Source: a virus. Taken from it: 30,751 nt of DNA. The notes below the pieces were generated by a model that saw only the letters and a program-made list of their open reading frames with translations, made no database searches and had not been told where the DNA came from. Shown one piece after another: positions 1 to 30,751 of this stretch (within the stretch, counting starts at the first letter, position 1; each line of letters begins with the position of its first letter). Position numbers and translations under genes: made by a program. The stretch is taken from IMG/VR virus record IMGVR_UViG_3300018067_000021, positions 1 through 30,751 of that record, one strand, 5' to 3'.

Positions 1-165
1 AACGGCCCGAAAGGCGGCCTTCGACGTGTAGTAGCGCCCATCGACTTGCTCGACCGGCGGCATCTCGTCGCTGATGATGTACGGACAAGCCAGCTCGCTT
101 CGCGCAGGAGCTGTCTGCTCGCGCACAAAACGAAATCGCCCCGGCTCGATCTCCACCAGACGCAT
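1..165 (-). CDS. hypothetical phage protein, 3' end cut by window edge
   Basis: Open frame of 55 codons beginning at an ATG (165-163) after a GGGGGAC ribosome site and running off the left end without a stop. It begins MRLVEIEPGRFRF and contains ARSELACPYIISDEM and DGRYYTSKAAFRAV. This pattern (ARS.L..PYIISD followed by a D.K..FR motif) resembles small conserved phage proteins of unknown function that I recall from head-gene regions; that is memory, not a search. It is the last visible gene of the leftward head operon and is separated from the gene before it by a hairpin. The major capsid gene would be expected further left, outside the window. Confidence 0.75.
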   Translation of the reverse strand, partial: MRLVEIEPGRFRFVREQTAPARSELACPYIISDEMPPVEQVDGRYYTSKAAFRAV

Positions 166-179
166 CTGTCCCCCAATTA

Positions 180-227
180 CAGGACGCGGCGCTGGCGAAA
201 CCCCTGCTAGGGCAACGCCGCGTCCTG
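180..227 (-). terminator. hairpin between head-operon genes
   Basis: Perfect 12-bp inverted repeat, CAGGACGCGGCG at 180-191 and CGCCGCGTCCTG at 216-227, with a 24-nt loop that holds a smaller CCC/GGG pairing. It fills the gap between the stop at 236 and the next start at 165. There is no T-run on either side, so it may be an attenuator or an mRNA processing/stability element and not a classical terminator. Confidence 0.55.
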
Positions 228-235
228 GCCGTCTA

Positions 236-1084
236 CTACCGCTTGCTCTTCTTCTTGGCCTTCTCGCCCTTGCCCTTACGCTTGACCGCCTTGGGAGGCG
301 CTTTGCGCGTTGTCGGCTCGGCATGGAACGTGAAATCCATCTCGTTCGATGTCTTGTCACCGTTCTTCACCGACACCTTGACCGTATCGGGGCCGTTCCA
401 CACGTCCATGTTGATGCCGGTCGAGAGCGAACCGTCATCCTCAAGGTCTGTCGGCTCCTCCTGCCCGGCGAACACGATCACGCTGTCCTCGGTGAAGCCG
501 GTGCCGTGGACAAAGATATCGAACGTCTCTTCGCCAATGGTGCATTCGTCCGGGTCCAGCTCGGTGATGACCGGGGCTTCGTCGGGTGCTGGTGTGCCTC
601 CGCTGCCGCCCTTAATCGGCTGGCCCTTCTCGTCCATGTTGCTGCCGATTGACGAGCCAAGCGGCTCGTTGATGCTGCTGGCAGCGCCACGCCCCATCGC
701 CAGCGGCGTCGTCGGTGCCTCGCCTTCCTTGCCTTCCGGCACAGCCGGGACCGCCGCGCCCTGCCTGCCTTGCTCCATGTGCAGGCTGTTGGGATCGACG
801 ATGCCCATGCCACGCTCGCCGTCCTTGGGCGCGCTTGGAATGTTGGGGTTGACGTTGTCGCGGGTGATCTGCCCGTGCGCCGTCTCAGGCGGCAGGCGGT
901 CTTCCGGCTTGGTGCGCTCGATGAAATCGAACGGTCTGTTGTCGCCAAGTATGTTGTGTACGTCGTCGCCCTTGCCGGGGCCTGGGCCTGGAGTGTCAGC
1001 CGGGTTTGGTGGCGTAGGCCGGTCCTTGAACGGGCCGCCAGGGCCGGTCTGTGGCGTCGTCTGCTCCTGCTTCTGCGTCGTCAT
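236..1084 (-). CDS. head-region protein with C-terminal IPT/TIG-like domain
   Basis: 282 aa from ATG 1084-1082, which overlaps the stop of the preceding gene as ATGA; longer upstream starts are therefore unlikely. The first 170 residues are rich in Pro, Gly and Gln and look disordered. Residues about 175-262 (PVITELDPDECTIGEE, VHGTGFTEDSVIVFAGQE) have the alternating strand pattern and GTGFT..S.I.F motif of IPT/TIG immunoglobulin-like folds. The last 20 residues are almost all Lys/Arg. Such folds are common as decorations on phage capsids and tails, so a capsid decoration or adhesion role is plausible but unproven. The basic tail could bind DNA or an acidic partner. Confidence 0.85.
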   Translation of the reverse strand: MTTQKQEQTTPQTGPGGPFKDRPTPPNPADTPGPGPGKGDDVHNILGDNRPFDFIERTKPEDRLPPETAHGQITRDNVNPNIPSAPKDGERGMGIVDPNSLHMEQGRQGAAVPAVPEGKEGEAPTTPLAMGRGAASSINEPLGSSIGSNMDEKGQPIKGGSGGTPAPDEAPVITELDPDECTIGEETFDIFVHGTGFTEDSVIVFAGQEEPTDLEDDGSLSTGINMDVWNGPDTVKVSVKNGDKTSNEMDFTFHAEPTTRKAPPKAVKRKGKGEKAKKKSKR

Positions 1085-1854
1085 GTGAACGTCCATGTCT
1101 GGGCGGCGGTAGTGACTGCGCCGCCGGTTATGACAGTCACCGGCCACGGCCCTGCGGAGGTTTTCTTCGTCACCGTAGGCGCAGTCAGCGATGTCGCGGA
1201 ATTGAACGTCGTGGTCTGAGCCACGCCGTTCACATAGATAACACTCTGCCGGGAGAAGTTGGTTCCGGTCACGCTGAGCGTTGTCGTGCCGACACCCGAC
1301 ACTGAGCTGCCCGGCGTGATGCTGGTCAACGTCGCGGCATTGATCGGTGACAGCGACGAGGCGTGGTAGGCGTTGGGGCTGAACGGCGCTCCACCCACTA
1401 CAGCCGCAGGCATCGCCGGGCCAACGCCCACCGTCACCGTAGGCACTTGCGGCGGCGCGCCGACATAGGCTGGCGGGTAGGTCAGGCTGACCACGCTCTC
1501 GGTGCCTGCGCCTTCGTGCGGGACGCTGGTCGAGGCCGGGACCGGACCCAGGAAGTTGATCGGCGGCGGGTTGCCGCTGCCGCTGCCGGGATAGCTGTTC
1601 TCGGTGCCGCCTGCGGTGGCACCAGTGCCGGATGCCAGGGCTGCGGTCTGGGCGGCGAACAGGGTGAGCGCGCCTGCCGCGCCGTCGTCGAAGTATGGTG
1701 GCGGATATGTCGGTGTGCCGCCACCCCAGTTCTTGCTGTCGTTGTAAGTGTTTTTGGTAAAGTTCGGCGGATTAGGCCCGGTCGCGCCAGTGCAGGAATA
1801 GTTCGTCGGCGGTGTCGGGTTAGGCGGCGTCACTGTCACTGTAGATTGGGCCAT
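1081..1854 (-). CDS. virion-region protein with C-terminal IPT/TIG domain
   Basis: 257 aa from ATG 1854 with AGGAG seven bases upstream. The N-terminal part is low in charge and rich in Pro, Thr, Gly and Asn (TPPNPTPPTNYSCTGATGPN). Residues about 168-257 form a clear IPT/TIG-type domain: INAATLTSITPGSSV, TTLSVTGTNFSRQSVIYVNG, SLTAPTV, then a final strand ending AAQTWTFT. The stop overlaps the next start as ATGA, so the two TIG-containing proteins are translationally coupled. The lack of charge and repeat-like composition fits an extracellular or capsid-surface protein. No signal peptide is visible, so virion display is more likely than secretion. Confidence 0.88.
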   Translation of the reverse strand: MAQSTVTVTPPNPTPPTNYSCTGATGPNPPNFTKNTYNDSKNWGGGTPTYPPPYFDDGAAGALTLFAAQTAALASGTGATAGGTENSYPGSGSGNPPPINFLGPVPASTSVPHEGAGTESVVSLTYPPAYVGAPPQVPTVTVGVGPAMPAAVVGGAPFSPNAYHASSLSPINAATLTSITPGSSVSGVGTTTLSVTGTNFSRQSVIYVNGVAQTTTFNSATSLTAPTVTKKTSAGPWPVTVITGGAVTTAAQTWTFT

Positions 1855-1867
1855 GCGTCAGCTCCTG

Positions 1868-1999
1868 TTACCAGCGGTTGGAGAGCGTGATGGGAATACC
1901 ATAATGCAGCGGTCCTGGCTGCGGCGGTTTTTGCGGCGGCTCGTTGATAGAAACTACGTCCTTTGGCGGTTGGTCTGGCGGTTCGTTGATGGAGGTCAT
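1868..1999 (-). CDS. very small proline-rich protein with a SINEPP repeat
   Basis: 43 aa from ATG 1999-1997, overlapping the upstream stop as ATGA and preceded by AAAGGAAAT. A longer reading from further upstream has no comparable ribosome site. The protein carries the same motif twice, SINEPPDQPPK and SINEPPQKPPQ, encoded by a near-identical DNA repeat, then ends in HYGIPITLSNRW. Function is unknown. Small proline-rich proteins between head genes can be scaffolding or cement accessories, but nothing here shows that. Confidence 0.7.
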   Translation of the reverse strand: MTSINEPPDQPPKDVVSINEPPQKPPQPGPLHYGIPITLSNRW

Positions 2000-4578
2000 T
2001 TGTATTTCCTTTGGTCTGCTACTTCGCCCATGATCCCGCCAGCTCCCAGCGCGCCAGCTAGGCCGGTCAGCGGTATCTTGCCGTGCGCCCACCAATCCAC
2101 AACTTTTTCCGGCGACACATTCAGCGTCTTGGCGGTGTCGGCTATCTGATCGTTGAGCAAGTTGACAATGGTCTTGGGCGGCGATGCCAGCCCGGTAATT
2201 GGCCCATACTCAAACCAGCCGCCCGACTGTCCTTCCGCCGGGTGGATGCCCAGCTTCTTTGCTGCGCGATACCACGGCTCGACCATCGGCAAGTATTCCG
2301 ATTGACGCTCGACCTTCTTGACGGTCGTGGTGCCAAGGCTGTCGTTGATGTCACCGGGATCGAGCGCCCTGAAGCCCTCCCTCTTGTACTTGGCGTAAGC
2401 CTCGCCTTTCTCGCCACCATGAAACCAGCTTGGGTGGAGCTGGCCCGGCATCAGGTTGTCCATCTCGAATAACGTACCGCGAATGTTGTGCGTGTCGCCG
2501 GTCACGTCGGCGAGGTTGCCGCTCCAGTTTTCGCGGAATGTGAACGGTTTGGGGTTCTTCCACGGGTTGACGGCATTGGCCGCGAACTTTTCGCCCAGGC
2601 CAACGTGCATGCCCATCATGCCGTAGCCGGGAATGTTACCTTCCTTCTTGAACCGCTCCAGCGTGAACGGATTGTCCTGCGCTCGCTCATACATCAGCGA
2701 GCTGGTATTGCGGAGGTTGGGTGGCGTCGAGGTGCGCGGTGACGTTGCAGCTCCCTGCCCAGCCCAGTTTCGCATCAGGTCGTTGGCCTCGGCCAGCGTC
2801 ATGTCGGCATGCTTGCCCAGCCCGCGAATGACCGGCGCGGTGTGGTAGAACTTCAGCAGCGGGTCTTGTCGCTTTACCAGCGGGTAGAGCCGCTCAGCGA
2901 TGCGATCAGCGAGCGGATCGGCGTTGTCGATGATCTGCTGCGCCCGGCCAGCATTGGGCAGCTTCTCGCCCGGCAGCGGGCCAGGGAGCTGGCTCTTGAC
3001 CGACACTTGCGGCACGATCTGCGATGTCTCTTCGTAGTCTTTGGGCTTGGTGCTGAACACCTCGCGCTCGGCTGTCGGCCACGGCCCACGTGGCGACCAC
3101 ACGCCTTCGCTGTCTACCTTTGGCTCCTGCGCTCGCGCCCTGATGGCAGCGATGTCGGCCTCGGTGGGCTTCGTGCGCGTGATGATCGACGGCGACGTGA
3201 CCGGCGGCTCGGCTATCGATCCAGGCGCGAAGCCCTTGCTTGGCGCGAAGCCTGTCGGTTTCTTCGTCGCCATCTGCCACGGCTCGACGGCGAGATCCGG
3301 CAGCTTCAGTTGTCCTTTGTTGAAAGTAACAATTTGCTTCTCAATCGGCACTTGATAGTCCGCAGGCGGCGGCACGTTTATCAAATACTCCGGGTCTTTG
3401 TTGGCGCGCCGCTGCACGATGTCAGCTTCGTTCTCACCGGCTGACCGTGTGTAGGATTGCATCGCCGCCTTGTCGCGTAGCTCCTTGTCGAGCCTCGGCA
3501 GATCGCTTAGCGCGTCGTTGTATTCCTTCATGAACTGTTTGTAGCTGTACCCCTTCCCGACAATGCCTTGCGCCCGCAGCTCTGCCTCGCTCGGCCTGTT
3601 GAGAAATTTGCCCAGCATGTCGTTGTAGATGTCCTGGGCTTCTGCGCTGAGCGGATTGGTATTGATGTTGGTCCCGGCGTTGAGGTCTTGCGCGGCCTGG
3701 GTGGCGTGTGTCCCTTCGTGCATGATCACGCCGTGCGGCGTGTCGTGCGCGTAGTCCACGTTCACCTCGATCTCTGGCTTCCTGCCGGTCGCCGGATCGC
3801 CACGCAGGAAGCCGCCGCCAATGTCGGGATGCTCCCTGGTGACCGTCAGCTTCGTCTCAGGCAGCCAGGGCGCTTGCGGGAACAGCGCCTTGTGTTCAAA
3901 CACGTCGCCCAGCTTCAGGTTCTTCTCGCCCACCAGCTTCATCGGATCGACCAGCCAGCGGCTACCCTTGTCGGGTATCTCGTAGCGCCAGATGCCATCG
4001 GCACCCTGGAACAGGCCGGTCCTGTCCCAGATGTCGCGGACGCTCGCACCCTCGCTCAGCAGCTTCTCGGCCCTGGTCAGCAGCTTGCCCGGCGGTGCCT
4101 TGAGGAACGAGGCGTCGGCCTCGCTTGGCGACAGCGCAAAGCCCGCCGCCAGCCCAGCCAGCTTTGCCGGTCCCGGCAGGCTCTTAGCCGCTGCCGCTGT
4201 CGCTCCTGTCAGCCCGGCACCCCATGTGGTCGTCGGCAGATACCAATCGCGCAGGCTCTCGCCCGTGCTGCGGTAGGCATGCTCGGCCTCCTGCTGTGTG
4301 GCCACGCCGTAGGGCAGATAGCTGTGCGGCGCGATCTCCTTCTGGAGCTGCTCGTCGTCGTACTTCTTCCAGGCATCCGGCGCTGAACGGTCGCGCACGT
4401 TGTAGCCTGCCGCCACCGGCTCCACGTAGCTCATCGCCGCCGCCACGCCGTCGTCGCGTGGCAGCATCAGCGCACTGGTTGGCGGCGCTGGCTGCGGCGG
4501 TGGCGGCCTGTCGGTGGCCGCCAGCTCGCCCATGATGCTTTCCAGCGTGTCGGGTTGCTGTGAATACCAATCGCTCAT
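1996..4578 (-). CDS. large head-operon protein with HEGTH metallopeptidase-like motif
   Basis: 860 aa from ATG 4578, coupled to the previous gene by ATGA. A hydrophobic helix-like stretch lies at about residues 120-150 (AAAAKSLPGPAKLAGLAAGF). The central part has HGVIMHEGTHATQAAQDL: an HExxH zinc site near residue 287 (codons 3706-3720), followed about 95 residues later by SAGENEADIVQRR, whose Glu would be a good third zinc ligand (gluzincin layout). This pairing resembles large polyvalent-protein-associated domains in phages, from memory. The C-terminal half is polar with no motif I recognise. It lies between the portal-linked 222-aa gene and the TIG proteins, so it could be a protease acting on virion proteins or an ejected effector. 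Confidence 0.85.
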   Translation of the reverse strand: MSDWYSQQPDTLESIMGELAATDRPPPPQPAPPTSALMLPRDDGVAAAMSYVEPVAAGYNVRDRSAPDAWKKYDDEQLQKEIAPHSYLPYGVATQQEAEHAYRSTGESLRDWYLPTTTWGAGLTGATAAAAKSLPGPAKLAGLAAGFALSPSEADASFLKAPPGKLLTRAEKLLSEGASVRDIWDRTGLFQGADGIWRYEIPDKGSRWLVDPMKLVGEKNLKLGDVFEHKALFPQAPWLPETKLTVTREHPDIGGGFLRGDPATGRKPEIEVNVDYAHDTPHGVIMHEGTHATQAAQDLNAGTNINTNPLSAEAQDIYNDMLGKFLNRPSEAELRAQGIVGKGYSYKQFMKEYNDALSDLPRLDKELRDKAAMQSYTRSAGENEADIVQRRANKDPEYLINVPPPADYQVPIEKQIVTFNKGQLKLPDLAVEPWQMATKKPTGFAPSKGFAPGSIAEPPVTSPSIITRTKPTEADIAAIRARAQEPKVDSEGVWSPRGPWPTAEREVFSTKPKDYEETSQIVPQVSVKSQLPGPLPGEKLPNAGRAQQIIDNADPLADRIAERLYPLVKRQDPLLKFYHTAPVIRGLGKHADMTLAEANDLMRNWAGQGAATSPRTSTPPNLRNTSSLMYERAQDNPFTLERFKKEGNIPGYGMMGMHVGLGEKFAANAVNPWKNPKPFTFRENWSGNLADVTGDTHNIRGTLFEMDNLMPGQLHPSWFHGGEKGEAYAKYKREGFRALDPGDINDSLGTTTVKKVERQSEYLPMVEPWYRAAKKLGIHPAEGQSGGWFEYGPITGLASPPKTIVNLLNDQIADTAKTLNVSPEKVVDWWAHGKIPLTGLAGALGAGGIMGEVADQRKYK

Positions 4579-5243
4579 CGCCGCCCCCGCCGCACGTCGA
4601 GGTCATCCATTGGATAGTTGGGACTAATGCGCTCGCTTAATCCTTCCGGCTCAAACCCACGGCGCTGGTCGAGGTAGGCGTCGAAGTTGGCCTGCGGCGT
4701 CGAGGGCCGGATGATGCTGCCCATGCCGCCGTAGGGCGGGACGAGGCCCAGGTAGGACAGCTTGTCGGCCTCGATGCGGTTCTCGGCGCTCTTGCGTAAG
4801 CCCCACGGGTCGTAGGGGCGGCCCATCAGTTGCGCCATCTCCTCCCGCGTTTTCGGCCTGCCTGCCGCCATCTGCGTCTCGAATTGATCCAGCTCCTCGC
4901 GGGTCATTGGCCGTAAGCCACCACGCGCATCGTCCAGCTCGTCGTCGCCGGTCGAGCCGGGCATCGGCTCCAGATTGAGCGGTGGCGGCGGCACTCCATC
5001 TGGTTCGCCAGGAAGCATCGGTTCATCCATTGGCGGGCCGCGCCCCAGCTCGCCGGGGAGCAACGTCCCGCTGCCAATCATCTTCTTCATCAGCTCGTAC
5101 TGAAACATCTCCTCGTCGCTGGGCTGCTCGTAAGGCTTGTCAGGCACGAACGATCTTCGATCAATGACGTTGCTCGACACCGGCATGGCCGCGTAGCCGT
5201 CCTGCGCCGCCAGCTCCCCCATCTGCCAATCTTCCGGGTCCAT
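4575..5243 (-). CDS. hypothetical portal-linked protein
   Basis: 222 aa. The ATG at 5243-5241 shares its first base with the portal stop (TGATG); an in-frame GTG one codon earlier is possible. The sequence is acidic and rich in Pro, Met and Gly (MDEPMLPGEPDGVPPPPLN), with a Glu/Arg-rich helix in the middle (MTREELDQFETQMAAGRPKT) and PYDPWGLRKSAENRIEADKL. No known domain is recognised. Its place immediately after the portal and tight coupling on both sides suggest a head-assembly accessory (scaffold-like or portal-associated), which is inference from position only. Confidence 0.8.
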   Translation of the reverse strand: MDPEDWQMGELAAQDGYAAMPVSSNVIDRRSFVPDKPYEQPSDEEMFQYELMKKMIGSGTLLPGELGRGPPMDEPMLPGEPDGVPPPPLNLEPMPGSTGDDELDDARGGLRPMTREELDQFETQMAAGRPKTREEMAQLMGRPYDPWGLRKSAENRIEADKLSYLGLVPPYGGMGSIIRPSTPQANFDAYLDQRRGFEPEGLSERISPNYPMDDLDVRRGRR

Positions 5244-7561
5244 CACTGCCGTCCCATTGGCTTGGGCTGCATCATCTTCATCTCATGCTGCTGCCTGCGC
5301 TGCTCGGACTGCGCCTGCATGTCGTGCTGCTTGTTCTGCGCCGCCGTCGCCGTCATCTGCGCCTTCTGCGCGTTCACAGCCATCTTCTGCTCGTTCTCGC
5401 GCATGTGCGCCTGATGCGCCTCGCGGTTCTCCAGCACCTTCTCCTGCTGGATGACAGCCTTGCCCTCGGTGTCGCTCAGCTTGATCTGCGCGTTGGCCCA
5501 GGCGATCTTGCGGTCGTTGGCCATCTTCTCTTCGTGCTGCCGGTTTTTATCCACCAGCTCCTGCTGATTGATCTTGAGCTGCTGCGCGTCGGTCTGCTGC
5601 TTTTGCTGTATCTTCGCCATCTCGATCTTCTCGTTGCTCTTGACGGCCTCCATCTGCGGGTTGGGCGGCATGCTCTGGCCCTTGGTCTTCATCTGCTCGA
5701 CCAGCTCGTCGATGGTGCCGTCGAGCGAACGCCCGGCGCGGAACGGTGCCGTGGCGAACTTCAGCAGCTCGCCGCAGAACTCGGCGGTCGAAGGCTCGGC
5801 CACGATCATCTGCGAGAGCTGCGGCAGCAAACCGCCAAGCATCTGCACGAACTCGGTACGCTGCTGCTTCTCGGCCTGCTCGTCGGCCATGATGGTGCTG
5901 TCTGTCTCGATGTCGAGGATGAACGACTTGGCCCGGCGGTCCTTCAGGAACTTCAGCACCTGTTCGATGGTTGGCTTCTCGCGTAGCTGATTGATAGTCT
6001 GCACCGCAGCTTCCTGGCTCTTCTGCGCTTGCTGCGCTACTTGCTGCGCCTGCTCTGGGTTCTGCTGCGCCATCTGCTGAACTTGTGGCATCTGCATGAG
6101 CTGCTGCATCTGGTTCTGCTGCGCTTGCATCTGCTGCATCACTTCGGAGATCTTCTGTTGAACCATCGCCTGCGTTGGAAGCTGCGTCTGGCTCATCTCG
6201 ATGATGGTGACTGGATTGAACTTGTCAGTGATGATGTCGAGGGACAGTTCGACAAGGTCGCGAGCGAACCTGACAAGCTCCTGCTGCTTGTCTTTGATGC
6301 GCTTAGAACCATACTCAGTCTTGAGCCGCTGAGCGCCCAGCGTTTCCTGCGGATCGGTATCGCCCCGCATAATGTCGCTCAGGCCCATCACTTGGTAGAT
6401 GTCCTCAATGACTTGCTTTCGCAGCGCCACTAGGCCGGTGATGGTCTGCGCGATCTGGTCGATGGGCATCCAGATGATGACCTCTTTCGAGGTGCCAAAT
6501 GCGGCCCAGTTGGCGATAGGCACCAGCATGCGTCCGCTGGTCTTGGTCTTCACCGCCGTCTCGATGGCGTCGGCCATTTCGGTGCCGCCGCTCGGATAGA
6601 AGCCCTTCGCCTCCAGCACCTCGCTCAGCGCGTGGATGCGGCCCGTCAGCATGTTCAGCTCGTCGAGCTGGTCCTTGTACTGCAAGACATCAGGCACCGG
6701 CACCAGCGAGCCTCTCTGCACCGTGCCGTAGGCTGGCTTAGGGCAAGGAAAAAAGTTGCACAGCTCCAGATGCGGGTCGTCCTCGTCCAGAATTTTCTCA
6801 CAGCCGTGTGCGACCCACAGCACACGATTGTCTTGCTTGCTCCATATCTCCCAGAACTTCGCCCGCTCCCTGTTGTCCGCGCCACCTACCTCGGCCCCCT
6901 CCTTGTCCACCCGATACTCGGCGTTCTGGTACTCGTCGCCGCTGGCCTTCCTGAACCGCTTGCGCGCCTGTCCTCGCGTCAGGTAGCTCGCTGCCGCCAC
7001 CCAGGTCACCTCTTCCCAGTTGCGCGATATGCTGTGCAGGAAGTCGCGCCGGTTCTTGAACTCGATGCAGACGCGCTCGGTGTCGTAGTAGCCCTTGCCC
7101 TTGCTCTCGTAGCGCACCCAGCCGCAGCCGCGACTGATCATCGCCACGTCATCGCGGATCAGCTTCATGATGTCGTCGATGCGCGTCAGGTCGAACGACA
7201 CCGTCACGCACCGCTCGGCCACCTCTGATGCGGCTTGGTAGACCGGCCTTCTGTCCTTGAACTTTGGCACCACAACCGGCTGCGGCGGCTTGGCGTAAAT
7301 CGAGGGCTTGATGACCTCGCAGTTCGCCCAAAACATTTGAAATTCTTTTTCACGCGACATCGTCGCCAGCCGCGCCATGCTGGCGTACTGCTTATCGATG
7401 TTGTCGCAGTGCGTGTTCCAATCTTCAAACATGTCCTCGCTTTCGAGGAGCAAGTTGAGCCACGCCTTGGCGTTCTTAGGCTCTACCGCCGGATTGTAGT
7501 CGTGGTCGTCCGCGCCAAGGTCGTCTTCGATTGGCTTGGGGTTGTCGTTGTCGTCGGCCAT
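5243..7561 (-). CDS. phage portal protein
   Basis: 772 aa from ATG 7561 with GGAG eight bases upstream; a TTG ten codons earlier has no good ribosome site. The portal forms the dodecameric ring at one capsid vertex through which DNA is packaged and ejected. Sequence support: position right after the large terminase, long alpha/beta body with AWLNLLLESEDMFEDWNTHC, VIKPSIYAKPPQPVV, VLQYKDQLDELNMLTGRIHA and IYQVMGLSDIMRGDTDPQET, patterns typical of large podovirus portals. Residues about 480-550 are Gln/Met-rich (QQKISEVMQQMQAQQNQMQQ) and the last 130 residues are a long charged coiled coil rich in Gln, Lys and Glu. The size is close to P22-type portals (about 725 aa) rather than the shorter siphovirus type. 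Confidence 0.93.
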   Translation of the reverse strand: MADDNDNPKPIEDDLGADDHDYNPAVEPKNAKAWLNLLLESEDMFEDWNTHCDNIDKQYASMARLATMSREKEFQMFWANCEVIKPSIYAKPPQPVVVPKFKDRRPVYQAASEVAERCVTVSFDLTRIDDIMKLIRDDVAMISRGCGWVRYESKGKGYYDTERVCIEFKNRRDFLHSISRNWEEVTWVAAASYLTRGQARKRFRKASGDEYQNAEYRVDKEGAEVGGADNRERAKFWEIWSKQDNRVLWVAHGCEKILDEDDPHLELCNFFPCPKPAYGTVQRGSLVPVPDVLQYKDQLDELNMLTGRIHALSEVLEAKGFYPSGGTEMADAIETAVKTKTSGRMLVPIANWAAFGTSKEVIIWMPIDQIAQTITGLVALRKQVIEDIYQVMGLSDIMRGDTDPQETLGAQRLKTEYGSKRIKDKQQELVRFARDLVELSLDIITDKFNPVTIIEMSQTQLPTQAMVQQKISEVMQQMQAQQNQMQQLMQMPQVQQMAQQNPEQAQQVAQQAQKSQEAAVQTINQLREKPTIEQVLKFLKDRRAKSFILDIETDSTIMADEQAEKQQRTEFVQMLGGLLPQLSQMIVAEPSTAEFCGELLKFATAPFRAGRSLDGTIDELVEQMKTKGQSMPPNPQMEAVKSNEKIEMAKIQQKQQTDAQQLKINQQELVDKNRQHEEKMANDRKIAWANAQIKLSDTEGKAVIQQEKVLENREAHQAHMRENEQKMAVNAQKAQMTATAAQNKQHDMQAQSEQRRQQHEMKMMQPKPMGRQ

Positions 7562-7591
7562 TGGGGCTGCTCCGAATTGCGCCAGCCCCAA
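7561..7591 (-). promoter_or_regulatory. stem-loop presenting the portal ribosome site
   Basis: Perfect 9-bp inverted repeat, TTGGGGCTG at 7561-7569 and CAGCCCCAA at 7583-7591, with a 13-nt loop. On the minus-strand mRNA the GGAG ribosome site lies at the loop edge and the portal ATG touches the stem base. This could modulate portal translation relative to the terminase; it is also simply a visible repeat. Confidence 0.5.
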
Positions 7592-7622
7592 CTGGCGTCA
7601 GACATATTGCGTCAGCGTCACG

Positions 7623-7880
7623 TCATTTGAAATAGCTCGCCTTGCGCCGCAGCGGGATAACCTTCTCGTCGCCGTACATGCGGTCGAGCTGGTCGTTGAG
7701 CGTGTAGAACACGATCTCGGCAGTGGCGTGGGCATCGTCCCGGCTGCCGCCTTCGTGCCAGATCGCCTGCGCCAGGGCCGTCGTCAGGATGTCGCAAGCC
7801 TGCCGCCACGGCAGCTTCTTGCCAACCTGTCTGGCCTTGCGCTTGATGCGCTGCGCCTCGCGCCTTTTGTACTCCTTCAT
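7623..7880 (-). CDS. small basic protein after terminase
   Basis: 85 aa from ATG 7880, overlapping the terminase stop by ATGA. The N-terminus is strongly basic (MKEYKRREAQRIKRKARQVG), followed by an amphipathic helical part (ACDILTTALAQAIWHEGGSR) and an acidic middle. Its place between the large terminase and the portal and its basic head suggest a packaging accessory, but no family is recognised. A 61-nt gap separates it from the portal. Confidence 0.8.
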   Translation of the reverse strand: MKEYKRREAQRIKRKARQVGKKLPWRQACDILTTALAQAIWHEGGSRDDAHATAEIVFYTLNDQLDRMYGDEKVIPLRRKASYFK

Positions 7881-9238
7881 AGCCTGATCCCCTTGCTTGG
7901 TTCTGCCGGTGGCGGGATGAAGAAGCCGCGTGGCTTCTCGACATGCACCTCGCGCAGCGGTGCCAGCTTCCAGCTCAGCGCCAGATAGCGAAAGGCGTCA
8001 GCCGGGTGCGAGGTCCAATCGTGCATGTCGGACGCCTTAAAAGCTTTTTTCTCGTCATCCCACTCCCTGCGGTACTGCTCCAACGCGGCTATGCCCGTCT
8101 CCTCGGTGCGCGGATGAAACACACTGAGCGCCAGGGCGCGCCGCACTGCGTTGCGACCGTCCTCGACCGTCGCCTGCGGTACGAGCTGCGGGTTCAGCCC
8201 CATCAGCCGCATCGTCTCAACCCTGGTGCGGCCCGCCAACCACTCGCGCACCTTGGCGTCGTGCGGCACAAAATCTACGCCACGCCGCCAGCCGTGCTGC
8301 TGCTCGCGCTTCTCGATCTCGTTGAGGTAATGCTCCAGGCCCACGCCAGAACTTGCGTAGTGGTCAAGCACGAAGAGCTGCGCGCCCACGGCGCAGAACC
8401 ACCATATCGAGGTGTCGCTACCTACTCCCAAATCCCAGGCTCTGTGGACGTACTGATTGTCGAGCGGCTCTATCGGCAGGATGCGGCCTTCGTCGCGGAG
8501 CTGCGCCATCTCCAGTGCGTAGTACGCGCCCAGGATCGATGCGCTCCAATCGCAGTAATACTCTTGCAGGAATTGCGCCCGGCCAAAGTCTGAGCCGTAC
8601 AGCGCACGATACTCACGCTGCGTCTCGTCGAGCTGGTCCTGCGTCAGTGCGCCAGTGTCCTCGACAGTGAGGCGCTCGGCAAACCAACCCGGCGTCTGCG
8701 CCGCGTAGGCGTACATGGCGTGTGCGTGGTTGCGCCCGCGTGGCGTGGTGATGAACGTGGCCCAGCCGCCGTTCTCCTCAAGCATTGGTCTGAGGTAGCC
8801 CCAGGCCGCCGGGTTGCGCAGCGCGTATTCGCTGAACACCACTCCTGCCGCAGAGCTGCCAACTGTACGGTCGTATTCATCACTGCCAATGCAGCTCCAC
8901 GTCGAGCCGTTGACCAAGCGTATGTGCATATCGGTATCGCGTGTCGAGGCTCGCAGCTCTGCCGGAAATGCCTCATCAATACGCCGCAGCCCGGTGTGAG
9001 GATTAACAGCATCCCAGATCGCCTTTCGTGCCTGCGCGTACTCAGGCAGCATGTGCCAGTAGTTGCCTTGCCGTTCAAACGCGCTGATTGCTGTGTGGTG
9101 TAAACAAACGTCATCTTTTCCAGCGCGCCTGTGCCACACAGCCATCGCCCGCTTGCCGCCTTCACGCAGATAGCGCCACAGCGGCATCTGGTGATGGCGT
9201 GGCGTCCACTGATTATGCGGCAGCGAGATGTCAATCAT
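7877..9238 (-). CDS. terL: terminase large subunit (packaging ATPase-nuclease)
   Basis: 453 aa from ATG 9238 (MIDISLPHNQW); the frame stays open to 9325 but the preceding 55-aa gene occupies that stretch. It powers DNA translocation into the prohead and cuts the concatemer. Visible motifs: Walker A-like HRRAGKDD at 36-43, Walker B GVVFSEYA with Glu137 at 132-139, coupling motif TTPRGR at 164-169, then an RNase H-like nuclease with Asp269 and Asp275 (AWDLGVGSD), a strand FVLDHYAS near 290, and the final acidic residue Asp414 in SHPADAFRYLAL. Length is normal for a phage TerL. It overlaps its neighbours on both sides. Confidence 0.96.
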   Translation of the reverse strand: MIDISLPHNQWTPRHHQMPLWRYLREGGKRAMAVWHRRAGKDDVCLHHTAISAFERQGNYWHMLPEYAQARKAIWDAVNPHTGLRRIDEAFPAELRASTRDTDMHIRLVNGSTWSCIGSDEYDRTVGSSAAGVVFSEYALRNPAAWGYLRPMLEENGGWATFITTPRGRNHAHAMYAYAAQTPGWFAERLTVEDTGALTQDQLDETQREYRALYGSDFGRAQFLQEYYCDWSASILGAYYALEMAQLRDEGRILPIEPLDNQYVHRAWDLGVGSDTSIWWFCAVGAQLFVLDHYASSGVGLEHYLNEIEKREQQHGWRRGVDFVPHDAKVREWLAGRTRVETMRLMGLNPQLVPQATVEDGRNAVRRALALSVFHPRTEETGIAALEQYRREWDDEKKAFKASDMHDWTSHPADAFRYLALSWKLAPLREVHVEKPRGFFIPPPAEPSKGIRL

Positions 9239-9398
9239 AACGCAACCGCACGGTAGCCACCCAATAATCCCGGTTAACATCGGGGAGCCTGAACACAAAC
9301 CATCGATGCAGATTGTGTTCGACAATTGCCAGCGCCGGTATGTCGCGACCGATTGCAGCTCGCGCCTTCCAGCGCCGCTTGCTGTCGCGCTTCTTCAT
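9231..9398 (-). CDS. 55-aa basic protein overlapping the terminase start
   Basis: ATG 9398-9396 overlaps the stop of the preceding gene as ATGA and has GGGAAAGGCAGC just upstream; its TGA (9233-9231) lies eight bases inside the terminase gene. The product starts MKKRDSKRRWKARAAIGRD, continues PALAIVEHNLHRWFVFRLPD and ends WVATVRLRYD. The N-terminus is very basic and the rest looks like short beta strands. The chain of ATGA links on both sides argues that it is translated. The coupling would feed ribosomes directly to TerL. Function unknown. Confidence 0.65.
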   Translation of the reverse strand: MKKRDSKRRWKARAAIGRDIPALAIVEHNLHRWFVFRLPDVNRDYWVATVRLRYD

Positions 9399-9601
9399 GC
9401 TGCCTTTCCCTTGAGTGCAAGGTTAGCAACATCAACCATCTCCTCATGATCGTATTTGAGGTCAGCAATCTTTTGTAAAGCCACGCGCAGCCGCTCGATC
9501 TCGTCGGCGGCCTCTGCTTCGATCTCGCAGTGAACGCCATACTCATCCAGGCCACCAGCCGCCGTCTCGCGCAGCCGCTCGACAATGTCCTGCTCGCTCA
9601 C
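9395..9601 (-). CDS. small helical phage protein
   Basis: 68 aa, ATG overlapping the upstream stop by ATGA. The core DEIERLRVALQKIADLKYDH is a heptad-like helix of a kind seen very often in small phage proteins of unknown function, preceded by EAEAADEIE. It is predicted to form a short coiled coil. It sits between the small and large terminase candidates. Confidence 0.8.
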   Translation of the reverse strand: MSEQDIVERLRETAAGGLDEYGVHCEIEAEAADEIERLRVALQKIADLKYDHEEMVDVANLALKGKAA

Positions 9602-9834
9602 TTTTTGCCCTCGATGATGTTTCTAATCGTGATGCGGATGTCGCCCTCACCGTCAGCGCCGGTCACCGGGCTGGCCGGTCGCCCCCAGCCGCGCTCCCAC
9701 AGCATGCTGATGGCGCGCAGCTTTGTCTCCTCATCGACGCCCTTCTCGGCCTGGGCGATACCCGCGACGATGCGGACAGTGTTGGGCGTGTAGGCCCGGC
9801 ACAAAGATCGTATATCGGCTGGTGCTTTAGCCAT
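9598..9834 (-). CDS. probable small terminase-like protein
   Basis: 78 aa starting MAKAPADIRSLCRAYTPNTV, followed by an AEKGVDEETKLRAISML helix and the WERGWGRPASPV motif. Short phage proteins with this layout (helix, then A...LL.RG.G+P) are often annotated near terminases and can supply the DNA-recognition function of TerS; I recognise the pattern from memory only. It lies two small genes upstream of TerL in the same coupled operon, which suits the role. No other small terminase candidate is visible. Full-length TerS proteins are usually longer (about 140-180 aa). Confidence 0.6.
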   Translation of the reverse strand: MAKAPADIRSLCRAYTPNTVRIVAGIAQAEKGVDEETKLRAISMLWERGWGRPASPVTGADGEGDIRITIRNIIEGKK

Positions 9835-10138
9835 TTAACTTGGGTGCCTCCCCCCGCTCCAGCTTCTCGATGCGCTTGCGTAGCTCGGCCACGAACGCCA
9901 CCAGATCGGCCAGCCCGGCGCGGGCCTCGACCCGTATGTCGTCCACTTGCCGGAACAGCTCGGCGTCGTTGTATTTCATTTCCTGCAACAGCGATGTTTC
10001 CAGCTCGACAATGCGCTGGCGCAGCTCTTGGAAGCCCACCACGTACTCGTCGTGCAGCCGGTTGGAGGCGGCCTCGATCCTGGCCATGCTGACGCGGTCG
10101 CCCTGGGCGATAACGGGAATGATCTTGCCGCCGCTCAT
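9827..10138 (-). CDS. small coiled-coil protein
   Basis: 103 aa from ATG 10138 (MSGGKIIPVIAQGDRVSMAR) with GCGGGGC upstream; a start 15 codons earlier would run through an inverted repeat. Nearly the whole chain is helical and charged (FQELRQRIVELETSLLQEMK, FVAELRKRIEKLERGEAPKL), predicting a long coiled coil and probably an oligomer. It overlaps the small terminase-like gene by eight bases. Could be a packaging or head-assembly partner; no family recognised. Confidence 0.8.
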   Translation of the reverse strand: MSGGKIIPVIAQGDRVSMARIEAASNRLHDEYVVGFQELRQRIVELETSLLQEMKYNDAELFRQVDDIRVEARAGLADLVAFVAELRKRIEKLERGEAPKLNG

Positions 10139-10155
10139 GCTGCCCCGCAAATGAA

Positions 10156-10194
10156 GAGGGCGCACACTGCCCTTTGCGGACAATACGCGCCCTC
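10156..10194. repeat. 8-bp inverted repeat in the gap after the XRE gene
   Basis: GAGGGCGC at 10156-10163 and GCGCCCTC at 10187-10194 with a 23-nt loop lie in the 79-nt gap between the XRE-type gene and the coiled-coil gene. It could be a weak attenuator or a protein-binding site. No T-run follows. Confidence 0.35.
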
Positions 10195-10217
10195 CCGGCC
10201 TGTCGTCCAGGCGTAGG

Positions 10218-10460
10218 CTAGTCGCGGCGTCCCTCCAGCGGACTGATCCACTTGGGGATGAACGGCTTGATGCCGTACTGTATCAGCAGCCGCAGCAGGA
10301 TGGCAGAGGGTGCCGGTATCCTGGCGGTGCCTTTGGCGTAGCGGTTGGCGGTGCGCTCGGACACGTCGAGGTAGCGCCCGGCTGCGGCCTGCGTCAGCCC
10401 CAGCTCCTTGATGGCGTTTTTGAACTGGCGCGGTGTCATTACTCGGTCTTGCTGGCTCAT
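10218..10460 (-). CDS. XRE-family helix-turn-helix regulator
   Basis: 80 aa from ATG 10460 (MSQQDRVMTPRQFKNAIKEL) with GGAG ten bases upstream; longer in-frame readings lack a site. Residues about 12-45 form a Cro/C1-type helix-turn-helix: LGLTQAAAGRYLDVSERTAN, then RYAKGTARIPAPSAILLRLL. A short C-terminal tail is rich in Pro and Trp. It is the second gene of the leftward packaging operon, behind the promoter at 11221-11250. It could therefore regulate its own operon and the sister promoters that share the palindrome. The DNA target is not known. Confidence 0.85.
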   Translation of the reverse strand: MSQQDRVMTPRQFKNAIKELGLTQAAAGRYLDVSERTANRYAKGTARIPAPSAILLRLLIQYGIKPFIPKWISPLEGRRD

Positions 10461-10470
10461 GGTCTTGGTT

Positions 10471-10487
10471 CTCCGTTGCTGATGGAA
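10471..10487 (-). promoter_or_regulatory. leader motif copy before the XRE gene
   Basis: On the minus strand TTCCATCAGCAACGGAG precedes the XRE gene. It matches the CATCACAACAGGAG leader of the three strong promoters with small changes and includes the ribosome site. No -35/-10 pair of the shared type is visible above it. Confidence 0.45.
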
Positions 10488-10498
10488 TGTGAGTGGCG

Positions 10499-11191
10499 CT
10501 AGAGCGCCACCCACCGCTTGCCTTCCCACTTGTGGGTCTGCGTCCAGCCCGCGTAGCGGGCCGTCATCTCCTTGATGTCCTGCTTGAGGCGCACGATGCG
10601 CTGGTCGCGGCGCTCAAGGTCGCGGTCCTTGAACGTGTCGAACTTGGCGTCGTGCATGTGCGTGAAGATGCTGTCCGGGTTCAGCTTGACGAACTCCGCG
10701 AACGTGTCGCGGGTCATCTGCAATTCCTTGGACAAGTAGCGGTTACGCTGGCGGTCGTAGATTTGATAGTTGTGCGTCACCGGCTCGATCTCGTCGGCCA
10801 CGGCGCAGCGCGCATACTCGGAGCGCAGCAGCCACTCCTTGAGATGATCAATCAGGTCAGCGACTGCACCACGGTCCACCTCCCACGGCAGGCGCTTCGC
10901 GCCAAAGCATGAGCGCGTCTGCCAGCCGTCACCAGGGCGCGTGTAGCCGTGGTGCGCGATGGTGCCAAGCGCCGCGTGGATCGGGCGGTTGCAGCACTGG
11001 CAGTGCATCTCCTGCGATGCGTCGATGTCCTTGGTGACGCGCTCGCTGACGCGATAGCGGCCACGGTATTTCTCGTTGTAGGTCTTGACGATGTAGGCCT
11101 CGCCTTCCGCCCTGGTGGGGAACGAGATGTTGCGAAGCGTGTAGTCGCGGCCCCGGAAAGTCTCTTCGACAATGACAAACTTGGTGGACAT
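10499..11191 (-). CDS. conserved phage protein with a Cys/His (zinc-like) motif
   Basis: 230 aa from ATG 11191, AGGAG within a hairpin leader. The central motif MHCQCCNRPIHAALGTIAHH followed by GYTRPGDGWQTRSCFGAK gives CxxCC and a later Cys with paired His, consistent with one bound zinc. The C-terminal third is helical and charged (RDLERRDQRIVRLKQDIKEM) and ends WTQTHKWEGKRWVAL. I recall related proteins of unknown function in other phages with the HHGY.RPG.GW motif. It is the promoter-proximal gene of the leftward operon, so it is probably made in large amounts. Role unknown; nucleic-acid binding is plausible. Confidence 0.82.
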   Translation of the reverse strand: MSTKFVIVEETFRGRDYTLRNISFPTRAEGEAYIVKTYNEKYRGRYRVSERVTKDIDASQEMHCQCCNRPIHAALGTIAHHGYTRPGDGWQTRSCFGAKRLPWEVDRGAVADLIDHLKEWLLRSEYARCAVADEIEPVTHNYQIYDRQRNRYLSKELQMTRDTFAEFVKLNPDSIFTHMHDAKFDTFKDRDLERRDQRIVRLKQDIKEMTARYAGWTQTHKWEGKRWVAL

Positions 11192-11196
11192 GGGTA

Positions 11197-11220
11197 GCTC
11201 CTGTTGTGATGAACAGGAGC
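11197..11220 (-). promoter_or_regulatory. leader hairpin over the ribosome site
   Basis: On the minus strand GCTCCTGTT, loop CATCAC, AACAGGAGC: a perfect 9-bp stem whose 3' arm contains the AGGAG ribosome site of the 11191 gene. The site would be hidden when the hairpin forms, so translation could depend on opening it. Confidence 0.65.
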
Positions 11221-11250
11221 CTTATACCGACAACCTGACAGCCCTGTCAA
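11221..11250 (-). promoter_or_regulatory. leftward promoter of the packaging/head operon
   Basis: On the minus strand TTGACA (11250-11245), an 18-base spacer and TATAAG (11226-11221), close to the sigma-70 consensus. The palindrome GACAG-GG-CTGTC overlaps the -35 element, a natural operator position. The transcript would start in the hairpin leader of the 11191 gene. Confidence 0.75.
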
Positions 11251-11265
11251 CTGGTCAAATACCGC

Positions 11266-11295
11266 TTGACAGCCCTGACAGGCTGTCGGTATAAG
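11266..11295 (+). promoter_or_regulatory. rightward promoter of the small-gene cluster
   Basis: TTGACA at 11266-11271, an 18-base spacer and TATAAG at 11290-11295 (or GTATAA with a 17-base spacer). The spacer holds GACAGCC-CTGACA-GGCTGTC, a 7-bp inverted repeat. It faces away from the leftward promoter, with 15 bases between the two -35 elements. The leader TGTTCATCACAACAGGAGG follows. Confidence 0.75.
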
Positions 11296-11325
11296 ACGGT
11301 GTTCATCACAACAGGAGGTTTTCTG

Positions 11326-11490
11326 ATGACGACCGTTACCCTCTACAACTCCCTGGACTGCCCGCTCGGCAGCATCAGGCTGAAAGACGAAGACGCGACC
11401 GGCGAGGCCATTGCCCGCGCCGCCTGCGAGCTGGTCGAGCAGACCGGCGTACTGCACGAAGGCGACACCATCCGCATCGAGGTGGCATAA
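11326..11490 (+). CDS. 54-aa protein, first of the rightward small-gene cluster
   Basis: ATG 11326 follows AGGAGG by eight bases, a strong site; an upstream in-frame ATG lacks one and would lie in the promoter. The product (MTTVTLYNSLDCPLGSIRLK, then an ATGEAIARAACELVEQTG helix and GDTIRIEV strand) looks like a compact alpha/beta domain. No family recognised. Being promoter-proximal with a near-ideal ribosome site, it is probably abundant, as many small phage host-takeover proteins are; that role is a guess. Confidence 0.78.
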   Translation: MTTVTLYNSLDCPLGSIRLKDEDATGEAIARAACELVEQTGVLHEGDTIRIEVA

Positions 11491-11491
11491 C

Positions 11492-11704
11492 ATGCGCGTC
11501 CAAATCCCGGCCTACACTGACCGCTGGATGCGCGGCGACCGCTACGGCGAGGTGACCAAGGTCACCAAGTCGTCGCGCCGCCTCACGGCCTCCCTGAATG
11601 CGCGCAACAAGCGCCAGGACGACAACGTCGAGATCGCCCACGTCTTGCTCGACAAGAGCGGCCTGATGTACCGCGTCATCCTGACCGATTGCGAGGTGCT
11701 GTGA
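11492..11704 (+). CDS. 70-aa basic protein
   Basis: ATG 11492 starts two bases after the previous stop. The product MRVQIPAYTDRWMRGDRYGE continues with VTKVTKSSRRLTASLNARNK and ends in strands around HVLLDKSGLMYRVILTD. It is basic in the first half and looks like a small beta-rich fold. No family recognised. It is coupled to its neighbours, ending TGATG at the next start. Confidence 0.75.
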   Translation: MRVQIPAYTDRWMRGDRYGEVTKVTKSSRRLTASLNARNKRQDDNVEIAHVLLDKSGLMYRVILTDCEVL

Positions 11705-11916
11705 TGGTCAGCGATTTCACCCAGTCCATCGTCCGCATGGGCCGCGAGCATGGCTACACGCTGGGTCTTGCCCGCGCCCTCGACCTCCTGCGCCAGCATG
11801 GCGTTGCGGTCGATCACCCGGCGCGGGACGCCGTCTACAAGGCGCTAATGGTCGAGAAGCCTGCGGACGTGGCTTACTTTCCCTCCACCCCACCGCGCAC
11901 TACCTTGGAGGCATGA
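11704..11916 (+). CDS. 70-aa helical protein
   Basis: ATG 11704 shares a base with the previous stop (TGATG). The sequence has FTQSIVRMGREHGYTLGLAR, then ALDLLRQHGVAVDHPARDAV, a two- or three-helix pattern, and a Pro-rich tail. Function unknown. The stop overlaps the next start by ATGA. Confidence 0.75.
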   Translation: MVSDFTQSIVRMGREHGYTLGLARALDLLRQHGVAVDHPARDAVYKALMVEKPADVAYFPSTPPRTTLEA

Positions 11917-12392
11917 CAGACCTCCCTCCCAACCTCGCCCAGGCCTGCGAAGCCTGGGCGAGGCTTGAGGCGCATCTGATCGAGTATTGTGGTCTAGGGC
12001 AGGGTGCGCTCCTTGAACGGGAACGCCCTGCCCTAATCCGCGTTTTAGTGGCGGCGCTGGATGCACCGCCCGCCCCGGCACCCATCCAAGCCTCCGCACA
12101 ACTTGCTGCGCTAACAGCGAATGCGGAAGGTGCAGGACGCGCCATGCGTCCTGTACCTAACATAGCCACCCCCCTGCCTGATCCACCCCCACCGCAAATA
12201 TCTCGGATCACGCGGGGGGTCTGGTACGCCGCTGGCGACCTTCCGGCTCCTGACCTAGCAAGAGCCAGAGCAGACGGTCCCGGCTTCGACTGCCGCCAGT
12301 GCGGTCGCCGGGTACGCGGCGCGAGGCATAGTGACCCCAGGCTTCTTTGCCCAACTTGTACGCTGTCAGAAGGCCACTCGTCAGCAGGATGA
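11913..12392 (+). CDS. small protein with a C-terminal zinc-ribbon-like motif
   Basis: 159 aa, ATG overlapping the previous stop. The first 60 residues are helical (PNLAQACEAWARLEAHLIEY), the middle is a Pro/Ala-rich linker, and residues about 131-150 contain CRQCGRRVRGARHSDPRLLC then PTC, a CxxC...CxxC pair that would hold one zinc. Codon use becomes less GC-biased toward the end, so the exact 3' part is less certain. It is the last gene of the rightward cluster and ends just before three hairpins. Confidence 0.7.
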   Translation: MTDLPPNLAQACEAWARLEAHLIEYCGLGQGALLERERPALIRVLVAALDAPPAPAPIQASAQLAALTANAEGAGRAMRPVPNIATPLPDPPPPQISRITRGVWYAAGDLPAPDLARARADGPGFDCRQCGRRVRGARHSDPRLLCPTCTLSEGHSSAG

Positions 12393-12398
12393 GCAAAA

Positions 12399-12419
12399 TC
12401 CCGGTCACGCTGACCGGGA
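12399..12419 (-). terminator. hairpin with T-run for leftward transcripts
   Basis: TCCCGGTCA (12399-12407), loop CGC, TGACCGGGA (12411-12419): a perfect 9-bp stem. Read on the minus strand it is followed by TTTTG, giving a reasonable intrinsic terminator for the leftward early operon. Confidence 0.55.
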
Positions 12420-12481
12420 AATCGCTACTTGCGTCATAGGGCGCAATTGCGCGTATTTCGCTGGTTGTATTGTCATCCAGA

Positions 12482-12519
12482 CGCCGTGGGGTAAACTCTT
12501 GCGAGTTTACCCCACGGCG
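12482..12519. terminator. perfect 17-bp hairpin in the convergent region
   Basis: CGCCGTGGGGTAAACTC at 12482-12498 and its exact complement at 12503-12519 with a 4-nt TTGC loop. Such a perfect stem between convergent operons suggests a bidirectional barrier, though neither side has a T-run. Confidence 0.55.
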
Positions 12520-12536
12520 CTCCTCGAACACCCAGG

Positions 12537-12582
12537 TTGGGTACAGACCCCCCTCCGCAATTGGTGGGGGGTCTGTACCCAA
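12537..12582. terminator. second perfect 17-bp hairpin in the convergent region
   Basis: TTGGGTACAGACCCCCC at 12537-12553 and its exact complement at 12566-12582, 12-nt loop. It stands 17 bases from the first 17-bp hairpin with an unrelated sequence. With the 12399-12419 stem, it fills most of the non-coding 12393-12658 interval. Confidence 0.55.
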
Positions 12583-12658
12583 TTGGTGATTGACCTCGGA
12601 CGAAAAGCTGCTGGCCGTTTTTGGCTCGCTACTTTTCGTCGCCGTCTGGGGGTTGCGT

Positions 12659-12847
12659 TTAGAAAGCCCATTTCGGGTTCCAGACCCAACCCCCCCAGCA
12701 GCGCCTGCCGCCCTGGCTGACCCAGCGCAGCCCGTAGCCATAGGCCGCCCTGGCCTCGGCATGGGTCAGGCAGGCGGCAAACGCCTCAGAGGCCGGTAAC
12801 CCTAGGGCCAGCCCGCCTAACAGCATCCAGCTCATTCTCCCGGTCAT
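12659..12847 (-). CDS. small secreted protein with signal peptide
   Basis: 62 aa from ATG 12847 (GGAAGG eight bases upstream). MTGRMSWMLLGGLALGLPAS followed by EAFA is a clear signal peptide, with cleavage likely after AFA-A. The mature part, ACLTHAEARAAYGYGLRW then RRCWGGWVWNP, keeps the pattern C.THAEAR....L.W....RCW that I recall from short exported proteins of Bradyrhizobium-like bacteria. Two Cys could form a disulfide in the periplasm. It overlaps the previous gene by 62 bases in another frame; later ATGs at codons 5 and 8 are possible starts. It is the last clear gene of the leftward early operon. Role unknown; a membrane or superinfection-related task is conceivable. Confidence 0.72.
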   Translation of the reverse strand: MTGRMSWMLLGGLALGLPASEAFAACLTHAEARAAYGYGLRWVSQGGRRCWGGWVWNPKWAF

Positions 12848-13205
12848 CTGCCTGCCCTTCCGCTGGGGTGACGGGTAGCTGCGAGTGCAGATACGGCTGC
12901 CCTATGGCGACGATGTTGTGCAGCACGGTCCTGACCTCAGCACACTGCCGCACGGCCTCATCCCGCACCAGCAAGGCATCCGCCATGCGGCTCTCCATCT
13001 GCGCGATGTAGCTGACGTTGGCCTCCAGGGCGACCTTGCAGCCCGTCAGCTCGGATCGCAGCCTGTCGGCCTCCTGCCGAAAGCTGTCGCGCTCCTGCAC
13101 CATCTTCTGCCACTGCGTCAGGCCATGCGACACCGCCGCCTGGGCCACGTCGTCCAGGGTGTTCACCTCATGCGGCCCTACCGTGCCGCCGTTCAATTCG
13201 CTCAT
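12786..13205 (-). CDS. coiled-coil protein
   Basis: 139 aa from ATG 13205, overlapping the upstream stop by ATGA. The middle (WQKMVQERDSFRQEADRLRS, then VALEANVSYIAQMESRMADA) is a long heptad-rich helix, and the C-terminus is less ordered. Similar coiled-coil proteins follow replication genes in many phages, but no specific family is recognised. Its last 62 bases overlap the start of the secreted-protein gene. Confidence 0.78.
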   Translation of the reverse strand: MSELNGGTVGPHEVNTLDDVAQAAVSHGLTQWQKMVQERDSFRQEADRLRSELTGCKVALEANVSYIAQMESRMADALLVRDEAVRQCAEVRTVLHNIVAIGQPYLHSQLPVTPAEGQADDRENELDAVRRAGPRVTGL

Positions 13206-13867
13206 CGTTTGCCCTCCTGCTTCCTGCCCAGCGGGGTGCCGCGCAGTATTTCGTCCATGTCCTCCCAAGGGTCGTCCAGGCTCCTGGCCCTAGCGGGAAT
13301 GTCCTTAATGGGGTCTGTAGGCCTGCGGACCCGCACCACCTCCGCGCCGGGCCATTGCAGCTTGGCGCGCAGCACGGCATCGCTGGCCATCAGCAGGCGG
13401 GCCACCTCGTCCAGGGTGTACAGCACCATGCGCCTGCCGGTTTTGTGGCGTGGCCCGCCCATCCGCTGGGCTTGCGCCGTAGTGCGGACAATGGCGATGA
13501 CGGTGCCGTCGTCGGTCACTGTCTCCCAAACCTCGTCAGTCAGCTTCTCCGCGCCGCTGACAGTGGCCTCGTTGTGCAGGGTGCGCCACGCCAGCAGCAT
13601 GCGGTGGCCTTCACGCTGCACCTCGGCCAGATCGCCGTGCATGATGGCTGAGTTCAACTTGAACCTTTGCCGGTCGAACCGCTCCCGCATGTCCTCTGGG
13701 ACCAGCAGGCGCAGACGGTCGCAGCCCCAGTATGCTTCCATCTCCTGCGCCAGGGCGTCTACGCCGTCCAGCACCGCTCGACCGCTCAGATACGTCGCAT
13801 AGCTCTGCTCCCATTCGGCTGACACTGGGCTGGGGTTATGCTCGGCCTTCTTCCTTGAACTAGGCAT
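13202..13867 (-). CDS. hypothetical protein of the replication module
   Basis: 221 aa from ATG 13867, preceded by AGAGGAGAGGATAAA, a strong site; the longer in-frame reading is not needed. It contains SAEWEQSYATYLSGRAVLDG, WGCDRLRLLVPEDMRERFDR and HRMLLAWRTLHNEAT, mostly helical, then a beta-rich part around TDDGTVIAIVRTTAQAQR and GRRMVLYTLDEVARLL. I recall similar proteins in rhizobial prophages but no function. It lies just downstream of the structured non-coding block and of the primase-helicase gene, so a replication accessory role is possible. Confidence 0.82.
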   Translation of the reverse strand: MPSSRKKAEHNPSPVSAEWEQSYATYLSGRAVLDGVDALAQEMEAYWGCDRLRLLVPEDMRERFDRQRFKLNSAIMHGDLAEVQREGHRMLLAWRTLHNEATVSGAEKLTDEVWETVTDDGTVIAIVRTTAQAQRMGGPRHKTGRRMVLYTLDEVARLLMASDAVLRAKLQWPGAEVVRVRRPTDPIKDIPARARSLDDPWEDMDEILRGTPLGRKQEGKR

Positions 13868-13875
13868 TTTATCCT

Positions 13876-13895
13876 CTCCTCTTGTTGTGATGGAA
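13876..13895 (-). promoter_or_regulatory. leader motif copy before the 221-aa gene
   Basis: On the minus strand TTCCATCACAACAAGAGGAG, nearly the leader seen after the three strong promoters. It carries the ribosome site of the 13867 gene. No matching -35/-10 pair is visible; the structured block lies directly upstream. Confidence 0.5.
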
Positions 13896-13913
13896 CTCGC
13901 TCCACTCGCCGCC

Positions 13914-14013
13914 AAAACCGTACAGCTTAAGCTGGAAACAACTTGTCATTGCGCCATGCGCGCAATGAATGGCGCGCTTTGCGCCATTTGTTTCCAGCTT
14001 GTACGGTTTTTTT
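13914..14013 (+). other. branched inverted-repeat structure ending in a T7 run
   Basis: The outer arms are AAAACCGTACA (13914-13924) with TGTACGGTTTT (14000-14010), and AGCTGGAAACAA (13930-13941) with TTGTTTCCAGCT (13988-13999), 23 pairs in all with a 5-base bulge. Between them lie two inner hairpins: TCATTGCGC/GCGCAATGA (13946-13954, 13960-13968) and AATGGCGC/GCGCCATT (13968-13975, 13981-13988). The whole would fold as a three-way junction. Plus-strand reading gives TTTTTTT at 14007-14013, as in an intrinsic terminator; minus-strand reading has TTTT. It could be a two-way terminator, a structured RNA, or a replication-origin element. Confidence 0.65.
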
Positions 14014-14065
14014 GATTGGCGCAGTCTTCCCTCGATTTTGCGCCATTGGAACTTTGAATGGCGCA
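13950..14065. repeat. six copies of a TGCGCCATT motif in alternating directions
   Basis: Copies at 13950-13958 (TGCGCCATG), 13968-13976 (AATGGCGCG), 13980-13988 (TGCGCCATT), 14015-14023 (ATTGGCGCA), 14039-14047 (TGCGCCATT) and 14057-14065 (AATGGCGCA). The last two also pair as a 9-bp hairpin. Clustering right beside the primase-helicase gene is what an iteron-type origin or a multi-site operator would look like; which it is cannot be told from sequence. Confidence 0.6.
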
Positions 14066-14066
14066 C

Positions 14067-16412
14067 TTATCCACGGGTCACGCTCCCCGGTCTTTTCGTC
14101 AGCACTGAGCGGACGCCTTTCCTATCTTTTCGCAAAACCGGATCGAAGTAATCGAACACGTCCAGCGTCCCGTTTTTGATCCATTTTCCGGTCAGCTTCT
14201 TGGCTGCCTTGTTGCTGCACCCAAGCAGCTTCTCCAGGGCGTGACCCACCCACCGCTTGCTGTCGGCACCGGACGCCCTGGGCGCGTAGTGCTGGCCGGT
14301 GGCGTTGCCCCGCTCGTCCATCAACCCCTTGTCGATCACGTCGAGCGCGGCATTAAGGTCAGCCACAGTGATGCCCTCCATCTCGTCCGGTGGCTTCCAG
14401 CTCAGCAGCACCCCCACCTCGTCGCCGGGCAGGAAGGCCGTGGCATTGCCGACATCCCGGCTGACCTTCTCAAACCAGCGCACCTCGCCCTTGCGGGAGT
14501 AATTGGCCTTGCCGTCGTCGTAGCGGACGTAGTCGGCCCGGCGCTCTGGATCGACCTCCATGCCGTCAGCCTCGTCCTCGGTCATGGTGAACAGCGTCCC
14601 CACCACGCGAGCGATGCCCACCATCGCGCCGCCGCCCCGGCTCGCGTCGGGATCGCCCGCCATGCCCGCCGCATACTTTTTGGTGTGATGGACGAGCCAC
14701 AGCGCGATGCCGCACTGCCGCGCCACCTCGCGCCACGCCACCCCCGCCCATTTGACCTCGCTGTTGCTGTTCTCGTCGCCCTGGAACGTCTCGGCAAACG
14801 GATCGACCACCACCAGCCCGTAGCCGTTGGCCTTGATGGTCAGGATCAAGTCTGCCGACAGCGGCGTCTTCACCACGGTCTTGGTGCGGCTGTCGGTCTT
14901 GGCAATGATGATGCTCTCCGGGTTCTCGGCCACGTCGAGCCAGCCGTCGAGCTGCGACTGCGCTATGCCCATCTCCCTGGCCGCCACCACCAGCCGCCGC
15001 TTCATCTCGTCGAGGTCGTCCTCGCTGTTGATGACGAGAACCTTCTGCCTGCCCCTGGGCTGCCAGCCTCCCCAGGACACCCCTGCCGCGACCGCTATGG
15101 CCATCTGGAGCGTAAGCAGCGACTTGCCTGACCCAGGCGGCGCAACGAGGATAGACACGCTCCCGCACAACAGCAGGCCCGGCACGGACCATCGCCTGGG
15201 CGGTATGGTGGCGGCATCGATGGGGAACGCAGCGTGAACGGCAATGGGCGTGGCCGGGCGTGGTTGGGCGTGCCCAGCATGTGGCCCGGTAATGCCGGGA
15301 ATTACCGGGCCACCGGGCCGGTTGACAGATTGCTTGGCGGCGTAGGCGGCGACCGCCTCTTCCATGCTGCGGCAGCTTGCTATGTCGCCCGCCGTGAAAC
15401 GCTGGAGCGTGTAGGCTGCTCGCTCAAGCAATGCCTCTTCTGTCCAAGGCTGTTTGGTCGTCGCCCTGGGCCTTGTCAGCTCGGTGCCGTCGCGAAACTG
15501 CGGCCACGCTAGGTCGAGCAGCTCCTGCGGCGTGGGTGCGCGGCTGGGGTTCTCGCCTATGAGCTGGATGAGGCAGGCCAGCAGCGTGTCGAGCGCATGC
15601 TTCTCGCGCCCGTTCGTCACCTTGCCGGGCAGGCCAAATGCGTCTGTCTCGCGCTCGATGGCCTCGCCGCCGGTATCTTCACCCCTTGGCCGGGCGGATG
15701 CTTGGGCAATGGCGCTATTCCACATTTGCGATACGGCCTCGACCGGCGTGGGCGCACCCAATTGCGCCCCCAGCGCCGTGGCCCCGTAGCTTGCCTTGGC
15801 CCCCGGCGGCACCAGCATGTCGGTCAGCTCCTCGATGCGGCCCTCCTTCACCGGCCACGCCACCGAGCCTGCCAGCCGCATGACGCGGGAGGGATTGGAC
15901 ACGGTGGGGTCGCCATCCAGCGCCTTGGCCATAGCCTTCAGCAGGAGCTGCGACTGCGCCGGGTCTGTGATGGGGCTGTCCAGCTTCCACCAGAGCTGCG
16001 CCCTGGGAGCCGGGACGAGGCCGGTCACCACCACCAGGGTGGGCTTCAGCTCGCCGTACTTGGCCTTGGCGGCAGCCACTGTGCCGGGCTTGTCGAGATC
16101 GACGTAGGCGCACGTCAGCGCCAGGAAATCGGCATCCTTGGCGCGGGCAAAGGGAGCCGTGCCGGGCTGGCGCAGGGCGGCCCCAATATAGACGTTGCTG
16201 CCCTGGCCGTTCTTGGCCACGGCATGCTCGACCAGCAGCGCCAGCCGGTTGGCGGGATAGAGCTGGCCCTGGTTGACGGCCCGCTCGCCGGGCTTGTTCC
16301 AGGCCAGCTCGATGAGGCCATACTGGAGGCTGCCCAGCTCGCCGCCAAACAGGTGTTCGACGTGCGCCAGCATGCTGGCGCTGGACGGGACGAGAGGGTT
16401 GGTGCTATCCAC
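14067..16412 (-). CDS. primase-polymerase / RepA-like helicase fusion
   Basis: 781 aa from GTG 16412 (AAGGA seven bases upstream); the open frame further up has only a weak TTG. The N-terminal half resembles archaeo-eukaryotic primases (PrimPol): ALTCAYVDLDKPG with Asp105 and Asp107, LWWKLDSPI near 140 and NPSRVMRLAGS near 173. The C-terminal half is a RecA-fold replicative helicase of the RepA type: Walker A APPGSGKS 425-431, NSEDD near 462, Walker B VVVDP with Asp537, and LVHHTKK at 573-579. A final basic domain near 720-781 may be a winged helix. One protein can thus unwind and prime phage DNA. It is the main replication gene of the leftward early operon. Confidence 0.92.
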   Translation of the reverse strand: MDSTNPLVPSSASMLAHVEHLFGGELGSLQYGLIELAWNKPGERAVNQGQLYPANRLALLVEHAVAKNGQGSNVYIGAALRQPGTAPFARAKDADFLALTCAYVDLDKPGTVAAAKAKYGELKPTLVVVTGLVPAPRAQLWWKLDSPITDPAQSQLLLKAMAKALDGDPTVSNPSRVMRLAGSVAWPVKEGRIEELTDMLVPPGAKASYGATALGAQLGAPTPVEAVSQMWNSAIAQASARPRGEDTGGEAIERETDAFGLPGKVTNGREKHALDTLLACLIQLIGENPSRAPTPQELLDLAWPQFRDGTELTRPRATTKQPWTEEALLERAAYTLQRFTAGDIASCRSMEEAVAAYAAKQSVNRPGGPVIPGITGPHAGHAQPRPATPIAVHAAFPIDAATIPPRRWSVPGLLLCGSVSILVAPPGSGKSLLTLQMAIAVAAGVSWGGWQPRGRQKVLVINSEDDLDEMKRRLVVAAREMGIAQSQLDGWLDVAENPESIIIAKTDSRTKTVVKTPLSADLILTIKANGYGLVVVDPFAETFQGDENSNSEVKWAGVAWREVARQCGIALWLVHHTKKYAAGMAGDPDASRGGGAMVGIARVVGTLFTMTEDEADGMEVDPERRADYVRYDDGKANYSRKGEVRWFEKVSRDVGNATAFLPGDEVGVLLSWKPPDEMEGITVADLNAALDVIDKGLMDERGNATGQHYAPRASGADSKRWVGHALEKLLGCSNKAAKKLTGKWIKNGTLDVFDYFDPVLRKDRKGVRSVLTKRPGSVTRG

Positions 16413-16455
16413 GGGGTGTTCCTTTTTTGTGTTTGCTGACACAGGGGTACACAAG

Positions 16456-16483
16456 CGCCGGGGAGGTCCGCACCTCCCCGGCG
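16456..16483 (-). terminator. perfect 12-bp hairpin before the primase-helicase gene
   Basis: CGCCGGGGAGGT (16456-16467), loop CCGC, ACCTCCCCGGCG (16472-16483), very GC-rich, in the 86-nt gap between two leftward replication genes. No T-run follows on the minus strand; an attenuator or mRNA-stability role that sets the ratio between the abundant upstream gene and the helicase is the simplest reading. Confidence 0.55.
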
Positions 16484-16498
16484 TTACTCATTTCAGCT

Positions 16499-17314
16499 TC
16501 AGCCGAAATCGCTGGCCGATACTGTCCGCTGCTGTGGTGCCTGCTGCGGCTGCTGTGGCTGTGCGTCCCACGGCAGGCTGCCGTTCTGCGGCGGCGCTGC
16601 CCTGGTGCCGCCGGTCTGCGGCGCAGCAGGGGCATTGCTGAAGCCGTGCGCTGTCGAGGTCAGCCCCACGTTCTGCTGAGCCTGCTGCGGCGCAGCCTGC
16701 TGCCCCAGCGGCTTCTGCGCCCTGGGGATGAACACCAGATCGCCGCGTGGCTGCCAGCCTACCAGCTTGAACTGCGGCTCGTAGTTGGTGCTTTGCCGGA
16801 TGCCCTGGCCGGTCGTCAGCGGTATCGTGCCGGTCAGGACAATGACCGGCAGCAATCCAGGCTGCTGGTTCCGCTGCGCCGTGTATTCGCGATAGATCGC
16901 ACCGAAACCGCTGCGGAAGGCATCGGCGGTGCCGGTGATCTCGCGAATTGGCTGCTTGCCCTGGGCGCATGCCGTAGACAGCTTCAACATGAAGCGGACG
17001 CCGGATTTGTGGTCAGGGGTAGGCTTGGGTGGGAGCTGGTAGCCCATCGGCACCAGCACCATGTTTGGGGCTTGGCCGGGAATGAACAGCATCCACCCGG
17101 TTTCGATGTTCTCGAAATCGACAATCGCCGTGAATTGCGGGTCTGTGGTGATGTCGGTTTTCGTCACGCCAAAGTTGCCGCTGGCGTCCTGGCCTCTATC
17201 GTCGCGAAACATGCGACCGGCCTTGGCATCGTAGCGGCAGATGACGGCGAACGGCTCGCCGTTGTTGCCGCCGCCGCTCCGCATCGGTAGTCCGAAAGCA
17301 TCTACATTCGACAT
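16499..17314 (-). CDS. probable single-stranded-DNA-binding protein
   Basis: 271 aa from ATG 17314, sharing one base with the previous stop (TAATG). The first 180 residues look beta-rich (FAVICRYDAKAGRMFRDDRG, FENIETGWMLFIPGQAPN, LPVIVLTGTIPL, YEPQFKLVGW). The last 75 are a Gln/Pro/Ala-rich flexible linker ending SASDFG, the layout of SSB proteins (OB-like core, linker, acidic tip), though the tip is atypical. I recall relatives beside recombination genes in other alphaproteobacterial phages. Position between the nuclease and the helicase suits ssDNA protection. No direct OB-fold proof by eye. Confidence 0.65.
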   Translation of the reverse strand: MSNVDAFGLPMRSGGGNNGEPFAVICRYDAKAGRMFRDDRGQDASGNFGVTKTDITTDPQFTAIVDFENIETGWMLFIPGQAPNMVLVPMGYQLPPKPTPDHKSGVRFMLKLSTACAQGKQPIREITGTADAFRSGFGAIYREYTAQRNQQPGLLPVIVLTGTIPLTTGQGIRQSTNYEPQFKLVGWQPRGDLVFIPRAQKPLGQQAAPQQAQQNVGLTSTAHGFSNAPAAPQTGGTRAAPPQNGSLPWDAQPQQPQQAPQQRTVSASDFG

Positions 17315-17766
17315 TATGTCGTCTCCATAAACGCAGCGACAGGCTCGCTGCCAGCCACACCGGATTGTCCCGGTATTGGACGAGTTGGTTCCGGCGCGAC
17401 CTCAGTAGGCCCGCCGGATGGTGCGACACGCACGTATAAACACTGGCGTCGGGCGTGGCCGGGCTTGCGCTGGTTTGGCACCCGCCCCAGCTCCTCCAGC
17501 TCGCGCAGCAGCCCCTTCCGCTTGCAGTGGCCAAGGTTAGAACCCCAGGCATTGGGATGTCTCGGCTCTACGCCCTTCCAATCCTTCATGATGGTTTCGT
17601 TGTTGCCGATCCAGCCCAGCGGCAGCGCCAGGACGTAATGAAAATACTGGTACGAGAACGTCGGGTTGTTCTCGGCCACCCGCTTCATGCCTTCGTCGCG
17701 CAGCCTGACGCTCTCGGCGTAATCGAACAGGTCGTCCTCGTCGTCGCCGTCGTCTTCGTCCGACAT
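17314..17766 (-). CDS. acidic-tailed protein of the recombination module
   Basis: 150 aa from ATG 17766. It begins MSDEDDGDDEDDLFDYAESV, a strongly acidic head, then RDEGMKRVAENNPTFSYQYF and HPNAWGSNLGHCKRKGLLRE, which reads like a small winged-helix or DNA-contacting domain, and a Pro-rich tail. The HPNAWG motif recurs in small phage proteins next to resolvases as far as I recall. Function unknown; it starts one base after the nuclease gene's stop and is coupled to the SSB-like gene. Confidence 0.78.
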   Translation of the reverse strand: MSDEDDGDDEDDLFDYAESVRLRDEGMKRVAENNPTFSYQYFHYVLALPLGWIGNNETIMKDWKGVEPRHPNAWGSNLGHCKRKGLLRELEELGRVPNQRKPGHARRQCLYVRVAPSGGPTEVAPEPTRPIPGQSGVAGSEPVAAFMETT

Positions 17767-17767
17767 T

Positions 17768-18499
17768 TCAGATGCCCCAGATTGAATATGCCAGCGCCCT
17801 GGCAGCGGGTGGCGTCCAATAAAAGCTGTCGAGGTCCGGTACGGTAATGTCTACGAAAAATTGCGGATCGTCACTAAGCTTTCTGAATTTTTCGATGCGC
17901 TTGGCGATGGCTACCAGGGCTAGTCTGTGTTCGCTGATGTTCTCCAGCATGTAGACCTCCAGCTTCTTGGGGGTCACGTAGGCGATGCGCGCCTCGGTAT
18001 TGCCTCCGGTGTAGTGCGCCACTTGCCGGGCGTGGCCGTTCTTGATCTGGCCCGGCATCTTGTCGCTGGTTTTCAAGTCGAGCAGGATGCCGTGCTGCGC
18101 CCACTCGAAATCGTAGTAGCCCAGCATCGGCAGGGTCAGGCCTTCGTAGCGCATCTCGATCTTGCCCTGCATGCCGGTTGGCGTCCCGTATTGCCGCAGC
18201 TCAGTGAGCGCCGCCGTTACCATGTCAGGAATGGTGGCGCGAAACTTGTCGCGCCGTGGATCGCCGCTCAGCACCGTCAGCGTGTCGTACTTGGTCAGCG
18301 CCACGTCGATGCAGTCCTGCACCGGCTGGTCGAGGTTCTTCAGCCCGCACGTCACGCCGTCTTCGACGCCAACGCCGCGATGCGCCGCGATGGACACCGG
18401 CTGCTTGTGGCCCAGGATCACCTCGGCCACCCACATGGATTGCTGGGCGGCGAACAGGTTGCACTTGCTGGGCGAGTGATGGTCATAGGATGGCAACAT
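17768..18499 (-). CDS. RecB/Cas4-like PD-(D/E)XK nuclease
   Basis: 243 aa from ATG 18499 (AAGGGAC upstream), 17 bases inside the resolvase gene. Visible PD-(D/E)XK features: HRGVGVEDGV near 40-49 in the position of the usual G..H motif, Asp130 (GYYDFEW), ILLDLKTSD with Asp141 and Lys143, and the QVAHY motif (Gln159, Tyr163) typical of the RecB/Cas4 branch. Such phage enzymes act as exonucleases in recombination and genome processing. An N-terminal SPSKCNLFAAQQSMW stretch resembles the entry motif of this family. A four-Cys iron-sulfur site as in Cas4 is not visible. Confidence 0.85.
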   Translation of the reverse strand: MLPSYDHHSPSKCNLFAAQQSMWVAEVILGHKQPVSIAAHRGVGVEDGVTCGLKNLDQPVQDCIDVALTKYDTLTVLSGDPRRDKFRATIPDMVTAALTELRQYGTPTGMQGKIEMRYEGLTLPMLGYYDFEWAQHGILLDLKTSDKMPGQIKNGHARQVAHYTGGNTEARIAYVTPKKLEVYMLENISEHRLALVAIAKRIEKFRKLSDDPQFFVDITVPDLDSFYWTPPAARALAYSIWGI

Positions 18500-18980
18500 T
18501 CAACAGTCCCTTCGTGTGTGCGTAGTGATAGGCGAGCAGGGCGGCCTCGGCTCGGCCTGCGTCCTTCTTCCTTCCGAATGTGATGGCGTTCGCGGGGAAC
18601 AGGGCCATTGCCAGCCCCCGCGAACGGTCCTTGTTGTCCTTGCCGCCGGGCAGCTTCATCGCCTTCTTCCAGCTTGCTGGCGTGATGAGAACCTGGGGGA
18701 CGTGACTGAGCGCGCACACCACGCGAGCCGTGGTGTAGGCGGCAGAGAACCTCCAGGCTTGCATGACGCCGTCGCGAGGCATCGGCCCGACACGCTCGAT
18801 GATGGCGATGTTTGGCCCGTAATTGCCTACGAGGTCGCGCAGCGCGGAGGCGTTCACGGCGCTCTCCACCACCGGCATGTCATGCACCGACACATGGTCC
18901 GACACTGACGGGTAGTAGAACGCCACCGCCCCGGTGAGGCCGGGATCGACGGCCATGATGCAGTAGCTGCGGTCGTTCAT
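18483..18980 (-). CDS. RuvC-like Holliday-junction resolvase
   Basis: 165 aa from ATG 18980, ATGA-coupled to the previous gene. RNase H-fold catalytic layout: Asp12 in IMAVDPGLTGAVAF, Glu62 in NIAIIERVGPMP, and Asp140/Glu145 in KKDAGRAEAALLAYHY, the usual third and fourth acidic positions of RuvC proteins. Length matches bacterial RuvC (about 170 aa). It would resolve branched replication and recombination intermediates before packaging. Upstream in-frame sequence is a shadow of other genes. Confidence 0.9.
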   Translation of the reverse strand: MNDRSYCIMAVDPGLTGAVAFYYPSVSDHVSVHDMPVVESAVNASALRDLVGNYGPNIAIIERVGPMPRDGVMQAWRFSAAYTTARVVCALSHVPQVLITPASWKKAMKLPGGKDNKDRSRGLAMALFPANAITFGRKKDAGRAEAALLAYHYAHTKGLLNVAIL

Positions 18981-19267
18981 TTGCGCCTTCCTAATGTCGC
19001 GTCGGTGACGCGGCCTGAGTTGGTCTTGAAGCGATTGGCGATCTGCTGCATCGACAGGTGCGGGTGGGCGCGCTTGTAGTCGCGGAGCTGCCGCTTCAGC
19101 TCCGGTGTGTAGGCCCGCGACCGTATTCTGGTGACCGGGTTGCCCCTGCGCCGGTACAGCTCCTTTTCCAGCTTGCGTAGCCTGTCGGCAAACGGTCGCG
19201 TGTAGGGATACTGCATCAGCTCGGCCACCAGCTTCATCAGCTCGCGGCGCACCTCTGGGATTGTCAT
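18977..19267 (-). CDS. small basic helix-turn-helix-like protein
   Basis: 96 aa from ATG 19267, directly after the stop of the GcrA-like gene (GGGAGG upstream). Two basic helices (VRRELMKLVAELMQYPYT, ADRLRKLEKELYRRRGNPVT) precede YTPELKRQLRDYKRAHPHLS and MQQIANRFKTNSGRVTDATL, which reads as a helix-turn-helix. Likely binds DNA; target unknown. Confidence 0.78.
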   Translation of the reverse strand: MTIPEVRRELMKLVAELMQYPYTRPFADRLRKLEKELYRRRGNPVTRIRSRAYTPELKRQLRDYKRAHPHLSMQQIANRFKTNSGRVTDATLGRRK

Positions 19268-19696
19268 TTAGTGCCTCCCCATTGCCGGATAGGCGATGCG
19301 TGAATGCTTGAAGCAGTAGACGCTGCCCTCGACCGGCGGGATGCCGCAGTAGAAATACGGCGGCAGGCCCTCGGTCACCGGCCAGCGGCATGTGCGGTGA
19401 TCGAGCTGCATGATGGTGACCTTGCCCCACGTCACGCCGGGCTTGGGCGGCTCTGGCTTCGCCGCCGGGTGCCGGTAGGGCTTGCGCTTCTTTTTGTGCG
19501 GGCTGCTGGCCCGCTGCTTCTTTTCGGTGCCGCGCCGCGCCCGCGAGATGCAGGAGTTTTTGGTGAAGATCCGGTGAAACCGCGACACCATCCTGTCGGC
19601 AATGGCGCTGTAGTTCAGCGGCGGTCGATGCTGCATCAGCTCAGCGAGATACGCCTTGGCCTCGTCGGTCCAGGGCGTGGTTTCTGTGTCGGTCAC
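19268..19696 (-). CDS. GcrA-like cell-cycle regulator
   Basis: 142 aa from GTG 19696 (overlapping the previous stop as GTGA, AGGA upstream). GcrA is an alphaproteobacterial transcription factor that works with sigma-70 and reads GANTC methylation by CcrM. The N-terminus, PWTDEAKAYLAELMQHRPPL then NYSAIADRM and FTKNSCISRARR, matches its Myb-like W(T/D)E...L..L...S...IA helix-turn-helix. The middle is a basic linker. The C-terminus, LDHRTCRWPVTEGLPPYFYC then CFKHSRIAYP, matches the CRWP...F(H/Y)CG...C..H.R.AY motif of the GcrA C-terminal sigma-binding domain. Length is slightly short. It could redirect host polymerase to phage or host promoters. Relation by motif, not by search. Confidence 0.85.
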   Translation of the reverse strand: MTDTETTPWTDEAKAYLAELMQHRPPLNYSAIADRMVSRFHRIFTKNSCISRARRGTEKKQRASSPHKKKRKPYRHPAAKPEPPKPGVTWGKVTIMQLDHRTCRWPVTEGLPPYFYCGIPPVEGSVYCFKHSRIAYPAMGRH

Positions 19697-19968
19697 CGCT
19701 TCTTCCTCACCTTGCGCCGGTCGATGGCCCGCTGGATCGCCTTACGCAGCCGTGGTCCGCGCTGGCCGCGCATAGCCCACAACTCGTCCGGGGCCGTCAG
19801 GCCCATCTTGCTGAGCTGCTTGTGGATAACGACCCAGGTATTGGCCGGGAATTTACCTGTGGATCGCCACCAGCTCACCACCTTCCCGTTCGTATCCAGC
19901 AGCTCGGCAACGTGCTGGTTGCCGCCCAGCGCGTCGATTACCAAGCCAACTGATGGTAGATTTGACAT
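19693..19968 (-). CDS. YdaS/Cro-type helix-turn-helix regulator
   Basis: 91 aa from ATG 19968 (AGAGG six bases upstream); a GTG two codons earlier is less likely. VIDALGGNQHVAELLDTNGK then VVSWWRSTGKFPANTWVVIH is a helix-turn-helix in the style of YdaS-type phage regulators, followed by LWAMRGQ and a very basic tail ending RKVRKKR. It is the first gene of the leftward early operon, and two direct repeats (19981-20014) lie just upstream, so it probably binds them and controls both directions. Confidence 0.82.
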   Translation of the reverse strand: MSNLPSVGLVIDALGGNQHVAELLDTNGKVVSWWRSTGKFPANTWVVIHKQLSKMGLTAPDELWAMRGQRGPRLRKAIQRAIDRRKVRKKR

Positions 19969-19980
19969 ACTCACCCTCTT

Positions 19981-20014
19981 TCTAGATTATTCGGAACGGT
20001 CTAGATTATTCGGA
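19981..20014. promoter_or_regulatory. two 15-bp direct repeats between divergent operons
   Basis: TCTAGATTATTCGGA at 19981-19995 and again at 20000-20014, 19 bases start to start (nearly two helix turns), in the 65-bp gap between leftward and rightward operons. The AT-rich repeats stand out from the GC-rich genome. They look like operator sites for the adjacent regulator and must overlap the promoters, whose exact hexamers I cannot assign. Confidence 0.65.
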
Positions 20015-20033
20015 TTATGCCGGGAGGTCAATC

Positions 20034-20273
20034 GTGATACCCATGACCAAGCTGCCGGGTGTGCCTGACAAGGATGACGTGAAGCCCGGCATGGCGAGCT
20101 GGGAAGGCAACGGGCCGAAAGGCAAATACTGCGAGAGCTGCGTCCATCGCGGCTACTACTTCGACACCGACTATCATTCTGGTTGCTTCATGTTCTTTCG
20201 ACAGTCTGGTGTGCATGGGCCGCGCATCAAGCTGCACTACAAGGCCTGCAAACACTACGCGGAGAAAACATGA
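20034..20273 (+). CDS. 79-aa cysteine-rich protein
   Basis: GTG 20034 lies six bases after GGGAGG; the ATG at 20043 would be too far. The product has YCESCVHRGYYFDTDYHSGC and FRQSGVHGPRIKLHYKACKH, so four Cys with paired His could hold one zinc. First gene of the rightward module. Function unknown. Confidence 0.75.
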   Translation: MIPMTKLPGVPDKDDVKPGMASWEGNGPKGKYCESCVHRGYYFDTDYHSGCFMFFRQSGVHGPRIKLHYKACKHYAEKT

Positions 20274-20599
20274 CAGACGAAGAGATGAGGATACGAGCCA
20301 ACTTGGCGGCAGCGGATGGCCGCATGTTGGAGGCGGCCTGGATCAAGACCATGCTGGCGTCGGCACCGGAAGAGCTGAGCGAGGCGCACTTGATGATGGT
20401 GCGCGTCGGGTTTTATCGCGGCGCGCAGAGCATGCTGGAGATCATGCGGCTGGCAGCGGGAGAGCAGGACCATCGCGTGGCGCAGACCGTCATGCGCGAC
20501 ATCGCCAAGGAAATGGCTGCGTTCTTCCGGGTGGCGGCGCAGTTCGGCAAGGACATGCTCAAGAAAAGAGAGCAGCAAAATCAATCAGTTAGGCACTGA
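20270..20599 (+). CDS. helical protein of the rightward module
   Basis: 109 aa, ATG overlapping the previous stop by ATGA. All-helical by eye: MRIRANLAAADGRMLEAAWI, LMMVRVGFYRGAQSMLEIMR and AKEMAAFFRVAAQFGKDMLK, ending in a basic tail. No family recognised. The third strong promoter begins 10 bases after its stop. Confidence 0.75.
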   Translation: MTDEEMRIRANLAAADGRMLEAAWIKTMLASAPEELSEAHLMMVRVGFYRGAQSMLEIMRLAAGEQDHRVAQTVMRDIAKEMAAFFRVAAQFGKDMLKKREQQNQSVRH

Positions 20600-20609
20600 A
20601 CAAGACAGC

Positions 20610-20660
20610 TTGACAGCCCTGTCTATTTGTCGGTATAAGGTGCCTGTTCATCACAGCAGG
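20610..20660 (+). promoter_or_regulatory. third copy of the shared promoter and leader hairpin
   Basis: TTGACA 20610-20615, 18-base spacer, TATAAG 20634-20639, then CCTGTT/CATCAC/AGCAGG at 20643-20660, a 6-bp stem (one G-T pair) over the AGGAG site. The palindrome GACAG-CC-CTGTC overlaps the -35 element. By eye about 54 of 62 bases match the leftward promoter at 11221-11250 from -35 to ATG, including AGGAGCTACCCATG. Confidence 0.78.
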
Positions 20661-20668
20661 AGCTACCC

Positions 20669-21607
20669 ATGACCCGCGACCTCAATGACGACCTCTCTGA
20701 CCTCCTCGGCGGCGAGCCTGTTTCCCCCATCAGCATGAAGCAGCCGCCTGCTTCCTACGCGCCCATCGAGAAGACCGTGTTTTCCGAAGGCTGCCCCAAG
20801 TGCCGTGGCACCGGCACGTTCTATAGCTACAGCGGTCGCGCTCTCGGCCCGTGCTTCGCCTGCAAGGGCGCAGGCAAGAACACCTTCGCCACCTCGCCTG
20901 AGGCTCGCGCCAAGTCGCGTGAGCGCGCTCTCGCCAAGCGTGTCGAGAAGGCGCAGGAGATTATCGACAGCGCCAACAGCTTCCGCGCCACCTACCCGGA
21001 CGTGGTCGCGTGGCTGGAAGGCTCGGCCAAGCGCAATGCGGCGCGTGGCGGCAGCTTCACGTTCCCAGCGGATCTGCTGGAGAAGCTGAACCAGTACGGC
21101 TCGCTGACGGACGCGCAGCTCGCCGCCGTCCGCAAGCTGATGGCGCGTGACGCTGAGCGCGCCGCTGAGCGCACGGCGGCAGCTCCTGTCGCTGACGTGT
21201 CGGCGCTGGAGAAGGCGTTCGCAGTGGCTCGCGAGCGCGCCCAACTGCCGGGCGCGAAGGGCGTGTTCACGAAGCCCCTGAAGCTGACGCACGGCGAGGT
21301 GTCGGTTGCCATTTCCTCGCCCAAGCCGGGCAGCAAGTGGGACGGCATGCTGTTCGTGCGTGACGCCCAGAATGACGAGCGCAAGCTCGGCTATTTCAAG
21401 GGCGGCAAGTTCTTCCGCCAGGGTGCCGCCACTGACGCGGAGGCCGCCGCCATCCTGGCCTGCGCCGCCACGCCGTTCGATGCCGTCAAGGCCTACGCCA
21501 AGGCGTGGTCTGAGTGCGGCATCTGCGGCAAGACGCTGTTCAACGCCGAAAGCATCGAGCGGGGCATCGGCCCCATCTGCGCCGCCAAGTATGGCTGGGG
21601 GTTCTGA
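20669..21607 (+). CDS. protein with DnaJ-type zinc finger and DUF6011-like tail
   Basis: 312 aa from ATG 20669, AGGAG in the leader. Residues about 42-72 (CPKCRGTGTF, CFACKGAGKNTF) are two CxxCxGxG repeats like the DnaJ zinc finger. The middle is a basic helical region (PEARAKSRERALAKRVEKAQ) and a beta-rich domain around GSKWDGMLFVRDAQNDERKL. The last 30 residues (CGICGKTLFNAESIERGIGP then ICAAKYGWGF) match the short Cys-containing DUF6011 pattern, which I recall from DNA-repair and phage proteins. It may bind nucleic acid through both zinc sites. The shared promoter suggests high expression together with the packaging operon. Confidence 0.82.
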   Translation: MTRDLNDDLSDLLGGEPVSPISMKQPPASYAPIEKTVFSEGCPKCRGTGTFYSYSGRALGPCFACKGAGKNTFATSPEARAKSRERALAKRVEKAQEIIDSANSFRATYPDVVAWLEGSAKRNAARGGSFTFPADLLEKLNQYGSLTDAQLAAVRKLMARDAERAAERTAAAPVADVSALEKAFAVARERAQLPGAKGVFTKPLKLTHGEVSVAISSPKPGSKWDGMLFVRDAQNDERKLGYFKGGKFFRQGAATDAEAAAILACAATPFDAVKAYAKAWSECGICGKTLFNAESIERGIGPICAAKYGWGF

Positions 21608-21608
21608 C

Positions 21609-21944
21609 ATGGATGACAGCAACGTCACCTACATCGACATGCTGATGTTCGACAAGAACGCTCAGCCGGAGGATTGGGGCATCATCCTCACCATGCTCGA
21701 CAGCGAAGACCCTCGTCCAGCCAAGGTTCAACTGGACGAGGGTTACCAGCACGGCGGCGGCTGGCGTCCGCAGGAGGGCTTCAAGTTCGACGACAAGTCG
21801 GGCTGGATGACCTATCCCGGCGACCCGCCGTTCAAGCCGCTCAGCGGCATCCGGCTGCGCGACGAGCTGATTGTTCTCTACCCCTACGGCTACGTCGGCA
21901 TCATCCAACCCGATAGCTCGTTTGAGATCGCGAGGATGGACTGA
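21609..21944 (+). CDS. acidic hypothetical protein
   Basis: 111 aa from ATG 21609, one base after the preceding stop. Acidic, beta-rich by eye (DWGIILTMLDSEDPRPAKVQ, GWMTYPGDPPFKPLSGIRLR, DELIVLYPYGYVGIIQPDSS). No family recognised. Acidic small phage proteins sometimes mimic DNA, a possibility only. Confidence 0.75.
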   Translation: MDDSNVTYIDMLMFDKNAQPEDWGIILTMLDSEDPRPAKVQLDEGYQHGGGWRPQEGFKFDDKSGWMTYPGDPPFKPLSGIRLRDELIVLYPYGYVGIIQPDSSFEIARMD

Positions 21945-21945
21945 C

Positions 21946-22404
21946 ATGCAAGTCATCATCACAGACGGTGGGCGCGCATCCAGCGCCCGCTGGCGCGGCA
22001 AGGCCAAGGGTGACTGCGTCACCCGCGCCATCGCCATCGTCACGGGCCGGTCCTACTGCGAGGTTTACGACCGCCTCGCCACCGGCAACGCCACCCAGCG
22101 CCGGTCCAAGCGTACCGGCAGGCGGGACTACACGGCAGACCACGGCATCAATACCAACCGCAAGTGGTTCAAGGACTACATGGCTGAGCTGGGCTTCACC
22201 TGGGTGCCGGTGATGGGGATAGGCACCGGCTGCACCATGCACATGCGCGCCCCCGGCGAAGGCTACGGCGGGGTGCCGCTGGGCAGGCTGGTTGTGTCGC
22301 TTAGCAGACACTACAGCGCCGTCATCGACGGCGTCTGCTTTGACACCCACGATCCATGCCGGGGCGGAACTCGCTGTGTCTACGGCTATTGGAGGCTTGA
22401 TTAA
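21946..22404 (+). CDS. conserved phage protein with possible Cys-His-Asp triad
   Basis: 152 aa from ATG 21946. KGDCVTRAIAIVTGRSYCEV puts Cys24 at the start of a helix, SLSRHYSAVIDGVCFDTHDP gives His122 followed by strands and Asp133/Asp136, then RCVYGYW. This order (Cys on a helix, His before a strand, Asp after) is the papain-like/C39 peptidase layout. I recall wide phage and plasmid distribution of this family (DCV.RAI...TG..Y..V) without a settled function. If active it could be a protease or amidase. Confidence 0.78.
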   Translation: MQVIITDGGRASSARWRGKAKGDCVTRAIAIVTGRSYCEVYDRLATGNATQRRSKRTGRRDYTADHGINTNRKWFKDYMAELGFTWVPVMGIGTGCTMHMRAPGEGYGGVPLGRLVVSLSRHYSAVIDGVCFDTHDPCRGGTRCVYGYWRLD

Positions 22405-22605
22405 ATGACAGAGGAGGAAGCAAAGTTGCGCGGGCTTATGCAGCTCGACGCTAAGGTGTACCGCGCTCGTAATCAGATCGCGGAGAAGACTGACCCTTTG
22501 TCAGAGAAGGGTCAGAGGAATGCAGCCCGTGCGGCTGCGAAGAAGGCGGCTAAAGAAGCTAAAGTTGAACCAAGCGACCCACCCACAGAGGAACCACAAC
22601 AATGA
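22405..22605 (+). CDS. 66-aa charged helical protein
   Basis: ATG 22405 directly follows the previous TAA. Almost entirely charged (MTEEEAKLRGLMQLDAKVYR, QRNAARAAAKKAAKEAKVEP) with a Pro/Glu tail; a single long helix is likely. Its TGA overlaps the start of the secreted-protein gene. Confidence 0.75.
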   Translation: MTEEEAKLRGLMQLDAKVYRARNQIAEKTDPLSEKGQRNAARAAAKKAAKEAKVEPSDPPTEEPQQ

Positions 22606-23279
22606 GAAGATATCTTGGCGCTGCCGTCCTGGCGGCGTCGTTTTTCGTTCTACCGGCGCAGGCCACCATCCTGCTCGACGAGACAGGCATCGGCGGCACC
22701 GGCAACAATGTCGTATTCACCAACATCGCTAACTCTGGCCTGATCCTTGGCCGCCTCAACGGCCAGAATGATGAGGTTGTACGGTTCTTGGACCGCTCGG
22801 CCTTTAACCCTGACGGCGGCATACTGGGCGGCTTGTTTTCCGGTGCAGCCAACGGCAATGACATCAAGATCGTAAATACCAGCGAGCTTGATATCACGGT
22901 CTTCGACCGCACCAACCTCACTCAGATCACCACCACGCGAGACATCTTCTCCATCAAGGGAAGCGGCACCCTGCTTATTCGTGCGACTGCCCTGGAGGCG
23001 GATGGCAGCTTCAAAGACTTCCTGTTCAGCAGCATTCTGACGAACGGCCAGAATGGGTTCGACCTTCGCGCTATCGACGGCGAGCGTATCTGGGATGTTG
23101 ATTTTCGGGTTGTCGGCGGCTCGATTACCGATTTCGAGCATTTTCGTATCGATGTCGCACCAAACGTGACAGCGGTGCCAATCCCGGCAGTCGGTGCCGG
23201 GCTTCCCGGCTTGGTTGCTGGCATGTTTGGCTTGGTGGCGTTGCAGCGGCGGCGCAAGGCGCGGCAGCTCGCAGCGTAA
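22602..23279 (+). CDS. secreted protein with PEP-CTERM-like sorting tail
   Basis: 225 aa from ATG 22602, overlapping the previous stop by ATGA. It starts with a signal peptide (MRRYLGAAVLAASFFVLPAQ, cleavage after AQA), then a beta-rich domain rich in Asn/Gly (VVFTNIANSGLILGRLNGQN, NGNDIKIVNTSELDITVFDR, SGTLLIRATALEADG). The last 35 residues, VPIPAVGAGLPGLVAGMFGL followed by VALQRRRKARQLAA, have the three parts of a PEP-CTERM/exosortase signal: a short Pro motif, one hydrophobic helix and an Arg-rich end. The variant VPxPxVGAGLPGL...RRR is familiar to me from Bradyrhizobium-like genomes. No exosortase is encoded here, so a host enzyme would process it. Unusual cargo for a phage. Confidence 0.85.
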   Translation: MRRYLGAAVLAASFFVLPAQATILLDETGIGGTGNNVVFTNIANSGLILGRLNGQNDEVVRFLDRSAFNPDGGILGGLFSGAANGNDIKIVNTSELDITVFDRTNLTQITTTRDIFSIKGSGTLLIRATALEADGSFKDFLFSSILTNGQNGFDLRAIDGERIWDVDFRVVGGSITDFEHFRIDVAPNVTAVPIPAVGAGLPGLVAGMFGLVALQRRRKARQLAA

Positions 23280-23286
23280 ACAACTA

Positions 23287-23319
23287 CGCCCGGCAGGGGA
23301 GGGCTTCCGCTGCCGGGCG
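23287..23319 (+). terminator. hairpin ending the rightward module
   Basis: CGCCCGGCAG (23287-23296) and CTGCCGGGCG (23310-23319), 13-nt loop, eight bases after the stop of the secreted-protein gene. Strong GC stem but only TTA follows, so termination may need Rho or act mainly as a barrier. Confidence 0.6.
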
Positions 23320-23347
23320 CTTACTCTGGGACACAACGCTGACGCAC

Positions 23348-23388
23348 TTCGTCTGCCCTTGCTCGTCCATCACAACGAAGCGGACGAA
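23348..23388 (-). terminator. hairpin after the lysis cassette
   Basis: TTCGTCTGC (23348-23356) and GCGGACGAA (23380-23388), one G-T pair, 23-nt loop that holds CATCACAAC, the core of the shared leader motif. It lies between convergent operons, three bases past the leftward stop. Confidence 0.4.
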
Positions 23389-23390
23389 AC

Positions 23391-23570
23391 CTAGGGCCGC
23401 TCAGCGTCCGGGTCAATATCGTCTTCGTCCTGCATCAGGACGCCAACCCCATTGACCGTGATCTGGATGTCCACGCCGTCAGGCACGGTCAGCGCGATCT
23501 CGATGCGCGGCACCAGCGGCTTCACCACATCGGAGCTGAGACTGAAAATATCCTGCGGCGGCTTGCTCAT
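23391..23570 (-). CDS. 59-aa acidic protein after the lysis cassette
   Basis: ATG 23570 with GGAGATGAG upstream; the longer frame reads through the preceding lipoprotein gene. MSKPPQDIFSLSSDVVKPLV, PRIEIALTVPDGVDIQITVN and GVLMQDEDDIDPDAERP: beta strands, then a very acidic tail. No family recognised. Confidence 0.72.
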   Translation of the reverse strand: MSKPPQDIFSLSSDVVKPLVPRIEIALTVPDGVDIQITVNGVGVLMQDEDDIDPDAERP

Positions 23571-23571
23571 C

Positions 23572-23748
23572 TCATCTCCTGACTGTGCAGCGTTCCATCT
23601 GGATAATGTTTCGCGCCAGTGCGCGGCAGGCGGTTTCGGCATTGATGGCATCGATCTCGTAGCGGCTGTAGGTGTAGGGCTTCTCGGTCACAGCCGTCAC
23701 GATACAGCCGGATAGCAGGATGGCGATAGCCACCAGGGCGACAGGCAT
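23572..23748 (-). CDS. small lipoprotein, outer-membrane spanin candidate
   Basis: 58 aa from ATG 23748, sharing a base with the previous stop (TGATG). MPVALVAIAILLSGC is a lipoprotein signal with lipobox LSGC, so the mature protein starts at Cys15 and is lipid-anchored. The rest is polar (TAVTEKPYTYSRYEIDAINA) with two more Cys. In phages a tiny lipoprotein beside a TM/coiled-coil protein is typically the o-spanin (Rz1-like) that fuses the membranes at lysis. It lacks the Pro-rich stretch common in Rz1. Its stop lies one base before the next ATG. Confidence 0.72.
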   Translation of the reverse strand: MPVALVAIAILLSGCIVTAVTEKPYTYSRYEIDAINAETACRALARNIIQMERCTVRR

Positions 23749-23951
23749 CACAACCTCAATGGGTGAACCACACCCAGCAATCCGGCGATGATGTAAACCA
23801 CCACCAGCACAACGATGACCGTCAGCAGCACATTGATGACAGTGTGGAACGGCGCTGGCAACGGGATCAGCGGTAGAAGCTGTTGTATCCCCCAGATGAT
23901 GACGCCAAGCACGATCAGCAAAAGCACGATTGAGATAAGCGTACCAATCAT
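23748..23951 (-). CDS. two-helix membrane protein, holin candidate
   Basis: 67 aa from ATG 23951. Two hydrophobic helices: LISIVLLLIVLGVIIWGIQQ (about 4-23) and INVLLTVIVVLVVVYIIAGL (about 39-58), joined by a short PLIPLPAPFH loop, almost no charge. This resembles the small Thivi_2564-like membrane proteins, from memory. In a lysis cassette a two-TM protein of this size fits a class II holin, but the family is also found in hosts with no lysis link. Confidence 0.75.
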   Translation of the reverse strand: MIGTLISIVLLLIVLGVIIWGIQQLLPLIPLPAPFHTVINVLLTVIVVLVVVYIIAGLLGVVHPLRL

Positions 23952-23955
23952 GGCA

Positions 23956-24213
23956 TCACCTCTGTGGTGAAATGTGCAGTTCTTTGGTCATGATACCAAT
24001 CACGTTGTCCAGCCGTTTCTTGTTATCGCTTGAGGTGCTTTCCAAAACGGTAAGCCGGTTATCAATTACTTGAAGGTGCGGGCTGCCTCGCGTTTCCAAC
24101 GTCGCCACCCGCGTCTCAAGCCGCACAACGTATGCCGTCACAGTAAACAAAGCGACGAACAGGCCGCCCAGGAAATAGTTCTCCTTCACCCAGGACAGCG
24201 CAGAGGTCGTCAT
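23956..24213 (-). CDS. single-TM coiled-coil protein, inner-membrane spanin candidate
   Basis: 85 aa from ATG 24213, overlapping the previous stop by ATGA. A short head, one TM helix (YFLGGLFVALFTVTAYVV, about 12-30), then a periplasmic-type coiled coil (RLETRVATLETRGSPHLQ, DNRLTVLESTSSDNKKRLDN). This layout matches i-spanins (Rz-like), though shorter than most; it could also be a holin accessory. It lies just upstream of the two-TM protein. Confidence 0.72.
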   Translation of the reverse strand: MTTSALSWVKENYFLGGLFVALFTVTAYVVRLETRVATLETRGSPHLQVIDNRLTVLESTSSDNKKRLDNVIGIMTKELHISPQR

Positions 24214-25001
24214 GCGAGGCCGCCACGAATGTCTGCGTTGTGCGCCCCCGTGTACACGAACTCGTTCTTGGTGCCGTCCCAATTGCCAAACGAGCAATTG
24301 CCCCAGCCGTACACGGCCCAGCCTGCGCCACCGCCGCCGAAATCATATTCGTAGCCTGGGTTGGCGCTGTATGCCGCTTGCCCAGCTTCGCCGGGACCGC
24401 CGCCGTTGCCTTGGTTGATCGCCGGATTGTTGTCGGCGCGAAAGCCGGTGCCGCCCTGCTCAGTGGTGCCGTCTGTCGGATGGTGCCACCACTGGTCCTC
24501 GCCTACGTTCGACACGCCTTTCGGCCCTGGAGTGTAGCCTGCGCCGCCGCCGCCGCCGAATTGCTGGCCGCCGTTGATCATCAGCGAATTGCCGCCGCCG
24601 CCACCGCCGCCGAATATCTGCGCGCCGTTGGCGACGATGTTCATGCCACGGTCGATGTACATCGCGCCGCCGCCACCCAGGCCGCCGTTGCTGTTGGCAC
24701 CGCCGCCCTGGCCGCCAGCTCCCTGGATGCGGCCTTGGATTATCAAGGTCAGCGTGGCGCTCGCAGGCAAGTCGCCCCAGCCGCCCGGCTGCAATGCCCA
24801 CGCGCCGGTCGATGACGCGCCAATATAGACACCCGGATTGATGACAAGCACGATTGTGTCTTCCGGGTTGATGGTCGCGCCGTACCAAGCATTGAACGTG
24901 GCGCGCAGATTTACGTCGAAGGCATTGCCGGTCCACGTCACAACCTTTGGCGGTGGCTTGACCTTGCCCAGCATCATCGCAAGGCCGGGAATGTTGCTCA
25001 T
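24210..25001 (-). CDS. glycine-rich probable tail-tip adhesin
   Basis: 263 aa from ATG 25001, three bases after the tail-fibre stop. The first 100 residues form a beta domain (VVTWTGNAFDVNLRATFNAW, DTIVLVINPGVYIGASSTGA, ATLTLIIQGRIQGAGGQGGG). Residues about 95-240 are runs of Gly (GGLGGGGAMYIDRGMNIVAN, IFGGGGGGGNSLMINGGQQF) separated by short polar loops, as in polyglycine-II adhesins at phage fibre tips. The variable loops would contact the host receptor. Directly behind the fibre gene, this is the most likely host-range gene in the window. Confidence 0.82.
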   Translation of the reverse strand: MSNIPGLAMMLGKVKPPPKVVTWTGNAFDVNLRATFNAWYGATINPEDTIVLVINPGVYIGASSTGAWALQPGGWGDLPASATLTLIIQGRIQGAGGQGGGANSNGGLGGGGAMYIDRGMNIVANGAQIFGGGGGGGNSLMINGGQQFGGGGGAGYTPGPKGVSNVGEDQWWHHPTDGTTEQGGTGFRADNNPAINQGNGGGPGEAGQAAYSANPGYEYDFGGGGAGWAVYGWGNCSFGNWDGTKNEFVYTGAHNADIRGGLA

Positions 25002-25004
25002 CGT

Positions 25005-26105
25005 TCAGGCCATGTTCGGGAGGTAGCAGCACCAGATGTAACCGGCGTTATAAACAGAGTAGGTGCAGATGTCGTAGCCGCCGCTATGCACCGGCTTGAT
25101 GCCGTTGGGAAACTTGAACCAGCTATCCCAGGACAAGTTGCCGCCGTATATCCAGATCGTTCCCTTCTGCCCGGTCTTGGGATTGGACGGGTTGTAGATC
25201 GGCCCGCCGGGGATTTGAAAATCAAAGCCCTGCGCGAAATCCATTCGCCCGCCGTAGGGGATGCCTATCAAGCCGGTCCCCCACACCGCGCCCGGCGTCA
25301 GCATCTTGGCTGGCGCGGTATTGCCGGTGAACTCGGCTGCGGTCGCGGCTGGTTGAATTGCCGACTTGTCGGCCTTCAGTGCGAGTGAAGCATCCACTGT
25401 CGTTTTTAATGCCGTGTCGGCAGCAGTCATGTAGTCCTGGCGCACGGCATGATTGGCCAGCGGCGGCGGCGTGGCAGGCAGCGCCAGCGGCGCGCTCAGA
25501 TCAAAGGCGTTCGCCGCAACGCCGTCGTAGGCGAGATACTTGGTGCCGGTATTGCCAAACCCGATAGCGCCGTTTTTCGGCTCTGCTGACCCGGACATGA
25601 TCAGCGGCCCGTTCATGATGTCGCCGGTCACGTTGACGTACATGGCGTCGGCATCCACTTGCGCGGTCACCTGGGTGACCCACGCGCCCCACACGCCAGC
25701 GGTCTGCGAGCGGAAGTGTTTGGTGTGCGTGTTATAGCCGCGACACTCCAGTTGCAGGCTGACGCCGGGCAGGCCGTAGCAGATGCCAAGAAAAATCTCG
25801 GAGGCGTTGCCGCCTGCCGGTGGCGCGTCGGTCGCGCCTGTATTGGAGTAGAACGTGCCGGGCAGGAACGGGTAGTCGGCATAGTTGGTGACCGGCCCCT
25901 GGTTGGCCATCTCGCCGCTCAAGTTGATCATGGCGTCACGCGCATTGGCGGCGCTTGTGCCACCCGCCAGGATCGGGCGCGGGACGTTCAGGTCTTGCTC
26001 TAGATCGCGCAGGAAGGCGTTGTATGGCGTCGAGGCGACCGGCGTGTCCGGTACGCCATCGGTCCCGCCTGGGACGCTGTAGTTCTGTGAGCCGTCGCGT
26101 GGCAT
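25005..26105 (-). CDS. tail fibre / tail spike protein
   Basis: 366 aa from ATG 26105 with GGAG upstream. The N-terminus MPRDGSQNYSVPGGTDGVPD then TPYNAFLRDLEQDLN has the conserved opening (MPRDGSG.Y..P.G) that I recall in tail fibres of alphaproteobacterial phages; it attaches to the virion. The middle has GTFYSNTGATDAPPAGGNAS, YVNVTGDIMNGPLIMSGSAE and an ADTALKTTVDASLALKADKS helix, all familiar fibre patterns. The C-terminus (GGNLSWDSWFKFPNG, GYIWCCYLPNMA) ends in a compact domain. Works with the glycine-rich protein in adsorption. Confidence 0.88.
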   Translation of the reverse strand: MPRDGSQNYSVPGGTDGVPDTPVASTPYNAFLRDLEQDLNVPRPILAGGTSAANARDAMINLSGEMANQGPVTNYADYPFLPGTFYSNTGATDAPPAGGNASEIFLGICYGLPGVSLQLECRGYNTHTKHFRSQTAGVWGAWVTQVTAQVDADAMYVNVTGDIMNGPLIMSGSAEPKNGAIGFGNTGTKYLAYDGVAANAFDLSAPLALPATPPPLANHAVRQDYMTAADTALKTTVDASLALKADKSAIQPAATAAEFTGNTAPAKMLTPGAVWGTGLIGIPYGGRMDFAQGFDFQIPGGPIYNPSNPKTGQKGTIWIYGGNLSWDSWFKFPNGIKPVHSGGYDICTYSVYNAGYIWCCYLPNMA

Positions 26106-26114
26106 TGGTTTCTC

Positions 26115-28202
26115 CTACGGATTGATGCGGACGCTGCCGGTCCAGGGATTGAAGCCCCGCCTGCGTAGATCGTAGGCGTCGAGCCGCTCCATCAGTTGTC
26201 GCGTTGCTTCCGGGTCACGCTCCATCAGCGCCCTGGCGATGGCGGTGCGCTGTGCCGCGCTCTCGCCTGATCCCAGGGTGTGTGCGAAGCGAGCAACGCC
26301 GCTGGCTGCCGCCACCGGGTTGCCGCTGAGCGCCGCTGACGCCAGCCCCAGCACCTCGGTGCCGCCAGGACCGGCAGCAACGTCGGCGGCGTTCTCTATC
26401 GTGGACGAGCCGCCCAGCGCCGCGTTCGATCCCTTCCGCATTGTCTCTTCGCGGTTGAGGAACTGGCGAAGCTGATCTGGCTGTCCTGCCTTGCGCGGTC
26501 CCTGATACAGCGACAGCTCAGCCAGCTCGTTCGCGCCCTTCTCAGATTTCTCGCGGAGCTGTGCCGGAATGATGCCGCTGCGCTCCAGCGGCTCCAGCAC
26601 CTTGTCGGCGTAGCCAATGCGGATGCCCTGCTTCTCCGGGTCTGGCGCTCCACGAAACGTCTGGAGGTTGTCCTCGTAGCGCCCGGTGCGCGCCATGTCC
26701 TGGCCGGTCTTGACTGCGCTCCTCACCTCCATCGGGCCGCGATACAGCTCACGCGCCGTTTTGTAGTCCGGGTTCAGCGCGTCCATGTTTTCGAGCAGCC
26801 GGTTCTTCATCTGGATCAGCGAGTGACCCTTGGCGTTGACGTGGCCCAGGTCATCGGTGTTCTGCTCGATCAGACGGTCGAGGCCCACCTTGAGCGTGTG
26901 CAGCGTCTTGGTATTCGGCACACCGCTGATGATGGGGTCGCCAGCCTCGTTGAAGCCGGTGATGGCGGCATCGGTTGGACTGAATGGTTTGCCGCTGCCT
27001 GCGGCGAGGTTCTCTTGGATGACGAGGCCTTCCTTGATGCCCTCCTTGCCAGCCTTGGTGTCGAGTATCTCTTGGATGGCGTTATTCCACACCGGCCCCG
27101 AATGCTCTGCGCGCCGGTAGTAAGGCCCCGCAGCAGCGCCAGCCTCCTCGATCAGCGCCTCCTGCGCCTGCTTGGCGGTGCCTTGCACACCCAGCGCCTT
27201 GCTGATCTCGTTCCTGATGCGCGTCGTCGCGTTGAGGTCGCGGTTGGACAAAAAATCGGTAATCTCTTCACGCGCCTCGCCCGGCAACTTGGCGATGCCA
27301 GCAATCTTGCGGTGGCCTGCGTGGCCAATGGCGTCGGCCACCGTGTAGTCGGTCTGGCCTGCGGCATGCGCGTTGGCGATGCGCTGGGTTATCTCCTCGG
27401 TCGTCAGGCCGCTGTCGCGCACCGCTTTGTTGACTTGCTCGATGGCCCGGTTCTCCGGGGCCTGCATGCGCGGCATCTGGAACGCTCGCGCCACCGGCTT
27501 GACCAGATAGTCGAACGCCACCGGCAGCGCCGCACCCAAGGTGCCGCCAACGCCTGCGCCGACAACGCCCTTCTCGGCGCTTTCCTTCAGGCCTTCGCCT
27601 TCGCCAAAACCTATGACGCCGCCCATGCCTGCGCCGGTCAGGAAGTTCTTGCTGGTATTGGCGACACCGGCAGGGATGGTCTTGGCAGGAAAGCCCAGGG
27701 CTGCCGGGACGGTCTGCGCCACGGCCTTGGTGCCGCTGGTGAGCGCGCCGCCGGTCCCAAGGTTTCCGGCGAACTCGGCAAGGCCGCCGCCAAAGCCTGC
27801 GGTCGAGCGGTCGAGCGCCTCGTTCTCCACGGTCTTGTAGGCCTTGTTGTATTTGTAGGCCTCGGTGGGATCGAGCGTCCCGTGCTGGATCATCGCTCCC
27901 GGTATCAGGGCGGCTGATGACAGCTCGTCGGCCCAGCCAAAGCCGCCGCCGCGAGCGGCGCGGGTGCTGTAATCGTTGAAGCCGCCAAGAATGCCGGGGA
28001 CGCCGCCCGGCACCGGAGCGCCAATCTTCAGCAGCCTGTTGTATTCCGCCAGTGCCGCCTGTCGGTACTTGTCTTCCGGCGGCGGCGGCGTGGTGTTGGT
28101 GTCGCCGCTGCGCTCGGTCGAGGGCTTGAACGCCGCCCACGGGTCGTCCCTGGTAACCTCTATCGGGTTGGCAGCCTCGAATTGATCCCAGGCGTCAGCC
28201 AT
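26115..28202 (-). CDS. internal virion / DNA-ejection protein
   Basis: 695 aa from ATG 28202, coupled to the previous gene by TGATG. It begins MADAWDQFEAANPIEVTRDD, with DPWAAFKP, an opening seen in internal proteins of podovirus-like phages. Residues about 145-240 are Gly/Ala-rich with amphipathic, membrane-active-looking stretches (GAGMGGVIGFGEGEG, VVGAGVGGTLGAALPVAFDY); the rest is helical (IGHAGHRKIAGIAKLPGEAR, LLENMDALNPDYKTARELYR). Such proteins leave the capsid with the DNA and build a path across the envelope. No enzymatic motif is visible. It lies between the M15 protein and the tail fibre. Confidence 0.8.
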   Translation of the reverse strand: MADAWDQFEAANPIEVTRDDPWAAFKPSTERSGDTNTTPPPPEDKYRQAALAEYNRLLKIGAPVPGGVPGILGGFNDYSTRAARGGGFGWADELSSAALIPGAMIQHGTLDPTEAYKYNKAYKTVENEALDRSTAGFGGGLAEFAGNLGTGGALTSGTKAVAQTVPAALGFPAKTIPAGVANTSKNFLTGAGMGGVIGFGEGEGLKESAEKGVVGAGVGGTLGAALPVAFDYLVKPVARAFQMPRMQAPENRAIEQVNKAVRDSGLTTEEITQRIANAHAAGQTDYTVADAIGHAGHRKIAGIAKLPGEAREEITDFLSNRDLNATTRIRNEISKALGVQGTAKQAQEALIEEAGAAAGPYYRRAEHSGPVWNNAIQEILDTKAGKEGIKEGLVIQENLAAGSGKPFSPTDAAITGFNEAGDPIISGVPNTKTLHTLKVGLDRLIEQNTDDLGHVNAKGHSLIQMKNRLLENMDALNPDYKTARELYRGPMEVRSAVKTGQDMARTGRYEDNLQTFRGAPDPEKQGIRIGYADKVLEPLERSGIIPAQLREKSEKGANELAELSLYQGPRKAGQPDQLRQFLNREETMRKGSNAALGGSSTIENAADVAAGPGGTEVLGLASAALSGNPVAAASGVARFAHTLGSGESAAQRTAIARALMERDPEATRQLMERLDAYDLRRRGFNPWTGSVRINP

Positions 28203-30751
28203 CACTGCACCTTTCGCCGTGGGACGACCAGCTCGCGGCCCTCTGGATTGATGAAGCGTTGGCCCGGCTGCAACAGCAGGGCTTCGCCTGGGCTGTTAAC
28301 GCGAACGGCTGGCTGTGTCTGCTGTTTGTCGTAGAGCGCGTCGGATGCTTTTTGTATCTGTTCGCGGATGACAGACGCGCCCTGCAAGCCGGATGACTGC
28401 TCGACGGCATCGACAAAGTCGCGCCGCCGCCGTGACTTGTCGGCCAAGTCTTGCGGCGTGTCGCCCGGCATTGGCTTGAACGCCGGGATGTTTCGCATGG
28501 CTTCGCTGGGGCTGACGGCAGCGCCGCTGGCGCGCTGCATGAAGCCGCCTTCAAAGTTTGTCCACGCCTGATTGGCGCGACGGTATTCGTCGGAGATGGT
28601 CATGTTGCCAATCAGCGGCAGATCGCGAATGCGTTCTGTTGGCACCGACATGACGCGGCCTTTTTGCAGCTCGTTGTCGAGGATGTCGAGGTCTGGCCGC
28701 ACCCGCTGCACGAACTCGTAGGCCTTGGCCTGATCGGCGGTGCGTTCCTCCTTGGGCTGCGGCAGCCCCGGCGGGACGGCATACGGCTGCTGCGGCTGCC
28801 CTGGCGCGGTGTAGGGGCGCTCGAATGTGGTGCCGCCAGCCGATTGGCTGTCTGGCTTGGTGGCGGTGCGCTGCGCGTTGGCGAGTTCAGCCTCTGCCTT
28901 CAGGCGCTCGCGCTCGACATAGCTTGGTAGGTTTTCGCGCCGGTACTTCTCAAGGTTCTGCTGCGCGATGGCGAGGTCTGTTTCCGCCTTGGCCGCCTGG
29001 ACGGGGCGCTGGGTGGCTTCAAATTTCTCCTTCTCAAGCTGAGCGCGCTGCACCCGCATGGTCAGCTCCCGCTCTGGATTTTTGTAGTACCGCTCCAGCT
29101 CGGTTTTGTGCAAATCCCACTTCCGGTCTTCCAGCTTGCGGCGGTCTTGCTCCAGCTCGGCAGCCTCCTTCGCAAACATAGCCTTGTAGTTGTCGGGCAT
29201 TCTCGGATCGGCTGCCTTGTCGCGCAGCCACTTTTCCCGCGCCGTCATCGGCTCGGCCTGGAACGGCGCGACCGGCCCCGCTGGCGGCGGCTGGCCAGGG
29301 ATCGGCTCCTGCGATGGCAGCGCCGCCTCTGGAGCCTTCTGGATGTCGCTGTACGGCTTGACCGGCACGGTCTTGACCGGGCGCGGGCTGAAGATCGTGT
29401 CGCTATCGACGGCGGTGCCGCCAGGAGCCTGCGCCACTTGCACGTCGCCTGCCGGTGCCGGGGCTGGTTGCGGCTGGCCCGACAGCGAGCCTGCGATGGC
29501 GTTGCGCCGGGCATCGACGCTGGCGGCAATACCGGCCCCTACGGGGCTGTCTGGGCCAGCATCGTTCATCACCCCTGCCCTACCTAGCGAGGCAGTCGCG
29601 CCACGCAGCCCAGGGCGCGCTCCTGCACCCAGTACGTCCTGCAAAACGGCGTCCTGCTGGTCGCCGCGGGGCGGCGCAGCCTGCGCTACCTGGGGCGGCT
29701 GCTCCTGCATCATGGGGCTGGGGCGTACTGCCAGGGTATTGACCGGAGGCCCTGCGGGAGGCGCAGGAGGCGGCGGTGCCGCCGCTGCGATTTGGGGTCG
29801 CGGCTGCCCGGTGCGGTGCGCCATTGCTTCGCCCCGGAACCATTCTGGGGTCTGGCCCAGACTGGTGTAGGACCGGCTTGGACCCCAGGCGACCGGCTGG
29901 CCGGTGCGGAAATCGACGTGGATGCTGTTGCCGCCATAGTTGCCTAGGCCGCCAGCGCCACGCGCCCTGGCGTCGGCTATCAGCGCCCGGCGCTGGTCCG
30001 CAGGCACGTCGGACACGTCCATGTCCACGGCCAACCGCCGCATATGCTCGCTGTTGGTCGCGCCGCCCACCGCCGCGTTGACGGAGGGGCTGCGATAGCC
30101 TGACGTGAACTTGACGCCGGGATAGGCCTTGCTGACCTCGGCCACATACTGCTGCACCTTGGGGTCGAGGTTCTCGACGCCACGCGGCACCGCCGTGGGC
30201 TTCAGGTACGCGCCAATGCTGCGGCCTTTCATGTCTGGCCCGCCCACCGTGATCTGCAACGGCGCTCGATCTCCCTGCGGTGTGGCTGGCGGCCCGCCAG
30301 CCGGTGGTGCAAAGGCTGCCGTGGTGGCGGGGACTGACGGCTGCATGGCGGGGCGCTCGGCCTCACGCTGCGGCGACATCAGGGCGCTGGTGATGCTGTT
30401 GCGAACGTCTTCCGGCTGCGGCCCTGGCTGCACGGGAGGCCGGGCCTCGGCCTGCTGCTGCACCATTGCCGCTTTGAGCGCAGCAATAGCTTCCGGCGGC
30501 GGCCCGTCAGCGGCCAGCGTGGAACGTGCCGGGGCCTCGGACGAGGTGACGCCGGGTGCCGGGAGGTCTGGCGCTGACGCCACCTCTGGCTGGTCGCCGT
30601 CGCCGCCGACATCCGGTGCCGCCACGGCCACTGGAGCTGGTGCTGGCTCTGGCGCAGCCGCCACTGGCGCAGGCGGCGGTGCCGCAGATACCGGCGCAGG
30701 CGTCAGCGTAGAAGGCACCGCAGGGTCGCTGCCGGGGATAGGCGGTCGAGC
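28202..30751 (-). CDS. virion-associated M15 peptidase protein, 5' end cut by window edge
   Basis: 849 codons without a stop up to the right edge; the GTG at 30718 is not necessarily the start. A long Pro/Ala-rich region is followed by an M15-type peptidase domain: TSGYRSPSVNAAVGGATN, then SEHMRRLAVDMDV (His and Asp zinc ligands, about 30010-30060) and GNSIHVDFR (third His, near 29910). M15 enzymes cut peptidoglycan cross-links, so this would open the cell wall during DNA entry. After another Pro-rich linker comes a long charged coiled coil (PMTAREKWLRDKAADPRMPD, EAAELEQDRRKLEDRKWDLH) and a helical C-terminal domain (RPDLDILDNELQKGRVMSVP). A large structural protein with an embedded wall hydrolase is typical of short-tailed phage ejection complexes. 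Confidence 0.85.
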   Translation of the reverse strand, partial: ARPPIPGSDPAVPSTLTPAPVSAAPPPAPVAAAPEPAPAPVAVAAPDVGGDGDQPEVASAPDLPAPGVTSSEAPARSTLAADGPPPEAIAALKAAMVQQQAEARPPVQPGPQPEDVRNSITSALMSPQREAERPAMQPSVPATTAAFAPPAGGPPATPQGDRAPLQITVGGPDMKGRSIGAYLKPTAVPRGVENLDPKVQQYVAEVSKAYPGVKFTSGYRSPSVNAAVGGATNSEHMRRLAVDMDVSDVPADQRRALIADARARGAGGLGNYGGNSIHVDFRTGQPVAWGPSRSYTSLGQTPEWFRGEAMAHRTGQPRPQIAAAAPPPPAPPAGPPVNTLAVRPSPMMQEQPPQVAQAAPPRGDQQDAVLQDVLGAGARPGLRGATASLGRAGVMNDAGPDSPVGAGIAASVDARRNAIAGSLSGQPQPAPAPAGDVQVAQAPGGTAVDSDTIFSPRPVKTVPVKPYSDIQKAPEAALPSQEPIPGQPPPAGPVAPFQAEPMTAREKWLRDKAADPRMPDNYKAMFAKEAAELEQDRRKLEDRKWDLHKTELERYYKNPERELTMRVQRAQLEKEKFEATQRPVQAAKAETDLAIAQQNLEKYRRENLPSYVERERLKAEAELANAQRTATKPDSQSAGGTTFERPYTAPGQPQQPYAVPPGLPQPKEERTADQAKAYEFVQRVRPDLDILDNELQKGRVMSVPTERIRDLPLIGNMTISDEYRRANQAWTNFEGGFMQRASGAAVSPSEAMRNIPAFKPMPGDTPQDLADKSRRRRDFVDAVEQSSGLQGASVIREQIQKASDALYDKQQTQPAVRVNSPGEALLLQPGQRFINPEGRELVVPRRKVQ

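Follow-up and report, generated by a model that had tools for sequence, protein, structure and literature searches.

A candidate operator shared by three putative sigma-70-type promoters suggests a common regulon in a clade of uncultivated phages

Why should a phage carry three nearly identical promoter units, two of them divergent and the third 9.3 kb away, in front of genes as different as those for packaging and for a zinc-finger protein? We addressed this question in IMG/VR record IMGVR_UViG_3300018067_000021, a 30.7-kb contig of an unclassified tailed phage (30,751 nucleotides, analyzed as a whole and hereafter called the window). The sequence TTGACA-N18-TATAAG occurred exactly at 11221-11250 on the minus strand (leftward promoter, PL), at 11266-11295 on the plus strand (rightward promoter, PR), and at 20610-20639 on the plus strand (distal promoter, PD). 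The coordinates of the initial annotation were right to the base. These were the sole matches in the window at up to two mismatches, compared to a mean of 0.37 in shuffled sequences, with none of 100 shuffles reaching three. In PL, the -35 box TTGACA lies at 11245-11250 and the -10 box TATAAG at 11221-11226; the predicted transcription starts of PL, PR, and PD are the G residues at 11214, 11301, and 20646, respectively. Each unit continues into TGTTCATCACA[A/G]CAGGAG, with a gap of 5 (PL), 4 (PR), or 5 (PD) bases between the -10 box and the leader. PL and PD are identical at 54 of 62 bases, a value that our recount reproduced, while the arms of the divergent pair (11221-11255 and 11261-11295) are 83% complementary. 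With TTGACA and TATAAT-like boxes 16-18 bp apart and a Shine-Dalgarno (SD) sequence and start codon downstream, we interpret the three units as putative sigma-70-type promoters. A local sigma-70 scan missed them because its -10 rule requires a final T.

The three promoters face distinct sets of genes. PL reads into a leftward operon that starts at 11191, with a first gene (10499-11191, minus strand; ATG at 11189-11191) for a 230-aa protein matching phrog_11549 and a second (10218-10460, minus strand) for an Xre-type HTH protein of about 80 aa, our candidate regulator. The run continues with the terminase large subunit (TerL; 7877-9325, minus strand), the portal protein (5243-7591, minus strand; phrog_12082, 1.8e-174), and further genes. 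PR precedes a cluster of small rightward genes at 11326-12392 on the plus strand (11326-11490, 11492-11704, 11701-11916, and 11913-12392). Downstream of PD, the gene at 20669-21607 (plus strand) heads a second rightward cluster and encodes a 312-aa zinc-finger-type protein with a C-terminal DUF6011 (PF19474, 6.9e-11; phrog_4046). A primase/helicase-type replication run extends leftward from ~19.9 kb to 12.8 kb, and a terminator-like hairpin with a T run (12399-12419, minus strand) lies where it meets the small rightward genes. Leftward virion-type genes occupy both contig ends (1-7591 and 23391-30718), and close relatives measure 43-44 kb. With ~13 kb missing, the window appears to be one piece of a circularly permuted genome. 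A Gp38-like tail fibre adhesin (24210-25001, minus strand; PF05268, 3e-10) is a likely host-range determinant.

The initial annotation had proposed that a shared control circuit links the packaging, small rightward, and zinc-finger genes, against which a recent duplication with no conservation in relatives would have spoken. We found units at the same places in close relatives (G001, G006, L021, G002, L010, L007, and L048), with PL syntenic in the first four of these. A TerL search yielded 80 loci, down to ~60% identity, and the divergent pair, usually with a distal copy, recurred in contigs whose TerL was only ~60-70% identical. This conservation rules out a recent duplication. The spacer is 17 bp in most relatives, including the PL counterparts of distant ones, as compared to N18 in the window. 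In many loci, the pair sits upstream of TerL at a distance of a few kb, and the most frequent interval between the two -35 starts is 16 bp. A head-to-head pair was present in 22 of 36 HTH-bearing TerL loci but in 0 of 25 loci without the HTH gene. The distal copy lay ~9-13 kb from the pair in 10 relatives (G001, G002, G006, G012, G017, G021, G022, G026, G031, and G036). It directly precedes the zinc-finger gene in the window, G001, G002, and G017; a small ORF intervenes in G006, and other small genes follow the distal copy elsewhere. A degenerate pattern gave 68 matches in 50 related records versus 1 for the reversed control, and none in 1.28 Mb of more distant TerL contexts. The putative promoter module is common to dozens of related uncultivated phages. 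Together with the spacer palindrome and the co-occurring regulator gene described below, the recurrence of the pair and its distal copy strongly supports the shared circuit.

We then aligned the spacers of all TTGACA-N16-18-TA sites within 1.1 kb upstream of an HTH gene, leaving the spacer itself free (n = 37 after removal of near-copies). With the first T of TTGACA numbered 0, position 11 was G in 36 and position 13 was C in 35 of the 37 sites, G at 19 and C at 21 were each found in 35, and GNC was also common at -6/-4. To our knowledge, sigma-70 promoters make no such sequence demand on their spacers. The best symmetry centre was 7.5, with 48% paired as compared to at most 36% at other centres. 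The resulting array, GAC-N5-GACA-N4-TGTC-N5-GTC, comprises four half-sites, the inner left one being the -35 box. We read this palindrome as a candidate operator overlying a sigma-70-type promoter. In the window, it covers PL at 11227-11257 (minus strand; TGACC-AGT-TGACA-GGGC-TGTCA-GGT-TGTCG; 31.6 bits), PR at 11258-11289 (plus strand; containing TGACA-GCCC-TGACA-GGC-TGTCG; 27.7 bits), and PD at 20602-20633 (plus strand; GACAG-CT-TGACA-GCCC-TGTCT-ATT-TGTCG, near-palindromic; 27.2 bits, and 27.6 on the opposite strand). With a scoring matrix trained on distant relatives only, the three sites reached 27-32 bits, whereas 20 random windows yielded no score above 16.2. When the -35 hexamer was masked in a single-genome scan, the three sites continued to rank with the best scores but no longer stood out from random sequence; the operator evidence therefore depends chiefly on many sites being aligned together.

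These data bear on one alternative, that the units are ordinary strong sigma-70 promoters, duplicated and kept for strength alone, with no dedicated regulator. Consensus hexamers and the small differences between copies within one genome would suit such an origin. However, GNC is retained at two set spacer positions across relatives in which the surrounding DNA has diverged, the array is palindromic, and loss of the motif accompanies loss of the HTH gene (see below), which makes this explanation highly improbable.

Which protein might bind the array? The product of 10218-10460 matches Pfam HTH_3 with 24.4 bits (cut-off 23), and its AlphaFold model is a compact HTH fold (pLDDT 84.6). In eight relatives, an Xre-type HTH gene of 78-85 aa is the first after PL; the relatives' HTH proteins are 40-56% identical to that of the window. 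The best PDB folds in Foldseek were HigA2, Aca1, MqsA, Aca10, Aca2, and lambda repressor, with weak E-values (best 7.5e-3), as expected for a domain of only 78 aa. Searches with Pfam, PHROGs, and NCBIfam models returned only generic HTH, MqsA-like, and HigA-like matches. The motif was present in 25 of 28 records with a strong HTH match (E ≤ 7e-20) and in 2 of 22 without (P = 8e-9 across all records; P = 3e-7 after near-copies were collapsed). The exceptions were three HTH-bearing records lacking the pattern (G016, G041, and G043) and two motif-bearing ones without a strong HTH match (G038 and the fragment G011). On the TerL tree, a clade lacking both HTH and motif (L092, L095, L096, and L099) branches from within the HTH-bearing relatives, as expected if the two were lost together; in L092, no divergent promoter was present in the region read. 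The distribution needs only ~3 changes on the tree, and the contigs are related and partly fragmentary. The effective number of independent events is therefore small, and the HTH-motif evidence is good but not overwhelming. On these sequence comparisons, the HTH protein is the best candidate for the ligand of the array.

A different regulator could be a host protein or another phage protein, such as the GcrA-like protein (19268-19696) or the YdaS-like protein (19693-19974), with the HTH link arising from shared descent, for which the small phylogenetic sample leaves room. GcrA is an alphaproteobacterial cell-cycle sigma-70 cofactor family, and GANTC is the methylated site reported to matter for it. 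By eye, we saw no GANTC in the three units of the window. A GcrA-like gene was found in 12 of the 27 motif-bearing records and leaned to motif-bearing genomes when contigs of at least 39 kb only were counted (P = 0.03). Yet, when all records were taken, neither the GcrA-like nor the YdaS-like gene followed the motif (P = 0.76 and 0.24), as the HTH gene did, and the clade lacking both HTH and motif does carry GcrA-like genes. After collapsing, the P values were 0.055 for the GcrA-like and 0.74 for the YdaS-like gene. We consider this alternative quite unlikely, and as individual candidates, we set aside the YdaS-like protein (no association with the motif), the GcrA-like protein (weak association), and an HTH_32 protein, which occurred in only 2 of 50 records. 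Counterparts of the window's GcrA-like gene (minus strand; PF07750, 1.9e-12) are present in 18 of the 50 records from related phages, and GcrA homologues have been described in phiCbK-like phages (PMC3556154).

Our main reading, to which we assign a probability of about two in three, is that the three sigma-70-type promoters form one regulon with a common operator and are repressed together by the HTH protein encoded at 10218-10460. Host RNA polymerase would recognise the three strong promoters; the same four-half-site operator would overlie each of them, the -35 box itself serving as the inner left half-site, and the HTH protein would bind there. Because its gene sits in the leftward operon, binding would result in autorepression, and the divergent small genes and the distant cluster headed by the zinc-finger gene would be repressed along with it. 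The outcome could be a burst of expression that is damped once the HTH protein accumulates, or else a timed switch from one gene set to another. The mechanism is likely to be autorepression of the Aca type, acting on late, accessory, and zinc-finger genes. The replication genes lie in a leftward run of their own, which has another control region at 19960-20020, and the CATCAC-SD leader would be a second, translational element that some gene starts use without a promoter.

The direction of control is suggested by the sites themselves: a perfect-consensus -35 box within the operator makes repression by occlusion likelier than activation, and from this box and the operator position, we infer that the operator mediates repression. 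Many phages switch on packaging and structural genes via an activator, and the leftward run holds both kinds of genes; the HTH or another phage protein might thus recruit polymerase as a late-gene activator, and a half-site at -7..-4 does lie just upstream of the -35 box. We regard this as unlikely, since nearly every site has a perfect-consensus -35 box, which the operator covers together with the spacer. Such coverage is the usual position of a repressor, while activator-dependent promoters normally have poor -35 boxes.

The second control region, at 19960-20020, is flanked by the leftward YdaS-like gene (19974) on one side and by 20034 (rightward) on the other. It carries two copies of TCTAGATTATTCGGA, 19 bp apart, 3' of TTGACA-N17-GATTAT. 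Both copies are present in G006, and a single TCTAGATTATTTGGATTATG copy is present in G001 and G002. This region probably serves to switch the replication genes separately.

The leader behaved differently from the promoter. The initial annotation had given the divergent promoters the same leader, which is exact for PL and PR; the leader of the third copy differs. TGTTCATCACAACAGGAG is found at 11198-11215 (minus strand), where it includes the SD and ends 6 bases before the ATG at 11189-11191, and at 11300-11317 (plus strand), while PD carries TGTTCATCACAGCAGGAG at 20645-20662 (plus strand), reading AGCAGGAG with one mismatch. Chance matches to TGTTCATCACAACAGGAG averaged 0.03 in shuffles. Across these phages, CATCAC or CATCGC before the SD was strongly enriched at gene starts, with 52 occurrences of ATCACA versus 2.2 expected. 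CATC[AG]C occurred at 27 of 57 promoter-linked and 41 of 1027 other starts (reversed control, 0 and 13), and the leader was also found after stop codons and before starts without a promoter. The leader is not tied to the promoter, and its most fitting interpretation is a separate translation element associated with gene starts. At six loci (L063, L065, L068, L074, L101, and L114), gene starts that lack the operator-promoter carry CATCACAA(C)GGAG immediately behind stop codons, a start-associated sequence of the clade.

The leader might also act through RNA structure, whereby a hairpin with a CATCAC loop and the SD in its 3' arm would hide the ribosome site in read-through RNA, while transcripts from the promoter itself, lacking the 5' arm, would be translated. 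Promoter transcripts of the T4 lysozyme gene e escape the SD hairpin of read-through RNA in this manner. Folded from the -10 box, the PL leader forms an SD-hiding hairpin of -15.5 kcal/mol (z -4.3), and RNA truncated at the predicted start, which falls inside the 5' arm, is unstructured. A fourth promoter-leader unit, seen before MSEKPSLRDRRR in G002 (40560), G006 (29042), and L007 (6189), has 12-bp arms around CATCAC followed by TTTTT, a terminator-like and SD-hiding structure that overlaps the -10 box; one arm pair reads either T-A or G-U, a paired change that would favor a hairpin function. On the other hand, the PD leader folds no better than shuffles (z 0), the PR leader folds differently, and the leftward terminator-like site at 12399-12419 would limit read-through. 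Furthermore, the arms mostly shrink to 1-3 pairs in distant relatives, although promoter and CATC leader persist, so that the pattern of gene e, a conserved SD hairpin with the start inside its 5' arm, does not apply here. As a general function of the leader, the hairpin was rejected, being strong at the PL leader and in close relatives but absent in distant ones; we judge this explanation distinctly improbable and, as the hairpin is not kept, left it out of the main mechanism.

Turning to hosts, a TerL search of a genome collection for a host or prophage gave no match. A TerL alignment search returned only relatives at ~30-60% (plus short fragments at 65-69%), which were mostly alphaproteobacterial; none of them carried the motif. 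The host is probably alphaproteobacterial, as judged solely from the company that TerL keeps. The closest cultured TerL relatives, Rhizobium phage RHph_I3_18 and Bradyrhizobium phage ppBjS10J-1, have neither motif nor HTH gene; Bradyrhizobium phage ppBeUSDA76-2 encodes a 49% HTH relative but has no motif in the surrounding 4.3 kb. The bacterial contigs of the 1.28-Mb set of more distant TerL contexts contained no HTH homologue.

Relatives do not all carry the same gene at a given cassette. In L166 (G046:3900-6400), the gene after a non-paired copy (position 4447) is a homologue of the small gene at 11492-11704 of the window (MRVQIPAYTDRW), which there stands behind the divergent promoter; genes thus appear to move between promoters, and the cassette may be a site for new accessory genes. 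From this, we advance a broader and tentative proposal, against which the odds still lean: in a clade of soil phages with probably alphaproteobacterial hosts, one Aca-like HTH protein might coordinate the packaging/structural operon and swappable accessory genes via a portable promoter-operator-leader cassette. If so, cassettes would mark accessory, possibly anti-defence, genes. The cassette could also help to search for accessory genes of unknown function. More generally, what appeared as a repeat can now be tested as a regulon for which a candidate regulator and an operator are named, in soil phages of which few, if any, have been cultured.

How does this arrangement compare with known systems? 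Rfam gave no match. Dispersed operator copies, some on divergent promoters and presumably serving one phage repressor, recall lambda CI/Cro, the C repressor of Rhizobium phage 16-3, and the L5-type stoperators. The operator of 16-3 presumably has a core different from that described here. Unlike L5-type stoperators, every operator that we found sits on a promoter, and unlike phage immunity repressor regulons, no integrase or lysogeny module was seen in the 30.7-kb fragment. Aca proteins repress promoters via inverted repeats inside the core promoter (PMC9410906). The candidate system shares with them an inverted repeat in this position, a small HTH protein encoded in the operon that it is proposed to control, and a predicted fold that matches Aca1, Aca2, and Aca10, albeit with weak E-values. 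In contrast to Aca systems, the HTH gene occupies the first or second place in its operon rather than following an acr gene, one operator set would serve three promoters including that of the packaging operon, and we recognised no acr gene. The Pfam, PHROGs, and NCBIfam searches gave no sequence-based Aca assignment.

Among described systems, the ESAS/SAS of Cluster K mycobacteriophages comes closest, as an analogy rather than through homology; in it, SigA-like promoters lie under an imperfect inverted repeat and are accompanied by a conserved SD-containing start sequence (PMC3203893, PMC11373665). As in that system, we found several intergenic promoter copies with boxes 17-18 bp apart and an overlaid inverted repeat, as well as a conserved SD-containing sequence at gene starts with and without a promoter. 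The likeness is one of architecture alone: the SAS sequence GGGATAGGAGCCC was not found, the leader here being TGTTCATCACAACAGGAG, and we saw no sequence similarity between GGGATAGGAGCCC and the CATCACAAC-GGAG of these phages; the repeat differs, the hosts are different, and 2-5 promoter sites occur here as compared to 7 reported in Adephagia. The authors of the ESAS studies suggest repression via the repeats and state that the regulator is unclear (PMC3203893, PMC11373665), whereas a co-occurring candidate regulator was identified here. The phages described here may thus provide a second example of the layout of promoter, inverted repeat, and start-associated sequence, in very different hosts.
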